Assembly: GCF_023566055.1 (NCBI RefSeq)
Contig: NZ_JALIQP010000001.1
Location: 704,059-768,058 of the forward strand
Length of the DNA stretch: 64,000 nt
From: Halosolutus amylolyticus
GTDB taxonomy: Archaea > Halobacteriota > Halobacteria > Halobacteriales > Natrialbaceae
Direction of reading: 5' to 3'
Position numbers and translations under genes: made by a program. Positions 1 through 64,000 of the stretch are shown in pieces; position 1 is the stretch's first letter; every line of letters begins with the position of its first letter. The notes under the pieces were generated by a model, which had not been told where the DNA came from, ran no database searches, and worked only from the letters and a program-made list of their open reading frames with translations.

Positions 1-2075
1 TTGCGGCCGACGCCGCCGACCGAGACGAGTTCGAGCAGTTCGTCGCCGACGCCGTGTTCGACGCGGGCGCGCGCCTCGCGGACGGCGACGGTCCACTCGC
101 TACCGATCTCGTTCGCCAGCGACTCGGCCGCGCCGAGCAGCCACTCCGCGGTGTCGACTTTCCCGCGGAGGTCGCCAGGCCCGATCTTGTACCGCTCCGT
201 GATCGTGTCTTCGTCGTCCTCTTCCGCCCAGTCCTCGAGCAGTTTCCCCGTCTTGAGGGCCGACAGCCAGTCCTCGAAGCGCTCGTCCTCGAACTCGCTC
301 GGCGGGTCGCCCAGCAGTTCGGCCTCTCGCTCGTAGAACAGTTCGCCGTACTGCTCGTCCTCGCCCGATCGGAGGTAGAGTTCGTACATGTCGGGCGTGC
401 GCGAGACGAGTTGGTAGAGTCCGAGCGCGGTCGGTCGATCGTCGGCCGACTCCAGCCCGTGGACGATCTCGGCGGCGCTCATCGGATCGAGGTAGAGCCG
501 GGAGACGGTGTGGCCGAGGCTGGTGGCTTCGAGGTCGACCTCCTCGTCCTGACCGGCCATCTCGGCCGCGGAGGTGAAGCCGTCGGCGGCCGCCTGCTCC
601 CCCGCGTTGCCGCCGTCGCGCTCGATGAAGTCGTTTCGCTCGAGGTAGCTGAGGACGTCGTCCGCCACCCGCTCGAGTCGACCTGGTTCCGTCGATTGAC
701 TCGCGTACAGGGTCTCTTCGAGAAAGTCCAGTAGGCCCCCGCGGGTCCGGGCGAAGCCGGAGGCGATCGTCGCGAGCACGTGCGTTCGCAGGGCGGGTTC
801 GGCGGCGAGTTTCGATCGCACGGGTTCGGGATCGGCCCAGACGTAGCGATCGAACAGTTCCTCGCTCTCGTCGTGGCTCTTGGCGAGCAGGACGGCCTCG
901 CCGTAGGGGTCGAGCCCGGGGCGTCCCGCCCGGCCCATCATCTGGTGGACCTCGAGGACGTCGAGCGGGGCCATCCCGCCCGCGGTGGGGTTGAAGCGCC
1001 GCCAGTCGCGGACGACGACCCGGCGTGCGGGGGTGTTCACCCCGGCCGCGAGCGTCGGCGTGGCCGAGATCACCTTCAGGAGCCGATCGCGGAAGGCGTC
1101 CTCGACGAGCGATCGGTGTTCGCTCGCCAGGCCCGCGTGGTGGAACGCCGACCCCCGTTCGACGCACTCCGCGAGTTCCTCGCTGGTCTCCGTGTCACTG
1201 ACGTCCCGGATCTCCGCGGCGAGATCGGCCAGCTTCGACCGCTCGTCGTCGGTCAGTTCGTGGGTCGCGACCCCCCCGAGACGACGGCCAGCGGCCTCCG
1301 CGTTCCGCCGGGAGTTGACGAACACGAGCGAGGAGCCACCCTCCTGGAGGATGTCGCGGACGAGTGCGGCCTCCTGCTTTTCCGAGCCTTCGACGGGCAC
1401 CTCCCGCGTCGAGCCGTCGTCGAAGTTGAGGGCGTTGCCGTAGTGGACCCCCATCCGGAGATCGATCGGCCGCCAGTCGGTATCGACGAGCGCGGCGTCG
1501 AGCCAGTCGGCGATCTCGTCGGCGTTGCCGACCGTCGCCGAGAGCGCGACGACCTGCAACGCGGGATTCAGTTGCCGGAGTTTGGCGAGGGTGACCTCGA
1601 GCGTCGGGCCGCGGTTGGCGTCGTCGATGAGGTGAACCTCGTCGCTGACGACGCAGGTGAGATCGGCGAGCCAGTCGGCCCCGTTGCGCACGAGCGAGTC
1701 GACCTTCTCGCTGGTCGCCACGATGATGTCCTTCGTCGCGAGCCACTCGTCCGTGCTCTCGTAGTTGCCCGTCGTGACGCCGACCGTCACGCCGAACCCC
1801 TCGTAGGCCTCGAACTCGGCCTTTTTCTCGCTGGCGAGCGCTCGCAGGGGGACGATGTAGAGCGCTTTCCCGCCCCGTTCGACGGCCGACAGCATCGAGA
1901 GCGCGGCGATCATGGTCTTCCCGCTGGCGGTGGGGACGGCGGCGACGAGGTTCTCGCCCTCGGTCGCACCGGCTTCGACCGCCTCTGCCTGTGGCGGGTA
2001 GAGCTCCTCGATCCCCTCGCGCTCGAAGTGCTCGATCGCGCCGGGCGGGAGCCCCGACAGCTCCTCGACGTTCAT
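1..2075 (-). CDS. hel308: ATP-dependent DNA helicase Hel308 (partial, C-terminus beyond window)
   Basis: Superfamily 2, Ski2-like 3'-5' DNA helicase that acts at stalled replication forks in archaea. The frame stays open from ATG 2075 to the left edge, giving 691 residues; the family is usually somewhat over 700, so only the extreme C-terminus is missing. Visible motifs: Q-motif region LYPPQ near residue 26, Walker A VPTASGKT at 47-54, a DEVH box ([11 protein letters not shown]) near 145, motif [12 protein letters not shown] near 395, and the start of the C-terminal helix-hairpin-helix (SVGGVG) at the edge. The start is supported by an upstream TTTAAA box at leaderless spacing. It is divergent from the stress-protein gene. 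Identification is secure; the C-terminal end cannot be seen. Confidence 0.95.
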
Positions 2076-2100
2076 TACCCGGGATTGGCGCGTCCCGCGG

Positions 2101-2106
2101 TTTAAA
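2101..2106 (-). promoter_or_regulatory. TATA-like box for hel308
   Basis: TTTAAA lies 26 bp upstream of the hel308 ATG, the spacing typical of leaderless haloarchaeal transcripts. The motif is palindromic and could also serve the divergent stress-protein gene, although that start is about 65 bp away. Confidence 0.5.
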
Positions 2107-2168
2107 CTGTCGTCTTGACGGGAAGCAATCGTCGACAGATCGATGAGGGTGGCGAGCGAAGCCCGCCC

Positions 2169-2600
2169 ATGATCGACCCCGATCGAGTCCTCGTTCCCAC
2201 GTTCGGTCGCCCCGGCGAGGACGATGCCCTCGCGTACGCCCTCGAGACGTTTTCCGAGGCCGACGTGACTCTGCTCGCCGTCGTTACGCCGCTGGACGCG
2301 CCGCTCAGCGAGGGCGGCGTGCTCGAGCGAAGCGACGAGCGAACCGCGGCGGCGCGCGATCGCGCCACCCGACTCCGATCGGCGGTCGACGAGGGGGCGC
2401 GCGATCGGGTCCGGATCGAAACCGTCGAAGGGCGACCCGGAAGGGTCGTCCCCCAGTACGCGACCGAGGAAGACGTCGACCACGTCGTTCTGTCCGGCCA
2501 CGACGACGGTTCGATGGGCTTCGCGCGGCGGTTCCTCGGTCGCAGGATCGCGACCACGGTCGTCGAGCGAACGCCGCGGCCGGTAACCGTCCTCGAGTGA
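2169..2600 (+). CDS. Universal stress protein (UspA family)
   Basis: 143 residues, one Usp domain covering the whole protein. It opens with the usual first strand ([20 protein letters not shown]) and closes with a strand related to the family's G-x2-G-x9-G-(S/T) ATP-binding signature, here degenerate (SGHDDG...[12 protein letters not shown]). An ATP-binding role is therefore possible but not certain. A longer in-frame start at 2115 exists, but residues before the ATG at 2169 are not Usp-like. Cytoplasmic; the ligand and the condition of use are unknown. It is convergent with the phosphate permease gene downstream. Confidence 0.85.
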
Positions 2601-2643
2601 CGGCCGACACTTCGTCTGCCCTACCGGGACCCGATCGCCGACG

Positions 2644-3852
2644 TCAGCCGCCGATCGCGATCGCGAGCACCCGGTAGAGGCCGTAGCCGACGACGATCGA
2701 ACTCCCGAGCGTCAGCAGCCAGAACGTGACCGTGAACCCGATCTTGCGCCGGGAGACGCCGGCCGATCCCGCGGCCAGCCCGCCGCCGATGACCCCCGAG
2801 AGGATGATGTTGTTGAGCGAGATCGGGATCCCGAGCGCGATCGCCAGCTGCGCGATGACGAAGCCCGGCACGAGCGCCGCGATCGATCGGCGCAGGCCAA
2901 GCTGGGCGTACTCCCGGGAGGTCGCCTGCAGGAGTCGCGGCGCGCCCATCCACGCGCCGGCGAGGATGCCCGTGGCCCCGATCGCGAGCAGGGTGATTCC
3001 GGGGAGGCCGAGTTCGATCCGGAACAGGTTCTCGAGCGGGCCGGTCGCGAGCCCGACCTGCGAGCCGCCCGACGAGAAGGCGACGATGCCGCCGAGGGCG
3101 AGCAGGAACGTCCGGATCCCGCCCTCCACCGAGGCGAGGACGCGTCTGCGGATCCAGGCGAACGCGAGCGCGCCGACGCCGATCGTCACGAGGACCGTCC
3201 CGACGTCGATCCCGGCGGCCAGTTCCGGGCCGCCGCCGATCTGGCGGGAGACGAACCGCGCGAGCGTCCCCTGGTCGGCGTCGGGATCCGGGATCACGCC
3301 GAGCCTGACGTTCGCCACGATCGCGCCGACGATGCCTGCGAGAAGCGGGACGCCGATCGCCTCGGGGACGTCGTCGCGGCGCAGGGTGACCGCGGTCGCG
3401 TACGCCAGGCCGCCGGACATGAACGGAACGAGCAGCCAGAAGGTGCCGAGTCGCCGGTAGGTCGCCATCGCCGGGTCGCCGCCGAGCGAAAGCCCGACGC
3501 CCACCATCGCGCCCGTGGTCGCGAACGCCGCCGGAATCGGGTATCGCGTGTAGATACCGATCGCCATGAACGTCGCCGCGGTCAGCAGACCGGCGGTGGC
3601 CGCGAGCGGGGTGATCGCGACGCCGTCGATGAGATCCGCGCCGATGGTCTCGGAGATACTCCCGCCCTGCAAGAGCGCCCCCGCCGCCGCGAGCAGGCCG
3701 ATCACGAACGCCGCCCGCATCGTCGAGATGGCGTTCGCCCCGATCGCCGGCGCGAACGGCGGCGAGTTGCTGTTTGCACCCAGCACCCATGCCATGAACA
3801 GACAGGTCAGAATTGCGGTCCCGACGAGCACGGCGAACGACAGTGCGACCAT
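2644..3852 (-). CDS. PiT-family inorganic phosphate permease
   Basis: 402 residues with about ten hydrophobic helices. The N-terminal family signature appears as [15 protein letters not shown] near residue 25 and its inverted-repeat counterpart is in the C-terminal half ([19 protein letters not shown]). PiT proteins are cation-coupled, low-affinity phosphate (sometimes sulfate) transporters in the membrane. A TATA-like CTTTTAC lies about 29 bp upstream of the ATG. No PhoU-like gene is adjacent, so regulation cannot be inferred. Phosphate is the family default substrate, not proven here. Confidence 0.88.
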
Positions 3853-3880
3853 CTCGTCCTCCGACGTTCGGCCACGCGAC

Positions 3881-3887
3881 GTAAAAG
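3881..3887 (-). promoter_or_regulatory. TATA-like box for phosphate permease
   Basis: CTTTTAC on the minus strand sits about 29 bp before the permease ATG at 3852, at leaderless spacing. Confidence 0.35.
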
Positions 3888-3904
3888 ACTACCTCCGCTC
3901 TCGG

Positions 3905-4702
3905 CTACGCTTCCGGTTTGGAGTCCCGTTTGTCGAGGACCGCCCGGTAGTACGCGCCGTCGTCCCGGTGGACCGATCGCACCTCCCACGGCGTCCCGAT
4001 CGTCGCCTCCGCGAGTCGATCGGGGGAACAGAGGAGGAAGTGAAGCGTGGGGCCGATTTCGCGGTCGGAACTTCCGTCGCCGTCCGTAGCCTCCCGTTCG
4101 AACTCGAAGTGGAAACACCGGTGGGCGATCCCCGGCCGGGGATCCGGTCGGTAGCCGAAGAAGTCGTCGTCCAGCCGCGTCGGGTCGTAGTTGTCGACGA
4201 CGGCTAGCGCTCCACCGTCGGTGACGCGGGCGAACTCGGCGAGCAGATCGCTGATTCCCGCCAGCGACCCGCCGAGACCGAGTTGCGTTCCGACGCAGAG
4301 GACCGCCCCGAACCGGTCCCGATCGAACGCGAGGTCGAACATGTCCATCTCCAGGGGATTCTCGACGCCGCGTTCGCTCGCGGCCGCGACGGCGCCCGGA
4401 CTCGCGTCGATCGCCGTTACGTCGACGTCGCGCTCTTGCCACCACAGTGCGTGCTGGCCGGCGCCACAGCCAATGTCGAGAGTCGGCTCCCTGTCGGCCA
4501 GCCGCGACAGCAGAGCGACCCAGTCGTCGTCCCACTCTTTTGGGGGTTCGAAGTAGAACTCCTCGACGCGGCCGTCCTGTGTGTCCGCCCCGTCGCGGTA
4601 GCGCAGGCGTCCGGGCGCTCCCCGCTGGAACGCCAGCATGGCTCGTCCGAGCGGATCGGCGGTCTCGCGCGATTCGATCGGTCGCTGACGGTCGACTGTC
4701 AT
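3905..4702 (-). CDS. Class I SAM-dependent methyltransferase
   Basis: 265 residues. Rossmann-fold motif I is clear (TLDIGCGAGQHALWW, about residues 74-88), followed by motif II (VTAIDASPGA) and a later acidic strand (ALAVVDNYDPT). The substrate is unknown; the family includes small-molecule methylases and proteins of unknown target. A 40-residue in-frame extension to 4822 looks like intergenic sequence. The ATG at 4702 has a TATTATC-type box at the right distance, so that start was chosen. Divergent from the ferredoxin gene. Confidence 0.8.
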   Translation of the reverse strand: MTVDRQRPIESRETADPLGRAMLAFQRGAPGRLRYRDGADTQDGRVEEFYFEPPKEWDDDWVALLSRLADREPTLDIGCGAGQHALWWQERDVDVTAIDASPGAVAAASERGVENPLEMDMFDLAFDRDRFGAVLCVGTQLGLGGSLAGISDLLAEFARVTDGGALAVVDNYDPTRLDDDFFGYRPDPRPGIAHRCFHFEFEREATDGDGSSDREIGPTLHFLLCSPDRLAEATIGTPWEVRSVHRDDGAYYRAVLDKRDSKPEA

Positions 4703-4724
4703 AGCCGGATCGACGCCGCGATCG

Positions 4725-4734
4725 ATAATAAAAT
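4725..4734 (-). promoter_or_regulatory. TATA box for methyltransferase gene
   Basis: TTTTATTATC on the minus strand, 23-32 bp upstream of ATG 4702, in a locally AT-rich stretch between divergent genes. Confidence 0.55.
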
Positions 4735-4866
4735 CACGATGACATATGGTTCCGTGTAACGTATAGCACGATTGGCGAGGCGGGGGCGCGGCGACGAACA
4801 CGGCTGGAGACGCGGCTCTCACGTGGTCCCGTCACTGCTTTACCGTCGTCACCCGAACCTCCGCCC

Positions 4867-5112
4867 ATGAAAGTCGAATTCGACGAGGACACCTGCATCG
4901 GGATGTTCCAGTGCGTCGCAGAGTGGGACGCCTTCCAGAAGGACAAGTCGCGCGGGAAAGCGGTCCTCGAGGACAGTGAGGAGGTCGAGGACGGGGTCTT
5001 CGTCCGCGAGGTGCCCGAGGACGCCGAACTCGACGCGAAGTTCGCCGCCCGATCGTGTCCCGTCGACGCGATCAGGATCTACGACGACGACGGCGAGCAG
5101 TTGATCCCGTAA
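4867..5112 (+). CDS. Small ferredoxin, probably [3Fe-4S]
   Basis: 81 residues, strongly acidic. Cys10 and Cys16 (CIGMFQC) and Cys64 followed by Pro (RSCPVDAI) give the three-cysteine pattern of single-cluster ferredoxins such as those that serve cytochrome P450s; the fourth cysteine of a [4Fe-4S] site is missing. It probably carries single electrons in the cytoplasm. No partner oxidoreductase is adjacent. Separated by about 110 bp from the hydrolase gene on the same strand. Family assignment is good; cluster type is inferred from the cysteine count. Confidence 0.8.
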   Translation: MKVEFDEDTCIGMFQCVAEWDAFQKDKSRGKAVLEDSEEVEDGVFVREVPEDAELDAKFAARSCPVDAIRIYDDDGEQLIP

Positions 5113-5225
5113 CAGCCGTACACCGGGGTCGGTCGACGGCGGCAGTGACGGACCGTCGACGGGGCGGTTCGGTTCGCCGGCGGACATCACAATTGTCATC
5201 AGGAACTGTCGCCTATCCAGCCGGT

Positions 5226-5633
5226 ATGGAGATCTTTTTCAGCGGCTCCATCAGGGGTGGCCGGTCGGACGTCGACATCTACGCGGCCCTCATCGATCTC
5301 CTCGAGCGACACGGCGAGGTACTCACCGAACACGTCGAGGCCGAAGAGACGGCCCAGGGGCTCTCCGATGCCGACATTCACGAGCAGGACGTCGCCTGGC
5401 TCCGGCAGGCCGACGTCGTCGTGGCCGAGGTGACGACGCCCAGTCTCGGCGTCGGCTACGAACTCGGGCGAGCGGTCCAGTGGGAGAAACCGGTGCTCTG
5501 TCTCTACCGGCCCGACGGGGACCACGACCTCTCCGCCATGATCCGGGGCAACGACGCGGTGACCGTCGAGGAGTACCGCGACCCCGCGACCCTCGAACCC
5601 GTCCTCGCGTCGTTCGTCGACGAACACCGATAA
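5226..5633 (+). CDS. Nucleoside 2-deoxyribosyltransferase/DNPH1-like N-glycosidase
   Basis: 135 residues. It begins MEIFFSGSIRGG, the characteristic first strand of the 2'-deoxynucleoside 5'-phosphate N-hydrolase (DNPH1/RCL) branch, and carries the downstream Asp and Glu active-site region (ADVVVAEVTTPSLGVGYELGRA, about residues 68-89) where the family places its catalytic Glu. Likely role: cleavage of the glycosidic bond of (modified) deoxynucleotides for pool sanitation or salvage. The 57-residue in-frame upstream extension is Arg-rich and not protein-like, so the ATG at 5226 is used. Confidence 0.75.
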   Translation: MEIFFSGSIRGGRSDVDIYAALIDLLERHGEVLTEHVEAEETAQGLSDADIHEQDVAWLRQADVVVAEVTTPSLGVGYELGRAVQWEKPVLCLYRPDGDHDLSAMIRGNDAVTVEEYRDPATLEPVLASFVDEHR

Positions 5634-5791
5634 CGGCGGGACCGGACGCTCGTCAGCGTCCCAGCGCCGCGTCCACCAGTTTCGATTCGACCGCTCGGAG
5701 CAACGTCGACGCCGCGCTCTCCGATCAGCCCGGTTCGCCCGCGTCGATCCGCAGGGGCGATTCCGATCGCTCGCGCCCGAGGCGGACGGCG

Positions 5792-5797
5792 AAAAAA
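5792..5797 (-). terminator. T-tract terminator after malate dehydrogenase
   Basis: Six T residues on the minus strand, about 18 nt after the mdh stop codon, preceded by GC-rich sequence: an archaeal oligo-T terminator candidate. Confidence 0.45.
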
Positions 5798-5814
5798 CCG
5801 GGTGGCGTGGGCGA

Positions 5815-6729
5815 CTACGAAATCTTGTCGTACTGCTCCGAGAGCTTCTCGGCGGCCTCGCCGAGCTGGTTGCGCTCGAACTCGGTCAGGTCCCACTCGA
5901 CGATCTCCTCGACGCCGTTCGAACCCAGCTTCACCGGGACGCCGAAGGCGGTGTCCTCGTGGCCGTACTCGCCCTCGAGTGCGACGCTGCCGGGCAGGAC
6001 TTCGCCCGTGTCCCGGAGGATGGCCTCGACCATGTGCCCGACGCCGGTCGCCGGCCCCCACTCGGTCGCGCCCTTCTTCTCGATGACGTTCATCGCGGAG
6101 GTCTGGAGTTCCGAGAGGAGTTCCTCCTTCTCGTCCTCGTCAAACGAGAGGTCCTGCCCGTCGACGCGCACCTTGGAGAAGACGGGGACCTGGGCGTCGC
6201 CGTGTTCGCCGAGGATCGTCGCGTCGACGTTCTGGACCGGCGCGTCGAAGCGCTGGGAGATGACGTAGCGGAACCTGGCGGAGTCGAGTCGGCCGCCGAA
6301 CCCGATCACCTTCTCGCGGGCCCGATCGCCCGTCTCGTAGAGGTGGCGGTTCAGCAGGTCGACCGGGTTCGACGTGGTGACGGTGATGAAGTCGTCGTTG
6401 TGCTCGGCGAGCGAGGAGCCGATGTCCTCCATGATGGGCGCGTTGTCGCCCGCGAGGTCGATCCGCGTCTGGCCGGGCTGGCGCGGGATGCCGGCCGTGA
6501 TGACGACCACGTCCGAGCCGGCGGTGTCCTCGTAGCCGCCCTGTCGGATCGTCGTGTTCGAGTCGTAGGCTACCCCGTGGTTGGTGTCGGCAGCCTGGCC
6601 GATCGTGTCGTCTTCCTTGTCCGGAATGTCGACGAACACGAGTTCGTCTGCCACGTCCCGAAGCGCGATGTTGTAGCCTGCGGCGGCCCCGACCGTGCCG
6701 GCCGCGCCGACCACGCTAACTTTCGTCAT
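5815..6729 (-). CDS. mdh: Malate dehydrogenase (LDH-like, halophilic)
   Basis: 304 residues, the length of the well-studied Haloarcula enzyme. N-terminal NAD-binding motif [13 protein letters not shown], the substrate-loop region IPRQPGQTR with the Arg/Gln that select malate/oxaloacetate, catalytic region TSNPVDLL, and catalytic His in [10 protein letters not shown]. Catalyses reversible NAD-dependent oxidation of malate to oxaloacetate in the citric-acid cycle; the family is a salt-dependent tetramer in the cytoplasm. The start at 6729 agrees with family N-termini and is leaderless (TTTAAC about 28 bp upstream). No operon partner. Confidence 0.96.
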
Positions 6730-6882
6730 ACCACGTAAAAATGGACCTCCATCCGCGTTAAATCCGTCGGATTCTCCCACGCGAACCCGAACGTGACGAT
6801 ATATGATACGTCGATCGTCGAACCTGGCGCGCCCGATCGGCGTTCCAGAACGCCTTTCGTTACCGTTCGACTGACGATTCGT

Positions 6883-8097
6883 ATGCATCGGAACGATCGC
6901 GCGATCGCCCGATTCGCCATGCTCGGGCACGCGACGTTCCACTGGTACGAACTCACGATCCCGCTCTTCGTGGTGGTCTGGCTGGACGCGTTCGACGTCT
7001 CGCCGGCCGTCCTGGGAACGGTGGTCGCGGTGGGGTACGCGCTCGTCGGCGTCGGTGCGCTCCCGAGCGGCGCGCTCGCGGACGCGTACGGGTCGCGACG
7101 GCTCGTCCTCCTCTCGATGGCCGGGATGAGTGGCGGGTTCGTGCTCGTCGGTCTCGCCCCGACGGTCCCGGTTCTGGGACTCGCGCTGGTGGTCTGGGGG
7201 GCCGCGGCGAGCCTCTACCACCCGGCAGGACTCTCGCTCATCACCCGCGGTTCGGAACGACAGGGAACCGTCCTCGCGTACCACGGCGTCGCGGGCAACG
7301 TCGGGACCGCGATCGGGCCCCTCGTTGCGGCGCTCCTGCTCACGGTCTTCGACTGGCGACTCGTCGCCGGTCTGTTCGTCCTCCCGACCGTCGTCGGCAT
7401 CCTCGTCGCCGCCCGACTCGATTTCGACGAACGGGCGGCAGTCGATCCCGGGAGCGAATCTGTGCGGCCGGACGCCGGCGATCGACTTTCCAGGGTTGTC
7501 GCCCGGACCCGACTGCTGTTCGTCGGCGGCTTCCTCGTCGTGTTCGCCATCGCGATCCTCGCGGGCACGTACTACCGTGGCCTGTTCACGTTCCTGCCGG
7601 ACGTCCTCGCCGGACTCCCGGTCTTCGAACCCGTCGAGGTCGCGGGCGAGACGTTCGAACCGAGCCAATACGTCTACGCGGGGCTGTTACTGATCGGGGC
7701 TGCCGGCCAGTTCGTCGGGGGTACGGTGAGCGACAGGCGATCGCCGGAGCGAGCGATCGTCGTCGCGTTCGCCGCGTTGCTGGCCGTCACGGCTCTGTTC
7801 CCGTTCGTCACGTCGGCCGGACTGGTCGCGACGATCGCCGTCTGTGCGGCGCTCGGCTTCGTCGTCTTCGCGGAGGTGCCGATCCACCAGGCGCTCATCG
7901 GCGAGTACGTTCCGGCGGAGATCCAGGGGCTCTCCTTCGGCTACACCTACCTCGGCGTCTTCGGAATCGGTGCCGCGGGGGCCTCGATCGCCGGGATCGC
8001 CCTCACCTACGGCGGCCCGACCCTGCTGTTCGCCGCACTCGCGACGCTCCCCGCAACCGCGCTCGTCCTCGCGGGCGTCCTCCTCACCCGATCGTAG
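6883..8097 (+). CDS. MFS transporter
   Basis: 404 residues with about 12 hydrophobic helices. The A-motif-like loop between helices 2 and 3 is present ([12 protein letters not shown]), with a degenerate copy in the second half ([12 protein letters not shown]). The start at 6883 was chosen because the 30 residues before it are not hydrophobic or conserved in character. Substrate unknown; one helix contains a Tyr-His-Pro stretch (LYHPAGLSL), which recurs in some exporters of this type. No regulator is adjacent. Confidence 0.8.
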
Positions 8098-8155
8098 GGC
8101 GGGCTCGTGGCGCGGGATCGAACGCGTCTTTGCGCTCGCCGTCTCGCGCTCCCGT

Positions 8156-8602
8156 ATGCGCGTCAGCGTCATCGGCGGCGGCACGATCACGGACGAGGAG
8201 ACCGACGTCGCGGCGGCAGTCGGCCGCGAACTCGGGTCCCGGGGCCACACGGTCGTCTGCGGCGGCCGCGGCGGGACGATGGAAGCGGTCTGTCGCGGCG
8301 CCAAAGCCGCGGGCGGGTCGACGATCGGAATTCTCCCGAGCGATCGCCCGGACGAGGCGAACGACTACGTCGACACGGCCATCGCGACCGGTCTCGGCCA
8401 CGCTCGCAACGCGCTCGTCCCGCTGAACGGCGACGCGGTCATCGCGCTCGCCGGAGGTCACGGGACGCTCACCGAAATCGGCTTCGCGGGCATCTACGAT
8501 CGACCGATCGTCGGGCTGGGAACCCACGACGTACCCGGCGTCGAGACAGTCGAGACGCCCGCGGCGGCCGTCGACGCGGTGGAGGACGCGGTCCGTAGCT
8601 GA
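8156..8602 (+). CDS. LOG-like Rossmann protein (TIGR00725 type)
   Basis: 148 residues. Glycine-rich motifs VIGGGTITDEE at the N-terminus, CGGRGGTMEAVCRGAKAAGG around 37-56 and AGGHGTLTEIGFA around 100-112. The last is the diagnostic motif of the lysine-decarboxylase-like/LOG fold, which binds nucleotide phosphoribosyl groups. LOG enzymes hydrolyse nucleoside monophosphates to free base, but this short branch is poorly characterised, so the reaction is not claimed. It starts 58 bp after the MFS gene on the same strand. Confidence 0.75.
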   Translation: MRVSVIGGGTITDEETDVAAAVGRELGSRGHTVVCGGRGGTMEAVCRGAKAAGGSTIGILPSDRPDEANDYVDTAIATGLGHARNALVPLNGDAVIALAGGHGTLTEIGFAGIYDRPIVGLGTHDVPGVETVETPAAAVDAVEDAVRS

Positions 8603-8670
8603 GACCGACGGGGCCGACGACGATCGGCGCGAACCGGCAGGACCTTTTCCTGCCGCGACCTGCCGCCGAT

Positions 8671-9117
8671 ATGACCGATCGCGACGAGGGCTCGTACACG
8701 ATCCGCGAGGAACTCCCCGACCCGGAGACGTTCGCCGCGCTCCGCGAGGCGGCCGGGATGACGTCCCGATCGATCGAGGGAATCGAACGGGGCCTCCCGA
8801 ACTCGCTCTACGGCGTGATCGCGGTCCACGACCCGACCGGCGAGGTGGTCGGCATGGGCCGGATCGTCGGCGACGACGGTACCGTCTATCAGATTTCGGA
8901 TATGGCCGTCCGTCCGGATCACCAGCGGCAGGGACTCGGGAGCCGGATCATGGACCACCTCGAATCGTACGTCGAGGAGACGGCTCCGCCGGGCGCGTAC
9001 GTCAACCTCGTGGCCGACGTCGACGGCTTCTACGAGCGATTCGGCTTCGAGGAGACCCGGCCCGCCTCGAAGGGGATGTATCGCCGAGTGGAGTGCGACG
9101 ACGGGGCCGATCGGTAG
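8671..9117 (+). CDS. GNAT-family N-acetyltransferase
   Basis: 148 residues. The acetyl-CoA pyrophosphate-binding motif R/Q-x-x-G-x-G is present as HQRQGLGSRIM near residue 92, after a beta-bulge strand (ISDMAVRPD). The C-terminal YERFGFEETRP is typical of the fold. The acceptor is unknown; small GNATs of this type act on amines, amino acids or protein N-termini. It lies 68 bp after the LOG-like gene on the same strand. Confidence 0.85.
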   Translation: MTDRDEGSYTIREELPDPETFAALREAAGMTSRSIEGIERGLPNSLYGVIAVHDPTGEVVGMGRIVGDDGTVYQISDMAVRPDHQRQGLGSRIMDHLESYVEETAPPGAYVNLVADVDGFYERFGFEETRPASKGMYRRVECDDGADR

Positions 9118-9254
9118 CCGGCCTGTGCCGATCGGGCCGGCGTCGACCCCCGATCGGTGCGGTGACGACCCGTAGCCAGGGGCGGGGCAACCCTCGATCG
9201 ATCGGGACTCCATACTTCGCAGGTTTTTCGACACTCCAGCGTCTCTAGACGCAC

Positions 9255-10022
9255 ATGAGCGACTTCGACAAGGAAGCCGAGCGCGAGAAACTTCGCGAGA
9301 AGTACGAGCGCGACAAGGCCGAACGGGAGGCTACCCAGCGGATGAGCGATCTCTTGCTCAAGGGGGCCACGATGACGAACACCCACTGTGGCACCTGTGG
9401 TGACCCGCTTTTCCAGCAGGACGGCACGACGTTCTGTCCGAGCTGTCACGGCAACCCCGACGCCGTCGAGGGGACGGACCTCGAGGCCCAGCCGGCCGAG
9501 GAGTCCGCCGGCGGCGACGCGACCGACGAGGCTGACGCCGCCGAATCCGGCGACGAGACCGCTACAGCGATCGATCGCGGCGACGGCGAACCCGGCGACT
9601 CGGCCTCCGAAACCGCTGGCGACGGCCGACCTGAATCGGCCCGGGACGGAACGTCACCGGCCGGGGAAGCGACGCGGGGGTTCGATTCGAACGCGACGGC
9701 CATCGACGAACCGGGCGACGGCGAGGAGACGACGTCCCGATCGCCGGCGGAGACGGGCCGCGAGGCCCGGACGCCGTCGCGGCGCGATTCGTCCGGGCGT
9801 GAGTCGTCGGCCCGATCGGCCCGCGAGGGGACCGCACCGTCGCGTCGATCGTCCCCGGCGCGGGAGTCGCCCGCGGGCGATCTCGACGCCGCCCACGCCT
9901 CGCTCGTCGCCGCCCTCGAGAAGTTCGCCGCCGAGGCGGCCGAGGCGGACGATCCGCGCTACGCGAGGGAGTGTCTCGAGGCCGCGCGCGAGGCGAGCGA
10001 GACGCTCGACGTGCTTCGGTGA
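9255..10022 (+). CDS. Zinc-ribbon protein, Sjogren/scleroderma autoantigen 1 family
   Basis: 255 residues in three parts: a charged N-terminal helix (residues 1-30), a zinc ribbon with two Cys pairs (CGTC near 45 and CPSC near 61) inside the family signature LLLKGATMT, then a long low-complexity Ser/Glu/Gly/Arg linker (about 75-205) ending in a C-terminal helix rich in Ala and Glu. The zinc-ribbon block is the conserved core of PF06677. The biochemical role of archaeal members is unknown. The linker is probably disordered. Convergent with hef. Confidence 0.8.
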   Translation: MSDFDKEAEREKLREKYERDKAEREATQRMSDLLLKGATMTNTHCGTCGDPLFQQDGTTFCPSCHGNPDAVEGTDLEAQPAEESAGGDATDEADAAESGDETATAIDRGDGEPGDSASETAGDGRPESARDGTSPAGEATRGFDSNATAIDEPGDGEETTSRSPAETGREARTPSRRDSSGRESSARSAREGTAPSRRSSPARESPAGDLDAAHASLVAALEKFAAEAAEADDPRYARECLEAAREASETLDVLR

Positions 10023-10052
10023 CGGCCCGCTGACGATCGCCGGACACGGGGC

Positions 10053-12494
10053 TCAGCCCGTGTACTCGCTCCCGATCACTTCGCGAATCCGCTCGGCGGT
10101 CACCTGCCCGACGCCTTCGGCCTCCTGCAGTTCGTCCTCGGTCGCGATCATCATCGCCTCGACGGTGCCGAACTCCTCCAGCAGCGATCGCGCCGTGACG
10201 GGGCCGATCTCGGCGATCGAGGAGACGACGTACTCCTGCTGTTCGGCCAGCGTCTTGGACTGCTTCTCGCCGTGGACCGAGACCTCGCGATCCGCGGTTT
10301 CCTGTTCGCGGCCGGCGATCACGGCGAGCAGTTCCATCGTCTCCGACTCGTCCTCGGTTCGCAGGACGCTCGCGCCGAAGTCGACCGCGAGACTCGAGAG
10401 CGCGCCCCGGACGGCGTTGGGGTGGACGTCCCGCTGTTCGTACAGGCCGTCGCCCTCGACGACCACGATCGGGCGCGAGTAGTGACGAGCCATCGCGCCG
10501 ACCTGCTCGAAGACCGATCGATCCCCGCCGACCAGCGAGTCCACGAAGTCGGCCACGGACTTGCGTTCGACGACGACGCGGTCCGAGCAGACGTAGTCGC
10601 CCACCTCGAGCGTCTCGAGGCGCACCTCACACTCCTCCCGTCGAGAGAGGTCGCGGGCGATGTTGGCGTCCATCTCCCGCTGGTCGGCGACGATCTCGAT
10701 CGCGTCACCCTCGGCGTGCGGTTCGTGGGTTTCGACGTCGTCGTCGGCCGATCCGTCTTCGGAACCGGTACCCGATTCCGAGTGAGTATCTCCGAATTCT
10801 TGCAGGCCGGGCTGGCCTGAAACCCCTCCGCTTCCGGTGGAACCCCCGCTCCCGTCCCCCGGTTCGGGGCTCTCGCCGTCCACTTTCGCTCCGGTGTCGA
10901 ACGCCGCGAGTGACTGCTGGGCCGCGTCGAGTTCGTCCTCGATCTCGTCGGCCATCCCCTTCAACTCGCGGAGTTCAGCCTCCATCTCCTTCTCGCGGCG
11001 GCGAGAGATCCAGAAGTAGGCCTCGTCGCGGGTGTCTTCGGCCATGAGGACGACGACACGGCCCTCGGACTGGCGGCCCGTTCGCCCCTTGCGCTGGATC
11101 GATCGGATCGCGGTCGGGACGGGTTCGTAGAAGAGCACGAGGTCGACCTCGGGCACGTCCAGACCCTCCTCGGCGACCGAGGTGGAGACGAGCACCTCGA
11201 ACTCGCCCGCCCGGAACTCGTCTAACACCTCCTTCTGCTGGGTCTGGGTCATCCCGTCGGAGCCCTCGCGATCGCCCTGGCCGACGAACCGCTTCGCGTC
11301 GAAACTCTCCGAGAGGAAGTCCGTCAGCGCCTCCGCGGTGTCCCTGGATTCGGTGAAGACGATCACGCGTTCGCCGTCGTCGAGCCCCAGCGTCTCGGCG
11401 AGCAGCATTCTGGTCTTCCGGTACTTCGGGTGCAACTCGTCGAAGCGCTCGGCCTTGCGCATGGCCTCCCGGACGCGGGGATCCGAGACCATCCGCTGGC
11501 TCGCCTTCGACGCGCCCGACGATCGGGCCTGGTTGCGCTGGCGATCGAAGTACCGCCGGAGTGCCTCGACGCTCTGGGTCTCGACGAGCGTGACGGCCTG
11601 CCGGAGTTTCATCACCTCGGCGTGGACGGACATCCCCTCGAACCCCTCCGACTGGTCGTTGTTGATCAACTGCTGGAGTTCGGCGCGCATCCGGTTGAGG
11701 TCCTTCTGGGACTGGTCGGGCTGGGTCGAGTCCGCGACGCCCAGTTCCTTCAGCTTCTCGAGGCGGTCTTTGATGACCTCGTTCAACGCGTCCCGGATCT
11801 CGAGCACCTCGTCGGGGAGGTCGATCCGCTCCCACTCGACGTCGGTATCGTGGGTGAACTCGGCGACGTCGGCGTCGTCCTCGGTCATCACCTCGATCTC
11901 CTGGATACCGAGATTCTCGCAGACGTCGAGGATGGCCTCCTCGTCGCCGCCGGGGGAGGCCGACATTCCCGTCACGAGCGGGTCGCTGGCGTCGGCGTGG
12001 TAGCGCTCGGCGATGTAGTTGTACGCGTAGTCGCCGGTCGCGCGGTGACACTCGTCGAACGTGCAGTGGGTGACGTCGGAAAGCGAGATCCGACTCCCGA
12101 CGAGGTCGTTCTCGATCACCTGCGGCGTGGCCATCACGATCGTCGACTCCGCCCACAGCGCGGCCCGGTCCTCGGGACTGACGTCGCCGGTGAAGACGAC
12201 GATCTCGTCGTCCGGAATCTGCAGGGCCTCCCGGTAGAACTCCGCGTGCTGCTGGACGAGGGGCTTCGTCGGCGCGAGCATCAGCGACTTCCCGCCGACT
12301 TCGTCGAGTCGGCGGGCCGTCACGAGCAGGCTCACGGTCGTCTTTCCGAGCCCGGTCGGGAGACAGACGAGCGTGTGGTGGTTCGCGGCCGTCCCGGCGA
12401 GTTGCAACTGGTAGAGTCGGCGCTCCAGGAAGTCGGGTGCGAGCAACGGGTGCTCGATCGTCGGCTGACTCCCGTTCTCGTCCGTCGCTGCCAT
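10053..12494 (-). CDS. hef: Hef-type helicase/ERCC4 nuclease (fork repair)
   Basis: 813 residues. The N-terminal SF2 helicase has Walker A PTGLGKTT (46-53), a DECH box (TFDECHRA, about 145) and motif VI QRKGRTGRQ. An acidic Gly/Ser linker around 540-600 follows. The C-terminal XPF/ERCC4 nuclease has the catalytic VVVERKSVADF (about 640), and a tandem HhH domain ends the protein (GPVTARSLLEEFG, GVGQVTAERI). Archaeal Hef unwinds and cuts stalled forks and interacts functionally with Hel308-type pathways. The frame extends upstream to 13304, but sequence before the ATG at 12494 is not protein-like and would cover the neighbouring gene. Both helicase and nuclease key residues are intact. Confidence 0.95.
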   Translation of the reverse strand: MAATDENGSQPTIEHPLLAPDFLERRLYQLQLAGTAANHHTLVCLPTGLGKTTVSLLVTARRLDEVGGKSLMLAPTKPLVQQHAEFYREALQIPDDEIVVFTGDVSPEDRAALWAESTIVMATPQVIENDLVGSRISLSDVTHCTFDECHRATGDYAYNYIAERYHADASDPLVTGMSASPGGDEEAILDVCENLGIQEIEVMTEDDADVAEFTHDTDVEWERIDLPDEVLEIRDALNEVIKDRLEKLKELGVADSTQPDQSQKDLNRMRAELQQLINNDQSEGFEGMSVHAEVMKLRQAVTLVETQSVEALRRYFDRQRNQARSSGASKASQRMVSDPRVREAMRKAERFDELHPKYRKTRMLLAETLGLDDGERVIVFTESRDTAEALTDFLSESFDAKRFVGQGDREGSDGMTQTQQKEVLDEFRAGEFEVLVSTSVAEEGLDVPEVDLVLFYEPVPTAIRSIQRKGRTGRQSEGRVVVLMAEDTRDEAYFWISRRREKEMEAELRELKGMADEIEDELDAAQQSLAAFDTGAKVDGESPEPGDGSGGSTGSGGVSGQPGLQEFGDTHSESGTGSEDGSADDDVETHEPHAEGDAIEIVADQREMDANIARDLSRREECEVRLETLEVGDYVCSDRVVVERKSVADFVDSLVGGDRSVFEQVGAMARHYSRPIVVVEGDGLYEQRDVHPNAVRGALSSLAVDFGASVLRTEDESETMELLAVIAGREQETADREVSVHGEKQSKTLAEQQEYVVSSIAEIGPVTARSLLEEFGTVEAMMIATEDELQEAEGVGQVTAERIREVIGSEYTG

Positions 12495-12637
12495 TGGCGA
12501 TCGTTCATCGTCGCCGCGAATAAGGGTTCCCGTACCGCGGTGAAAGTGATATCGCGGCCGCCGATCGCCGGTTCGGCGCGCCAGTCGGAACTTCACGACC
12601 TCGTTCCCGCAGTCGCCAGCGGTCCCGTCGGAACCGC

Positions 12638-13111
12638 TCACTCGCCGCTGTATTCTTCGAGAAGGGCCGCTCGTTCCGATCGGCCCAGCCGTTCGTACGC
12701 TGTCGCCTCGTAGTCGAGCGAGAGCACGGGTACGCGAACGCGGCCGGTATCCACGATCGTTCGATGGTCCGTGACGTCGACCGGCGGGTCCCACGTGCCG
12801 TCGTCCCGACGCTTCTGTACCGCGCCCATGATCTCGACCCGAACGCCGTCGAGGTCGATCGCCCCGAAGTGCGAGCGGATCCGCTCCGATTCCGAGACCG
12901 AGACCGGGTCGACGACCCGCTCCGAAAACGCGTCTTCGATCGCGTACGCGCCATCTTCGGTCGTCTGCACGTCGATATCGTCCGGCGACAGCGGAACCCC
13001 CTGGAGGGCGAAACTGGTGCTTCCCGTAAGCGCCCACGTTACGTCGCGATCGTCGAGCGCCGTCGCGAGCGTTTCGAGCGCGTCGAGGTACCGATCGTCG
13101 AGTTCGGGCAT
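12638..13111 (-). CDS. MNT-fold nucleotidyltransferase-like protein
   Basis: 157 residues. The Pol-beta/MNT signature G-S followed by D-x-D is visible: Gly30-Ser31 (LTGSTSFALQG) and Asp45-x-Asp47 (DDIDVQT). The C-terminus (VLSLDYEATAYERLGR) resembles the end of AbiEii/MNT-type proteins, several of which are toxins or antitoxins. The target is unknown. The start at 13111 avoids a 32-residue extension into the divergent promoter region. It is head-to-head with a VapB-type antitoxin, which hints at an accessory role, but no HEPN partner is present. Confidence 0.65.
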   Translation of the reverse strand: MPELDDRYLDALETLATALDDRDVTWALTGSTSFALQGVPLSPDDIDVQTTEDGAYAIEDAFSERVVDPVSVSESERIRSHFGAIDLDGVRVEIMGAVQKRRDDGTWDPPVDVTDHRTIVDTGRVRVPVLSLDYEATAYERLGRSERAALLEEYSGE

Positions 13112-13213
13112 CGCTTCTCGATCGTACTCGGATCGGAATCGTAAGTGTCCGGGTGCGATCGACCGGACACGATGGGAAAACGAGTTTGCGTCGAAGTCCG
13201 TAGACAAACAAAT

Positions 13214-13420
13214 ATGGCCACGCGCATTCGGGTAGATGGTGATACCTATGAAGCGCTCGCGGCGCTGAAAGGCGACGACGAGACGTTCGACGACCTGCTC
13301 TCACGGCTTATCGGAGAGCGGCGGAAATCGATCCGAAACGGTGCTGGACTGTGGGAAGGCACCGACGCGGCCGAGAGAGCGCGAGCGATGCAGGTGTCGG
13401 CGACGCCGAGAACACGATAG
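13214..13420 (+). CDS. vapB: VapB-like antitoxin (orphaned)
   Basis: 68 residues. The N-terminal ribbon-helix-helix-type segment (ATRIRVDGDTYEALAALKGD) and the following DLLSRLIGERR and GAGLWEGTDAAERARA blocks match haloarchaeal antitoxins that pair with PIN-domain toxins. The last about 10 residues (QVSATPRTR) do not fit the family: the natural C-terminus and the start of the toxin seem to have been lost. It should bind DNA and neutralise a VapC-type ribonuclease, but no intact toxin follows. Start ATG 13214. Confidence 0.65.
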   Translation: MATRIRVDGDTYEALAALKGDDETFDDLLSRLIGERRKSIRNGAGLWEGTDAAERARAMQVSATPRTR

Positions 13421-13518
13421 ACAATTGCTTCGTCGTCTCCGACTCGGACTTCGATGTCGCTGGAATCACCGACCTCATCGAGGTCGATTTTCTCGACCGA
13501 TTTCGGCCCTACCGATAA
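13408..13518 (+). pseudogene. VapC (PIN toxin) C-terminal remnant
   Basis: Reading frame 1 downstream of the antitoxin encodes about 36 codons ending at TAA 13516-13518. They include CFVVSDSDFDVAGI and EVDFLDRF, the look of a PIN-domain C-terminal strand, with its last acidic residues, and terminal helix. It has no start codon and no N-terminal PIN residues, and it overlaps the antitoxin ORF by 13 bp. The likely cause is an internal deletion fusing the antitoxin 3' end to the toxin 3' end. Assignment rests on a short stretch, so it is moderate. Confidence 0.5.
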
Positions 13519-13542
13519 GGCGATTCGCCGCTTACAGAACGT

Positions 13543-14043
13543 ATGGAAACCTCCACGATCGGCACCCGACTCCCGGACGGCAAGTCGATCGGAACCGCGA
13601 TCGGGTTCGTCCTCCTGGTCAACCTCGTCGGGGCGCTGCCGGCCACCACCTCCTCGCCGGACTCGTCCTGGTTCCGGAGCCTCGAGAAACCGGCGTTCTA
13701 CCCGCCCGATATCGCGTTTCCGATCGTCTGGACCCTGCTGTTTACGCTGCTCGGGATCGCGCTGTGGCTCGTCTGGCGCAGCGACGCCGACGCTCGCGGG
13801 GCCGCGCTGGGACTGTTCGCCGCGCAGATGGCGTTCAACGTGGCCTGGACGCCCGCGTTCTTCGGACTCGAGCGGCCGCTGCTCGCGCTCGGGGTCATCG
13901 TCGTCCTCTGGATGCTCGTCGCCGCCACGATCGCCGCCTTCCGGCGGGTCGATCGTCGCGCCGCGGCGCTCCTCGTCCCCTATCTCGCATGGATTACCTT
14001 CGCGGCGGTTCTCAACGCCGAAATTTGGCGGTTAAACGCCTGA
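13543..14043 (+). CDS. tspO: TspO/MBR family membrane protein
   Basis: 166 residues with five hydrophobic helices. Conserved tryptophan/proline features of the family are present: KPAFYPPDIAFPIVWTLLF between helices 1 and 2 and AQMAFNVAWTPAFF in helix 3. TspO proteins bind and affect porphyrins and related tetrapyrroles, and carotenoids in some bacteria; the archaeal function is unknown. Start ATG 13543, just after the toxin remnant. A T-tract follows the stop. Confidence 0.9.
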   Translation: METSTIGTRLPDGKSIGTAIGFVLLVNLVGALPATTSSPDSSWFRSLEKPAFYPPDIAFPIVWTLLFTLLGIALWLVWRSDADARGAALGLFAAQMAFNVAWTPAFFGLERPLLALGVIVVLWMLVAATIAAFRRVDRRAAALLVPYLAWITFAAVLNAEIWRLNA

Positions 14044-14068
14044 CGGCGGAGGGGGTTCCGTAGCACCG

Positions 14069-14073
14069 TTTTT
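14069..14073 (+). terminator. Oligo-T terminator after tspO
   Basis: A run of five T about 26 nt past the tspO stop codon, after a GC-rich stretch: a weak archaeal terminator candidate. Confidence 0.35.
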
Positions 14074-14126
14074 CTCCCCGGAAACTAATCAAAACGATAA
14101 TGTGTTCGTCCGGAAAAACTCGACGT

Positions 14127-15062
14127 ATGCCCGCGATCGAACTCCGCGGCGTGACCAAACGCTACGGGCGTGCCGGTCTCTTCAGGGGCCGGTCGGTCAC
14201 CGCCCTCCACGACCTCGATCTCACCGTTCGAAACGGGGAGATCTTCGGCTTTCTGGGCCCGAACGGGGCCGGGAAGTCGACGACTATCGACATCCTGCTG
14301 GATTACACCGCCCCGACCGAGGGATCCGTCCGCGTCCTCGGTCACGACGTCGCGACCGAGAGCACCGCCGTCCGCGAACGCGTCGGCGTCCTCCCCGACG
14401 GCTACGGGCCGATCGGCGAGCGCACGGGCCGGGAACACGTCGAATTCGCGATCGAGGCGAAAGACGCGGCCGACGACCCGGACGACCTCATCGAACGGGT
14501 CGGCATGCGCGGGGTCGGTGACTATCCCGTCGAGCAGTACTCGAAGGGGATGGCCCAGCGACTCATGCTGGCGGTGGCGCTGGTCGGGAATCCCGACCTG
14601 CTGATCCTGGACGAGCCCTCGACCGGCCTCGATCCCAACGGCGCGCGAACCATGCGCCGGATCGTCCGCGAGGAGAACGAGCGCGGCGCGACCGTCTTCT
14701 TCTCGAGTCACATCATGGAGCAGGTCGAGGCGGTCGCCGACCGGGTCGCCATCCTGGACGGCGGCGAACTCGTCGCAGTCGACACGATCGACGCGTTGCG
14801 CGAATCCTCGGGGAGTACGGCGACGGTCACGATCGAACTGTCGACGATTCCCGGCGACGCGCTCGATCGCGTCCGATCGATCGAGGGCGTGACCGGGCTG
14901 CGGACGGACGGGACGACCGTCACCGTCGCCTGCGACGACCGGGCGAAGGCTCCGGTCATCGCGACCCTTCACGGCTCCGTCGCCGACGTCACGGACGTCA
15001 CCACGAGCGAGACGTCGCTCGAGGAACTGTTCGAGACCTACACGCGGGGTGTCGCCCAGTGA
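14127..15062 (+). CDS. ABC transporter ATP-binding protein (ABC-2 exporter type)
   Basis: 311 residues. Walker A GPNGAGKST (about 48-56), ABC signature here as YSKGMAQRL (about 140), Walker B LLILDEPSTGLDPNG, and a switch His in SSHIMEQ. The C-terminal about 80 residues form the accessory beta domain common in NatA/CcmA/NosF-type ATPases. It pairs with the downstream permease, whose GTG start overlaps this stop by 4 bp. Substrate unknown; such pairs export drugs, lipids or ions, or assemble copper enzymes. Start at 14127 rather than the upstream ATG 14100, since MPAIELRGVTKRYG is the family N-terminus. Confidence 0.9.
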   Translation: MPAIELRGVTKRYGRAGLFRGRSVTALHDLDLTVRNGEIFGFLGPNGAGKSTTIDILLDYTAPTEGSVRVLGHDVATESTAVRERVGVLPDGYGPIGERTGREHVEFAIEAKDAADDPDDLIERVGMRGVGDYPVEQYSKGMAQRLMLAVALVGNPDLLILDEPSTGLDPNGARTMRRIVREENERGATVFFSSHIMEQVEAVADRVAILDGGELVAVDTIDALRESSGSTATVTIELSTIPGDALDRVRSIEGVTGLRTDGTTVTVACDDRAKAPVIATLHGSVADVTDVTTSETSLEELFETYTRGVAQ

Positions 15063-15898
15063 CGTCCCCGGACACCCTCGCGCTGTTCGTCCGCGAGGAC
15101 GTCCTCGACACCGTCCGGGAGCGCCAGTTCCACCTTCTCGTCGGCATCTACGTCGTCCTCGGCCTCCTGGTGACCTACGCCGCCGGTCGATCGGCGTCGG
15201 CGACCGGGTCCGACGTCGAACTGGTGCCGCCGTTGCTGGCCCTGTTTACGATGCTGACGCCGTTGCTGGCGCTCGGCTTCTTCGCCACCGCGATCGTCGA
15301 GAAGCGCACGAGCGGTGCGCTGAAAATCGTGCTCGGGCTTCCGATCCCCCGAGAAACGGTCGTCCTCGGGACGTTCGTCGGGCGAAGTCTCGTCGTCTGC
15401 ACGGCGGTCGTCGTCTCGTTGCTCGCCGCCGTGCCGGTCGCCCTGCTCCAGGGTGTCACAGCCGATCCCGTCAGGCTGGCCGGTGTCGCGGCGCTTCTGG
15501 CGCTCCTCGGCGTGACGTTTACCGCGCTCGCCGTCGCCGTCTCGGCCGTCGTTCGGACGACGACGCGGGCGACCGTCGCCGCGTTCGGACTGTTCGTCGT
15601 CTTTTTCTTCCGGCTCTGGGATCGCCTTCCATACACCGCGCTGTACGTCCGGCACGGCTTCTCGTACCCGGAGACCACCCCGGAGTGGGTCGCTTTCGTG
15701 ACGGCGCTGAACCCGGTCGCCGCGTACACGTACCTGCTCACGGGGCTGTTCCCCGACCTCGACAGCGGGACCTTCGTGACGCCGCCGGCCGATCCGGCGT
15801 TCTACGAAGCGCCGGCGTTCGCACTCGTCGTCCTCGTCGGCTGGATCGTCGTCGCGACCGCGATCGGCACCCTGCGGTTCCGGGCGACGGACGTCTGA
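15059..15898 (+). CDS. ABC-2 type permease
   Basis: 279 residues with six hydrophobic helices. A cytoplasmic segment carries EKRTSGALKIVLGLPIPRE (about 81-99), the motif seen in ABC-2/NosY-like permeases (E-x-R-T-x-G-x-L...LP). It starts with GTG at 15059, overlapping the ATPase stop by 4 nt, which indicates translational coupling and a functional two-gene exporter. The substrate cannot be inferred. Confidence 0.88.
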   Translation: MTSPDTLALFVREDVLDTVRERQFHLLVGIYVVLGLLVTYAAGRSASATGSDVELVPPLLALFTMLTPLLALGFFATAIVEKRTSGALKIVLGLPIPRETVVLGTFVGRSLVVCTAVVVSLLAAVPVALLQGVTADPVRLAGVAALLALLGVTFTALAVAVSAVVRTTTRATVAAFGLFVVFFFRLWDRLPYTALYVRHGFSYPETTPEWVAFVTALNPVAAYTYLLTGLFPDLDSGTFVTPPADPAFYEAPAFALVVLVGWIVVATAIGTLRFRATDV

Positions 15899-15949
15899 TC
15901 GGGCGACACGCGTCTGGTCGATCGTCCGGATACAGCCCCCGATCGCCCG

Positions 15950-16534
15950 TCAGACCGGGAGGTACTCGATCGCGAACCACGCGAGCACGGCGGCGTAGAT
16001 CGGGATCGTCAGGTTGTCGTCGACGATGTAGGTCCGGATCTCGAGGGTAACGCCGTCGGCGAGGGTCGCACCCACCGCGGCGGCCATCGCCGCTACGAGT
16101 CCCAGGAATGGGATTGCGATCACGGTCGAGACCAGGAACATCGTGATGAGGACCTTCGGCGGCTTGATCCGCTGCAGGGTGTTGTCCGAGACGGCGCCGC
16201 TGATCGGATCGCCGAGCGAGAGCATCAACATCGCTGGGAGGGCGATATCCGGTTCGAAAACCACCACAACGGCGGCCATGCTGATCATGTACAGCGCGTA
16301 GCCGGCGGGGTTGTCCTGTTCGTACTCGCGGGTGAGTACCTCGTAGAGCCGCCAGTCGAGTCCGATCCGGAGACGGACGAACTCGAGGACGATCGTCCCG
16401 GTCGCGAGGACGACCATGAGGATCTTAAATCGGGGCCACGTCAGCCCGAGATCGAGATAGTTGGCGAGCAAATAGAGGGCGACCAGGCCCGACCCGCTGG
16501 CGTGGACGAGTCGCCGCTTCAGTTCGTCGGCCAT
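15950..16534 (-). CDS. Dolichol/phytol-kinase-like CTP-dependent membrane kinase
   Basis: 194 residues, about six to seven membrane helices. It begins ADELKRRLVHASGSG, the opening of the dolichol kinase/diacylglycerol kinase/phosphatidate cytidylyltransferase-like group, and carries the conserved cytoplasmic LSLGDPISGAVSDN motif (about 105-119). Such proteins phosphorylate isoprenoid alcohols or lipids using CTP. The actual lipid is unknown; polyprenol or geranylgeraniol are plausible for archaea. A GTG codon directly precedes ATG 16534; the ATG is used. Confidence 0.75.
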   Translation of the reverse strand: MADELKRRLVHASGSGLVALYLLANYLDLGLTWPRFKILMVVLATGTIVLEFVRLRIGLDWRLYEVLTREYEQDNPAGYALYMISMAAVVVVFEPDIALPAMLMLSLGDPISGAVSDNTLQRIKPPKVLITMFLVSTVIAIPFLGLVAAMAAAVGATLADGVTLEIRTYIVDDNLTIPIYAAVLAWFAIEYLPV

Positions 16535-16589
16535 CACATCGTGCCTCGAGAGATGTGACCTTCAGTCCGTCGGTTAGTTCTCCGGAGCG

Positions 16590-16606
16590 CTATATAGTAC
16601 TTAAAC
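16590..16606 (-). promoter_or_regulatory. AT-rich promoter upstream of lipid kinase gene
   Basis: On the minus strand GTTTAAGTACTATATAG stands out in GC-rich surroundings, 56-72 bp upstream of the ATG at 16534. It offers two overlapping TATA choices and implies a short 5' leader. Confidence 0.5.
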
Positions 16607-16675
16607 AGCGATCGAGATCGGCGGTCGGCGGCCCGGTCGCGACTCGGCGCTGGCCCTGACGGGCCGTCGTGACGA

Positions 16676-18454
16676 TCACTCGAGGTCGTCGAACTCGCGG
16701 TCGCCGGTCCGGAGCGCCGACATCGTCTCGGGCAGGTCCTCGATCGGGATCCGTGTCTGCTCGGTCGAGTCCCGCTCGCGGACCGTGACGGTCGCCTCGT
16801 CCGCTTCGATCGTCTCGTAGTCGACCGTCACGCAGAACGGCGTGCCGACCTCGTCCTGGCGACGGTAGCGCCGACCGATGTTGCCGGAGTCGTCGTAGGT
16901 GACCGACAGGCCCGCCGCGCGCAGGTCGTCGACGATCGCGCTGGCCTCGTCGACGAGTTCCGCGTCGCTCTGGAGCGGGAAGACGCCGACGAACGTCGGC
17001 GCGACCTCTGGCTCGAGTTCGAGGTAGGTCCGTTCCTCGCCGTCGACCTCGTCCTCGCGGTAGGCGTGGTGGAGGACGGTGTAGACCAGTCGATCGACGC
17101 CGAACGAGGGTTCGACGACGTGGGGAACGATGTGTTCGCCGGCGATCGTCTCCTCGTCGACCGAGAAGCCGGTCTTCTCGACGGGAATCTCGTGCGTTTC
17201 GCCCTCGAGTTCGATCTCGACGGTGTCGCCGTCGAACGCGGCTCGGTCTCGGCCTGCGAGCGTCTCGAGTTCCTCGACGACCGCCTGCGCGTCGCCGCCG
17301 AACTCGGGGCCGAGATAGCTCATGTCCGGATCGACCGTCGCGCGCTCGACGGTCTTCGGTTCGTCGTACTGCTTGAAGATCGTGAACCGATCGTCGGCGT
17401 ATTCGGCGTGTTTCGAGAGGTCGTAGTCGCTCCGGTAGGCGAAGCCGGCCATCTCGATCCAGTTCCCGTCTATTTCGCTCTCCGCGTCCCAGCAGTCCGC
17501 GGCGTAGTGGGCCCGCTCGCCCGAGAGGTGCTGGCGGAACCGGAACCGGTCCATGTCGACGCCGACCGCGTCGTACCACGGCTTCGCGACGCCGAGGAAG
17601 TAGGCGACCCACTCGTCGCCGATGATGCCCTCGGAGACGGCGTCACCGATCGTCGTCTGAATCTCCTCGCCCTCGTCTTTGTTCTGCTCGCTGGCGGGAT
17701 AGAGCGTCACCGCGACGTCTTCGACGGCCTCGAGGTCCGGGTCGTCCTCCTCGGGGTCGACGAAGTACTCGAGTTCGGCCTGCGTGAACTCGCGCGTGCG
17801 AATGATCGATCGGCGCGGGCTGATCTCGTTGCGGTAGGCCCGACCGATCTGGGTGACGCCGAACGGCAACTGGTTGCGGGCGTACTCCTTCAGGCGGGGG
17901 AACTCGACGAAGATGCCCTGTGCCGTCTCGGGCCGCAGGTAGCCGGGCTGGGAGTCGCCGGGGCCGATGTTCGTCGCGAACATCAGGTTGAACGCCTCGA
18001 CGGCCTGGCCCGCGAGTCCCGCGCCACAGGAGGGACAGACGAGTTCGTACTCGGCGATGACCTCCTCGACCTCGGGAATCTCGAGGCTCTCGGCGTCCTC
18101 GTACATGGTGTTGTCCTCGACGACGTGGTCCGCCCGGTGGCTCTCGCCACACTCCGGACACTCGACGAGCATGTCGTCGAAGCCGTCGAGGTGGCCCGAC
18201 GCCTCGAAGACGGGTTCGGGCATGATCGTCGGCGCGTCGATCTCCATGTTGCCCTCCGCGACCGCGAACCGATCGCGCCAGGCGTCCTCGACGTTGCCCT
18301 TCAGGGCCGCGCCCTGCGGACCGAAGGTGTAGAAACCGCCGACGCCGCCGTACGCGCCGGACGACTGGAAGAAGTAGCCGCGGCGCTTGGCCAGTTCGAC
18401 CAGTTTCTCGCTCGTTGCCTCGCTCGCGTCAGTCGTCGCCTGTTGCTCACTCAT
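16676..18454 (-). CDS. glyS: Glycyl-tRNA synthetase (archaeal/eukaryal alpha2 type)
   Basis: 592 residues. Class II motifs: motif 1 in the N-terminal part (RGYFFQSSGAYGGVGGFYTFG), motif 2 around FREFTQ-type RTREFTQAELEYF, and motif 3 near GVDRLVYTVL. A zinc-binding pair of CxxC motifs (CPECGESH and CPSCGAGL) occurs in the insertion around 135-190. The C-terminal anticodon-binding domain follows (FVGVFPLQSDAEL). It charges tRNA-Gly. Translation start 18454 overlaps the end of the CBS-domain gene by 8 nt, so the two are co-transcribed. Confidence 0.97.
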   Translation of the reverse strand: MSEQQATTDASEATSEKLVELAKRRGYFFQSSGAYGGVGGFYTFGPQGAALKGNVEDAWRDRFAVAEGNMEIDAPTIMPEPVFEASGHLDGFDDMLVECPECGESHRADHVVEDNTMYEDAESLEIPEVEEVIAEYELVCPSCGAGLAGQAVEAFNLMFATNIGPGDSQPGYLRPETAQGIFVEFPRLKEYARNQLPFGVTQIGRAYRNEISPRRSIIRTREFTQAELEYFVDPEEDDPDLEAVEDVAVTLYPASEQNKDEGEEIQTTIGDAVSEGIIGDEWVAYFLGVAKPWYDAVGVDMDRFRFRQHLSGERAHYAADCWDAESEIDGNWIEMAGFAYRSDYDLSKHAEYADDRFTIFKQYDEPKTVERATVDPDMSYLGPEFGGDAQAVVEELETLAGRDRAAFDGDTVEIELEGETHEIPVEKTGFSVDEETIAGEHIVPHVVEPSFGVDRLVYTVLHHAYREDEVDGEERTYLELEPEVAPTFVGVFPLQSDAELVDEASAIVDDLRAAGLSVTYDDSGNIGRRYRRQDEVGTPFCVTVDYETIEADEATVTVRERDSTEQTRIPIEDLPETMSALRTGDREFDDLE

Positions 18455-19298
18455 AGAGTGCCTCCAGCAGATCGATATCCCGGGCGATACCGACCAGTTG
18501 CTCGCCCGCGACCATCGGGATCTGTTCGATGTCGTTGCTGATCAGCTTCTGTGCGGCCTCCTGGATCGACGTCGACCCCGAGACCGTCACCACGTCGTCG
18601 CTCATGAACTCGCTCACCGGTTCGGCCGGGATCTCGATGTCCCGCGTCGGCAGGTAGCGGCTCCCGACGGCCTTGATTCCCTCCCAGGACCACTCGTCGT
18701 CCTGGTCGCCGAAGTTGTCGCCGGTCTCCTCCTCGCCCTCGACGATGCGGGCGACGTCGATGATGTCGACCTCGGTGAGGACGCCGCTCATCTCCCCGTC
18801 GTCGTCCAGTGCGACGGTGTACGGCACGTTGGCGTAGGAGAGTTCCCGCTCGGCGACCGGCAGCGGCGCGCCCTCGTAGGTCGTGTTCACGTTCTCGCTG
18901 GCGTAGGTCTCGACGTCGCCGTCGGCCTCCTGGTCGCCCGTCGCGATCGCGTGGATCACGTCCGTCACCGTGACGATTCCCTCGAACTCGCCGTCGACCA
19001 CGGGGACGCGCCGCGCGCCCTCCTCGACCATCGTCCGCGCGACGTCCTCGAGCGCGGTTCCGGCCGTAGTCGTCGGGACGTCGTCCAGCAGCATCACCAG
19101 CTGGTCTTCGTCGGGCTGTTCGATCAGTGCGTCCCGCGAGACCAGTCCCCGGTACTCGGGCCCGTCGTCGGTCGATTTGATCACCGGCACGGACGAGAAC
19201 GACCGTTCCTGCAGGTACTCGAGCACGTCCGATCGGGTGCCCGGAAGGTCAACGGTCACCACGTCCTCGCGGGGCGTCATCGCGTCGGCTACGTTCAT
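18447..19298 (-). CDS. Four-CBS-domain protein
   Basis: 283 residues arranged as four CBS motifs in two Bateman pairs. Motif starts are visible at VADAMTPREDVVTV (residue 3 on), LLDDVPTTTAGTALEDVA (about 73), the N-terminal part of a third around 130-170, and VSEFMSDDVVTVSGSTSIQEAA (about 220). CBS pairs bind adenine nucleotides or SAM and regulate a partner; none is fused here. First gene of an operon with glyS. Start 19298 is fixed by a TATA box 25 bp upstream; an in-frame ATG six codons earlier is less likely. Confidence 0.88.
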   Translation of the reverse strand: MNVADAMTPREDVVTVDLPGTRSDVLEYLQERSFSSVPVIKSTDDGPEYRGLVSRDALIEQPDEDQLVMLLDDVPTTTAGTALEDVARTMVEEGARRVPVVDGEFEGIVTVTDVIHAIATGDQEADGDVETYASENVNTTYEGAPLPVAERELSYANVPYTVALDDDGEMSGVLTEVDIIDVARIVEGEEETGDNFGDQDDEWSWEGIKAVGSRYLPTRDIEIPAEPVSEFMSDDVVTVSGSTSIQEAAQKLISNDIEQIPMVAGEQLVGIARDIDLLEALYE

Positions 19299-19322
19299 GT
19301 CCCCACCGTAGGGCAAAAATGA

Positions 19323-19329
19323 GTATAAA
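19323..19329 (-). promoter_or_regulatory. TATA box of CBS-glyS operon
   Basis: TTTATAC on the minus strand, 25-31 bp before ATG 19298: leaderless promoter geometry. Confidence 0.6.
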
Positions 19330-19403
19330 CCCAGTGCTTCACGGGCCGCCGAACACGTTCGGCTACCGACCAGTCCGCGAACTGGACAGTCCGATTCGAC
19401 GAG

Positions 19404-19410
19404 TTTATAT
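19404..19410 (+). promoter_or_regulatory. TATA box of small gene at 19434
   Basis: TTTATAT 24-30 bp before ATG 19434, the mirror image of the divergent CBS-glyS promoter. It strongly supports the small gene being expressed. Confidence 0.6.
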
Positions 19411-19433
19411 GTGGGTGGTAGTCACATACACAC

Positions 19434-19595
19434 ATGGTGCCGAACCCCCACACCGTGTCCGCGGACGACACGATCGTCGGCTCGATCGACTCGACGGAAT
19501 CGAGCGACGAGTACGTAATTGCAGACATCTCTGCCGACGGGGCGTGGCTCTCGATGGAGGCCGACGCCGCCCCGACGCTTCCTGCCATGCGATAA
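19434..19595 (+). CDS. Small conserved haloarchaeal-type protein, 53 aa
   Basis: 53 codons from ATG 19434 to TAA. The product is acidic, with a central strand-like EYVIADISADGAWLSM and a terminal Asp/Ala/Pro-rich tail. This pattern (YVIADI...W) recalls a family of about 50-60-residue haloarchaeal proteins (possibly DUF7556, from memory). No known function, no Cys, no membrane segment. A well-placed TATA box gives independent support. Confidence 0.6.
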   Translation: MVPNPHTVSADDTIVGSIDSTESSDEYVIADISADGAWLSMEADAAPTLPAMR

Positions 19596-19690
19596 TTCTC
19601 GCTCGAATTCGCGGCCGACGACGTCATGCCCGTCGACCCCGACCGTCCCGTCACCCACTGTTTAGTACGGGCCCGTAGACTGTCCAGCCG

Positions 19691-20206
19691 ATGGTCGGAC
19701 CTCGCCCGCGTGACGGACTGGGAACGGACGCGGACGACGAGTTCGGGTTCGAGGCCGACGACTCGCGATACACGGCCGCGACCGTTCTCGCGTCACTCGT
19801 CCCGGGAGCGCTCGCCCGCCGCGTGATCGCCGTCTCCGTCGACACCGATGCCGATCGGTACGCGCGCGACGATCCGGTCGCGTTCACGGTCGACTTCGAG
19901 AACCGTCTCCCGGTGCCTGTCGAGATCCCGACGCCTCACCAGCGCCGCTGGGGGTGGACGATCGACGGCGAACTCGAGGCCACCGACGAGCGCCGGTACA
20001 CCCGATCGCGGCCGTCGGCGTTTCGCTTCCGCGGCGGCGAGCGCAAACGGGTCTCGGTCACGTGGAACGGCCGCTTCGAGCGCACGGGGGGCGATCGCCA
20101 CGAGTCGATCGTCCCCGGCCCCGGCGAGTACGAGATCCGGGCGTTCGTCGCGACCCACGAGAACCAGTATCGGCCGAGCGACTCGACGACGGTTACGATC
20201 GAGTAG
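19691..20206 (+). CDS. Hypothetical protein, predicted beta-sandwich
   Basis: 171 residues, not recognised by name. After a polar N-terminus (1-35) it alternates short strands with turns (VAFTVDFENRLPVPVEIPTP, FRFRGGERKRVSVTWNG, GPGEYEIRAFVATH), a layout like Ig-like or BsuPI-type intracellular inhibitor domains. Two exposed Trp lie in RRWGWTIDG. No signal peptide is visible, so probably cytoplasmic. Haloarchaeal codon use, Asp/Glu/Arg-rich. Confidence 0.7.
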   Translation: MVGPRPRDGLGTDADDEFGFEADDSRYTAATVLASLVPGALARRVIAVSVDTDADRYARDDPVAFTVDFENRLPVPVEIPTPHQRRWGWTIDGELEATDERRYTRSRPSAFRFRGGERKRVSVTWNGRFERTGGDRHESIVPGPGEYEIRAFVATHENQYRPSDSTTVTIE

Positions 20207-20339
20207 GGTCCCCTCTCCTCGCGGGGCTATCGCGATCGCTACGCGGGAGTGTAGCGTTCTCCGGAATCAAAATCGAGAGTCCCCGCAGGAGGCGGGGTCG
20301 AGCGATCGTCGCATGTGCGTTCGATGCACCTCGACGGCG
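20207..20339. other. Intergenic, small GC hairpin only
   Basis: No gene is seen. CCCCGC at 20281-20286 can pair with GCGGGG at 20292-20297 around a five-base loop, a possible terminator-like hairpin for the gene ending at 20206. No T-tract follows. Confidence 0.4.
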
Positions 20340-20495
20340 TTACCCCGTCAGGAAGCCGCCCGCCGGCGCCTGCCGATCGGGACGGCCGGTTTCGCTCTTC
20401 TGGACGCCCGAGAACTCGGGCGAGTGTTCGATCGTTCGCTGTACTTTCGCGCCGATGCTCGTGTACGTCGCCACGATGGCGAGGATCTTACTCAT
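20340..20495 (-). CDS. Candidate small protein, 51 aa
   Basis: 51 codons from ATG 20495 to TAA 20340-20342. It has a hydrophobic start (MSKILAIVATYTSIGA) and a basic/polar tail ending AGGFLTG. A CTTAAG TATA-like box with an A-rich element before it sits 27-32 bp upstream, the same leaderless geometry as real genes in this window. No family recognised. It fills part of an otherwise empty 500-bp gap downstream of the Opp operon. Support is promoter plus composition only. Confidence 0.42.
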   Translation of the reverse strand: MSKILAIVATYTSIGAKVQRTIEHSPEFSGVQKSETGRPDRQAPAGGFLTG

Positions 20496-20521
20496 ACACG
20501 AGTAAATAATCACCCACTGCT

Positions 20522-20527
20522 CTTAAG
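20522..20527 (-). promoter_or_regulatory. TATA-like box for 51-aa ORF
   Basis: CTTAAG with an adjacent AAAAAGG BRE-like element on the minus strand, 27-32 bp before ATG 20495. Confidence 0.4.
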
Positions 20528-20710
20528 CCTTTTTGCGACGGTTCTTCACGTTGTGTAATCGTTCCTCACTAGTTGGTCAATCGCTAGCACGACTGTTCAA
20601 AACCTATATCGTTCCTGATGCGTTGCTCTCGAGACCGATCGTCGAATCGGGGACGGCGCGGCGACGGATCGACCGGGCGATCGACCGATCCGCTCTGGAT
20701 CGTCGATCGC

Positions 20711-22075
20711 TCACCGGTCGTCGCGGTGCAGGTGACACGCCGAGAAGTGTTCGCCGTCACCGTACGCCGATTCGACCTCGTAGGCGGGTCGCTCCCGCGC
20801 GCAGATACTCCGCTCGGCAAAGGCCGTCAGCAGTCGCTCGGTCGCCGTCTCCCAGGCGGTGCTCTCGTGGGCGTCGACGCCGTCGTCGCCGTTTCCGGTC
20901 CCTTCGCGATCGGTCGCGAGCAGGTCGATCGCCTCCGCGACGACGTTGCCCGCCTCGCCCCGCGGGAGGTCGCCGCCGAAGAATTCGGCCTCCATCTCGG
21001 CGGCCCGCATCGGTTCGAACGTCCGGCGCTTGACCGCCCGCATGAACGCCCGCGTCTGTGCCCACTCCTCGTCGGTCCAGTCGTACGCGTCGGGCGCGAT
21101 CAGTCGCGGACATCGCGTGCGGAACCGACACCCTGACGGCGGATCGATCGGACTCGGGACCTCTCCCTCGAGCACCCCGCGGGCGCCGTTCTCGCGGGGA
21201 TCGGGGACGGGAATCGACTCCAGCAGTGCCTTCGTGTAGGGGTGCTGGGGGTTCTCGAACAGTTCCGTCTTGTCGGCGACCTCGACCACGTGGCCGAGGT
21301 ACATCACCGCGACCCGATCGGAGATGTGCCGAATGACCGAGAGGTCGTGGGCGATGAAGAGGTAGGTGAGGCCGAACTCCTCCTGTAACTCCTCCATCGT
21401 GTTCAGCACCTGGGCCTGGATGGAGACGTCCAGCGCGGAGACGGGTTCGTCGCAGACGACGAAGTCGGGGTCGACCGACAGCGCCCGCGCGAGGTTGATC
21501 CGCTGGCGCTGGCCCCCGGAGAACGCGTGGGGATACCGGTTGTAGTGGTGCGGATCGAGGCCGACCTTCTCGAGCAATTCCTTGGCGCGCGCCTCCCGTC
21601 CCTCGTCGTCGAACATGTCGTGGGCGCGCATCGGCTCCTCGATGATCTGGCCGACCTTCATCCGCGGGTCCAGCGATGACTGGGGATCCTGGAAGATCAT
21701 CTGGATCTCCGATCGCTTCCGCCGGAGTTCCTCGCCGCTCATCTCGGCCAGGTCCTCGCCCTTGAACCGGATCGTCCCGTCCGTCGGGTCGAGCAATCGC
21801 AGGATCGTCCGTCCGAGCGTGCTCTTGCCGCAGCCGGACTCGCCGACGAGCCCCAGCGTCTCGCCCATCTCGATCTCGAAGGAGACGTCGTCGACGGCTT
21901 TCACGTGATCGACGCCGAAGCTCACCGGCGGGAACCGATCGCGTTCGACGTTGATCGACGCGAACAGCCCGGAGTCTGACTGGAAGTACTTCGTCAATCC
22001 GTCGACCTCGAGCAACGTCTCGCCCTGTTCGAGATCCATGTCCCCGAAGCCGATCGGGTCCTCGGGCTTACTCAC
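20711..22075 (-). CDS. oppF: Oligopeptide ABC transporter ATP-binding protein (OppF/DppF)
   Basis: 454 residues from GTG 22075 (ATG 22120 and ATG 22039 are alternatives). Walker [10 protein letters not shown], signature FSGGQRQRI, Walker [17 protein letters not shown]-switch IAHDLS. The C-terminal Opp/Dpp extension carries a [11 protein letters not shown] cysteine motif followed by two further Cys at the end (about 430-450), which in this family can hold an Fe-S cluster. It powers peptide or related solute import with OppD. Last gene of the operon; GTG 22075 overlaps oppD by 8 nt. The acidic extension past 330 is longer than in bacteria. Confidence 0.9.
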
Positions 22076-23258
22076 GTCGATCACCTCCGTCGGACCCGCC
22101 GTCCGTCGAGGTGGCTCCACTCTCGACGGACGAGTCCGGTCCGGAGTCGCCCTCCGTTCCCGTTTCGCCGACCCTCACGTCGGCCTCGTCACCCGGTTCG
22201 AGCGGGACGCTCTCGGTGTACCCCACGTCGAAGACGTCGTGTTTCACGCAGGCCGCCCGGTGCGGGTAGCCGTCTGCTCGATCGATCTCCCGGGTATCGG
22301 GGTGGACCTGCGTACAGACCTCCCGGGCGTCCGGACAGCGGGGGTGGAACCGACAGCCCGAGGGTGGATTGATCGCCTCGGGCATCACCCCCTCGATCGG
22401 CTCGAGGTCGGTGGCCCGATCGGGGCGGGGCATCGAGTTCAGCAGAGCCTCCGTGTAGGGGTGTTTCGTGTCGTAGAACAGTTCGTCCACGGGGGCCTGT
22501 TCGACGATCTCGCCGAGGTACATCACGTTCACCCGATCGCAGATTTCGGCGACGACGCCCAGGTCGTGGGTCACCCAGATGAAACTCGTGCCGTATTTCT
22601 GCTGGAGTTCGTCGACGAGGTCGATGATCTGGCCCTCGACGGTGACGTCGAGCGCGGTGGTGGGCTCGTCGGCGATGATCAGGTTCGGCTCGCAGGCCAG
22701 CGCCATCGCGATCAGCACCCGCTGGCGCATCCCGCCGGAGAACTGGTGGGGGTACTCCTCGTAGCGCTCCTCTGGATCCGGAATCCCCACCTCGCGGAGC
22801 ATCTCGATCGCCTCGGCCTTCGCCTCGTCGCTCGGCAGGTCCCGGTTGAGTTCGATGAACTCGCGAAGCTGCCCGCCCACCGTGAACACGGGGTTCAGCG
22901 ACTCCATCGGGTCCTGGAAGATGACGGCGATCTCGTTGCCGCGGATCCGGGTGCGGATCTCCTCGTTCGAGAGCATGTCGTCGCGCTCCCGGAGTTCGCC
23001 GTCCGGCCCCTCCTCGAGGCCGAAGATCGTCTCGCCCTTGTACGTGACCTCGCCGCCGACGATCTCGCCGGGACTCTCGACGAGGCGGAGCAGGCTCATC
23101 GAGGCGACGCTCTTGCCGGCGCCGCTCTCGCCGACGAGTCCGACGATCTCGCCCTCGTAGACGTCGAAGGAGATGCCGTCGACGGCGCGTACTGTACCGG
23201 TTTCCGTGAAGAACTGGGTCTTGAGATTTTCGACGCGGAGGAGTGGATCGGGACTCAT
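22068..23258 (-). CDS. oppD: Oligopeptide ABC transporter ATP-binding protein (OppD/DppD)
   Basis: 396 residues. Walker [10 protein letters not shown], signature FSGGMRQRV, Walker [16 protein letters not shown]-switch THDLG, and the Opp C-terminal domain with [17 protein letters not shown]. An acidic Gly/Ser/Asp tail of about 50 residues follows. It forms the ATPase heterodimer with OppF. It sits 2 bp after oppC. The substrate is set by the binding protein and is most likely peptides, though Opp-family systems also import sugars or nickel in archaea. Confidence 0.92.
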
Positions 23259-23260
23259 TG

Positions 23261-24292
23261 TTAGTCCTCAATTCGGGGATCGAGGGCGTCCTGCAGGCCG
23301 TCGCCGAACAGGTTGAAGCCCATAATCGTGATCATGATCGCGATTCCCGGCCAGATCGAGAGCCAGACGTTCGAGTGCATGTAGCCGTGTGAAATGTTGA
23401 GCATCTGTCCCCAGTCCGGGGTCGGCGGTTGGGCGCCGTAGCCCAGGAACGAGAGCCCGGCGACGATGAGGATCGTCACGCCGATCTGGAGCGTGGCGTA
23501 CACCAGTACCGGCGCGAAACTGTTCGGAACGACGTGTCGCAGGATGATGTTGCGATCGCGTACGCCGGCCGCCTGGGCCGCCTCGATGTAGTCCATCTCG
23601 CGGATGCTCAGGACCCGACTCCGGATGATGCGAGCGAAGACAGGAATGAACGCGATTCCGACGCCGAGGACGGCGTACCAGATGTTCGCGCCGCCGACGA
23701 AGACGGTGAAGACGATGATGAGGATCAGTGGCGGGATCGCGTAGATCGTCTCGACGATCCGCATCAGGACGTCGTCGACGCTGCCGCCGTAGTACCCGGC
23801 CACGGCACCGACGATCGTGCCGCCGGCGAGCCCGATGAACGTCGAGACGAGCCCGACGAACACCGACACCTGCGTGCCGTAGACGATTCTCGTGAAGTAG
23901 TCCCGGCCGGTGTGGTCGGTTCCCAGCGGATGCTCGAGCGTCCCGCCCGCCGGAAGCGGGTTCCACGGCTGCTCGGCGAGCGGGAAGTACGGCGGCATGT
24001 GCTGGGTTCCTTCCCCCGGCGGCGGGATGCGAGTGGGATGATCGAAGATCGGTAACAGCTTCGCGAACGTGAAATCCGAGAGGCGCCCGAAGGTGAGCAT
24101 CGACAGGTTGCTGTCCACCGCGGCGTACACCGCGATACTCAATACGGCCGCCACGATGTACAGTCCCCATCGGGCAGTCGTATCCCGTTTGATCCGTGCG
24201 ACGGTGTATCGCCAGCCGACGCGAGCCTCGACGTCGTCGTCTTCGGCCGCCGGTTCGCGACTGCCTTCGAACTCTGATTCACTGACCGCCAT
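23261..24292 (-). CDS. oppC: Oligopeptide ABC transporter permease (OppC/DppC)
   Basis: 343 residues. An acidic N-terminus, a first helix near 37-55, a large extracytoplasmic segment rich in Pro (HMPPYFPLAEQPWNPLPAGG), then the core of five helices. The EAA coupling loop reads MDYIEAAQAAGVRDRNIILRHVVPN with the expected Gly and Pro. Pairs with OppB. Starts at ATG 24292, 2 bp after the oppB stop. Confidence 0.92.
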   Translation of the reverse strand: MAVSESEFEGSREPAAEDDDVEARVGWRYTVARIKRDTTARWGLYIVAAVLSIAVYAAVDSNLSMLTFGRLSDFTFAKLLPIFDHPTRIPPPGEGTQHMPPYFPLAEQPWNPLPAGGTLEHPLGTDHTGRDYFTRIVYGTQVSVFVGLVSTFIGLAGGTIVGAVAGYYGGSVDDVLMRIVETIYAIPPLILIIVFTVFVGGANIWYAVLGVGIAFIPVFARIIRSRVLSIREMDYIEAAQAAGVRDRNIILRHVVPNSFAPVLVYATLQIGVTILIVAGLSFLGYGAQPPTPDWGQMLNISHGYMHSNVWLSIWPGIAIMITIMGFNLFGDGLQDALDPRIED

Positions 24293-24294
24293 GG

Positions 24295-25296
24295 TTACTC
24301 ACTCTCCCCGTAGGTGACGCGCGGATCGACGTACGCGTACGAGATGTCGGTAATGATCACGCCGAGCACGAACAACACGCCGAGCGTCATCGTGATGCCC
24401 ATCACGAGCTGGTAGTCGTTCTGCTGGATCGCCTCGACGAAGAGCAGCCCCATGCCGTTGATGTTGAACACCGTCTCGACAAGAACCGCACCGCCGAGCG
24501 CCGTCGACAGGTTGAGACCGACGATGGTGATGATCGGCAACTGGGCCACCTGGAAGGCGTGTTTCCGCAGGATCGTCCGCTCCGGGACGCCGTACGCGCG
24601 GGCGAGTTTGACGTACTCGCCCTGGAGCGATTCGATCATCTGCGTTCGTTCGACGCGCATGATCGTCGCCATCTGGAGCGTCCCGAGCGCAATCATCGGC
24701 AACAGCAGGTGTCTCAGCGACTGGTAGTACAACTCGACGTGACCGTCGATCCCCGGATAGGAACTGGGGGGTCGCCACGGGTAGTAGAGACCGCTCGAGG
24801 GCAGCCAGCCGAGTTTGACCGCGAAGACGAGGATCAGGACGATGCCGATCCAGAACGACGGGGTGCTGACGCCGACGAGCGCGGCGATCCGCGAGACGTG
24901 ATCGGTCGGTTCGTTGCGCCGATTGGCGGCGACGATGCCGAGCGGGATCGCCGTCGCGAGCGCGAACGCGTACGCCGACAGCACCAGCAGGAGCGTCGGC
25001 CCGATCCGATCCATCATCAGGGCGGTGACCGGTCGCTGGTAGTGGATGCTCTGGCCCAGATCCCCCTCTAAGAGGCCAGCCATATACGTCACGTACCGCT
25101 CGTGTAACGGTCTGTCGAGTCCGTATCGCTGTTCGATCGCCCTGACCAGTTCCTCGCTGTGTTCCTGTCCCTGGAGCATGAGGCTGACGGGATCGCCCGG
25201 CCCCAGGTTCGCGAGCAGGAACGTGATAATGGAGATCCCGATCAGGACGGGAACCGCCTGCAGTAGTCTGTATATCGTGTACTTGAGTAGCTTCAT
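24295..25296 (-). CDS. oppB: Oligopeptide ABC transporter permease (OppB/DppB)
   Basis: 333 residues with six helices. The N-terminal family signature YRLLQAVPVLIGISIITF and the GDPV motif (LGPGDPVSL) are clear. EAA loop: GEYVKLARAYGVPERTILRKHAF. It forms the membrane channel with OppC. It is separated from oppA by 118 bp containing a hairpin, while everything downstream is packed with 2-bp gaps. Confidence 0.92.
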   Translation of the reverse strand: MKLLKYTIYRLLQAVPVLIGISIITFLLANLGPGDPVSLMLQGQEHSEELVRAIEQRYGLDRPLHERYVTYMAGLLEGDLGQSIHYQRPVTALMMDRIGPTLLLVLSAYAFALATAIPLGIVAANRRNEPTDHVSRIAALVGVSTPSFWIGIVLILVFAVKLGWLPSSGLYYPWRPPSSYPGIDGHVELYYQSLRHLLLPMIALGTLQMATIMRVERTQMIESLQGEYVKLARAYGVPERTILRKHAFQVAQLPIITIVGLNLSTALGGAVLVETVFNINGMGLLFVEAIQQNDYQLVMGITMTLGVLFVLGVIITDISYAYVDPRVTYGESE

Positions 25297-25380
25297 GTGT
25301 TCACGAGTCGGTCGGTTCTCGCTCCGATCGCGTCGGCGTCGACGGTGCCGGCGACCGGCCCGCCGACGGCGCCGTCCGAG

Positions 25381-25402
25381 CGTCCGGTTCGATCGCCGGA
25401 CG
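25381..25402 (-). terminator. Hairpin between oppA and oppB
   Basis: CGTCCGG and CCGGACG form a 7-bp perfect stem with an 8-nt loop (TTCGATCG), beginning 13 nt after the oppA stop. No T-tract follows, so it is more likely a stabilising or partial-termination element that lets the binding protein outnumber the permease. Confidence 0.45.
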
Positions 25403-25414
25403 AACCCGCCACGG

Positions 25415-27004
25415 TCACTCCATCGAGACGTTCGTGTAGTCCGCGACGAGGGTCGGGTTCCTGGTCACTTCCGGATGTGCCTGGAGGCCCTGAACGTAGT
25501 CGCGGGAGGCCATCGTGTTGTCCTGGGTGAACGCGGGTAGCGCTGGCAACTCCTCGACGATCTCACGGATGACGGGTTCGTAGAGGTCGTACCGCTCTTC
25601 CTGGTCGGCCGAATTGCGGCCGGCGGCGATGTCGTCGTGGAACCCGTCGCTCCCCTCGTAGTAGTGGCCCTGGTTCACGCCCGCCTGACTCTCGTGGAAG
25701 AGCGGGTAGAGGTAGTAGTCCGGGTCGGGGCCGCCGGTCCAACCAAGCAGGTACATCTGGTAGTCGTCGGCGCTCCCGCTCGTGTACGTGTCGACCAGCG
25801 TCGCGAAGTCGAGCACCTGCACGTCCGCACCGTAGCCGATTTCGTCCAGTCGCGTGGCGATCCGCTCGGCCAGTTGTGCGCGAATCCCCTCCGGCGTGAT
25901 GATCGTCGGCGAGAAGTCGTCGGGGGCGTGCTCGTCGAGCAGCGATTCGGCCTCGTCGGGATCGTACTCCGGCAACAGCTCCTGGTACTCGTCCTCCGGG
26001 AACTCCCAGACCTCGTTGACGACCGGCGGGATCGGGCTATACATCGGCGAGGTCACGTTCCCGGCGTTGGACTCGATGAAGTCCTGCATCGAGAACGAGT
26101 GGGCGATCGCCCGTCGGACCTCCGGGGTCGCCGTCGGACCCTCGTTACAGTTGAACGCCATGTACATGAACGTGGGACTCTCAGTGGAGTGGAGATTGAC
26201 GTTGTCCTCTCCCTCGAGGACGTCCCAGTCGTCGTTCGGGATCCCTGCGATGGCGTCGGTGTCTCCCGAACGGATATCGGAAACGCGACCCGCCTCGTCG
26301 TCGTGGGCAACGAAGCGGACCTGCTGGAGGTTCGGCTCGAGGTCGTCCCAGTAGTCGTCGTGTCGCTGGATTTCGACGTACTCGTTCTCCTGAAGTTCGG
26401 AGAATTCGAACGGGCCGGAGCCGACCGGATTCCTGTTGAACTCTTCCCGGTCATCGGTACGGACGGACTCGGGAACCACCGTTACGCCCATCGTCGCGAG
26501 TTCGAACGGCCCGTACGGTTCGTCTCCGAGGTCGACCTGAAGCTGGTAGTCGTCGACGACCTCGGTGCTCTCGATCATGTCGTACGTGGACGCGTTCTCC
26601 GTCTCCTCTTCGACCGGCGCGGTGAACGAGTGGGCGACGTCCGAGGCGGTCACCTCGTCGCCGTTGTGAAACGTCGCCCCCTCCACGAGTTCGAAGATGT
26701 ACCGCGTCCCGTCGCGCTCGACGGTCGGCTCGCCCGTCGCGAGTTTGGGCTGTAACTCGAGGTCTTCACCGTACTCGTAGAGTCCGTCGAAGACGAGCTG
26801 AATCACCTGAAAACTGTACGCGTCGTTCGAGACGACGGGATCGAACTGCTCTTCTCGAGATTGTTCCTGCGTAAAGTGAAACTGTTCGACACCGTCGGTC
26901 TCGTTTCCGTCACCACCGATACACCCTGCGATCGTGGCTGCACTGACCGCTGCACCTGCTGTGAGAAGCCGTCGTCGGGTGACGGAGTTCTGGTCTGGTA
27001 CCAT
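25415..27004 (-). CDS. oppA: Oligopeptide-type solute-binding lipoprotein (OppA/DppA)
   Basis: 529 residues. Twin-arginine signal TRRRLLTAG (residues 9-17) and lipobox ATIAGC with Cys28, so it should be Tat-exported and lipid-anchored outside the cell. The body is a class C (SBP_bac_5) binding protein: family features LVEGATFHNGDEVTASDVAHSF near 110-135 and AFNCNEGPTATPEVRRAIAHSF near 275-300. It delivers ligand to OppBCDF. ATG 27004 is chosen because the Tat motif starts nine residues in; upstream in-frame codons add nothing. An AT-rich stretch (AATTATAATT) lies just before the start. Confidence 0.93.
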   Translation of the reverse strand: MVPDQNSVTRRRLLTAGAAVSAATIAGCIGGDGNETDGVEQFHFTQEQSREEQFDPVVSNDAYSFQVIQLVFDGLYEYGEDLELQPKLATGEPTVERDGTRYIFELVEGATFHNGDEVTASDVAHSFTAPVEEETENASTYDMIESTEVVDDYQLQVDLGDEPYGPFELATMGVTVVPESVRTDDREEFNRNPVGSGPFEFSELQENEYVEIQRHDDYWDDLEPNLQQVRFVAHDDEAGRVSDIRSGDTDAIAGIPNDDWDVLEGEDNVNLHSTESPTFMYMAFNCNEGPTATPEVRRAIAHSFSMQDFIESNAGNVTSPMYSPIPPVVNEVWEFPEDEYQELLPEYDPDEAESLLDEHAPDDFSPTIITPEGIRAQLAERIATRLDEIGYGADVQVLDFATLVDTYTSGSADDYQMYLLGWTGGPDPDYYLYPLFHESQAGVNQGHYYEGSDGFHDDIAAGRNSADQEERYDLYEPVIREIVEELPALPAFTQDNTMASRDYVQGLQAHPEVTRNPTLVADYTNVSME

Positions 27005-27184
27005 CCTGATACACAATTATAATTCATCACGTTTTGGTATCAGCAGGGTACCGATCGCAAATCTGTTCTTACCACGGAATAATCTACTCGATACCGAAAT
27101 AAACTACCACCGTACCTGTGCATCGGTCGCAAGGATCGTTCACGACCGATGGTCTTTTTCTACCGGGGCACACAGATGGGTGGT

Positions 27185-27604
27185 ATGAACTATCGGGCGG
27201 TCGAGACCGATGCAGAGTACGTCGCCCGCCTCGAGACCGGGGCCGACTGGCGCGCGGAGATCGAGTCGCTCGCAAACGAAGTCGATGCCGACGCGGCCTG
27301 GTTTACGGCGCTGGGCGCGGTGCAGGACGCGGAACTGTGGTTCTACGATCAGGACGACTGCGAGTACTACCCGATCGAATTCGACGAGCCACTGGAGGTT
27401 GCGAGTTGCGTCGGGAACGTCTCCCTGCTCGACGGCGATCGGTTCGCACACACCCACGTCGTCCTCTCCGATTCCGACGGCGACGCTGTCGCGGGCCACC
27501 TGAACGAGGCGACGGTCTGGGCCGGCGAGGTCCACATGCGCGTGTTCGAGCAGGGGCTCGAACGGGAACACGACGAGACGACCGATCTCGACCTCTGGCT
27601 CTGA
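27185..27604 (+). CDS. PPC-domain (DUF296) DNA-binding-type protein
   Basis: 139 residues. The PPC/DUF296 fold is indicated by an early ETGADWRAEIESLANE, AAWFTALGAVQDAELWFYD and the conserved histidine patch FAHTHVVLSDSDG followed by GHLNEATVWAGEVHMRVF. In plants the domain accompanies AT-hooks; archaeal stand-alone forms (AF0104-like) form trimers with a His-rich metal site and unknown role. It ends one base before polD2 starts, so the two are co-transcribed, which suggests a link to DNA metabolism (inference). Confidence 0.85.
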   Translation: MNYRAVETDAEYVARLETGADWRAEIESLANEVDADAAWFTALGAVQDAELWFYDQDDCEYYPIEFDEPLEVASCVGNVSLLDGDRFAHTHVVLSDSDGDAVAGHLNEATVWAGEVHMRVFEQGLEREHDETTDLDLWL

Positions 27605-27605
27605 C

Positions 27606-30600
27606 ATGCGCGAGGCAGACAGACAGTACTTCCAGCGGCTCGAATCCCAGCTCGACGAGGCGTTCGACGTCGCCGAACGCGCGAAGGAGGGCAGTTTGGA
27701 TCCCGAACCCGAGGTCGAGATTCCCGTCGCCAAGGACATGGCCGATCGGGTCGAGAACATCCTCGGGATCGAGGGCGTCGCCGAGCGCGTCCGCGAACTC
27801 GAGGGGCAGATGAGCCGCGAGGAGGCCGCCCTGGAACTCGCCAAGGACTTCGCGGAGGGCGAGGTCGGCGATTACGAGACGAAAGCCGGCAAGGTCGAGG
27901 GCGCCGTTCGGACCGCGGTCGCCCTGCTCACGGAGGGGGTCGTGGCGGCCCCGATCGAGGGGATCGACAAGGTCGAACTCCTCGAGAACGACGACGGGAC
28001 GGAGTTCGTCAACGTCTACTACGCCGGGCCGATCCGATCGGCCGGCGGGACCGCACAGGCGCTCTCGGTGCTGGTCGCGGACTACACCCGCGCGCTCGTG
28101 GGGATCGAGCAGTACGAGCCGCGCCAGGAGGAGATCGAGCGCTACGCCGAGGAGATCGGCCTCTACGACAAGGAGACCGGCCTCCAGTACACGCCGAAGA
28201 GCAAGGAGACGAAGTTCATCGCGAAACACATGCCGATCATGTTAGACGGGGAGGCCACCGGCGACGAGGAGGTCTCCGGCTTTCGCGACCTGGAACGGGT
28301 CGACACCAACAGCGCCCGCGGCGGGATGTGCCTCGTCATGGCCGAGGGGATCGCGCTGAAGGCTCCGAAGATCCAGCGCTACACCCGGAACCTGGACGAG
28401 GTCGACTGGCCCTGGCTCCAGGACCTGATCGACGGCAACTACGGCGGTGACGATGCCGCCGAAGCCGACGAAGACGACGGTGACGATGGGGACGAAGAAG
28501 CGGAGTCGGCCGACGACGCGGACGAGGAGGCCGCGGCTGGCGACGATCCCGACGCCGACGAATCGGCCGGTCCGCCACGGGTCGACGAGTCCACGAAGTT
28601 CCTGCGGGACCTGATCGCCGGCCGGCCCGTCTTCTCCCATCCCTGTGCCGAGGGCGGATTCCGCCTGCGTTACGGCCGGGCGCGGAATCACGGCTTCGCG
28701 ACCGCCGGCGTCCACCCCGCCGCGATGCACCTCGTGGACGACTTCCTCGCGACCGGCACCCAGATCAAGACCGAACGGCCCGGGAAGGCGGCAGGGGTCG
28801 TCCCCGTCGACTCGATCGAGGGGCCGACGGTCAAACTGGCCAACGGCGACGTGCGCCGGATCGACGACCCCGAGGACGCCCTCGAGATTCGCAACGGCGT
28901 CGAGAAGATTCTCGACCTCGGCGAGTACCTCGTCAACTACGGCGAGTTCGTCGAGAACAACCACCCGCTTGCACCCGCCTCCTACACCTACGAGTGGTGG
29001 GTTCAGGATCTCGAGGCCGCGGGCGCGGACGTCCAGGCGCTCGAGGACGATCCCCACGTCGACCTCGAGTTCCCGACCGCCGATCGCGCCCTCGAGTGGG
29101 CCACGGAGTACGACGCGCCGCTCCACCCCGAGTACACCTATCTCTGGCACGACCTCTCGGTCGACTCGTTCTGCTCGCTGGCCGAAACCGTCGCCGACGG
29201 CCGGGTCACGGACGACGGCGAGACGCTCGTGATCGACCACACCGACGTCGTTCGCGACGCCCTCGAGACGATCGTCATCGAGCACCGCCAGCGCGAGGAC
29301 CGCCTCGAGATCGACGACTGGAACCCGTTCGTCCGAACCCTGGGCTTCGAGATCCGCCACACCGCGACCGACGGGGCCAGCGTCCAGGGGAGCGATCCCG
29401 GGGGGCGGGTCGTCGAACTCGAACGGACCTGGACCGACGACGACCTCTCCGAGCGCGCCCGCAACTGGGGTCACGAGGAGGTCGGAGAGAACGCCATCGA
29501 GGCCGTTAACGAGGTGGCACCCTTCGCCGTCCGCGAACGGGCCCCGACCCGGATCGGGAACCGGATGGGCCGCCCCGAGAAATCGGAGCGCCGCGACCTG
29601 AGCCCGCCGGTCCACACCCTGTTCCCGATCGGGGAGGCCGGCGGCGCACAGCGTGACGTCGCGAAGGCCGCCAAACACGCCGAGACGATGTCGGACACGC
29701 CCGGCGTCGTCGAGATCCAGGTTGGCCGGAAGCGTTGCGAGAACTGCGACAGTGAGACCTTCAAGAACCGCTGTCCTGACTGTGACGAGCGGACGACGCC
29801 CGACTACCGCTGTCCGGACTGCGACCAGCGGGTCGACCCCGACGAGGCGGGTCGCGTCGAGTGCGACCGTTGCGAGGTCGAGGCGACTTGCGTCGAGACC
29901 CGGGAGATCGACGTTCACGAGGAGTACCGCGACGCCCTGGAGTCGGTCGGCGAACGCGAGAACGCCTTCGAGATCCTCAAGGGCGTCAAGGGGCTGTCAT
30001 CGACGACCAAGACGCCCGAACCGATCGAGAAGGGGATCCTCCGTGCGAAACACGACGTCTCCTCGTTCAAGGACGGGACCGTCCGGTACGACATGACCGA
30101 CCTCCCGGTCACCTCGGTCCGCGCGAGCGAACTCGACGTCGACGTCGGCCAGTTGCAGGCGCTGGGCTACGAGGAGGACGTCCACGGGGAACCGCTGACC
30201 CACGAGGATCAACTGGTCGAACTCAAAGTTCAGGACATCGTCCTCTCGGACGGCGCGGCCGAGCACATGCTCCAGACCGCCGACTTCATCGACGACCTGC
30301 TCGAGCAGTACTACGGCCTCGACCCGTTCTACGAACTCGACGATCGGCAGGACCTCGTGGGCGAACTCGTCTTCGGGATGGCACCGCACACGAGCGCGGC
30401 AACTGTCGGGAGGGTGATTGGTTTCACGAGCGCGGCGGTCGGATACGCTCATCCGTACTTTCACGCCGCGAAACGACGAAATTGCGACGGTGACGAGGAC
30501 TGCGTGATGTTGCTCATGGACGGTCTTTTGAACTTCAGTATCAGTTTCTTGCCAGATAAACGGGGCGGGCGTATGGACGCGCCTCTGGTCATGTCCTCGC

Positions 30601-31229
30601 GGATCGACCCCGCCGAGATCGACGACGAGGCCCACAACATGGACATCGTCTCGCAGTACCCCCGCGAGTTCTACCTCGCCACTCGAGAGCAGGCCGATCC
30701 CGAGGACGTCGACGTCCAGATCGCCGAGGACACGCTCGGCACCGACGGCGAGTACACCGGGTTCGAACACACCCACGACACCACCGACATCGCGATGGGA
30801 CCCGACCTCTCGGCGTACAAGACGCTCGGCTCGATGATGGACAAGATGGACGCCCAGCTGGAACTCTCGCGAAAGCTCGCGGCCGTCGACGAGACGGACG
30901 TCGCCGAGCGGGTCATCGAGTACCACTTCCTGCCGGACTTGATCGGCAACCTCCGGGCGTTCTCCCGACAGGAAACCCGCTGTCTCGACTGCGGCGAGAA
31001 GTTCCGCCGGATGCCCCTGACCGGGGACTGTCGCGAGTGCGGCGGCCGCGTCAACCTCACCGTCCACAAGGGCTCCGTGAACAAGTACATGCAGACCGCC
31101 ATCCAGGTCGCCGAGGAGTACGACTGCCGGGACTACACGAAACAGCGGTTAGAGGTCCTGGAGCGATCGCTCGAGAGCATCTTCGAGAACGACAAGAACA
31201 AGCAGAGCGGGATCGAGGACTTCATGTAA
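27606..31229 (+). CDS. polD2: DNA polymerase D large subunit (DP2), intein-free
   Basis: 1207 residues; catalytic subunit of the archaeal replicative polymerase D. N-terminal domain starts at ATG 27606. A very acidic Asp/Glu insertion at about 279-325 is a halophilic feature. Zinc clusters: four CxxC-type pairs at about 708-760 (CENCDSE, CPDCDER, CPDCDQR, CDRCE) and CLDCGEK...CREC near 1120-1140. The active site RRNCDGDED places catalytic Asp961 and Asp963. The C-terminal QSGIEDFM (1200-1207) resembles a PCNA-interacting peptide. The gene has no intein, but codons 933-990 have unusual composition (see findings). The small subunit is not in the window. Confidence 0.97.
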   Translation: MREADRQYFQRLESQLDEAFDVAERAKEGSLDPEPEVEIPVAKDMADRVENILGIEGVAERVRELEGQMSREEAALELAKDFAEGEVGDYETKAGKVEGAVRTAVALLTEGVVAAPIEGIDKVELLENDDGTEFVNVYYAGPIRSAGGTAQALSVLVADYTRALVGIEQYEPRQEEIERYAEEIGLYDKETGLQYTPKSKETKFIAKHMPIMLDGEATGDEEVSGFRDLERVDTNSARGGMCLVMAEGIALKAPKIQRYTRNLDEVDWPWLQDLIDGNYGGDDAAEADEDDGDDGDEEAESADDADEEAAAGDDPDADESAGPPRVDESTKFLRDLIAGRPVFSHPCAEGGFRLRYGRARNHGFATAGVHPAAMHLVDDFLATGTQIKTERPGKAAGVVPVDSIEGPTVKLANGDVRRIDDPEDALEIRNGVEKILDLGEYLVNYGEFVENNHPLAPASYTYEWWVQDLEAAGADVQALEDDPHVDLEFPTADRALEWATEYDAPLHPEYTYLWHDLSVDSFCSLAETVADGRVTDDGETLVIDHTDVVRDALETIVIEHRQREDRLEIDDWNPFVRTLGFEIRHTATDGASVQGSDPGGRVVELERTWTDDDLSERARNWGHEEVGENAIEAVNEVAPFAVRERAPTRIGNRMGRPEKSERRDLSPPVHTLFPIGEAGGAQRDVAKAAKHAETMSDTPGVVEIQVGRKRCENCDSETFKNRCPDCDERTTPDYRCPDCDQRVDPDEAGRVECDRCEVEATCVETREIDVHEEYRDALESVGERENAFEILKGVKGLSSTTKTPEPIEKGILRAKHDVSSFKDGTVRYDMTDLPVTSVRASELDVDVGQLQALGYEEDVHGEPLTHEDQLVELKVQDIVLSDGAAEHMLQTADFIDDLLEQYYGLDPFYELDDRQDLVGELVFGMAPHTSAATVGRVIGFTSAAVGYAHPYFHAAKRRNCDGDEDCVMLLMDGLLNFSISFLPDKRGGRMDAPLVMSSRIDPAEIDDEAHNMDIVSQYPREFYLATREQADPEDVDVQIAEDTLGTDGEYTGFEHTHDTTDIAMGPDLSAYKTLGSMMDKMDAQLELSRKLAAVDETDVAERVIEYHFLPDLIGNLRAFSRQETRCLDCGEKFRRMPLTGDCRECGGRVNLTVHKGSVNKYMQTAIQVAEEYDCRDYTKQRLEVLERSLESIFENDKNKQSGIEDFM

Positions 31230-31297
31230 AACGGTCCGTATCGGGGCCGTCTCTCTCTCACGGGCGACCGAATGTGAACGCCGATCGCTGCCGCCGA

Positions 31298-32206
31298 TCA
31301 GTCGCTCGCACTGCCCAGTCCCGGCATCTCGGCGTCCGGATACTCGATCGTCGGCGCACACTGCCGGTCCGGCAGCCACTCCAGCAGGGCGTCGTTGAAT
31401 CGCTGCGGCCGCTCTCTCGGCGTCCAGTGTCCGCAGTCCTCGATGAGTTCGAGTCGGGCGTCCGGGATTCGTCGTTCGGCCCGGATCGACCACTCGGGCG
31501 GAACGAGCGGGTCCCGTCTCCCGTGGACGAGCAGTGTGGGAACGGCGAGCGAGTCGAGATCGTCGACGAAGTTCGTCGCTACTCGGCCGCCGAAGGAGAG
31601 TTCGTTGTTCTGGAACTGCGTGAACGCCTGCAGCGATCGCGGGGTCTTGAGTTTCGCTCTGACGTCGTCGACGAACGCCTCCGGCAGGGCGTCCGCGTCA
31701 GCGACGAGGCTGTTCAGGACGAGGCGAACGCTCCGGTTCGACACACTGGCGGCGATCTTTCCGAACTCGGCGGCCCCCGGAATCTGTGACAGGTGTTTCC
31801 ACGTCAGGGCTTCCGGGAGCCGACCGCCGAGCCCGTAACTGTTCACGAGCCCCAGCCGATCGACGCGGTCGGGATTGGCGAGCGCGTAGCCAAGCGCTGC
31901 GCCGCCGCCCATGGAGATGCCGACGAGAGAGACGCTCTCGTAGGGCAGACTCGAGAGAAAGCCGTCGAGGACGTCGACGTAGCTCTCGATCGTGTGCTCG
32001 ACCGTACCGGTGCTGTTCCCGTACTCGGGCCAATCGGGTGCGTAGACGCGGTACTCCGACGCGAGGGCGTCGACGGTGTGGCGCCACGACACCGTCGCGT
32101 CGTCGATTCCCGCCCCGTGGAGCAAGACGACGGGCGGCCCGTCGGTGCCCGCGCGCCGATAGGCGATGCGACAGCCTCCGACGGTGGCGACGCCGGTGCC
32201 GGTCAT
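31298..32206 (-). CDS. Alpha/beta hydrolase
   Basis: 302 residues. Catalytic triad visible: nucleophile Ser in GISMGGG (about 97), Asp in HGRRDPLVPPEW (about 232) and His in DCGHWTPRERP (about 260); oxyanion motif LLHGAG. Resembles meta-cleavage product hydrolases and related esterases; the substrate is unknown. Convergent with polD2 and separated by about 400 bp from the znu operon, so probably transcribed alone. Confidence 0.85.
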   Translation of the reverse strand: MTGTGVATVGGCRIAYRRAGTDGPPVVLLHGAGIDDATVSWRHTVDALASEYRVYAPDWPEYGNSTGTVEHTIESYVDVLDGFLSSLPYESVSLVGISMGGGAALGYALANPDRVDRLGLVNSYGLGGRLPEALTWKHLSQIPGAAEFGKIAASVSNRSVRLVLNSLVADADALPEAFVDDVRAKLKTPRSLQAFTQFQNNELSFGGRVATNFVDDLDSLAVPTLLVHGRRDPLVPPEWSIRAERRIPDARLELIEDCGHWTPRERPQRFNDALLEWLPDRQCAPTIEYPDAEMPGLGSASD

Positions 32207-32608
32207 ACTCGCCGGCGGTCGCGGGTCCAGTTCGCGCCCGCGACGGTGTTGTTCGGGGCGGTCGGTCCCGGTGCTTGTCCCTCGCCGACGCGTTCGCTGG
32301 CCCGTGGACTGGCCGATCGACTCGTCCCGGACCGCGTCGATCGCGCCGTGATACCAGTACTCATTCTACACCACTCTGGACGGATCCTTAATAATGGTTA
32401 TGGTCGTATTTACAACCAGTTTACATCGTTGTGCCTATCTACCGGTCCGATCCCGTTCTCGCATTCCGCCGCGAGCATCGGTGGCGTCCGTACCGGAACC
32501 GACTCGCCTTCGGCCCGGTGCTTCCGGACACCGTCTCCTCCGTCGACCCGACCGTTCGTGTCCCGGGTCAGCCCCGGGGTGGGACTCTCCCGCCGATACG
32601 TGCGCGAC
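32207..32608. other. Gap between znuB end and hydrolase start
   Basis: Lies upstream of the hydrolase. Its only strong signal is an AT-rich stretch at 32389-32412; minus-strand ATTATTAAGG could be a TATA box about 185 bp before the hydrolase ATG. A 53-codon minus-strand ORF runs from about 32367 to the hydrolase start, ending in a 4-bp overlap with it, but its Arg/Ser-rich composition looks like chance. No RNA gene seen. Confidence 0.4.
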
Positions 32609-33670
32609 TCACTCTTCGGTTCCTCCGTCCGCTTCGATGCCGTCTCGGGATTGCCCGGCGCGACCGCGTCCGGGCCTCGGTACGATCGAAACCAGTTTCG
32701 CTCTGGATAGTTTCCGGGTAGCCAGAACGACGACGTACGCCCCGATCGCCACGACGACGATCGAACCGCCGGCGGCGATGCCGTAGACGTACGAGACCGT
32801 CACGCCGAGGATCGCCGCGAACTCGGCGGCGAGTATCGCGAGGAGGATCGATCGCTTGAAGCTCCGGGCGACGAGCGATGCGGTCGCGACCGGAACGACG
32901 AGCATCGCCACGACCAGGATGACGCCCATGATCTGCATCGCACTGACGACGACGAACGCCGTGAGGACGACCATGAGTCGCTTGTATTGCCGAACGCCGA
33001 TTCTCGCTGCACCGGCGGCAGTCGCATCGAACGTAACGTACAGCAGCGGCCGGTACACCAGCGAGACGGCGCCGCCGACGAGCAGACACATGAAGACGAG
33101 GAGCCCGACGTCCGCCTTCGAAACGGTCGCCAGGCTCCCGAACAGGTAGGCGTCGATCCCGACGGCGATCCCGCCGTCCGTCGCCGTGATGAGAATGCTC
33201 CCGACCGCGAATCCGCCGGTCAACACGATCGCCAGCGACGTATCGCTGTATGCGCCGGCGTGTTCGATCAACAACTCGACGAGCAGGGCCGTGACGACTG
33301 CCACGACGAAGGCTGTCAGCAGCGGCGACAGCGACAGCGAGAACGTCGCGTTGACGAACAGCCCGACGGCGACGCCCGCGAAGGCGGTGTGTGCGAGTGT
33401 ATCGCCGATCATCGAGAGCTCACGATGCACGAGGAACGTCCCGACGAGCGGCCCGATAACGGCGATACATACCGCACCGAGGTACGCTCGCTGCATGTAG
33501 GGGTAGCCGAGCAGCGATACGCCGAGGTGGGTCGCGAGACCGTCCATCGCCGCGCCGTAGACGTCGTCGAGGACCCATTCGAAGAGATCGAACGCGACGC
33601 CGAGGAGCCACGCGACCATCGCCGTACCCTCGGTCGTCGTTTCGGGTGCAGGGGGAGTTCGTGTCGCCAT
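32609..33670 (-). CDS. znuB: Zinc/manganese ABC transporter permease (ZnuB type)
   Basis: 353 residues, about nine hydrophobic helices of the ABC-3 family. Characteristic segments: HRELSMIGDTLAHTAFAGVA (about 83-102) near the first coupling region and MGVILVVAMLVVPVATA in the C-terminal half. An N-terminal stretch of about 17 polar residues precedes the first helix. Imports divalent metal (zinc or manganese) with ZnuA and ZnuC. Follows znuC by 2 bp. Metal specificity is inferred from the His-rich binding protein. Confidence 0.9.
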   Translation of the reverse strand: MATRTPPAPETTTEGTAMVAWLLGVAFDLFEWVLDDVYGAAMDGLATHLGVSLLGYPYMQRAYLGAVCIAVIGPLVGTFLVHRELSMIGDTLAHTAFAGVAVGLFVNATFSLSLSPLLTAFVVAVVTALLVELLIEHAGAYSDTSLAIVLTGGFAVGSILITATDGGIAVGIDAYLFGSLATVSKADVGLLVFMCLLVGGAVSLVYRPLLYVTFDATAAGAARIGVRQYKRLMVVLTAFVVVSAMQIMGVILVVAMLVVPVATASLVARSFKRSILLAILAAEFAAILGVTVSYVYGIAAGGSIVVVAIGAYVVVLATRKLSRAKLVSIVPRPGRGRAGQSRDGIEADGGTEE

Positions 33671-33672
33671 CG

Positions 33673-34446
33673 TCAATGATCGTGGTGAACGACGTGCTGG
33701 TCGGTTCCGTACGCGTCCGCGAGGGCGTCGGTCGCGACGAACTCCGACGGATCGCCGTCGAAGTACAGACGGCGGTTGAGACACGCGATTTCGGTCGCGT
33801 ACGTCGTGACGACGCCGATATCGTGCTCGATGAGGACGATCGTAAGCCCGGACGCGTTCAGGTCGCCGAGGAGCCTGTAGAACGCCTCTCGGGACTCCGC
33901 GTCCACGCCGACGGTCGGTTCGTCGAGTACCAGGAGGTCCGCTTCGGACGCCAACGCGCGGGCGATGAACACGCGCTGTCGCTGGCCGCCGGAGAGCCGG
34001 CCGATGCGGCGGGACGCGAGGTCCGCGATCCCGACGCGTTCCATCGCCTCGTCGATCGCCCGGCGGTCCGCCCGCGAGAACCGGCCGACGAGTCGGTGGG
34101 GGTACCGTCCCATCGCGACCACCTCGCGCACCGTCACCGGCATGTCTCGTGCCGTCTCGGTGGCGTCCTGTGCGACGTATCCGATCCGTTCGCCCTCGTC
34201 GAACTCGTGAGCGCGATCGCCGAAGAGCGTCACCGATCCCGAATCCGGGCGCTCGAGGCCGAGTACCAGTTCGAGGAGCGTGCTCTTGCCGCTCCCGTTC
34301 GGCCCGACCAGTCCGAGAAACGCACCCGGTTCGACGTCGAGCGAAACGTCCTCGAGAACCGGTCGATCGCCGTACCGGAACGAGACTCCGTCGACGCTGA
34401 CGATCGGATCCGCCCCGTCCCACTCGGTCGCTGGTCCGGCGATCAT
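33673..34446 (-). CDS. znuC: Zinc/manganese ABC transporter ATP-binding protein (ZnuC type)
   Basis: 257 residues. Walker A GPNGSGKST, Q-loop VAQDA, signature LSGGQRQRVFIARAL, Walker B LLVLDEPTVGVD, H-switch IEHDIG, and a C-terminal YGTDQHVVHHDH with clustered His that could bind metal. The ATG overlaps the stop of the upstream small gene by 4 nt (ATGA), so translation is coupled. A long in-frame extension to 34629 is the shadow of that small gene. Confidence 0.93.
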   Translation of the reverse strand: MIAGPATEWDGADPIVSVDGVSFRYGDRPVLEDVSLDVEPGAFLGLVGPNGSGKSTLLELVLGLERPDSGSVTLFGDRAHEFDEGERIGYVAQDATETARDMPVTVREVVAMGRYPHRLVGRFSRADRRAIDEAMERVGIADLASRRIGRLSGGQRQRVFIARALASEADLLVLDEPTVGVDAESREAFYRLLGDLNASGLTIVLIEHDIGVVTTYATEIACLNRRLYFDGDPSEFVATDALADAYGTDQHVVHHDH

Positions 34447-34664
34447 CGCATCTCCCCGCGGGCGACGAACGCGTCTCCGGATGCGGTTATCCACGTCGTC
34501 GTCTGGTACGGTGTGGCCACGTCCGGCGGATAGATCGTACAGACAGGCCGTTCCGCAGGGCCGACGACGACTGCCATCAGTCCGGATCGAGACGGATCGG
34601 TCGCTCCCGGATCCGCCGACCCGGTCCACTCCGGTTCGAAGTCGGTCGGCGTCGAATCGGTCAT
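34443..34664 (-). CDS. Small DUF7511-like protein embedded in znu operon
   Basis: 73 residues. The conserved-looking block PVCTIYPPDVATPYQTTTWITASGDAFVARGEMR spans the last half; a short-domain haloarchaeal family with CTIxP...TWITA...FV...MR is recalled as DUF7511. Function unknown, no signal peptide, one Cys, no His cluster. Its ATG overlaps the znuA stop and its stop overlaps the znuC start, both as ATGA, so it is translationally coupled on both sides. This makes it a real gene and a likely functional partner of the transporter or its regulation (inference). Confidence 0.75.
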   Translation of the reverse strand: MTDSTPTDFEPEWTGSADPGATDPSRSGLMAVVVGPAERPVCTIYPPDVATPYQTTTWITASGDAFVARGEMR

Positions 34665-35740
34665 CGCGCGTCGAGGGCCTCCGTTAGCGTTTCGAGGTTG
34701 ATACGCTCCATGACGTCGATGTATCCCCAGCCCTCGTCGGCCCACGCCTGCGTCCGGCCCGGGATCGGCGTCAGCGGGAGCACGTCCCTCGCGTCCGTCT
34801 CTTCGACGAGTTGCTCGGCCGCCGTTTGCGATTCCAGCGGATCGGCACAGACGTACTCGAGGTCGTGTTCCGCGATGACGTCCTGTGCGCGCTCGATGTC
34901 CGCCGGGGTCGGCCGACTGTCGGGCGCCAGCCCTGTCAGCGTCTCGATCTCGAAATCGTACCGGTGACCGAGATACTGAAACGCGTCGTGGCCGGCGACG
35001 AGCACGACGTCCCTGGAGGCGTCTGCGAGCGTCGATCGGAACGTCTCGTCGAGCTCCTCGAGCCTGGTACAGTACTCGTCGGCGTTGTCGACGTACGCGT
35101 CCTCGTTGGCACCGTCGATAGCCACGAACCCGTCGCGGATGGTCTCGACGGCCGTTATCGCACGCGTGGGGTCGAGCCAGAAGTGGGGATCACCGCCGGC
35201 GTGGTCGTGATCGTGGCCGTGATCGTGATCGTCGTGTTCGTCGTGGTCGTGATCGTGATCGTCGTGTTCGTCGTGATCGTCGTGATCGTCGTGTTCGTCT
35301 TCGTGATCGTCGTGGTCGTGATCGTCGTGGTCCTGTTCGTCTTCGTCCTCGTGGCCGACGTCGAGCCGATCGACGCTCGCCCCGGCGTCGACGAGGTGAA
35401 CGTCCGCGTCGTCGTCGGTGAGACTCTCTACGAGATCGTCAGCCCAGGGCTGGAATCCCTCGGACACGCGGACGAAGAGGTCCGACTCGAGGACTTTTCC
35501 CTGGATCCTCGGCCCCGGTTCCCAGCCGTGGCCGTGCTGTCCGATCGGAACCAGCGTCTCCGCCGTTGCGGTTTCGCCGGCGACTGCGCTCGCGAAGTCT
35601 CCGAACACGAAAAACGAGGCCTGGGCCGCCGTCTCCTCGCTGTCGCTGTCGGCTGGCGTCGATACACACCCAGCGATCGCGCCGATCGCGGCGGATCCGA
35701 TCCCCATCTCGATGAATCGTCGACGAGTCTGTCGCACCAT
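34661..35740 (-). CDS. znuA: Zinc/manganese-binding lipoprotein (ZnuA type) with His/Asp loop
   Basis: 359 residues. Tat signal QTRRRFIEMG (residues 4-13) and lipobox AIAGC with Cys25. Cluster A-1 binding protein fold: ligand-region motifs GQHGHGWEPGP (68-78), DPHFWLDP (184-191), AGHDAFQYLGHRYDF and EYVCADPLESQTAA. Residues 130-180 form an extended His/Asp/Glu loop characteristic of zinc-specific members, here unusually acidic. It captures metal outside the cell for ZnuBC. First gene of a four-gene operon; TATA-like TTATTATC lies 24-31 bp upstream. Confidence 0.93.
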   Translation of the reverse strand: MVRQTRRRFIEMGIGSAAIGAIAGCVSTPADSDSEETAAQASFFVFGDFASAVAGETATAETLVPIGQHGHGWEPGPRIQGKVLESDLFVRVSEGFQPWADDLVESLTDDDADVHLVDAGASVDRLDVGHEDEDEQDHDDHDHDDHEDEHDDHDDHDEHDDHDHDHDEHDDHDHGHDHDHAGGDPHFWLDPTRAITAVETIRDGFVAIDGANEDAYVDNADEYCTRLEELDETFRSTLADASRDVVLVAGHDAFQYLGHRYDFEIETLTGLAPDSRPTPADIERAQDVIAEHDLEYVCADPLESQTAAEQLVEETDARDVLPLTPIPGRTQAWADEGWGYIDVMERINLETLTEALDAR

Positions 35741-35763
35741 GTGTTACTAAAACTCCTACAGCA

Positions 35764-35771
35764 GATAATAA
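35764..35771 (-). promoter_or_regulatory. TATA box of znu operon
   Basis: TTATTATC on the minus strand, 24-31 bp before ATG 35740, in the only AT-rich stretch of the divergent spacer. A metal-responsive operator would be expected around it; no clear palindrome was found. Confidence 0.5.
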
Positions 35772-35772
35772 G

Positions 35773-36168
35773 AACTGTGATCTAGACCGTGGAGATTAAT
35801 AGACAAGAGGGTGCCGTCGAATCGATCGGCCCGAGGTCGGGCGGCGGAGACCGAGCGGTGTCCGGGGCTCAAACACGACACCGCCGACTCCGGGCCGGAA
35901 CGCAATCGAGCGGTACCCGGTCCTGCTGTCGCTCGGACGCCGAACCCTCTCGTCGAGGATTCTCCGGCACTCGGCATGGTCGCCGTCTGCCTCGCCGACC
36001 GTCGGCGAGAGCAGTCACGACGTTCGTCGGTTGCGCCGGTCCCGGAACTCTCGCTTCGGTGACCGGCCCGAATTGATATCGCGCTATTTGGTTTAATGAA
36101 GAATTTCGATCGGAATCCCTGAACGTCACGGATTCCTCTCATTCCGGCGTGCTGGCGTCCCTGCGGCC
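35773..36168. other. Divergent intergenic region, no gene seen
   Basis: About 400 bp between the znuA promoter and the promoter at 36169. Frames in both directions give only Arg/Ser-rich low-quality translations. An AT-rich patch at 36068-36112 (TATTTGGTTTAATGAAGAATT) is the only notable composition change. No RNA gene or repeat identified. Confidence 0.4.
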
Positions 36169-36175
36169 TTTATAC
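36169..36175 (+). promoter_or_regulatory. TATA box for zinc-ribbon gene at 36199
   Basis: TTTATAC 24-30 bp upstream of ATG 36199, leaderless geometry. Confidence 0.55.
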
Positions 36176-36198
36176 GACAGTATCGCGTGGGATATCAT

Positions 36199-36498
36199 AT
36201 GGCCGAAGAACAGCAGCAACCACGGCTCGGCTTCGGAACGGAGGTCTACACCGAGGATGGGTCCAGAATCGGACGGATTCGTGGCTTCGACGAGGAGGGG
36301 TTCTACGTCACCCTTCGGGCCGGGATGGGCGGGCTGAGCGTCGAACACGTCCGATCGGGCCACGAGTTCGGCGAGGCCGAACTGATGTGGCGGTGTCTCG
36401 AGTGCGGTGAGATGGGAACTCTCGACCAGGACCTCCCGGAGACCTGCCCGTCCTGTGGAAGCGATCGGGAGGATCTCTACTACTGGACCGAGGACTGA
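36199..36498 (+). CDS. Small PRC-barrel-like plus zinc-ribbon protein (DUF7130 type)
   Basis: 99 residues in two parts. The N-terminal half (GTEVYTEDGSRIGRIRGFD... and RAGMGGLSVEHVRSG) has the look of a PRC-barrel strand set. The C-terminal half is a rubredoxin-like zinc ribbon, WRCLECGEMG ... CPSCGSDRE (Cys pairs near 68 and 86). Recalled as the haloarchaeal family DUF7130; function unknown. ATG 36199 is preferred to the codon four residues earlier because of TATA spacing. Its stop is immediately followed by repeat element copy 1. Confidence 0.8.
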   Translation: MAEEQQQPRLGFGTEVYTEDGSRIGRIRGFDEEGFYVTLRAGMGGLSVEHVRSGHEFGEAELMWRCLECGEMGTLDQDLPETCPSCGSDREDLYYWTED

Positions 36499-36578
36499 TA
36501 CGGTTTACTGTAGGTCATTTCCGACGCAACCGCGATCCGGGCGGCGGTTGCGCCAGTAAATCGTTACAGCAATCCGTA
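36499..36578. repeat. Nested-palindrome repeat element, copy 1
   Basis: About 80 bp. Outer imperfect inverted repeats ACGGTTTACTGTA (36500-36512) and TACAGCAATCCGT (36565-36577) match at 11 of 13 positions. An inner perfect 8-bp stem GCAACCGC (36526-36533)/GCGGTTGC (36544-36551) encloses GATCCGGGCG. A second copy occurs at 57411-57488. It begins at the base after the stop codon of the upstream gene. REP-like or MITE-like; a 3'-end structural role is possible. Confidence 0.85.
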
Positions 36579-36726
36579 CGAAACTGCCGAACAAACCGGT
36601 TCACGGTTGTCCAGTAGTGCGAAGCGGTCGGCGCTGCCCCGGTGGCGTCTCGTGCTCGGCGACGCCCAGGGACTCGCCTCGACGGGACCCGAACCGTCTT
36701 TGACACCCTGGTGCGACGAGTGATAC

Positions 36727-37659
36727 ATGAACATCGTCGTCTTCGGGGCCGGCAGCCTCGGGAGTCTCGTCGGCGGGGCGCTCGCTCGCGAGCACGACGT
36801 CACGCTGGTCGCCAGAGACCCCCACGCCAGTGCCGTTCGCGAGTCGGGACTCCGGCTTACGGGCCAGTTCGACGATCGGGTCCGGCCAGAGGCGACGACG
36901 GACGGCCGGAGCCTCGACGCGGACCTCGCGGTCGTCACGGTCAAGTCGTTCGACACGCCGGTAGCCGCCGAGACCCTCTCGACGGGATCGTTCGATGCCG
37001 TGCTCTCGTTGCAAAACGGGATGGGGAACGAGGCGATCCTCGCCGACCGGCTCGATAACCCGATTCTGGCCGGTACTGCCTCCTACGGTGCCGTTCTCCA
37101 GGAACCCGGGGTCGTCGAGTGTACGGGACTCGGCGCGATCGTTCTCGGCACACGAGAGGGCGGCGGGTCGCAGATCGCCGACCGGGTCGGTGAGGCCGTC
37201 GATCGGGCCGGCCTCGAGACGACCGTGGCCGAAGACATGCCCCGTCGACTGTGGGAGAAACTCGCCGTCAACGCCGGGATCAACGCAGTCACGGCCCTGA
37301 CGCGGACCGAAAACGGGGCGGTCCTCGATGCCGACGCGAACGATCTCGCTCGGGCCGCGGCCCGGGAGACGGCGCGGGTCGCCCGCGCGGACGACGTTCG
37401 CCTCTCGAATCGGGCGGCCCTCGCCGCGATGGAGAACGTGGCCGCGGCGACCGCGGCGAACACCTCCTCGATGCACCAGGACGTTCGCGCCGATCGGCGG
37501 ACCGAGATCGGCGCCATCAACGGCTACGTGGTCGATCGGGCAGCCGAACTGGGGATCGAGGTTCCGACGAACCGGGCGCTGACGGCGCTGGTGCGAACGT
37601 GGGAACGAGGACGCGGCATCAGGAGCGAAACCGGCGGCTTCGGGTCGCGAAAACCGTAA
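36727..37659 (+). CDS. panE: 2-dehydropantoate 2-reductase (ketopantoate reductase)
   Basis: 310 residues. N-terminal NADP-binding motif VVFGAGSLGSLVGG, conserved VVTVKSFDT with the catalytic-site Lys, LQNGMGNE, and the C-terminal catalytic domain with WEKLAVNAGINAVTALT (Lys near 179, Asn near 183) and SSMHQDVRADRRTEIGAINGYV. Reduces ketopantoate to pantoate for coenzyme A synthesis. Many archaea use a pantoate kinase route downstream; those genes are not here. A single gene, with no operon partner. Confidence 0.93.
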   Translation: MNIVVFGAGSLGSLVGGALAREHDVTLVARDPHASAVRESGLRLTGQFDDRVRPEATTDGRSLDADLAVVTVKSFDTPVAAETLSTGSFDAVLSLQNGMGNEAILADRLDNPILAGTASYGAVLQEPGVVECTGLGAIVLGTREGGGSQIADRVGEAVDRAGLETTVAEDMPRRLWEKLAVNAGINAVTALTRTENGAVLDADANDLARAAARETARVARADDVRLSNRAALAAMENVAAATAANTSSMHQDVRADRRTEIGAINGYVVDRAAELGIEVPTNRALTALVRTWERGRGIRSETGGFGSRKP

Positions 37660-37696
37660 CAACCGACGCCGTAATAGCGGCGGGACGAACGTGGGG

Positions 37697-38053
37697 TTAG
37701 AACGGTGCTTCGGGGCCTTCGTCGGCGCTGCCGTCGTCGTCGACCGTTTCGCCGGGGAAGGAGGGGCTCATGCCGCCGCCCGCGTCGCCGCCGTCCATTC
37801 CGGTCGTGGCGTTGACTTTCTCGATCTCGGGAATCTCCTTGACCATCCGGCTCTTGATCGCCTGGATCGTCATCGGCGAGATCCCACAGCCGCTGCAGGC
37901 GCCGCCGAGGGCGATCGAGACCTCGCCAGTTTCACGGTCGAGGTCCTGGATCGCCGCGCTACCGCCGTGCATCTGGATCTGCGGGAAGTTCCGTCGCAGG
38001 AAGTTCGCGACGCGGTCTTCGAGGTCGTCCCCGTCCTGGGTCTCGGTGCTCAT
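37697..38053 (-). CDS. NifU-like C-terminal-domain Fe-S scaffold protein
   Basis: 118 residues. The NifU C-terminal domain covers about 10-85 with the CxxC cluster motif GACSGCGISPMTIQ (Cys near 53 and 56). An acidic Gly/Asp tail with Met follows. Such proteins carry transient [4Fe-4S] clusters for transfer to apo-enzymes. ATG 38053 is chosen since the 21 upstream residues to 38116 are not conserved in type. Convergent with panE; 55 bp from the next minus-strand gene. Confidence 0.9.
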   Translation of the reverse strand: MSTETQDGDDLEDRVANFLRRNFPQIQMHGGSAAIQDLDRETGEVSIALGGACSGCGISPMTIQAIKSRMVKEIPEIEKVNATTGMDGGDAGGGMSPSFPGETVDDDGSADEGPEAPF

Positions 38054-38108
38054 AGACGCCCCTTGGGTGTCGGAGCCCCTAAACCTTCCGTCCCGTCTAC
38101 CTCCGGTG

Positions 38109-38426
38109 TCACGCAAATCCGAAGACGCGCTGGAGTTCGTTCTCGATCTCTTCGACGTGGATCTCGAGGACCTCCTCGAAGCGCTCCTCGTCGACGAGGA
38201 CGCCCGACAGCCGTCCGTACGGGTCGTCGGGCAGTTCGACGCGGAACTCGCCGTCGCCCTCGTAGAACGGCTCGCTCTCGTTGAGCACCTGCTGGTCGAT
38301 CGCGTGCACGAGCTGTGAGTCGTACTCCTCGTTCATCCGGTTGAACGCGTTCTTGTACGCCTGCTGGAGTTCGGGGAAGTAGTTGGCGTACTTGTCCTCG
38401 AACTTCTCGGGATCGAAGTCGGCCAT
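38109..38426 (-). CDS. DUF5783-type haloarchaeal protein
   Basis: 105 residues, highly acidic and helical: FDPEKFEDKYANYFPELQ, AYKNAFNRMNEEYDSQLVHA, then a strand region (FRVELPDDPYGRL) and a C-terminal helix. It matches from memory the conserved haloarchaeal family DUF5783, function unknown. No Cys, no membrane segment. It starts at 38426, consistent with the family N-terminus. It may be co-transcribed with the downstream NifU-like gene (55-bp gap). Confidence 0.8.
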   Translation of the reverse strand: MADFDPEKFEDKYANYFPELQQAYKNAFNRMNEEYDSQLVHAIDQQVLNESEPFYEGDGEFRVELPDDPYGRLSGVLVDEERFEEVLEIHVEEIENELQRVFGFA

Positions 38427-38586
38427 GGTGGATACGAACGCGAGCGAGGACAAAAGTGGGCCGATCACCGGTTCGGGACGGATCGTCGGACAGTTACGAC
38501 GAGTGATACGGTAGGGGGAGCCTACATACGGAGAGTGCGTATGCAAGCGGAACCAACTCCCGGTTCAGTCGCGGACATCCACCACT

Positions 38587-38973
38587 ATGCCAACCGATCA
38601 GCACCCGATCCCACGCGAGGCGTTGCCGCCGGGATGGGGTCCTGCGGAGCTCCGTGACGGGTACGTGTCGTACCGTCACAGTACGCTTCCGCTCGAACTG
38701 ATCGCGGATTGTACGCGCCCGGACCGGTCTCACCCGAGTCTCGGACTGGGTCGGTGCTGGGAACTGAAGCACCGCTACGCGCTCGCCGACCGATCGATCA
38801 CCGAGACGATCGGCCGCGTCTCGACCCGTCGAGCCGCCGTCAATGGCCTGCTCGAGTGTATGAACCGGATCCACGAGGTCGTCGACGAGCCGGCGGATCG
38901 GATCGAGATCCAGGACGTTCTCCATCGGGTGTCGCTCGCGGACGTCGTCCCCGACTGCAGCCCGTCGCAGTGA
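38587..38973 (+). CDS. Hypothetical haloarchaeal protein, 128 aa
   Basis: 128 residues, not recognised by name. A beta-rich first half (LPPGWGPAELRDGYVSYRHS, LPLELIADCT) is followed by SHPSLGLGRCWELKHRYALADRSI and a helix RRAAVNGLLECMNRIHEVVDE. The layout looks like a compact domain found widely in haloarchaea. Three Cys without CxxC spacing. No signal peptide. Divergent from the DUF5783 gene. Confidence 0.7.
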   Translation: MPTDQHPIPREALPPGWGPAELRDGYVSYRHSTLPLELIADCTRPDRSHPSLGLGRCWELKHRYALADRSITETIGRVSTRRAAVNGLLECMNRIHEVVDEPADRIEIQDVLHRVSLADVVPDCSPSQ

Positions 38974-39750
38974 GCCGGTCGTCATTTCTTATATCGGTAT
39001 GCGACTTATACTGCGCCCGGCGGCTGGTCGATCCTCTGGAATAACTGGCCCGACGTGGCTATCGATCCGGTCGACTCCTCGCCCCCGAAGGCAGACCTCG
39101 GACGGATCCACCACGTTCCGGAACTCCACACTGCGATCGGCTCGACTCGCCGTCGATGACCGCGGGTTCTTCCGGCTTTCAACTCCCGACCGGCCCTCAC
39201 CCGTTGGTTCTGACTTTCATCGTCCGACCGGTACGACGTTGTGACGGGATCTGTGTGGGCCGAAGCAACACTTCGGATTGCTAGCACGCAACACGATACT
39301 ACGGCGATTCCGTTTCCAGTTACCGTCGTCGAACCAGGAGTCGCCCGTCGATAAATTACATATGACGATACAGAATGTGCGTCGTCGGGGTGGACGGCCG
39401 GCCCGGCATCCCGCCGCTCGAATCGTCACTTCTGACGCGCCGGGGTCGGCTGTCGGAATACCGCGACCGGCGATCGAACCCTGGGTGTCGATCGATCGTG
39501 TCCGGGTCGATATCGATTCGATCGTGGACGTCCGAGAGTGGGTGTGGATCGCCACGGCGTCTGGCCGAGACGTCGTCCTCGTGACGACGGCCCCGGACGG
39601 CGATCTCACCTGACGTCCCCCCAGCTCTCCTCGAAAGCGGCACCTCACGGCTGTCAGCGCCAATTCTCGTTCCGTTCGCGGCGCCTGGCAGGTTCGGAGT
39701 GCTTATACTGGCGTCGGCAGTACGTAGGTACCAGCACGGACCGATCGTCG
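38974..39750. other. Gene-poor region, one weak ORF
   Basis: About 780 bp without a confident gene. The best candidate is an 82-codon plus-strand ORF at 39362-39613 whose second half (SIDRVRVDIDSIVDVREWVWIATASG) has protein-like composition; a weak AT-rich ATAAATTA lies just before its ATG. A second, start-less frame near 38996-39160 reads YRYATYTAPGGWSILWNNWP before a stop, possibly a gene remnant. TATA-like CTTATAC motifs occur at 39007 and 39702; the latter probably serves the PHP gene. Confidence 0.35.
39362..39613 (+). CDS. Weak candidate ORF, 83 aa
   Basis: From ATG 39362 to TGA 39611-39613. The N-terminal 30 residues are Arg/Pro-rich and the remainder is Val/Ile/Asp-rich with two Trp, ending in VVLVTTAPDGDLT. 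No family recognised. The minus strand also holds long open frames here, as expected at high GC, so this is tentative. Confidence 0.3.
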   Translation: MTIQNVRRRGGRPARHPAARIVTSDAPGSAVGIPRPAIEPWVSIDRVRVDIDSIVDVREWVWIATASGRDVVLVTTAPDGDLT

Positions 39751-40506
39751 ATGACACCTCAGCTCTCCTTTGCGATCGACTTTCACGTCCACTCGGACGA
39801 GTCCTACGACGGACACGAACCGATCGAACTCGTCCTGGAACACGCGGCCGACATCGGACTCGACGGCGTCGTGATCACGGACCACGACGAGATCGACGAG
39901 TCCCTGCGCGCCGCCGACCTCGCGCCGGAGTACGGTCTGGTCGGCATCCCCGGCGTCGAGGTGTCGACCCGCCACGGCCACCTGCTCGCGATCGGCGTCG
40001 AGGAGCGACCCGATCCCGGCCAGCCGTTCATGGAGACCGTCGAGACCGTCCGTGACCTCGGCGGGATCGCGATCGTTCCCCACCCGTTCCAGCGAAGCCG
40101 CCACGGCGTGCGGAAACGGCACATCGAGGACGCCGACGCGATCGAGACGTACAACTCGATGCTGTTTACCGGCTACCGGAATCGTCGTGCGCGGACGTTC
40201 GCCCGTCGACGCGGCTATCCCGAGATCGGCGCGAGCGACGCCCACTACCTGCCGAACGTCGGCAGGGCCTACACCGAAATCCTCGTCGAACCTAGCGCCG
40301 AAACCCCGTCGAAGGCGGCGATCGACGGCGACGACCTCGTCGAAGCGATCCTCGAGGGACGAACGCAGATTCACGGCAAACGGACCCCGGTCCACAAGAG
40401 CACGGTCCAGTACGCGAAAGGGGCGGTTCGCAAGTCGACCTACGTGCTGACCTCGCGCGCGCCGCTGGTGCCGACGATCCCCGCGTCGATGGATCGATCG
40501 GGGTAG
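39751..40506 (+). CDS. PHP-domain metal-dependent phosphoesterase
   Basis: 251 residues. PHP motifs: FHVHSDESYDG (about 11-21), ITDHDEID (about 42-49), PGVEVSTRHGHLLAIG (His near 76) and the late IGASDAHYLP (about 164-173), which supply the metal ligands of a trinuclear site. Related proteins hydrolyse small phosphoesters or nucleic-acid ends; the substrate here is unknown. A CTTATAC box at 39702-39708 lies about 43 bp before the ATG. Convergent with the DHH-family gene. Confidence 0.87.
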   Translation: MTPQLSFAIDFHVHSDESYDGHEPIELVLEHAADIGLDGVVITDHDEIDESLRAADLAPEYGLVGIPGVEVSTRHGHLLAIGVEERPDPGQPFMETVETVRDLGGIAIVPHPFQRSRHGVRKRHIEDADAIETYNSMLFTGYRNRRARTFARRRGYPEIGASDAHYLPNVGRAYTEILVEPSAETPSKAAIDGDDLVEAILEGRTQIHGKRTPVHKSTVQYAKGAVRKSTYVLTSRAPLVPTIPASMDRSG

Positions 40507-40522
40507 GTCAGGGGACAGGTCG

Positions 40523-42004
40523 TCAGGACAGTTGCTCGCCGACGATCTCGTCGGCGCGTGCGACGAACTCCTCCTCTCGGCCCTTCGGGACCGTCGCCCC
40601 CGCTGCGACGTCGTGACCGCCGCCGTCGCCGTCGACGGCCCGGGAAGCCTTGCCCACGACGATCGAGAGGTCGAGTCCCTGCCGAACGAGCGAGTGGGTG
40701 CCGCGCGCGGAGACCTTGACCTCCTCGTCGTTCTTTTCTGCGAACGCGAGGATCGGTTTCGATCGGCTGATCCCCTCGTTGCCCATCGCCATCCCGGCGA
40801 CGATGCCGACGATCGTCTCGCGGATGCGATCGCCGGCGTGGAACCACTGGAGGTGCTCCTCGTGGGTGACGCCCTCGCTCGTGACGAGGTCGATCCCGTT
40901 CGAGAGGTTCCGGCGGTGGTTTCGCAGGAGTTTCCGGGCCCGTTCGAGTGCTCCCTCCCGATCGCCGAGACAGACGCCGAGACCGACGTCGGCCCGCTCG
41001 TACCGGGCGGTCGCGTTGAGTAGCGTCGAGAACTCGCTGGCGTCCCGCAGCTCGGTGCCGACGGGTTCCCCGGCGAGGACGTAGGCGGTCCCGACCAGCC
41101 CCTCGATCTTCGATGCGGGGACGCCGCTCGAGACGGCTCGTTTGACGAGCGCGCTGGCGACGGTCTGCTTCTCGTCGTTCGTGAGTCCGGCCCAGCGCCG
41201 CCACTCCCCGTCCCGTTTCAACTCGAGGTCGAGCCCGTCGAGAAATCGAAGCGCGCCCTGCTGGTCGTTCGAGATGCCGGGGATGTGGACGTCGGTGGCG
41301 TACTCGAGGAGTTTCGGGAGCGGACGCGTCTGCTTGCCGTAGAGTGCGAGGTCCGTCCCGGTCTCGAGGACGCCGGCCTCAACGCCCTCCGCGACGATCC
41401 GTTCGTTCGCGCCGTGGAGTTCGCCGCCGGAGGCCTGCATGTCGCCGACCGCGCCGACGACGGCGAGGGCGGCCAGGTCGCGATTGTCCGCGCGGGCGGT
41501 CGTCCCGGTGCCCGCGTCGGTCGTGGCCGCACCGCCGTCCGCCGCGGCAGCCCCGGTGCTCGTCTCGGCGGCGAGCGCCCGCGCGAGCACGTAGCTCGCC
41601 CCGGCACCCGACAGTTCCGAGGCGCCGTCGATCCCGAACAGGAGCGGGTTGAGGTGGTACGCCGTCTCCCGATCGGCCGGCTGGTGGTGGTCGGCGATCA
41701 CGGGGGTGAACGCGCCCGCGTCCTCGTGCTCGCCGATGCTATCGAGCTGGCCGCTCCCGAAGTCCGTAAAGAGGACGGTCTCGTAGTCGGTGTCGGCGAT
41801 CGCGGCGATCGCCGCGTCGTCGAGTTGCTTCTCGAAGACGGTCTCGAAGGGGATCCCCGCGCGTTCGAGCGCCTGGGCGGCGATCGCGGCGCTGGTCAGT
41901 CCGTCGGCGTCGATGTGGGACGCGAGCAACACGCGATCGGCCTCGCAGAGTCGCTGTGCACAGCGGGTCGCACGGTCCTCGAGGTCGGGGATCGGGCCAG
42001 CCAT
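40523..42004 (-). CDS. Archaeal RecJ-like DHH/DHHA1 phosphoesterase
   Basis: 493 residues. DHH motifs: SHIDADGLTSAAIAAQAL (about 29-46), DFGSGQ, DHHQPADRE (about 105-113), and the DHHA1 C-terminal glycine motif GDGGGHDVAAGATVP (about 465). Archaeal RecJ-like proteins are 5'-3' or 3'-5' single-strand exonucleases, some attached to the CMG helicase (GAN) or used in repair; which paralogue this is cannot be told here. An Ala/Thr/Gly-rich insertion at about 152-176 looks flexible. Start ATG 42004. Confidence 0.87.
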   Translation of the reverse strand: MAGPIPDLEDRATRCAQRLCEADRVLLASHIDADGLTSAAIAAQALERAGIPFETVFEKQLDDAAIAAIADTDYETVLFTDFGSGQLDSIGEHEDAGAFTPVIADHHQPADRETAYHLNPLLFGIDGASELSGAGASYVLARALAAETSTGAAAADGGAATTDAGTGTTARADNRDLAALAVVGAVGDMQASGGELHGANERIVAEGVEAGVLETGTDLALYGKQTRPLPKLLEYATDVHIPGISNDQQGALRFLDGLDLELKRDGEWRRWAGLTNDEKQTVASALVKRAVSSGVPASKIEGLVGTAYVLAGEPVGTELRDASEFSTLLNATARYERADVGLGVCLGDREGALERARKLLRNHRRNLSNGIDLVTSEGVTHEEHLQWFHAGDRIRETIVGIVAGMAMGNEGISRSKPILAFAEKNDEEVKVSARGTHSLVRQGLDLSIVVGKASRAVDGDGGGHDVAAGATVPKGREEEFVARADEIVGEQLS

Positions 42005-42066
42005 CGAGGTGTGGTTGGTGCGGCGTCGCTCATAAACCTGCGGTCTGGTGCTGGGCATCTCGGCCG

Positions 42067-42426
42067 TCAGATTCCGACGAGTTCGAGCGGCGGTCTGCGA
42101 AGCACGAGCAACAGGACGTTGTTCGTCACGAACAGGGCGTACAGACCCACCATCACGATCACGAACCGCAGATCGAGCGGCTCCGAGAGCAGGTGGCCGA
42201 TCGCGACCACGATCACGGCGTAACAGATCGCCGCGAGCGGGACGCCGGGCAGTCCGAACAGCCCGTAGAAGAACACGGTGATGGGGTTGAGTTCCGACGC
42301 GTACGGAACGACGAAAAAGAGGGTCGCGGCGATCGCATCGACGATCCAGAGGACGAAGAACGCCGCGCGCAAACTGATCGTCCCGGGCGGATCCAGCCTG
42401 AACGGACGGGCGGACGTGTCTGTCAT
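42067..42426 (-). CDS. Small membrane protein (DUF5658-like)
   Basis: 119 residues with three hydrophobic helices (about 24-42, 52-72, 80-108). The AAFFVLWIVDAIAATLFFVVPYASELNPITVFF region, with a helix-1 Asp and an ASELNP loop, resembles the DUF5658 membrane family. Function unknown. The ORF extends upstream to 42621, but the sequence before MTDTSARPF is not protein-like. It ends 62 bp before the RecJ-like gene on the same strand. Confidence 0.7.
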   Translation of the reverse strand: MTDTSARPFRLDPPGTISLRAAFFVLWIVDAIAATLFFVVPYASELNPITVFFYGLFGLPGVPLAAICYAVIVVAIGHLLSEPLDLRFVIVMVGLYALFVTNNVLLLVLRRPPLELVGI

Positions 42427-42533
42427 TACGACCGAGAACGGCTCTCGAGGGCATGAGCGGACGCCTTGCCACCGCATGTCGGGTCCCGGTCGAACGCGCA
42501 CAACCGGTCTACGGCGAGCGGGTAAGGTGTAGC

Positions 42534-43676
42534 CTACAGCGAGAGGACCAGATCGTCGCCGTCCTTCTCGTAGCTGGTTTCGAACGGGGCGGAGCGCTCC
42601 CGCATCGTCTCGTGGAGCCACGTCGCGGCGTCGTCACCCGCGGGGTGGACCGCGTAGTCGTCGATTACGACGGGGACGAGTCGGAGTTCGGCGATCGAGC
42701 CGCCCTCGAGACCGACCTCGAAGAGGAAGCTGCGATCGTTGCGCAGGTCCTCTTTGACCACGTAATCGTCGACGATGTCGCCGGTGTCGTGGAGGATGAC
42801 GCCGTCGCCGTACCGTTCGACGCCCTGTACGACGTGGGCGCTGTGGCCGTGGACGAGGTCGACGCCCCGATCGACGAGCCAGCGGCCGAACTCGACGTAC
42901 GTCTCGTCCGGCCGTTCGACCCAGTTGGGGCCCCAGTGGATCGACGCGACGAGCAGATCCGGGTCCCGCGCCCGTGCCCGATCGAGCGCGTCGTCCACGA
43001 GGCGGCGCGTCTCCGCATCGTCGGGATCGCACTCGAGGTAGGCCGTCCCGGGGCGCTCGTCGGTGGCGCCGTACTCCGCGTAATGATCGGCGACGGAGAC
43101 AACTGCGACGTCGACCCCGTCGACCGAAAACGAGGCGGGCGCGTACGCCGCGGCCGGTGTTTTGCCGGCCCCCGCGTGCCCGATCCCGCCGTCGGAGAGG
43201 GCCTCGAGCGTGTCGACCAGCGCGGTCGGGCCGTAATCGAGCATGTGGTTGTTCGCCAGCGCGGCGAACCGGACGTTCCCCGCCTCGAGGGCGGGGACGG
43301 CCCACGCCGGATCGGCCCGGAAGTAGTACGCCCGGTCGGGAAATCGCTCGCCTCGCGTCGACAGACAGCACTCGAGGTTACAACAGACCGCGTCGAGGGA
43401 GTCGAGTCGCGATCGGAGGTCGCCCCAGACCGCGGCCGGATCGACGCCCCGTCGCCCGTAGCGCTCGTCGAGGTTGCGCCCGAGCATGGCGTCGCCGACG
43501 AACCCGATCGTCGTCCCGGCGTGGTCGCGCTCGAACTCGTCCCTGGCGTCCCCGTCCGCTGTCGACTCGGCGGTCGGTTCGAGGCAGCCGCTGACGCCGA
43601 GAGCGGCACCCGCCGCGCTCGCGAGGACCCGTCGTCGACTCCTGATCACGCAGCAGTCGTTCGTCCGGACAGTCAA
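42534..43676 (-). CDS. CapA-family calcineurin-like phosphoesterase, Tat lipoprotein
   Basis: 380 residues. Tat signal RSRRRVLAS (residues 12-20), lipobox GVSGC (Cys31). CapA/PgsA fold: GFVGDAMLGRNLDERYG (metal motif), NLECCLSTRG, ANNHMLDYG (Asn-His motif), SIHWGPNW and VHGHSAHVVQGVERYGD. In bacteria CapA takes part in poly-gamma-glutamate synthesis or anchoring; haloalkaliphilic archaea can make this polymer, but no pgsB/pgsC homologue is in the window, so a general surface phosphoesterase role is equally possible. Confidence 0.85.
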   Translation of the reverse strand: MTVRTNDCCVIRSRRRVLASAAGAALGVSGCLEPTAESTADGDARDEFERDHAGTTIGFVGDAMLGRNLDERYGRRGVDPAAVWGDLRSRLDSLDAVCCNLECCLSTRGERFPDRAYYFRADPAWAVPALEAGNVRFAALANNHMLDYGPTALVDTLEALSDGGIGHAGAGKTPAAAYAPASFSVDGVDVAVVSVADHYAEYGATDERPGTAYLECDPDDAETRRLVDDALDRARARDPDLLVASIHWGPNWVERPDETYVEFGRWLVDRGVDLVHGHSAHVVQGVERYGDGVILHDTGDIVDDYVVKEDLRNDRSFLFEVGLEGGSIAELRLVPVVIDDYAVHPAGDDAATWLHETMRERSAPFETSYEKDGDDLVLSL

Positions 43677-43746
43677 AATAGTTGAGTTCGAACGGCGATC
43701 CGATCGTCGATCGAGCGCTGGTGACGAACAGCGCCGTTTACGGGAG

Positions 43747-44508
43747 TCAGCGTCGCGGTTCGTCGACCGATCCCGCCGCGTCGATCGTCTCGCGGGCCAG
43801 GGCGTCGAACGTCGCCTCCGCTGGCACCACGTCGACGTCGATCCCCTGTGCTTCGGCGGTCCCTTTCGTCGGTTCGCCGATCGCGCCGACCGTCGCGTCC
43901 CGCAGCCCCGCGAGGGCGTCCTGGCGGAGTCCGCGCTCTTCGGCGGCCTCTAAGAAGTGTTCGACCGTCAGCGACGAAGTGAAGCAGGCGGCGTCGAGGG
44001 CTCCCTCGGCGGCGAGCTCGGCCGATTCGCCGCTCCCCTCGGGACGAACCAGCCGGTAGAGAATCGTCTCGTGGACGTACGCGCCCGCGTCCTCGAGTCC
44101 GTCGAGCAGGACGTCGCTCCCGTGATCGCTCCGGGCGACTTCGACGCGCGCGCCGTCGACCGCGTCGTCGAGGTCGGCGACGAGTCCGCTCGACGTGAAC
44201 TCTTCGGGGACGAGATCGACCGCGTAGCCCACGTCGCGAAGGGCATCTGCCGTCGCGGGACCGATCGCACAGACGGTCGCGTCGCCGGGGTCCCAGCCGG
44301 CGTCGGCGACGAGTTCCGCGCCGGTCTTGCTCGTCAGAATCGCGTAGTCCGCGTCGGTCCGCGGGACGGCGTCGGTCGGTTCGACGGCCAGCATCGGGTC
44401 GGGAACGGGCTCCGCACCGAGCGATTCGAGGAGGTCGGCGGCCTCTGCGAGTCGATCGTCGTCGGGACGGAAGACGGCGACCGTGGGGGAGCGGGTGGCG
44501 TCACGCAT
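43747..44508 (-). CDS. hemD: Uroporphyrinogen-III synthase
   Basis: 253 residues. Two-domain HemD fold with low sequence conservation: VAVFRPDDDRLAEAADLLESLG at the start, ILTSKTGAELV near 77, AIGPATADALRDVGY near 100, and the second-domain CFTSSLTVEHFLEAAEERG and GAIGEPTKGTAEAQGI. It closes and inverts ring D of hydroxymethylbilane to give uroporphyrinogen III. Third gene of hemC-cobA-hemD; its start overlaps cobA by 8 nt. Confidence 0.9.
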   Translation of the reverse strand: MRDATRSPTVAVFRPDDDRLAEAADLLESLGAEPVPDPMLAVEPTDAVPRTDADYAILTSKTGAELVADAGWDPGDATVCAIGPATADALRDVGYAVDLVPEEFTSSGLVADLDDAVDGARVEVARSDHGSDVLLDGLEDAGAYVHETILYRLVRPEGSGESAELAAEGALDAACFTSSLTVEHFLEAAEERGLRQDALAGLRDATVGAIGEPTKGTAEAQGIDVDVVPAEATFDALARETIDAAGSVDEPRR

Positions 44509-45319
44509 CGTGTTTCCTCTCCTCGTTCGGAGTGCCGTAGTCGTTCCGCAGGAACTCCACGACCGAATCGCGCGTCCCTGCCACGTCGCCGATCACCGTC
44601 ACTGCGGGTGGTTCGATCCCCGCCTCGTCGCGGGCGTCGACGATCGTCTCCAGGGTCCCGGTCGCGACCTGCTGGCCGGGCCAGGTGCCGCGCTCGACGA
44701 GCGCGACGGGCGTCTCGGGGGCCATCCCGGCCTCGATCAGCGCCGTCGTGTAGTCCGGGAGCCGACCGACGCCCATCAGGACGACGATCGTGCCGCCCGT
44801 CGCGGCGAGTGCCTCCCAGTCGACCGCGGACTCCTCCTTCGTCGGGTCTTCGTGGCCCGTGACGAACGAGACCGACGAGGCGTGATCGCGGTGGGTGACC
44901 GGGATCCCCGCGACGGCGGGCGCGGCGATCGCGGACGTGACCGCCGGGACGACCTCGAACGGCACCTCGTGGGTAGCGAGGTACTCGGCCTCCTCGCCGC
45001 CGCGACCGAAGACGAACGAGTCGCCGCCCTTGAGCCGGACGACGGACTTGCCCTCGCGGGCGAGTTCGACCAGTCGCTCGTTGATCTCGGACTGGGGCGT
45101 GCGATCGCCGCCGGCACGCTTGCCGACGTCCTCGCGGCGCTCCTCGGGCAGCAGGTCGATGATCTTCGGCCCCGGCAGCTTGTCGTGGAGGACGACGTCG
45201 GCGGCTTCGAGCAGGCGTTTCGCCCTGACCGTCAGCAGGTCCGGATCGCCGGGGCCGCTGCCGACGAGGTAGACGGTGCCCGGCTCCGGCCCGTTCGAGT
45301 CGGTCGACCCGTCGGTCAT
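44501..45319 (-). CDS. cobA: Uroporphyrinogen-III C-methyltransferase (SUMT)
   Basis: 272 residues. Family motifs: VYLVGSGPGDPDLLTVRA (SAM site), VLHDKL, RLKGGDSFVFGRGGEEAEYL, PAVTSAIAAPAVAGIPVTHRD, SFVTGHEDPTK and MGVGRLPDYT. It adds methyl groups at C2 and C7 of uroporphyrinogen III to make precorrin-2, the branch to siroheme, the archaeal alternative heme route and cobalamin. The start codon directly abuts the hemC stop and its end overlaps hemD, so the three genes are translated as a unit. Confidence 0.95.
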   Translation of the reverse strand: MTDGSTDSNGPEPGTVYLVGSGPGDPDLLTVRAKRLLEAADVVLHDKLPGPKIIDLLPEERREDVGKRAGGDRTPQSEINERLVELAREGKSVVRLKGGDSFVFGRGGEEAEYLATHEVPFEVVPAVTSAIAAPAVAGIPVTHRDHASSVSFVTGHEDPTKEESAVDWEALAATGGTIVVLMGVGRLPDYTTALIEAGMAPETPVALVERGTWPGQQVATGTLETIVDARDEAGIEPPAVTVIGDVAGTRDSVVEFLRNDYGTPNEERKHDA

Positions 45320-46456
45320 CTACTTCCCCTCCGGCTGGTCGTCCGGTGCTGGTCCGTCGTCGCCCTCGGTGTCCTCGCGCGCGGCGTCGATCAGGTCCGC
45401 GGCCCCGCGATCGGCGAGGTCGGCCGCGAACTCGCGGGCGGCTTCGGCGTGGGTCTCGACCGGGAGGTCGCGGCTCGCAGTCACCGACTCCTCGCCGTCC
45501 CGGTCGGAGACGTGGACCGACGCGTGCACGTACTCCCCCTGAACGACGGCGTAGATGCCGATCGGGGCGATGCAGCCGCCGCCGAGTTCCGCGAGGAGGG
45601 TACGCTCGACCGTCGTCTCGACTCGGGTTCGCGGGTGATCGATGGTCGACTGGATCTCGCGGGCGGTCTCGCCGTCCGTCGCGACCACCGCGAGCGCGCC
45701 CTGGCCCGGCGCGGGGACGAACGTATCCGTCGGGAGCGGCTGGTAGTCGACGGCGTGTGCGAAGCCGCTTCGCTCGAGGCCCGCCTCCGCAAGGACGATC
45801 GCGTCGTACGCGGTCTCGACCTCGCGACCCAGGGCCTGCTTTTCGAGTTCCGAGAGGTCGTCGAACCACTCGTCGACGGTGCGGTCGTACTCCGGTTCGA
45901 AGTCCTCGTTCCCGGTATTTCCTTTGCGTTCTTTGTCGGCCTCCGATCGCTCCTGGTGTTCGTCCTGGAGTGCGGGCGCGAGCAACTTCTCGAGGCGCGT
46001 GTCCACGTTCCCGCGAAGCGGTTCGACCTCGAGGTCCGGCCGCTCGGAGAGCAACTGCGCGCGCCGGCGCAGGCTCGACGTGCCTACGGTCGCGCCGTTC
46101 GGGAGGTCCTCGAGCGCCGCTCCGTCCGGCGTTACGAGGGCGTCTCCCGGCCGTCCCCGTTCGGGAATCGCGGCCGTGACGAGGTCGTCGGGCTGTTCGG
46201 TCGGCATGTCCTTCATCGAGTGGATCGCGCCGTCGAGGTCGCCCTCGAGGACGCGCTCGTCGAGTTCGCGGACGAACGCACCCGTCTTCCCGAGTCGGTG
46301 GATCAATTCGTCCCTGATCTGGTCGCCCGTCGTCTCGACGGTCACGAGTTCGACCTCGTACCGCCGGTCTTCCAGGGCCTCCTGTACGATCGCGGCCTGC
46401 CGCCGGGCGAGTGCAGACCCCCGCGTCGCCAGTCGCAACGTCCCGCGCGTTCTCAT
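45320..46456 (-). CDS. hemC: Hydroxymethylbilane synthase (porphobilinogen deaminase)
   Basis: 378 residues. LRLATRGSALARRQA at the N-terminus, HSMKDMPTEQPDDL, RGNVDTRLEKL, and cofactor-attachment Cys in ELGGGCIAPIGIYA. It polymerises four porphobilinogens. The bacterial enzyme is about 310 residues; the excess is mostly a charged insertion between RLEKLLAPAL and AYDAIVLAEAGL (about 165-220) that includes NTGNEDFEPEYDRTVDEW, from a locally less GC-rich DNA stretch near 45900-45960. First gene of the operon, divergent from the globin. Confidence 0.95.
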   Translation of the reverse strand: MRTRGTLRLATRGSALARRQAAIVQEALEDRRYEVELVTVETTGDQIRDELIHRLGKTGAFVRELDERVLEGDLDGAIHSMKDMPTEQPDDLVTAAIPERGRPGDALVTPDGAALEDLPNGATVGTSSLRRRAQLLSERPDLEVEPLRGNVDTRLEKLLAPALQDEHQERSEADKERKGNTGNEDFEPEYDRTVDEWFDDLSELEKQALGREVETAYDAIVLAEAGLERSGFAHAVDYQPLPTDTFVPAPGQGALAVVATDGETAREIQSTIDHPRTRVETTVERTLLAELGGGCIAPIGIYAVVQGEYVHASVHVSDRDGEESVTASRDLPVETHAEAAREFAADLADRGAADLIDAAREDTEGDDGPAPDDQPEGK

Positions 46457-46637
46457 AGACGAATCATGGTCGCCTCGAGTATGAAAAGCGCACGCTTGTC
46501 GCGTCCGACGCGTGCGATTCGGTGCCGGCCGCCGCGATCGGTCCTTCCACGCGCGAGTCGACGACGATCGATCGCGCCCGGATTGAGTGAATGAGAATCA
46601 CACACAAATTTTACGTCCAACATATTCGGGAGGGAGC

Positions 46638-46645
46638 TTATACTA
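46638..46645 (+). promoter_or_regulatory. TATA box of globin gene
   Basis: TTATACTA about 25-32 bp before ATG 46670, inside the symmetric CTTATACTATAAG; the AT-rich spacer 46596-46645 separates globin and hemC. Confidence 0.6.
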
Positions 46646-46669
46646 TAAGACCTTGTTCGATCCGAGCGC

Positions 46670-47032
46670 ATGGACGACTCCCTCTACGAACGACTCGGTG
46701 GCGAGGACGGCATCGCCGCCGTCGTCGACGATTTCTACGATCGCGTCGTCGCGGACGAACAGGTCGCACACTACTTCGAGGACGTCGATATGCAGAAACA
46801 GCGCGCACACCAGGCCCAGTTCATCAGTTCCGTCGCCGGCGGCCCGGTCGAGTACACGGGCGCGGAGATGGAAGCGGCCCACGCGGATCTCGATATCGGC
46901 CCGGCGGACTTCGAGGCGATCGCGACCCACCTCGACGACGCGCTCGCGGCGTTCGACGTCGCGGAGGACGATCGGCAGACGGTGCTCGCGGAGATCGCCC
47001 GCTACCGCGGCGCGATCGTCACCGCGGACTGA
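46670..47032 (+). CDS. Truncated hemoglobin (group I type)
   Basis: 120 residues. SLYERLGGEDGIAAVVDDFYDRV at the N-terminus, distal/CD region VAHYFEDVDMQKQRAHQAQFISSVAGGP, then AHADLDIGPADFEAIATHL, which holds the proximal His of helix F (His near 91-92). It probably binds O2 or NO and may act as an NO dioxygenase. Located between the heme genes and the NO reductase on the same strand as the latter, about 195 bp upstream of it, which supports a nitrosative-stress role. Own leaderless promoter. Confidence 0.92.
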   Translation: MDDSLYERLGGEDGIAAVVDDFYDRVVADEQVAHYFEDVDMQKQRAHQAQFISSVAGGPVEYTGAEMEAAHADLDIGPADFEAIATHLDDALAAFDVAEDDRQTVLAEIARYRGAIVTAD

Positions 47033-47227
47033 TTCTCGCACGGGCCCGTCCACGGACGTTCTCGGCGCTTTTCGGCCCGCCGCGACGGGCCGTCGTCTGG
47101 ACCGCTGGTTCAGGTGACTCCGATCGGATCGCCCCTAATCCCTGTCGCGAACGCGTTCGGGGCCTCTTCCAGTCGGTAGGAAAAGCCGGGCCGTTTGACG
47201 GGTCTTGCACGTCGATACCCGACTGGA

Positions 47228-49552
47228 ATGAAGGTAAACAGAAAACAACTCGCCACGTTCCTCGCGGCGATCTTCTTCGTGAACCTCATCGTCATGGCCG
47301 GTGGGGCGTGGCTCTCCTACGAGAACGAACCGGAGATCCCCGAGACGATCGTCGGCCCGGACGGCGAGACCGTCGCGACGAGCGACGACGTCCAGACGGG
47401 GAAGATGGTTTTCCAGGAGAACGGACTGATGAACCAGGGGTCGGCCCTGGGTCGTGGAAGTTACTACGACGTCGACTACACTGCCGACGCTCTCGAGTCC
47501 AAGACCGACCACATGCGCGACTACTACGCGCAGGAGGAGTACGAGACGGCCTACGAGGATCTCGACGCGTCGGAGCAAGCGGCGATCGACGAGACGGTCC
47601 GGCAGGAACTCCAGTCGAGCAGCTACGACCCCGACGAGGTCGAGTACTCCGCCGCGGAAGCGTACGCCCACGAGCAGGTGCGTCAGGACTACGTCGAAAC
47701 GTACTACGAGGGCGACCGCGAGCGCGGCATTCAGGAGGGGCTGATCCCGACCGCGGAGGAAGCAGAGCAGTTCGCGGACTTCGCGCTGTGGACCGCCTGG
47801 ATCTCCCACACCGATCGGCCGGATTCGGACGTCTCGTTCACCAACGACTTCCCGTACTCGCCCGCCGCGGGCAACGACGCCGGCGGGGCCGTAATGACCT
47901 GGAGCGTCATCGCGATGGTGTTGCTGGTCGCCGGTGCCGGGATCGCGATCTGGCTCTACCAGGCCGTCGAACTCCCCGAACCCGAGGCGAACGGCGTGTC
48001 GATTCCCCACCCGAAGGAGATCGACCTGACGCCGAGTCAGATCCTGAGCACCAGGTTCGTCCTCATCGGGGCCGTACTGTTCGTCCTCCAGACGTTCCTG
48101 GGTGGCCTGCTCGCCCACTACTACGTCGAGCGCGACGACTTCTTCGGCCTCCACGAACTCGTCGGGTTCGACATCCTCGAGTACCTCCCCTGGACGATCG
48201 TCCGAACGTGGCACGTCGACCTGGGGATCCTCTGGATCGCGGTGATGTGGCTCGGTGCCGGCCTCTTCCTCGCACCGCTGCTGACGGGTCGCGAACCGCG
48301 CAGACAGGCCCTGTACATCAAGGGCCTGATCGCCGCGTTACTCGTCGTTGCCGTCGGCGGCCTCGCGGGCATCTGGCTCGGCGTCAACAACTTCTTCGGC
48401 GGCGAGTGGTGGTGGCTCCTGGGTAACGAGGGGCTAGAGTACGTCGAGATCGGCCGCATCTGGCAGGCCGGCCTGCTGGTCGGCTTCCTCGGCTGGACCG
48501 CGCTCGTGGCTCGCGGGTTCAAGCCCCTGCTCGATCGCGAGCCCCGATACGGGCTGGCCCACATGATCGTCTACGCGGGCGGCTCGATCGGCCTGCTGTT
48601 CATGGCTGGCTTCCTCTACACGCCAGACACGAACTTCGTCATGACCGAGTTCTGGCGCTGGTGGGTCGTCCACATGTGGGTCGAGGGCGTCTTCGAGTTC
48701 TTCATCCTCGTCGTCATCGCGCTCACGCTGGTCTCGATGAACCTCCTCTCGAAGAAGTCGGCCGAGAAGGCGGTCATCTTCCAGGCCGCGCTCGTGATGG
48801 GAAGCGGCATCATCGGCGTCTCCCACCACTACTGGTGGGCCGGCCTCCCCGAGGTCTGGCTCCCGATCGGCAGCGTCTTCTCCACCCTCGAGTTCATCCC
48901 GCTGCTGTTCATCCTCTACGAGGCGCTGGGCCAGTACCGCGCGATGGACGCCGCTGGAACGGACTTTCCCTACCGGATGGCGTTCTACTTCATCGTCGCC
49001 TCCTCGGTCTGGAACTTCTTCGGGGCCGGCGTCATCGGCTTCTTCATCAATCTCCCGGTGATCAGCTACTTCGAGAGCGGGACCTACCTGACCGTCGCCC
49101 ACGCCCACGGCGCGATGTTCGGGGCCTTCGGCTTCCTCGCGATGGGGATGGCCGTCTACATCCTCCGGGTGACCACCCGCGCCGAGCACTGGTCCGATCG
49201 ACGCCTGCGCCTGTCGTTCTGGCTGTGTAACGCCGGTCTCGCGCTCATGCTGTTCCTCTCTTTGCTCCCGGTCGGCTTCCTCCAGCTGGAGGTCGCGTTC
49301 ACCGAGGGCTACGCCGCCTCGCGGAGCCTGGAGTTCTACAACACCGGGATCGTCCAGACGCTGTTCTGGCTCCGCATGCCCGGTGACACGCTGTTGATCC
49401 TTGGTGCGATCGTCTTCGCCTGGGACGTCGCCGCGAAACTGCTCTTCCAGCGCAAGGCGACCGTCGGCGAGTCGTCGGATACCGGCTCACACGTCATCGC
49501 CGATCGGCTCGTCGCAGACGACCGGGTCGACCCGGTGAGCGACGACGACTGA
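47228..49552 (+). CDS. norB: Quinol-dependent nitric oxide reductase (qNOR)
   Basis: 774 residues, about 14 membrane helices. The first helix (8-30) plus an extracytoplasmic domain of about 190 residues is the quinol-oxidising extension that replaces NorC. Core motifs: HMWVEGVFEFF with His482 and the conserved Glu, His533-His534 in GVSHHYWW as further FeB ligands, and VAHAHGAMFG with His625 and His627 for hemes b3 and b. It reduces NO to N2O using quinol. ATG 47228 is used; a TTG 33 nt earlier is less likely. No nirK or nos genes are here, so detoxification rather than full denitrification is what the window shows. Confidence 0.95.
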   Translation: MKVNRKQLATFLAAIFFVNLIVMAGGAWLSYENEPEIPETIVGPDGETVATSDDVQTGKMVFQENGLMNQGSALGRGSYYDVDYTADALESKTDHMRDYYAQEEYETAYEDLDASEQAAIDETVRQELQSSSYDPDEVEYSAAEAYAHEQVRQDYVETYYEGDRERGIQEGLIPTAEEAEQFADFALWTAWISHTDRPDSDVSFTNDFPYSPAAGNDAGGAVMTWSVIAMVLLVAGAGIAIWLYQAVELPEPEANGVSIPHPKEIDLTPSQILSTRFVLIGAVLFVLQTFLGGLLAHYYVERDDFFGLHELVGFDILEYLPWTIVRTWHVDLGILWIAVMWLGAGLFLAPLLTGREPRRQALYIKGLIAALLVVAVGGLAGIWLGVNNFFGGEWWWLLGNEGLEYVEIGRIWQAGLLVGFLGWTALVARGFKPLLDREPRYGLAHMIVYAGGSIGLLFMAGFLYTPDTNFVMTEFWRWWVVHMWVEGVFEFFILVVIALTLVSMNLLSKKSAEKAVIFQAALVMGSGIIGVSHHYWWAGLPEVWLPIGSVFSTLEFIPLLFILYEALGQYRAMDAAGTDFPYRMAFYFIVASSVWNFFGAGVIGFFINLPVISYFESGTYLTVAHAHGAMFGAFGFLAMGMAVYILRVTTRAEHWSDRRLRLSFWLCNAGLALMLFLSLLPVGFLQLEVAFTEGYAASRSLEFYNTGIVQTLFWLRMPGDTLLILGAIVFAWDVAAKLLFQRKATVGESSDTGSHVIADRLVADDRVDPVSDDD

Positions 49553-49561
49553 TCCGCTCCC

Positions 49562-49566
49562 TTTTT
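49562..49566 (+). terminator. Oligo-T terminator after norB
   Basis: Five T, 10 nt after the norB stop codon. Confidence 0.4.
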
Positions 49567-49679
49567 CCGGCGTGTCGTCGGTGACCGGCGCGGTTGGGTG
49601 CGTTCGATCCGCGTTCTCCGGCTGCGGCGAGGTTCGACGGGCCAGAACTGTTAACAGAACCTGCCGTCCTTTCCAGCGT

Positions 49680-50858
49680 ATGGCTCCTTTCGGGCCCCGC
49701 GGTCTCGTCTCCGGAGCACGGATTCCGGAGTCCGTGAGCGCGTTCGGGGCGGCACTCGTGGCCGTGCTGCTCGGCGAGTTCTGGCTGTTCCCGGTATCCG
49801 ATCCCGGAAGCGGGGCTGACGGGTTGTTTCTGGTGGGTGTGGTGACGTCCGTCCCCTTTCTCGTCGGCATTACGGCCGGCGGCTACTGGCTCCGCACCGC
49901 CGACCTTTCGCCGGCCCGATATCCGCGCATCGCGGGCTGGTGTCTCGCCGGCCTGATCGCCTTCCTCGTCGTCAATCTCGGGCTCATCGCCGCGATGCCG
50001 ACCGAGACGTGGCTCGCCGTCTCGTGGGTGCGGTGGGCCGTCGCGATCGGAACCGGGACGGGGTTACTCGTCGGCTGTATCGAAGCGCGCGCCATCGAGC
50101 GCGCGCTGGCAGCCGAACGGGCGGCGCTCCGGACGGAACATCTCGAACGGCAACGGGACTATCTCGACTACCTCAACGGCCTCCTCCGACACGAGGTGTT
50201 GAACACGGCGGCGATCATCAACGGGTACGCGACGCTGCTCCTCGACGAGGAGCCGTCGCTGACCGATCACGGCCGGCAGTGGGCGTCCGTCATCGCCGAC
50301 GAATCCGACGAACTGACGACCGTGATTGACGACGTCCGCGTGCTCTTGCAGACGACCGAGGGGGAGTACCAGCTCGAACCCGTAGACATCTCGCAGGTGC
50401 TGGCCGACGAAGTGCGAAAACTGGACCACAAGTGGGGTCCCGTCGACGTGGAGCAGTCGATCCCCGAGGCCGTCTTCGTCCGGGCCGACGGGCTGGTCGC
50501 CCGCGTCTTCGGCAACCTCCTCTCGAACGCGGTCGAACACAACGACGCCGAGACGCCCCGGGTCGCCATCGAAGTCCATCCCGGCCCCGAAACCGTCCGG
50601 ATCGACGTCGCGGACAACGGCCCCGGTATTCCCGAGGATGCGCTCGATTCGCTGTTCGAGCGCGGCGAGCGCCGGGGCAGCACGCACGGGCTGGGGCTCT
50701 ACCTGGTCGACCAGTTGGTGACCCGATACGGCGGGACGATCGAGGTGGCCGACACGGGACCTGACGGGACCCGGTTCGCCGTCGAACTCCCGGCGGCCGA
50801 GGAACCGGCCGATCGATCCCCCGACGATCCGGAACCGGCCGATCGATCGGACGCGTGA
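49680..50858 (+). CDS. Membrane sensor histidine kinase
   Basis: 392 residues. Four N-terminal hydrophobic helices (about 18-140), a short coiled coil (AIERALAAERAALRTEHLERQ), phospho-acceptor His171 in LLRHEVLNTAAIINGY, then an HATPase domain: N box NLLSNAVEHND, G1 DNGPGIPEDAL, G2 STHGLGLYLV. No extracytoplasmic loop is large enough to be an obvious sensor, so signals are probably sensed in the membrane. No response regulator is adjacent. It follows norB by 127 bp on the same strand; a functional link is only suggested by position. Confidence 0.9.
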   Translation: MAPFGPRGLVSGARIPESVSAFGAALVAVLLGEFWLFPVSDPGSGADGLFLVGVVTSVPFLVGITAGGYWLRTADLSPARYPRIAGWCLAGLIAFLVVNLGLIAAMPTETWLAVSWVRWAVAIGTGTGLLVGCIEARAIERALAAERAALRTEHLERQRDYLDYLNGLLRHEVLNTAAIINGYATLLLDEEPSLTDHGRQWASVIADESDELTTVIDDVRVLLQTTEGEYQLEPVDISQVLADEVRKLDHKWGPVDVEQSIPEAVFVRADGLVARVFGNLLSNAVEHNDAETPRVAIEVHPGPETVRIDVADNGPGIPEDALDSLFERGERRGSTHGLGLYLVDQLVTRYGGTIEVADTGPDGTRFAVELPAAEEPADRSPDDPEPADRSDA

Positions 50859-50895
50859 GACGCGCCCGACACGCCCCGATCGCTCGCCCTCGATC

Positions 50896-51570
50896 TCACG
50901 GCGTTCCAACCGCCTTGTGCCGCCTGGCGAGGTAGTAGCCCGCCACGATCGGCTGTAGCGGAGGGACGGAGAGACTGAGGAACGCGATCCCGAGGTAGAC
51001 GCCCGGATTCGGCCGCCAGTCGTCGCCGTAGGTACAGACGTGGGCGGCGTCCTGGTGGATCGCGATCGGGAACGCCCCGACGGCGACCGCCCCCGCCAGG
51101 CCGATCGCGGACGTGAGCAGGCCCGGGAGCGCGAGGACGAACGCGACGACGGCGACCAGGGCCCCGATCACCGTCGATCCGAGCGTGACCGCCACGACGA
51201 GCCACCAGGCCGTCCACCCCGGCTTCGTCCCGAACCGCCTGTGGCGACGGGCGAGGTAGAAGACGCCCGCGACCGGGGCCCAGACGATCGCGAACGCGGC
51301 ATTGAGCCACGGGTTCGGCTTCCAGTGGCTGCTGACGCCGCCCCGGCGACGAACCCGGCGGGCGTCGACGAAGAGCGCGACGGCGAGCGCGATCGTCAGC
51401 AAGGTGTATCCGAAGGTACCGACCAGCACCAGCCCCCGTTCGAGAAACGGGACGCCGGGGTCGGCCTCCCGGACGACGCCGATCAGGCCGACGCCGATCA
51501 CCGGCGGGAACAGAAAGCAGAGCCGCTCGATGGCCCGCCCCCAGTCGATCGTGTCGAGACTTCTCGCCAT
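50896..51570 (-). CDS. Haloarchaeal multi-pass membrane protein
   Basis: 224 residues with about six helices. A repeated cytoplasmic signature appears twice: HWKPNPWLNAAFAIVWAPVAG...YLARRHRRFGTKPGW and DWRPNPGVYLGIAFLSLSV...YYLARRHKAVGTP, showing an internal duplication of a W-x-PNP...YLARRH-x8-unit. Function unknown; similar proteins are common in haloarchaea. Convergent with the kinase gene. Confidence 0.75.
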   Translation of the reverse strand: MARSLDTIDWGRAIERLCFLFPPVIGVGLIGVVREADPGVPFLERGLVLVGTFGYTLLTIALAVALFVDARRVRRRGGVSSHWKPNPWLNAAFAIVWAPVAGVFYLARRHRRFGTKPGWTAWWLVVAVTLGSTVIGALVAVVAFVLALPGLLTSAIGLAGAVAVGAFPIAIHQDAAHVCTYGDDWRPNPGVYLGIAFLSLSVPPLQPIVAGYYLARRHKAVGTP

Positions 51571-51691
51571 TACAGTATCAGCTGACGTGACGTTTCGACC
51601 GACGTCGGTTACGTGTACCGGACCCCACCCGTTCGGGTCCGGGGGTTTCGATCGCGATCCGATCGGCGACGTGGTACGTATTCAACGGGAG

Positions 51692-53038
51692 CTACAGGGC
51701 CTCTTTGTACGCCTCGAGTGTCCGTTCGACGTCCTCCGCGGTGTGGCCGTAGCTGACGAACTGGCACTCGAACTGGTTCTGCGAGAGGAAGATCCCCTGG
51801 TCTCGCATCTGGCCCCAGAAGACCCGTCGCCAGCGCTCGGTCTCGGCGCTTTTCACGTCCGTTGCGTTTTTCGGGCAGTAATCGTAGCGCGGACAGGTCG
51901 GGTCCTGCCGACAGCCGGCGTCGCACTGTTCCTCGAGGGAGTCCGGACCCGGTCCGTCCCGGGTGAAGATCACCTTGAACATGCTGTCGGTGCCGGTCAC
52001 CGTGTAGCTCGGCGCCTGGTCGGCGACGATGTCGCGGAGGCCGGTGCGGAGTTCGTCGCCGAGGCCGTTGACGTGGTCGTAAACGTCGTTCTCGGCGGCG
52101 AACTGCAGCGTCTCGAGGCCGGCGGCCATCGTCACGGGGTGGCCGGAGAACGTGCCGGCCTGGAAGACGTCGCCCGAGGGGGCGAAGTGCTCGATAATCT
52201 CGGCGCGGCCGCCGATCGCACCGACGGGGAAGCCGCCGCCGACGATCTTGCCGAACGTCGTCAGGTCGGGGGTGACGCCGAACTCGCTCTGGGCGCAGCC
52301 GAGGCCGCCGACGCGGAAGCCGGTGATGACCTCGTCGAAGATCAGCAGGGAGCCGTGTTCGTCGGTGATCTCGCGCAGGAACTCGTGGTACCCCTCCTCG
52401 GGGTAAACGATGCCGTAGTTCCCCAGGATGGGTTCGGTCATCACCGCGGCGATGTCGTCGCCGTGCTCCTCGAACACCTCGCGGATCGCGTCCTCGTCGT
52501 TGAACGGCACCGGGAGCGTGTGCTCGGCGAAGGACTGGGGGATGCCGGCCGAGGACGGCGCGGGATCGTCCGCGTTGCCCTCGACGAGCGTCGACTCCTG
52601 GGCCCCGTGGTAGCCGCCCTGCATGACGACGACCTTGTTCCGGCCGGTGTACCCCCGCGCCAGCCGAACCGCGGAGGTGGTCGCCTCGGTGCCGGAGTTG
52701 ACGAACCGGATCTTCTCGACGCTCGGGACGTGGCGCACGACGAACTCCGCGAGGTCGACCTCGATCTCGGTCGGGGTGCCGTACATCGGCCCCTCGCTGG
52801 CTCTCTGCTGGATCGCCGCCTGGACCGACTCGGGCAGGTCGTGGCCCAGCAACAGGGGACCGAGTCCCATCACCCAGTCGACGTACCGGTTCCCGTCGGC
52901 GTCGACGACGTGCCCGCCGTCGCCCTTCTGGACGAAGAACGGGTACGGCTCGATCGCCGCCCGAACTGCCGAGTTGACGCCCCCGGGCATCACGGAGAGG
53001 GCCCGATCGTACAGGTCGCGCGAGTTGTCGTCGTTCAT
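51692..53038 (-). CDS. hemL: Glutamate-1-semialdehyde 2,1-aminomutase
   Basis: 448 residues, class III aminotransferase fold. [11 protein letters not shown] at the N-terminus, [32 protein letters not shown] and the PLP Lys in [15 protein letters not shown]; the late [13 protein letters not shown] follows. It converts glutamate-1-semialdehyde to 5-aminolevulinate, the first committed tetrapyrrole precursor. Near residue 375 is an insertion with four Cys ([21 protein letters not shown]), absent from bacterial enzymes as far as I know. Its gene stands alone between the kinase-membrane protein pair and a transporter. Confidence 0.96.
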
Positions 53039-53265
53039 GCGCGGGCCTTTGCGTCGGGACGGGAAAGTAGTACCGAGGTTCGATCGCCTCACAGAGACCG
53101 GTTCTGGTTCTACGTCTACTGTCGGATACCTGTGAATACCACGAACTGTCCTGACGCTGTCGTCGCGTTCTCACGCGTATCGGAGTGTCCGTCGTCCGAT
53201 CAGTTTCCGGAACGCGATCACTACCGTTAAACGACTGAATCGCCGACTCGCAGAATACCTTCCGT

Positions 53266-54186
53266 ATGCGCTATCGACTCCCTGCGCTGTTCCTGCTCGT
53301 CGCTGCGATCTGGGGCACGACGTTTCCGGCCGTCCGCGTCGCCGTCGCCGTCGTTCCTCCGGTCCTGTTCGCTGCCCTCCGATTCGACGCCGTGGCGATC
53401 CTCGTCCTGGGGTACGCCGCCGTCCGCGGTCAGCGGGTTCGCCCCCGGCGCGGGGAGTGGGCCGGTATCCTCGCCGGCGGCGTCTTCCTGATCGCGATGC
53501 ATCACGCCCTGCTGTTCGCCGGCCAGCAGTACGTCACGAGCGCCGTCGCCGCGGTCGTCGTCGCGACGGTGCCGATCCTCACCGCGGGTCTCTCGCGTGC
53601 GTTGCTCCCGAACACCGGCCTCGGCGTCGTCGGCGCGATCGGTCTCGGACTCGGTTTTCTCGGGACGGCGATCGTGGCCGATCCGGACCCGGCGGCGCTG
53701 TACACGGCCGAAACGTTCGGCGTGCTCCTCGTCTTCGCCGCGGCGATCGCGTTCGCACTGGGTACGGTCCTCACCCAGCGGACCCGGACCGGCCTCCCGG
53801 TCGCGTCACTCCAGGGGTGGATGATGCTCGTCGGCGCGCCGGTGCTCCACGGCGTGAGCGTCTCGCTCGGAGAACCGCAGTCGGTCGAGTGGACGCCGGC
53901 CGCGGCCGTCGCCTTCGTGTACCTCGTTCCCGTCGCCGGCGGGCTGGGCTACCTGCTGTACTTCGACCTGCTCGATCGGCTCGGTTCGGTCGAGATCAAC
54001 CTCGTCACGTACCTGTTGCCGGTCTTCGCGGCGATCGTCGGCTGGCTCGCCCTCCGGGAAGCGCTCGCGGCGTCGACGATCGTCGGGTTCGCCGTCGTCG
54101 CAGTCGGCTTCGCCCTGGTCAAGCGGCGGGCGCTCGCGCGACTCGTCGCGAGAGGGCCACAGACGAGCCGGAAACTGGATCGGTAA
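53266..54186 (+). CDS. EamA/DMT-family transporter
   Basis: 306 residues, ten helices formed by two EamA repeats. Repeat 1 begins LVAAIWGTTFPAVRVAV; repeat 2 begins near FGVLLVFAAAIAFALGTVLTQRTRT. The C-terminus is basic (VKRRALARLVARG). Such proteins export amino acids, nucleosides or other metabolites; the substrate is unknown. It ends convergent to the amt gene, with an oligo-A/T tract between. Confidence 0.85.
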   Translation: MRYRLPALFLLVAAIWGTTFPAVRVAVAVVPPVLFAALRFDAVAILVLGYAAVRGQRVRPRRGEWAGILAGGVFLIAMHHALLFAGQQYVTSAVAAVVVATVPILTAGLSRALLPNTGLGVVGAIGLGLGFLGTAIVADPDPAALYTAETFGVLLVFAAAIAFALGTVLTQRTRTGLPVASLQGWMMLVGAPVLHGVSVSLGEPQSVEWTPAAAVAFVYLVPVAGGLGYLLYFDLLDRLGSVEINLVTYLLPVFAAIVGWLALREALAASTIVGFAVVAVGFALVKRRALARLVARGPQTSRKLDR

Positions 54187-54192
54187 CGCGCG

Positions 54193-54198
54193 AAAAAA
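54193..54198 (-). terminator. T6 terminator after amt
   Basis: Six T on the minus strand, about 38 nt after the amt-PII stop; on the plus strand it is an A-run after the EamA gene. Confidence 0.4.
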
Positions 54199-54235
54199 CG
54201 GTCGTCGGTCGGCTATGGGATGTCGTCGTGGTCGA

Positions 54236-55888
54236 TCAGACCGCGTCCGTTCCGGTCTTGCCGGTCCGGATCTGGTAGGCGCTCTCGACGGGGGTGACGA
54301 AAATCTTCCCGTCACCGGGTTCGCCGGTGTGTGCGCCCTCGCTGATCGCGTCGACGACTTCGTCGGCGGGGATGTCCGCGACGACGCACTCGATCTTGAC
54401 CTTCTGGTGGAGGTCGACGGTGTACTCCTCGCCGCGCCACTGCCCCGTCTTGGCGGGCTGGGAGCCGCGCCCGGAGACGTTCGTGACGGTCAGCGAGGGA
54501 GCACCGGCTTCGGCCAGCACCGTCTTGATCGCGCCGAGGCGATCGGGGCGGACGATCGCGGTCACCATCTTGATCTCACCGCCGTTCGGATTCCCGCCGT
54601 CGGGACGGAGCACCTCGCTCCCGGCTGCCCCGCCGTCGGTCGCCACTTCTGGCTTGCCGAACTCGGGGTAGGTGTCGACGCCGTGTTCGGAGACGTCCAG
54701 CCCGTCGCGTTCGTGTTCGGGCGTGACGCGAGCCTGGCCCGCGGCCTTGAAGGCGAACCAGATGAGCGCGGTCGCTCCGACCGTCCACGCGGTGATGAGG
54801 AGGACGCCGGTGAGCTGGGCGACGAACGCGTTCGCGACGCTATCGACGACGCCCGGCGCGGCGACGAACGGGAACAGCAACGTCCCGAGGATCCCGGCCG
54901 AGCCGTGGACGGGGAACACCGCACAGACGTCGTCGATCTTCAGCCGCTGTTCGACGAACTCGAAGACGATCGGGAGTTGCGCACCGGCGAGGCCGCCGAC
55001 GACGAACGCGCCCCACCACGCGGCGGTGTCGGGGATCGCGGTGATGCCGACGAGGCCGGCCAGCAGGCCGTTGGCGACGTACAGCGTGTCGACTTTACCG
55101 GTCTTGAGCCAGGCGACGAAGCCGGCTCCCATCGCGCCGCAGGCCATCGAGATCGTGGTGGTCATGGCGACGCGGCCGAGCTGATCGCCGAGGAACGCGC
55201 CCTCGCCAACGATGGCGGAGGTGCCGACGTTGAAGCCGTACCAGCCGAACGCGAGGATCAGCGTGCCGAGGACGGCGAAGGTCAGCGAGTGGCCAGGAAT
55301 GACGTTCGCGGTGCCGTCGTCGTTGTACCGGTCCATGCGCGGGCCGAGCACCCACGCCGCGGTGAGCCCGGCGATGCCGCCCATCCCGTGGACGATCATG
55401 CCGCCCGCGAAGTCGGCGAACGGCGTGCCGGTGAGCGTCTCGATGTGGCCGCCGGCCCACGTCATTCCGGTGACGACGGGGTAGATGACCGCGGCCAGCA
55501 GGAAGGTGTAGGTGACGTACGCGCGGAGCTTCGCCCGGCCGGCGACGGCCCCGGAGACGATCGTCGCCGCCGTCATGGCGAAGACGGCGCCGTACAGCCA
55601 GCCGATCCAGCTACTCGCGTCGCCGGTGAACGCGGGTTCGAAGCTCCCGCCGGCGACGACGCTCTCGATCCCGACGCCGATCAGGAAGAAGACCGTCACG
55701 CCGACGCTCCAGGTCAGCAGGTTCTTCGTCAACTGGTTCGCCACGTTCTTCGAGCGCACCTGCCCCGCCTCGAGCATGGCGAAGCCGGCGTGCATGAAGA
55801 AGATCAGGAACGTGGCCACCAGGATCCACGTGTTGTTGATCGCATCGATCAGCATCTCGGGGTCCGACTGCAAGAGCGTCGACTCCAT
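54236..55888 (-). CDS. Ammonium transporter fused to a C-terminal PII protein
   Basis: 550 residues. Amt part (about 1-415): eleven helices, N-terminal [24 protein letters not shown] (phenylalanine gate and periplasmic site region), [21 protein letters not shown] with the first pore His, and [15 protein letters not shown] with the second. After an acidic/Gly linker, residues about 440-550 form a complete PII protein: [24 protein letters not shown]-loop with [16 protein letters not shown] (the usual uridylylation-type Tyr is present), and [22 protein letters not shown]. In most haloarchaea amt and glnK are neighbouring separate genes; here they are one protein. ATG 55888 is chosen; an in-frame 48-residue extension is polar and unlikely. 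Confidence 0.93.
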
Positions 55889-56314
55889 CAACTGACCACC
55901 CCCGGCGGTTTCGTTCCACGATCGAATGTTTGTAGACGAACGTCCACGCCTGAACTGTTCGACATCATGGATGTGTTCTGATTCACGTCTAATCTCGATG
56001 AACTTGTCTAATATAAGGATTAGCGTTGACAAATGGCTAATTATCTTGGTGTAATAGGGTCAGCTGGACAGATCTAAAGGTGATATACTGTGTATAAGGG
56101 TGTTGAATATTGCGTATCTTTCGAGGAGTGTGGATATATTCCACGTTTGTAACTCCAGTTTCGGGAGCTACTGCCGTGAAACGACTCCGATTCCGATCGA
56201 AAGATCCCAATTCGGCTCTCGCGCGGCAGATGTTGCCACCCGGGACGCGCTGCCGATCGGCCGCTGGACGTTCGTCCGAATGTGTGCTGGAGTGCGGCCC
56301 GAATACCGCTCAGG
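55889..56314 (-). promoter_or_regulatory. AT-rich amt promoter region with CTAAT repeats
   Basis: No convincing gene. On the minus strand TTATAT (56011-56016) is a TATA candidate about 125 bp before the amt start. It is framed by the inverted pair CTAAT (56008-56012) and ATTAG (56019-56023); further CTAAT copies are at 55989-55993 and 56037-56041. The stretch 55980-56160 is markedly AT-rich. TATA-like sequences at 56081-56095 may serve an alternative promoter. Regulation by nitrogen status would fit but is not shown. Confidence 0.5.
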
Positions 56315-57325
56315 TCACAGTCGTACGGCGACGTCCTCGGCGAAGTAGGTCAGAATCAGGTCCGCGCCCGCCCGCTTGATCGACAGCAGCGATTCGAGCG
56401 CGACGTCGTCGAGGTCGAGCCACCCCTTCTCGGCGGCGGCGTGGAGCATCGCGTACTCGCCGGAGACGTTGTAGGCGGCGACGGGGTGGTCGAACTCCCG
56501 CCGAACGTCGCTGACGACGTCGAGGTATGGCAGGGCGGGTTTGACCATCAGTACGTCCGCGCCCTGGTCGGCGTCGAGTCGGACCTCGCGCCTCGCTTCG
56601 CGGGCGTTCGCGGGATCCATCTGGTAGTGCCGGCGGTTCCCGAACGCCGGCGCGCCGTCCGCGGCGTCGCGGAACGGGCCGTAGAAGGCGCTCTCGTACT
56701 TGGCCGCGTAGCTCATGATCGGGACGTGTTCGTACCCCGCATCGTCGAGCGCGTCGCGAATCGCGGCGACCATCCCGTCCATCATGCCGCTGGGCGCGAT
56801 CATGTCCGCCCCCGCCTCGGCCTGCGAGACGGCGATCTTCTCGAGCGCTGCGAGGGTGGCGTCGTTGTCGACCGTCAGCGTCGGCTCACAGGCGGGGCCG
56901 CCGTCCGCGACGTCCTCGCCGCGGAGTTCCTCCTCGAGCGGGCCGCAGTGGCCGTGATCGGTGTACTCGCAGAGACAGGCGTCCGCGATCACGTAGGCGT
57001 CCGTCTCGCGGGTGATCCGTCGCGTCGCCTCCTGGACGACCCCGTCGTCGGCCCACGCGCGCGTTCCCTCGGGGTCCTTGGACTCGGGGATGCCGAACAG
57101 CATCACCGCCTCGACGCCCGTCTCGAGGACTTCCTCGACGCGGGCGACCGATTCGTCGATCGGCACCCGCTCGTGGCCCGGCATCGACTCGATCGGGACG
57201 CGCTCGTCGGTCGTCGCATCGACGAACACCGGTGCGATCAGATCCGCCGGGTCGAGGCGCGTCTCGCTGACGAGGCCGCGCACCCGGTCCCGTCGAAGCC
57301 GCCGGGGACGGTGTGTGAGATCCAT
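56315..57325 (-). CDS. hemB: Porphobilinogen synthase (delta-aminolevulinate dehydratase)
   Basis: 336 residues. Zinc-site cysteines in [15 protein letters not shown] (about 115-129), Schiff-base lysines in [15 protein letters not shown] (about 200) and [10 protein letters not shown] (about 252), and the [12 protein letters not shown] loop. It condenses two 5-aminolevulinates to porphobilinogen, feeding HemC. Starts at ATG 57325; the open frame runs on upstream into the neighbouring gene but that translation is Arg-rich noise. Transcribed in the same direction as amt-PII and hemL. Confidence 0.97.
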
Positions 57326-57410
57326 ACGCGAGCATTCGGCGGCGGGCGCAAAAACGACTCGCTCGCGACCGGGAGTCGCATCGACGCCGGCACGACGGGC
57401 GGACGGCTCA

Positions 57411-57488
57411 TACGGTTTACTGTAAGTCATTTCCGGCACAACCGCCGCCCGGATCGCGGTTGCGCCGGTACATCGTACAGCAATCCGT
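57411..57488. repeat. Nested-palindrome repeat element, copy 2
   Basis: 78 bp. Outer repeats ACGGTTTACTGTA (57412-57424) and TACAGCAATCCGT (57476-57488) are identical to those of copy 1 (36499-36578) and in the same plus-strand orientation. The inner stem-loop, however, is the reverse complement of copy 1: the loop reads CGCCCGGATC here and GATCCGGGCG there. It ends one base before the stop codon of the minus-strand beta-helix gene, so both copies sit at gene 3' ends. Confidence 0.85.
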
Positions 57489-57489
57489 C

Positions 57490-59007
57490 TCAGCCCGAGG
57501 TACCCCACTCCCGGAGTTCGCCGTCGACGACGACCCGACTCCCGACGTCGTCGAACGTGACGCCGCCGTAGGCGACGCGACTGCCGGGGCCCACGTAGAT
57601 GCCCACGGTGCCACAGTCGGCCGCGCGGGCGGTCGTGAGCGTCGCGTCGACGTTCTCCCGGAACCGGAACGACTGATGGTCCGCGCCCGTCGCGGTGATC
57701 GTACTCAGTTTCAGGTCGTCCATGTCGTCGAAGACGATCGTGTTCGTGAAGGCGCCGTCGACGGTGAGGTTCGAAATCGCGGCGCCGTCGAACCCGCTCG
57801 CGTACAGCCCCGATCCGGCGGCCAGACCGTCGTCGTCGGTCCTGATGGTCACGTTGTCGATCGTCAACTCCCGCCGGCCGCTCTCGAGTTGGCCCAGCGA
57901 GATCCCTCTCGCGTTGTCGATACACGAGACGCTCTCGATGGTCAGGTCCTCGATCGCCGCGCCAGTGTCGCCCCTGATGGCCGAGTGCTGGCATCCGGTG
58001 ATGTAGCCGTCCCTGATCGTGATCGACTCGTTGCCGTCGCGGTGGACGTGGACGCCGTACTCGGGACCGTTCTCGGGATCGATTTCGAAGTTCTCGAGCC
58101 GGCAGTGTTTCACCGGCGTTTCGTCGTCTCCCGTACGCCGATACTCGTCGCCGTCCTGGACGCCGTTCGCGGCCGTGCCCGCGCTCTGGTTGTCGAACTG
58201 GATCGGCGCGTCCGAGTCGCCGTCCCCGCCGCGGGTCGCCCGGAAGCCGTTCACGACGACGTTCTTCGACGAGACGACGTCGATGTGGTGATAGTAGATC
58301 GCGTCGCCGTAGATGTTCGCCAGCCGGACGGTTTCGGCGTGGGCCGGAAGGATCCCGTTCGAGTCCGGCGAATCGATGCGGACGTTGCAGACGCCCCAGT
58401 TGGACGCGCCGTCGTATCCGCTCGCGTCGTACCCTCTGTTGGTGAGGAGCGCCCGCCCTTCGTCGCCGTCGGAGCGGGGCCCCTCGAAGACGGTCGATCG
58501 ACCCGCGCCCACGAGGAGCGTATCGTCGCCCACCAGCGGCGTCCGTTCGAGGAGGTATCGTCCCGGCGGGAAGTAGACGATCCCGCCGCCGGCCTTGGCG
58601 ACCGTCTCGAGGAGTTCGTGGACGGCCTGGCCGACCTCGGTCGACCCGTCCCCCTCGATTCCGTGGGCCTCGACGTTCCACACGGGCGTCTCCTCGGTCC
58701 GTACGTGGGCGATGCGCGCCGCCTCGACGCGCGTCGCCTCGAAGTGACTCGTTCCCGGCACCGGCCGATCGGAACTCCCCCGACCGCTGAAGTAGACCCA
58801 GTCGTCGTTCGCGGCGTCCCAGCGCCAGGTGATCCCCTGGTCGGTCGCGTGGTACAGTTCGTCGTCGTACTCGCCCGTCGCCGGTCGCTCGGCGATCGGG
58901 CCGCGAACGATCGCGTGCTCGTCGACCGCCTCGACCGTGTCGGTGTGATCCCACTCGTCGCCTGGATCGTACGTCCCCAGGCCGAGTCGTGGCGTTCGAT
59001 CGACCAT
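57490..59007 (-). CDS. Right-handed parallel beta-helix (pectate-lyase-like) protein
   Basis: 505 residues from ATG 59007. The N-terminal segment ([39 protein letters not shown]) precedes a pectate-lyase-3-type start ([41 protein letters not shown], about 135-175). Repeated beta-helix coils then run to the end ([46 protein letters not shown]). Probably a surface polysaccharide lyase or structural helix; no catalytic residues can be assigned. It has no signal peptide of its own, but a Tat-lipoprotein leader lies directly upstream in another frame. Confidence 0.82.
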
Positions 59008-59009
59008 GG

Positions 59010-59216
59010 TCACTCGCTTCCGTACGTGCGTCCGTACGCCGTCCCGTACCCGCGTCCGGACGCGGTTTCCGTTCCCGATCGATCGTCCGCGCTGCCCGAA
59101 CACCCCGCGAGCGTCGCGCAACTACCCGACGCTGCGAGAAGCACGTCCCGCCGTCGCAGTTCTGAGCCGTCGATCTGACGATACAATTTCCGGGAGATAC
59201 GCCCTCGAACTGTCAA
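59010..59216 (-). CDS. Short Tat-lipoprotein leader ORF, out of frame with beta-helix gene
   Basis: At most 68 codons (TTG 59216 is the outer limit; a TATA-like ATATTTG overlaps it, so the true start may be a TTG further in). It encodes a Tat signal [14 protein letters not shown], a lipobox TLAGC, then a short linker of Gly/Tyr/Arg repeats ([14 protein letters not shown]), and stops 2 bp before the beta-helix ATG. The frame differs from the downstream gene by one base. Either a tiny separate lipoprotein, or the signal peptide of the beta-helix protein cut off by an indel in the repeated TACGG linker. Confidence 0.55.
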
Positions 59217-59249
59217 ATATCTTCCGGCTCGGCGGTCACGATCGTACGG

Positions 59250-60341
59250 TCAGGCCATCGCCTCGTCGCCGATATCCGGGTTCTCGCGGACGAACGCGAC
59301 CAGTTCGTCGACGTAGGATTCGAACGGTGGACAGTCGATCCCGGTCCCCGCGAGCGCCCGGCGCGTGTTCGGACACGCGTACCGCGTCGGGTGATCGAGG
59401 TAGTCGATCGTCGCCGGTTCGGCCGGTAGGCCGCGCACCGCGGCGGCCCGCATGAGTCGCTTCGTGATCGATTTCGTCCCCGGCACCGACAGGACGCGGT
59501 GGCCCGCGGCGTCGGCGATCGCGTCGACGAAGTCCGGCACCGACAGCGGTGCGGGATCACAAAGCTGGTAGACCTCACTGACGGTGTCCTCGCGGCCGCT
59601 CAGGTGGGCGATCGCGTCGATCACGAAGTCCCGAGGGACGACGTTGAGTTCGGCGTCGGCTGCGCCCGGCAAGCCGGTCGTGACCGAGAACGCCGCCGGC
59701 TGGGAGAGGATCAGCCGGAGCAGGTAGTACGGGCCGTCGTACTTGCCCGTCTCGCCGGTTTCGCTGTCGCCGACGACGATTGCAGGGCGGTAGATCGTCG
59801 CGGGGAGCCCCGCCTCCATCCGTTCCTGGACGAGGACTTCGGCCTCGTACTTCGTCCGCTCGTAGTGGTTGTTGAACGACTGGCCCTCCTGCAGGTGATC
59901 CTCGGTGAAGACGCCGTCGTAGCGGCCGCTGACGTAGCACGTGCTGACGTACTGGAACCGATCGACGTCGAGATCCGCGGCGGCGTCGAGGACGTGTTCG
60001 GTCCCCCGGACGTTCACCGCCTCCGCGGGTTCGGGATCGACCGCGAGGTCGTAGATCGCGGCGAGGTGGTAGAGTTCGTCGACGGCGTGGAGGTCCGCGA
60101 GATCGCCGTCGCCGAGTCCGAGATCGGGGTCGGTGATGTCCCCCTCGTAGAGCCGAATACCGTCGCCGTCGGGACCGGCGATCGCGGCCGCCTGTCGCTC
60201 GGCCAGCTCCCGGTACTGGGGCTGAACGAGGCAGGCGATCGGGCCGTCGCCCCGGGCGAGCAGGCGTTCGATCAGCGCCGAGCCGAGGAAGCCGGGGAAG
60301 CCGGTGAGCAACACCCGCGGATCGCGCGTCCCGTCGCTCAT
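59250..60341 (-). CDS. NAD(P)-dependent SDR, thioester-reductase/epimerase-like
   Basis: 363 residues. Extended-SDR Rossmann motif LLTGFPGFLGSALIERLL (about 11-28), active-site Tyr-x3-Lys in HYERTKYEAEVLV (about 158-170) with the upstream VSTCYVSG Ser/Thr. It resembles the male-sterility/NAD_binding_4 branch that includes fatty acyl and carboxylic-thioester reductases. Its ATG overlaps the stop of the aldehyde dehydrogenase by 4 nt, so the two are coupled. They could interconvert an acid, aldehyde and alcohol or reduce an acyl group together (inference). Confidence 0.85.
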   Translation of the reverse strand: MSDGTRDPRVLLTGFPGFLGSALIERLLARGDGPIACLVQPQYRELAERQAAAIAGPDGDGIRLYEGDITDPDLGLGDGDLADLHAVDELYHLAAIYDLAVDPEPAEAVNVRGTEHVLDAAADLDVDRFQYVSTCYVSGRYDGVFTEDHLQEGQSFNNHYERTKYEAEVLVQERMEAGLPATIYRPAIVVGDSETGETGKYDGPYYLLRLILSQPAAFSVTTGLPGAADAELNVVPRDFVIDAIAHLSGREDTVSEVYQLCDPAPLSVPDFVDAIADAAGHRVLSVPGTKSITKRLMRAAAVRGLPAEPATIDYLDHPTRYACPNTRRALAGTGIDCPPFESYVDELVAFVRENPDIGDEAMA

Positions 60342-61948
60342 CGGACCCACCGCCGGAGCCCCGAGACGATCGGAAGTCGCCGCTGCAGGCGCGTCAGTGC
60401 GATCATCCCGCGGGCGTACCACGAGTCCGGGATGCCCGGCGGCGCGTCGAGCGGCCCGATCCGGGAGGTGGCGATCGTCCGCGGTTCGAGGTAGCGCTCG
60501 ATCCCCTCGCGGCCGTGGCGTCGACCGAGGCCGGAGTCGCCGACGCCGCCCATCGGGGCGTCGACGGCGGCCCAGCCGGAGACGTAGGCGTCGTTGACGC
60601 AGACGGTGCCGCAGTCGATCTCGCGGGCGACGGCGCGGCCCCGGTCGCGATCGCCGCTCCAGACGCTCGCGTTCAGGCCGTAGTCGGAGTCGTTGGCCCG
60701 CTCGATCGCGGTCGCGGCGTCGGGAACCGGTTCGACCGAGACGACGGGGCCGAACGTCTCCTCGCAGGCGACAGTCGAATCCGGCTCGACGTCGGTCAGG
60801 ATCGTCGGTTCGTAGCAGAACGGCCCGACGTCGGGCCGGTGACGACCGCCGGTGAGCACCGATGCGCCCGATTCGATCGCGTTCTCGACGTGGGATTCGA
60901 CCCGATCGAGCTGATCGCCGTCGATCAACGAGCCGACGTCGGCCTCGAAGTCGAAGTCGAAGTCGGTGCCCAGCGAGAGCCGACGCGTCGCGCCGACGAA
61001 CGCGTCGCAGAAGTCGTCGTACAGGGACTCCGCGACGTAGATCCGCTCGGCCGCGAGACAGAGCTGTCCGGCGTTCGTGAAGCAGGCCTGGACCGCGCCG
61101 CGAGCGGCGGTCTCGACGTCGGCGTCGTCGAGGACCACCAGCGGGTTCTTGCCGCCGAGTTCGAGCGAGCAGTCGATCAGGTTCCGCCCGGCCTGCTCTG
61201 CGACGATCCGGCCCGTCTCGGTGCTCCCGGTGAACGCGACGTAGTCGACCCGATCGATCAGCGCCGGGCCGACGATCGGTCCCTGACCCGTGACGACCTC
61301 GAAGACGCCCGGTGGCAGGCCGGCCTGCTCGAGCAACTCGGCCAGCGCGAGCGCGACGAACGGGGTCTTCTCGTCGGGTTTGAGGACGACGGCGTTGCCG
61401 GCGATCAGCGCGGGGATGGCGTCGGTCAACGAGAGCGTGACCGGGTAGTTCCACGGCGAGATGACGCCCACGACGCCGACCGGGTCGTACGTCACCCGCG
61501 CGGTCGTCGCCGGCGGGAACGCGCCGCGTCGCCGCTCGTCTTCGACCGCGGCGGGCCCCCGATCGGCGTAGTACGAACAGGTCAGCGGGACGTCGAGGAT
61601 CTCCTCGACGGCGTGGTTGCGGGATTTGCCCGTCTCGAGTTGCAGGAGGTCGAGCAGTTCCGCGCGGCGCTCGAGGACGAGGTCGCCGAACCGATCGAGG
61701 ATCGCGGCGCGTTCCTCGACGGGCCGATCGGCCCACCCCGTCTGGGCCTCGCGGGCGCGTTCGACGTCGACGTCGACGTCCCGCTCCGTACCTGCGGGGA
61801 TGGTTCCGATCTCGGTATCCGTCGCGGGTGCACGGACGGCGATCGTACCGGTCCCGTCCCCCGCGACTCGCTCCGAGAGGGCGGCGAGTCGATCCGGGGC
61901 GAGGTTCGTTTCGGAGAGGATCTCCGGTGGTGACTCAGTGAGTGCCAT
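60338..61948 (-). CDS. Aldehyde dehydrogenase (succinate-semialdehyde dehydrogenase-like)
   Basis: 536 residues. Family motifs: SPWNYPVTLSL, LKPDEKTPF, FTGSTETGRIV, catalytic Glu in LELGGKNPLVV (about 279) and nucleophile Cys in NAGQLCLAAERI (about 313), CEETFGPVV. About 40 residues at the C-terminus (PDSWYARGMIALTRLQRRLPIVSG) extend past the usual end and contain a basic-amphipathic helix that might associate with membrane. NAD(P)-dependent oxidation of an aldehyde; substrate uncertain. First gene of the ALDH-SDR pair. Confidence 0.92.
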   Translation of the reverse strand: MALTESPPEILSETNLAPDRLAALSERVAGDGTGTIAVRAPATDTEIGTIPAGTERDVDVDVERAREAQTGWADRPVEERAAILDRFGDLVLERRAELLDLLQLETGKSRNHAVEEILDVPLTCSYYADRGPAAVEDERRRGAFPPATTARVTYDPVGVVGVISPWNYPVTLSLTDAIPALIAGNAVVLKPDEKTPFVALALAELLEQAGLPPGVFEVVTGQGPIVGPALIDRVDYVAFTGSTETGRIVAEQAGRNLIDCSLELGGKNPLVVLDDADVETAARGAVQACFTNAGQLCLAAERIYVAESLYDDFCDAFVGATRRLSLGTDFDFDFEADVGSLIDGDQLDRVESHVENAIESGASVLTGGRHRPDVGPFCYEPTILTDVEPDSTVACEETFGPVVSVEPVPDAATAIERANDSDYGLNASVWSGDRDRGRAVAREIDCGTVCVNDAYVSGWAAVDAPMGGVGDSGLGRRHGREGIERYLEPRTIATSRIGPLDAPPGIPDSWYARGMIALTRLQRRLPIVSGLRRWVR

Positions 61949-62117
61949 AGCGTCGGTTCTATCCGTCACGAGTGTGCGTTCGCTGAAACGTCTTCGTGTT
62001 ACGGTCAGAATTCCCGAAATCACGCCGGGGAACCGGTCACGATGCGCTCGGTCGCGTTTCACGTGCCGACGGCCGGGTAGGATCGGTCGTGAACGGAGTT
62101 GACCGGCAGGTAACGTC

Positions 62118-63125
62118 TCAGGCGATCGAGTCGACGCCCTCGAAGGCCGCCCGGACCCGATCGGCGACCGTCGTCTCGTCGTCGGCCGTCGAGACCGCCA
62201 GTGCGGCCCTGATCCGGGCCTTCCACGGCGGGAGGTCGCCGCCCGCGATCGCGCCATCCTCGAGCAGGGTCTTCGCGCCGCCGGGGCCGCCGTACAGGCC
62301 GGCCGCCGCTCCGGCGTGACAGCGCGAAGTGAGCACGACCGGCACGCCGGCGTCGATCGCGTCTTCGAGCGCCGCGCCGAGGTCGCCGGTCGCGTTCCCG
62401 AGGCCGGTTCCGGCGACGACGATTGCGTCGACGCCCTCCTCGAGCGCGCGCTCGACCTGTCGGCCGTCGACGCCCATCGCGTTCGTGACGAGTTCGACCC
62501 GGACGCCGGGGTCGATTCGCGCGCCCGGGATCGGATCGACGTCGCGTCCCGGTTCGCGGAGGAACCGGAACCCGTTCGGAGTGAGTTCCGCGACCGGCCC
62601 CGCGTCGGGCGACTGGAAGGTCTCGAGTTTGCTCGTGTGCGATTTCACCACCCGGCGGGCGGCGTGGACGGCGTCGTTGAACGCGAGGTAGCTCCCGCCG
62701 GCCGCTCGAAACCGATCGTGGCCGGCGGCGCGGACCGCCGCGAGGAGGTTCGTCGGGCCGTCGGTTCCCAACTGGTCGAAGGGCCGCTGTGCGCCCGTGA
62801 AGACGACCGGCACGCCCTCGGCGACCAGCGCGCAGTAGTAGGCCGACTCGGCCATCGTGTCGGTGCCGTGGGTGACGACGACGCCGTCCGCGCCTTCCTC
62901 TGCGGCGCGCTCGACCGCGTCGACGATCCGTCCGGCGGTCTCGAAGTCCATCTGGAAGCCCGAGACCTGGCAGACGTCGTCGACGTCGATCGCGGCGTAG
63001 TCGGCCAGTTCCGGGACGGCCTCGACGAGGTCGTCGCCCGACTCCGAGGGGGTCTTCCCGCGTTCGCCCCCGCCAGAGGTGCTCGCGATCGTTCCGCCCG
63101 TGCTGACGACTCGAACGTGTGGCAT
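62118..63125 (-). CDS. L-asparaginase (type I/II fold)
   Basis: 335 residues. First active-site motif VSTGGTIASTSGG (Thr near 11), second motif VVTHGTDTMAESAY (Thr-Asp near 89-90), TGAQRPFDQLGTDGPTNLL and a later Lys in RVVKSHTSKLETF. Hydrolyses asparagine to aspartate and ammonia. No signal peptide, so cytoplasmic. It is not GatD, which has an N-terminal barrel and pairs with GatE; neither is seen. Single gene, divergent from an MFS transporter. Confidence 0.93.
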   Translation of the reverse strand: MPHVRVVSTGGTIASTSGGGERGKTPSESGDDLVEAVPELADYAAIDVDDVCQVSGFQMDFETAGRIVDAVERAAEEGADGVVVTHGTDTMAESAYYCALVAEGVPVVFTGAQRPFDQLGTDGPTNLLAAVRAAGHDRFRAAGGSYLAFNDAVHAARRVVKSHTSKLETFQSPDAGPVAELTPNGFRFLREPGRDVDPIPGARIDPGVRVELVTNAMGVDGRQVERALEEGVDAIVVAGTGLGNATGDLGAALEDAIDAGVPVVLTSRCHAGAAAGLYGGPGGAKTLLEDGAIAGGDLPPWKARIRAALAVSTADDETTVADRVRAAFEGVDSIA

Positions 63126-63279
63126 GCCCGTTCCTCTCGTCCCGAGGCAGTAAGTCTCTCCGCGATCGACCGACGGCAGACCGGCGAATCAATACCCTCA
63201 TTGGCCGGCGTCGGTGACGTGGAGACGAACGCGTGTACCGACTGGCAGGTGACGAGGAGAGGAGGGCACTCGAACGCGA

Positions 63280-64000
63280 ATGATCCGCTGGCGATACCGA
63301 CAGACCGTCCTGGCGCTGTCTACGCTCGCCTTTTTCGCGACCATGGCCGGCCGACTGGCGATCAGCCCGGTCGTCCCGCTGATCACCGACGAGTTCGGGG
63401 TCTCGGAAGCGGCGATCGGCGCGGCGTTGACGGGGATGTGGATGGCCTACTTCGCCAGCCAGTTCCCGAGCGGCGTCCTCGCGGACCGCTTCGGGGAGCG
63501 CCCCGTGATCCTCGTCGCCGTCGGGGGAACCGCGGTTGCGAGCCTCTTTCTCGCGGTCGCGCCGCTCTTTGCACTCTTCGTGGTCGGCACGATCCTCCTC
63601 GGCGGCGTCGCCGGCCTCCACTACAGCGTCGCGACGACGCTACTGACCCGGACTTACGACGACCTCGGGACCGCGATCGGCGTCCACAACAGCGGCGGCC
63701 CCGCGGCCGGCCTGATCGCCCCGCCGATCGCGGCCTGGATCGGCGTCCGGTACGGCTGGCAGCCGGCGGTCGCAATCGGTGCGGCGATCGCCGTTCCGGT
63801 CGCCGTGCTGTTCGCGTGGCGGATCCGCCCGACGGAGCCACGCCGGCCCGACCAGCCCATGCGCGATCGGTTCGAACTCGGACCCGTCGTCGCGTTGCTC
63901 TCGCGGCCGGAGATCGCCTTCCCCGTCGTGCTCGCGACCCTGGGCGCGTTCGTCTGGCAGGCGACGTCCTCGTTCCTGCCGACCTTCCTGGTCGCCGACC
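63280..64000 (+). CDS. MFS transporter (partial, C-terminus beyond window)
   Basis: First 240 residues only; the frame is open at the right edge. Six to seven helices are visible: an N-terminal helix (TVLALSTLAFFATMAGRL), motif A GVLADRFGERP between helices 2 and 3, and a central cytoplasmic loop RIRPTEPRRPDQPMRDRF. A purine-rich GAGGAGAGGAGG stretch lies about 25 bp before ATG 63280. Substrate unknown. Confidence 0.85.
   Translation, partial: MIRWRYRQTVLALSTLAFFATMAGRLAISPVVPLITDEFGVSEAAIGAALTGMWMAYFASQFPSGVLADRFGERPVILVAVGGTAVASLFLAVAPLFALFVVGTILLGGVAGLHYSVATTLLTRTYDDLGTAIGVHNSGGPAAGLIAPPIAAWIGVRYGWQPAVAIGAAIAVPVAVLFAWRIRPTEPRRPDQPMRDRFELGPVVALLSRPEIAFPVVLATLGAFVWQATSSFLPTFLVAD

Follow-up and report, generated by a model that had tools for sequence, protein, structure and literature searches.

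A small DUF7511 protein encoded between znuA and znuC as a possible accessory of zinc-starvation genes in haloarchaea

In the stretch of Halosolutus amylolyticus DNA analyzed here (the window, 64,000 nucleotides), a gene for a 73-aa protein lies between znuA and znuC of a zinc-uptake operon and overlaps both. What does such a small protein do, and does it work only with the transporter whose genes enclose it? Accessory small proteins of zinc uptake, such as ZinT and ZrgA, are known from bacteria. Like them, the protein studied here is an extra protein tied to zinc import, but it has 73 aa without His and matches no such family in Pfam or NCBIfam, the ZrgA model being a weak match of ZnuA only. 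It belongs to DUF7511 (PF24351), whose Pfam entry states no function; no paper in the open literature searched names this family, and none among the matches listed deals with this gene. The original prediction took the double overlap as a sign of fixed stoichiometry and of a role with the transporter. We propose that DUF7511 may be a small accessory protein of the haloarchaeal zinc-starvation regulon, acting in trans and independently of the neighboring transporter, a reading to which we give an even chance and which would provide the first testable function for a family without an assigned one.

A DUF7511 gene overlaps both znuA and znuC

The four genes of the operon and both overlaps described here lie on the minus strand. 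znuA (34661..35740) encodes a zinc-binding lipoprotein of 359 aa with an Asp/His-rich loop (PF01297, 200 bits), and it is followed by the DUF7511 gene (34443..34664), by znuC for an ABC ATPase of 257 aa read from the ATG at 34446 (33673..34446; PF00005, 119 bits), and by znuB for an ABC-3 permease with its first ATG at 33670 (32609..33670; PF00950, 188 bits). As predicted, the small gene overlaps its two neighbors by ATGA, once with the znuA stop (34661..34664) and once with the znuC start (34443..34446); the znuC-znuB junction has no such overlap, the first ATG of znuB being located 2 nt past the znuC stop. The predicted gene and its family assignment were borne out as well by the open reading frame, by the agreeing domains of the neighbors, and by a Pfam DUF7511 match of 58.8 bits over residues 29-73 (curated cut-off, 27). 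This match is near full length, running from position 2 to position 47 of a 47-position profile and reaching the C-terminal Arg. DUF7511 was the only Pfam family that matched the protein above its own cut-off, and NCBIfam gave no match.

The protein contains one Cys (C42), no His, 10 Asp/Glu, 4 Arg, and no Lys. It had been described as not an obvious metal carrier, with one Cys and no His cluster, and this description was correct: a conserved Cys/His ligand set was not found, and a metal-carrier role is unlikely because the second-copy operons described below have another residue in place of the single Cys (RTIYP for CTIYP). R73 is invariant in 14 znu-linked sequences, and it is Gln in several members of a wider aligned set (n = 30). 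Over the full-length gene, pN was lower than pS in all 17 printed pairs, while the N-terminal 27 codons alone gave the reverse (pN > pS) in 3 of them. Since pN is below pS and the arrangement recurs in many species, the 73-aa ORF is a real coding gene.

AlphaFold models of the protein were of low confidence (pLDDT 63 for the whole protein and 71 for the domain), and the predicted fold comprises three short strands after a low-confidence N terminus; the first ~27 residues look disordered. When the domain model (pLDDT 71) was compared with the PDB by Foldseek, no match at E <= 0.001 was obtained, the best being 0.83. A profile search of PDB sequences returned, for the most part, designed Pizza propellers matched over 19 residues, with a best E of 0.0019 and no stretch passing alone; both comparisons were set aside as uninformative.

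Linkage of DUF7511 to the znu operon is real but clade-specific

Using the window protein as a query, we searched 125 genomes of the host family at E <= 0.001, and 54 of them gave a match. The E values showed a sharp step, with 12 genomes at E <= 1e-16 and the next match only at 2e-8, and in all 12 the close DUF7511 ortholog is located between znuA and znuC, although only the start of znuC remains after it in G056 and G058. A second, more divergent znuA-DUF7511-znuC operon is present in each of G056, G057, and G058, so that the gene is conserved in 15 operons of these 12 genomes. The DUF7511/znuC junction is ATGA in all 15, and the znuA/DUF7511 junction is ATGA in 11 and TAATG in 4. A larger set of 35 loci, which shares some members with this one, has ATGA at every downstream junction (35/35), and its upstream junction is ATGA in 29, TAATG in 5, and in one case (G009) was left unclassified by the script and reads ATGA on inspection.

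A ZnuB relative was found at E <= 1e-20 in 124 of the 125 genomes (the ZnuB query of 354 aa carried one extra N-terminal residue and the ZnuC query of 256 aa lacked its Met, with an expected effect of nil). Among 30 ZnuB loci fetched, DUF7511 is present in 12 and absent in 18, tblastn and profile agreeing; four further operons (L078-L081) showed no DUF7511 by profile. For a ZnuC+ZnuB tree, we chose 53 operons, 31 with and 22 without DUF7511. The 31, together with one operon without the gene (L052, from G031), form a single clade with a support of 99, a group without DUF7511 adjoins it, and the other 21 sampled operons, all lacking the gene, fall outside. G031 is placed inside the clade in a loss-like position, by nodes with supports of only 40, 41, 44, and 87. 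These data indicated that the linkage is real but clade-specific, and on the simplest reading, DUF7511 would have joined the znu operon once, by one insertion. An obligate Znu subunit should be present in every znu operon, and DUF7511 is missing from 22 of the 53 in the tree.

The linked form also occurs outside the host family. A genome contig collection yielded 29 loci, some of them from organisms already in the host-family set, and by the marker panel, 22 were znu-linked (including L099 and L101, with truncated znuC and no znuB), three were zinc-island loci without znuCB (L113, L114, and L116), one was a zinc-island copy from another DUF7511 subgroup (L119), and L123-L125 had no zinc marker, save a generic ABC ATPase match in two. 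All 21 loci matching residues 1-67 or more (51-73% identity) are in zinc islands, five of the 21 being from organisms also in the host-family set, and L125 (53% over 32 residues) lies outside zinc loci. A plasmid collection contributed 11 records, which belong to Natrialbaceae, Haloarculaceae, and Haloferacaceae; in all nine that were opened (H7 and H10, second strains of species already covered, were left out), the gene is in a zinc operon or a zinc/metal island. The gene thus occurs on megaplasmids and on other contigs of several families, often within a metal island that also carries COG0523 GTPases, an FAD/NAD(P)-binding protein, and a DUF7124 protein; a viral contig collection contained no relative. 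Recurrent island neighbors are COG0523 GTPases (PF02492+PF07683), MoaB, a NifU_N protein, CbiL, an FAD/NAD(P)-binding protein (PF13454), DUF7124, and a C2H2 protein. Two of the DUF7511 operons are irregular, with znuA matches in two pieces at L115:2471-4001 and a short znuC at L108:4219-4860, either of which may reflect decay or a sequencing error.

DUF7511 stays intact where the linked transporter has decayed

In Natrinema limicola and N. hispanicum DSM 18328, znuA and DUF7511 are followed only by the start of znuC, and znuB is gone from the locus. Four other species, three of Haloferax (H. gibbonsii, H. elongans, and H. marisrubri) and Halocatena marina, have an intact DUF7511 gene in a fetched locus without znuB and without a full znuC. 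The gene is preceded there by znuA remnants of 72, 118, 72, and 95 codons, respectively, which end in the ATGA overlap and mostly keep the signal-sequence start, and the znuA promoter element is still recognizable ahead of them. Their internal breakpoints differ, which suggests several deletions. At three of the four loci (L092, L094, and L114), ORFs of 14, 18, and 22 codons begin within the DUF7511 stop and may be znuC stubs; in H. elongans, a 424-codon FAD/NAD(P) gene begins within the DUF7511 stop.

Selection was compared within Haloferax as well as between Haloferax, Halocatena, and one full operon, and it is shown for the Haloferax copies. The two Halocatena copies hardly differ from one another. 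In the comparison of H. marisrubri with H. gibbonsii, DUF7511 gave a pN of 0.098 and a pS of 0.444 (Fisher p 7e-8), while the 72-codon znuA remnant gave drift-like values (pN, 0.300; pS, 0.235), and nonsynonymous change affected 16 of 163 sites in DUF7511 versus 47 of 157 in the remnant (p 4e-6). Since DUF7511 is conserved while the znuA remnant drifts, the gene is under selection without a linked transporter, and since it was kept intact while the adjoining importer genes decayed, a function of its own under zinc shortage is probable. An obligate subunit should have been lost together with the transporter, and DUF7511 is retained in loci that have no znuB or full znuC. Hence, the predicted fixed stoichiometry and role with the transporter are not supported, given these four species and the 18 of 30 ZnuB loci without the gene. 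The decayed loci amount to a natural experiment, in which the transporter was lost and the small gene was kept along with an apparently ribosome-feeding leader frame.

At L113, L114, L092, and L094, znuA has collapsed to short frames that retain a recognizable promoter and the ATGA junction, and these are possible leader ORFs.

Other DUF7511 genes lie behind COG0523 GTPases or away from zinc genes

The Halosolutus amylolyticus genome has six DUF7511 genes above the cut-off, and a survey of 25 genomes including this one gave 52 DUF7511 hits. Zinc markers were scanned in regions of ~6-10 kb for 46 hits and of ~9 kb for five other own-genome hits; in the L197 region, the profile did not recover the DUF7511 gene. 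No zinc marker was nearby for 45 of the 52, and because these lie away from the zinc markers used, the basic activity of DUF7511 is not zinc-specific family-wide. For five non-zinc copies, the Pfam neighbors are an HtrA-like protease (L158), PanB (L073), UbiA (L191), DUF7504 (L194), and a calcineurin-like phosphoesterase (L167). The window protein resembles the family in sequence, as most of 30 aligned members share a C-T-I-Y-P-like stretch, a W-I-T-A-like stretch, and the C-terminal Arg, but its subgroup is fixed in znuA-znuC operons while most surveyed members reside elsewhere. A neighborhood survey, proposed earlier as a way to detect repeated znu linkage, gave a divided answer: the linkage recurs among close orthologs (12/12 in the host family and 21/21 of the genome contig loci matching residues 1-67 or more), and it does not extend to the family, 45 of 52 members being elsewhere. 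It had also been argued that the link would be accidental if close homologs occurred in unrelated places and if znu operons of related species lacked the gene; close homologs were not found in such places.

Six of the 52 DUF7511 genes (L076, L178, L179, L185, L188, and L198) come immediately after a COG0523 GTPase gene, intact or as a remnant; their closest in-frame start codons are no more than about 12 nt from where the GTPase ends. One of these is in Halosolutus amylolyticus, and its junction reads TTGA if TTG is the start; an alternative start is found 23 nt further on. COG0523 GTPases have a role in zinc metabolism, and the open literature searched contained nothing linking haloarchaea, COG0523, and zinc. 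COG0523/CobW-type proteins (PF02492 + PF07683) share the same islands and precede another DUF7511 subgroup directly, but they are themselves the GTPases, and DUF7511 would be a possible partner at most. COG0523 of this type was present in 11 of the 12 linked genomes versus 86 of 113 others, a nonsignificant difference (p 0.30); for the FAD/NAD(P) protein, the counts were 8 of 12 versus 55 of 113 (p 0.36). The latter was rejected as an obligatory partner, since four of the 12 gave no match at E <= 1e-30 and a fifth (G026) has it only in pieces. An H. gibbonsii ORF behind a COG0523 GTPase was considered as DUF7511 and left out of the counts, having no Pfam match.

Several further arrangements were recorded for the family. 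In L156, L158, L161, L162, L165, L172, L184, and L075, a DUF7511 subgroup is downstream of a gene of 350-390 aa, which is Trypsin_2+PDZ in L158, the sole one scanned, and a second small gene (61-65 aa) follows DUF7511. Open frames holding two adjacent DUF7511 matches were seen in L166, L123, and L124. Small ORFs at L076:4474-4767 and L092:6984-7250, both on the minus strand, look alike by eye and follow the COG0523 GTPase or its DUF7511; their genomes are distant, and the L092 ORF has no Pfam match.

A promoter motif is shared with other zinc genes

The znuA promoters of the DUF7511 clade share ATTAA...AATCAYAG...TTATTATCT...TTAACAA-like elements. In the window, promoter comparison identified a conserved element of the znuA promoter, ATCACAGTTCTTATTATC, at 35764..35781 on the minus strand, and a candidate zinc operator, TTACTAA-N14-ATAATA, is located at 35744..35770 on the plus strand with one mismatch to the shared pattern. 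This pattern, TTAAYAA-N14-ATAATA, occurs in the third-znu promoters (L079-L081) and in most of the promoters inspected for COG0523 and COG0523/FAD genes of the survey genomes, and with one mismatch in the L076 promoter. Two AT-rich half-sites 21 bp apart were noted in the window and in L076, L079-L081, L096, L178, L179, L185, L188, L198, and L205, at unrelated zinc genes.

We scanned 106 fetched loci (1.01 Mb) for the relaxed pair, with a 14-nt gap and at most one mismatch. There were 69 matches, 54 of them upstream of znuA, COG0523, or FAD/NAD(P) genes, versus 2 for the reversed pattern, in a motif that was built from some of the loci later scanned and with many of the matches being orthologous promoters. 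Several of the remaining 15 are zinc sites missed by the filter: L079, those of the znuA remnants in L092, L094, L113, and L114, and, in L096 and L204, sites that precede the DUF7511 frame by 30-60 nt. The scan gave no match around DUF7511 genes without a zinc link, none at L078 (the own genome's second znu operon), and none at the promoters of the COG0523 genes in L092, L099, L113, and L114. Gaps of 11, 17, and 20 also match often, because the half-sites are repetitive, and a gap of 13 gave 8 matches versus 7 for the control. In the own genome, the paired pattern gave 8 matches versus 4 for the control, and three of the eight are zinc promoters; this count is weak alone, since the pattern was drawn with all three zinc promoters in view. 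The single element ATCAYARNNNTTATTATC (up to 2 mismatches) did not discriminate in the own genome, with 5 matches versus 5 for the control and an exact match only at the znuA site. With L078 and the four COG0523 promoters excepted, the znuA promoter shares an element with other zinc genes, as expected for membership in one regulon, and as a sequence pattern this motif supports, without proving, co-regulation of zinc genes.

A NikR-type ribbon-helix-helix regulator (PF08753+PF01402) is encoded near a zinc island at L092:653-1081, and weaker matches of this type were seen at L076:7902-8294, L121:1881-2282, and L185:3077-3472. Such proteins near the islands are candidate regulators of the motif. 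The shared motif and the nearby NikR-type regulators would together define a haloarchaeal zinc regulon, for which no description was found among the matches listed in the open literature searched.

Possible role of DUF7511 and competing explanations

How could a gene that is locked between znuA and znuC act apart from their products? In the mechanism that we propose, DUF7511 would be made under zinc limitation from the shared promoter type and would work in trans on an enzyme of zinc allocation, as its adaptor or modulator, and not as a fixed ZnuBC subunit. The most consistent candidate partner would be the COG0523 GTPases, and contact is likely made through the C-terminal domain, which has three short predicted strands and a conserved C-terminal Arg. 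The ATGA coupling may mainly secure co-expression. According to PMC6728339, 13 of 14 overlapping pairs tested (9 from Haloferax volcanii and 5 from E. coli) were strictly coupled, and PMC10666635 states that translational coupling needs overlaps or very short distances. A separate role of the product is argued for by the transporter-decay loci, which keep DUF7511. An extended version of this proposal, speculative and in our judgment rather unlikely as a whole, is that a DUF7511 subgroup would be the first small protein assigned to a zinc-starvation regulon in archaea, having been recruited independently behind ZnuA (import) and behind COG0523 (allocation), where it would modulate the GTPase, with the znuA remnant kept as a drifting leader ORF that delivers ribosomes to DUF7511 by termination-reinitiation.

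The conserved overlaps in the 35-locus set, together with the position between znuA and znuC, could be expected of a regulatory or assembly subunit of Znu made in a fixed ratio with ZnuA and ZnuC, and the enrichment of short overlaps among subunits of heteromeric complexes, as stated in PMC10666635, favors this view. Such a subunit might serve another Znu transporter in trans where the linked znuCB is absent: Haloferax volcanii has two znu operons according to PMC8155600, and DUF7511 of Haloferax could therefore still act on a distant Znu transporter. In the same source, znuA1C1B1 of Haloferax volcanii is, like the operon studied here, a putative zinc ABC importer operon, forming one transcription unit, but its consecutive numbers HVO_2397-2399 appear to leave no annotated small gene between znuA1, znuC1, and znuB1. 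The subunit explanation has to accommodate the 18 fetched ZnuB loci without DUF7511, including L052 (G031) in or beside the DUF7511 clade, the retention of the gene beside a znuA remnant without znuB or full znuC, where it is selected in Haloferax, and the family members behind COG0523 GTPases, and we regard it as possible with a rather low probability. A small regulator of zinc operon expression, providing transcriptional or translational feedback, would fit a gene that overlaps zinc genes and occurs at several zinc loci whose promoters share a motif; this appears improbable, as DUF7511 is the only Pfam match above cut-off, leaving no known DNA-binding domain, the composition is acidic (10 Asp/Glu versus 4 Arg, no Lys) with no His and one Cys, and the NikR-type proteins near some islands are better candidates. 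That DUF7511 is a neutral passenger, trapped in the operon without any function in zinc metabolism and kept only through coupling, would agree with a multi-context family whose surveyed copies are mostly away from zinc markers and with a znu-linked form confined to one clade among the tree operons. It is very improbable in view of the purifying selection on DUF7511 while the coupled neighbor ORF drifts and of its recurrence in several kinds of zinc locus. An accessory protein acting in trans is our preferred reading.

Two other features of the window adjoin or belong to the operon. ZnuA contains a long Asp/His repeat, encoded at about 35190-35345, and some relatives have a ZnuA of at least 500 aa. 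A divergent gene at 36187-36498 on the plus strand, adjoining the znu operon, encodes a DUF7130 protein with a weak rubredoxin-like match.
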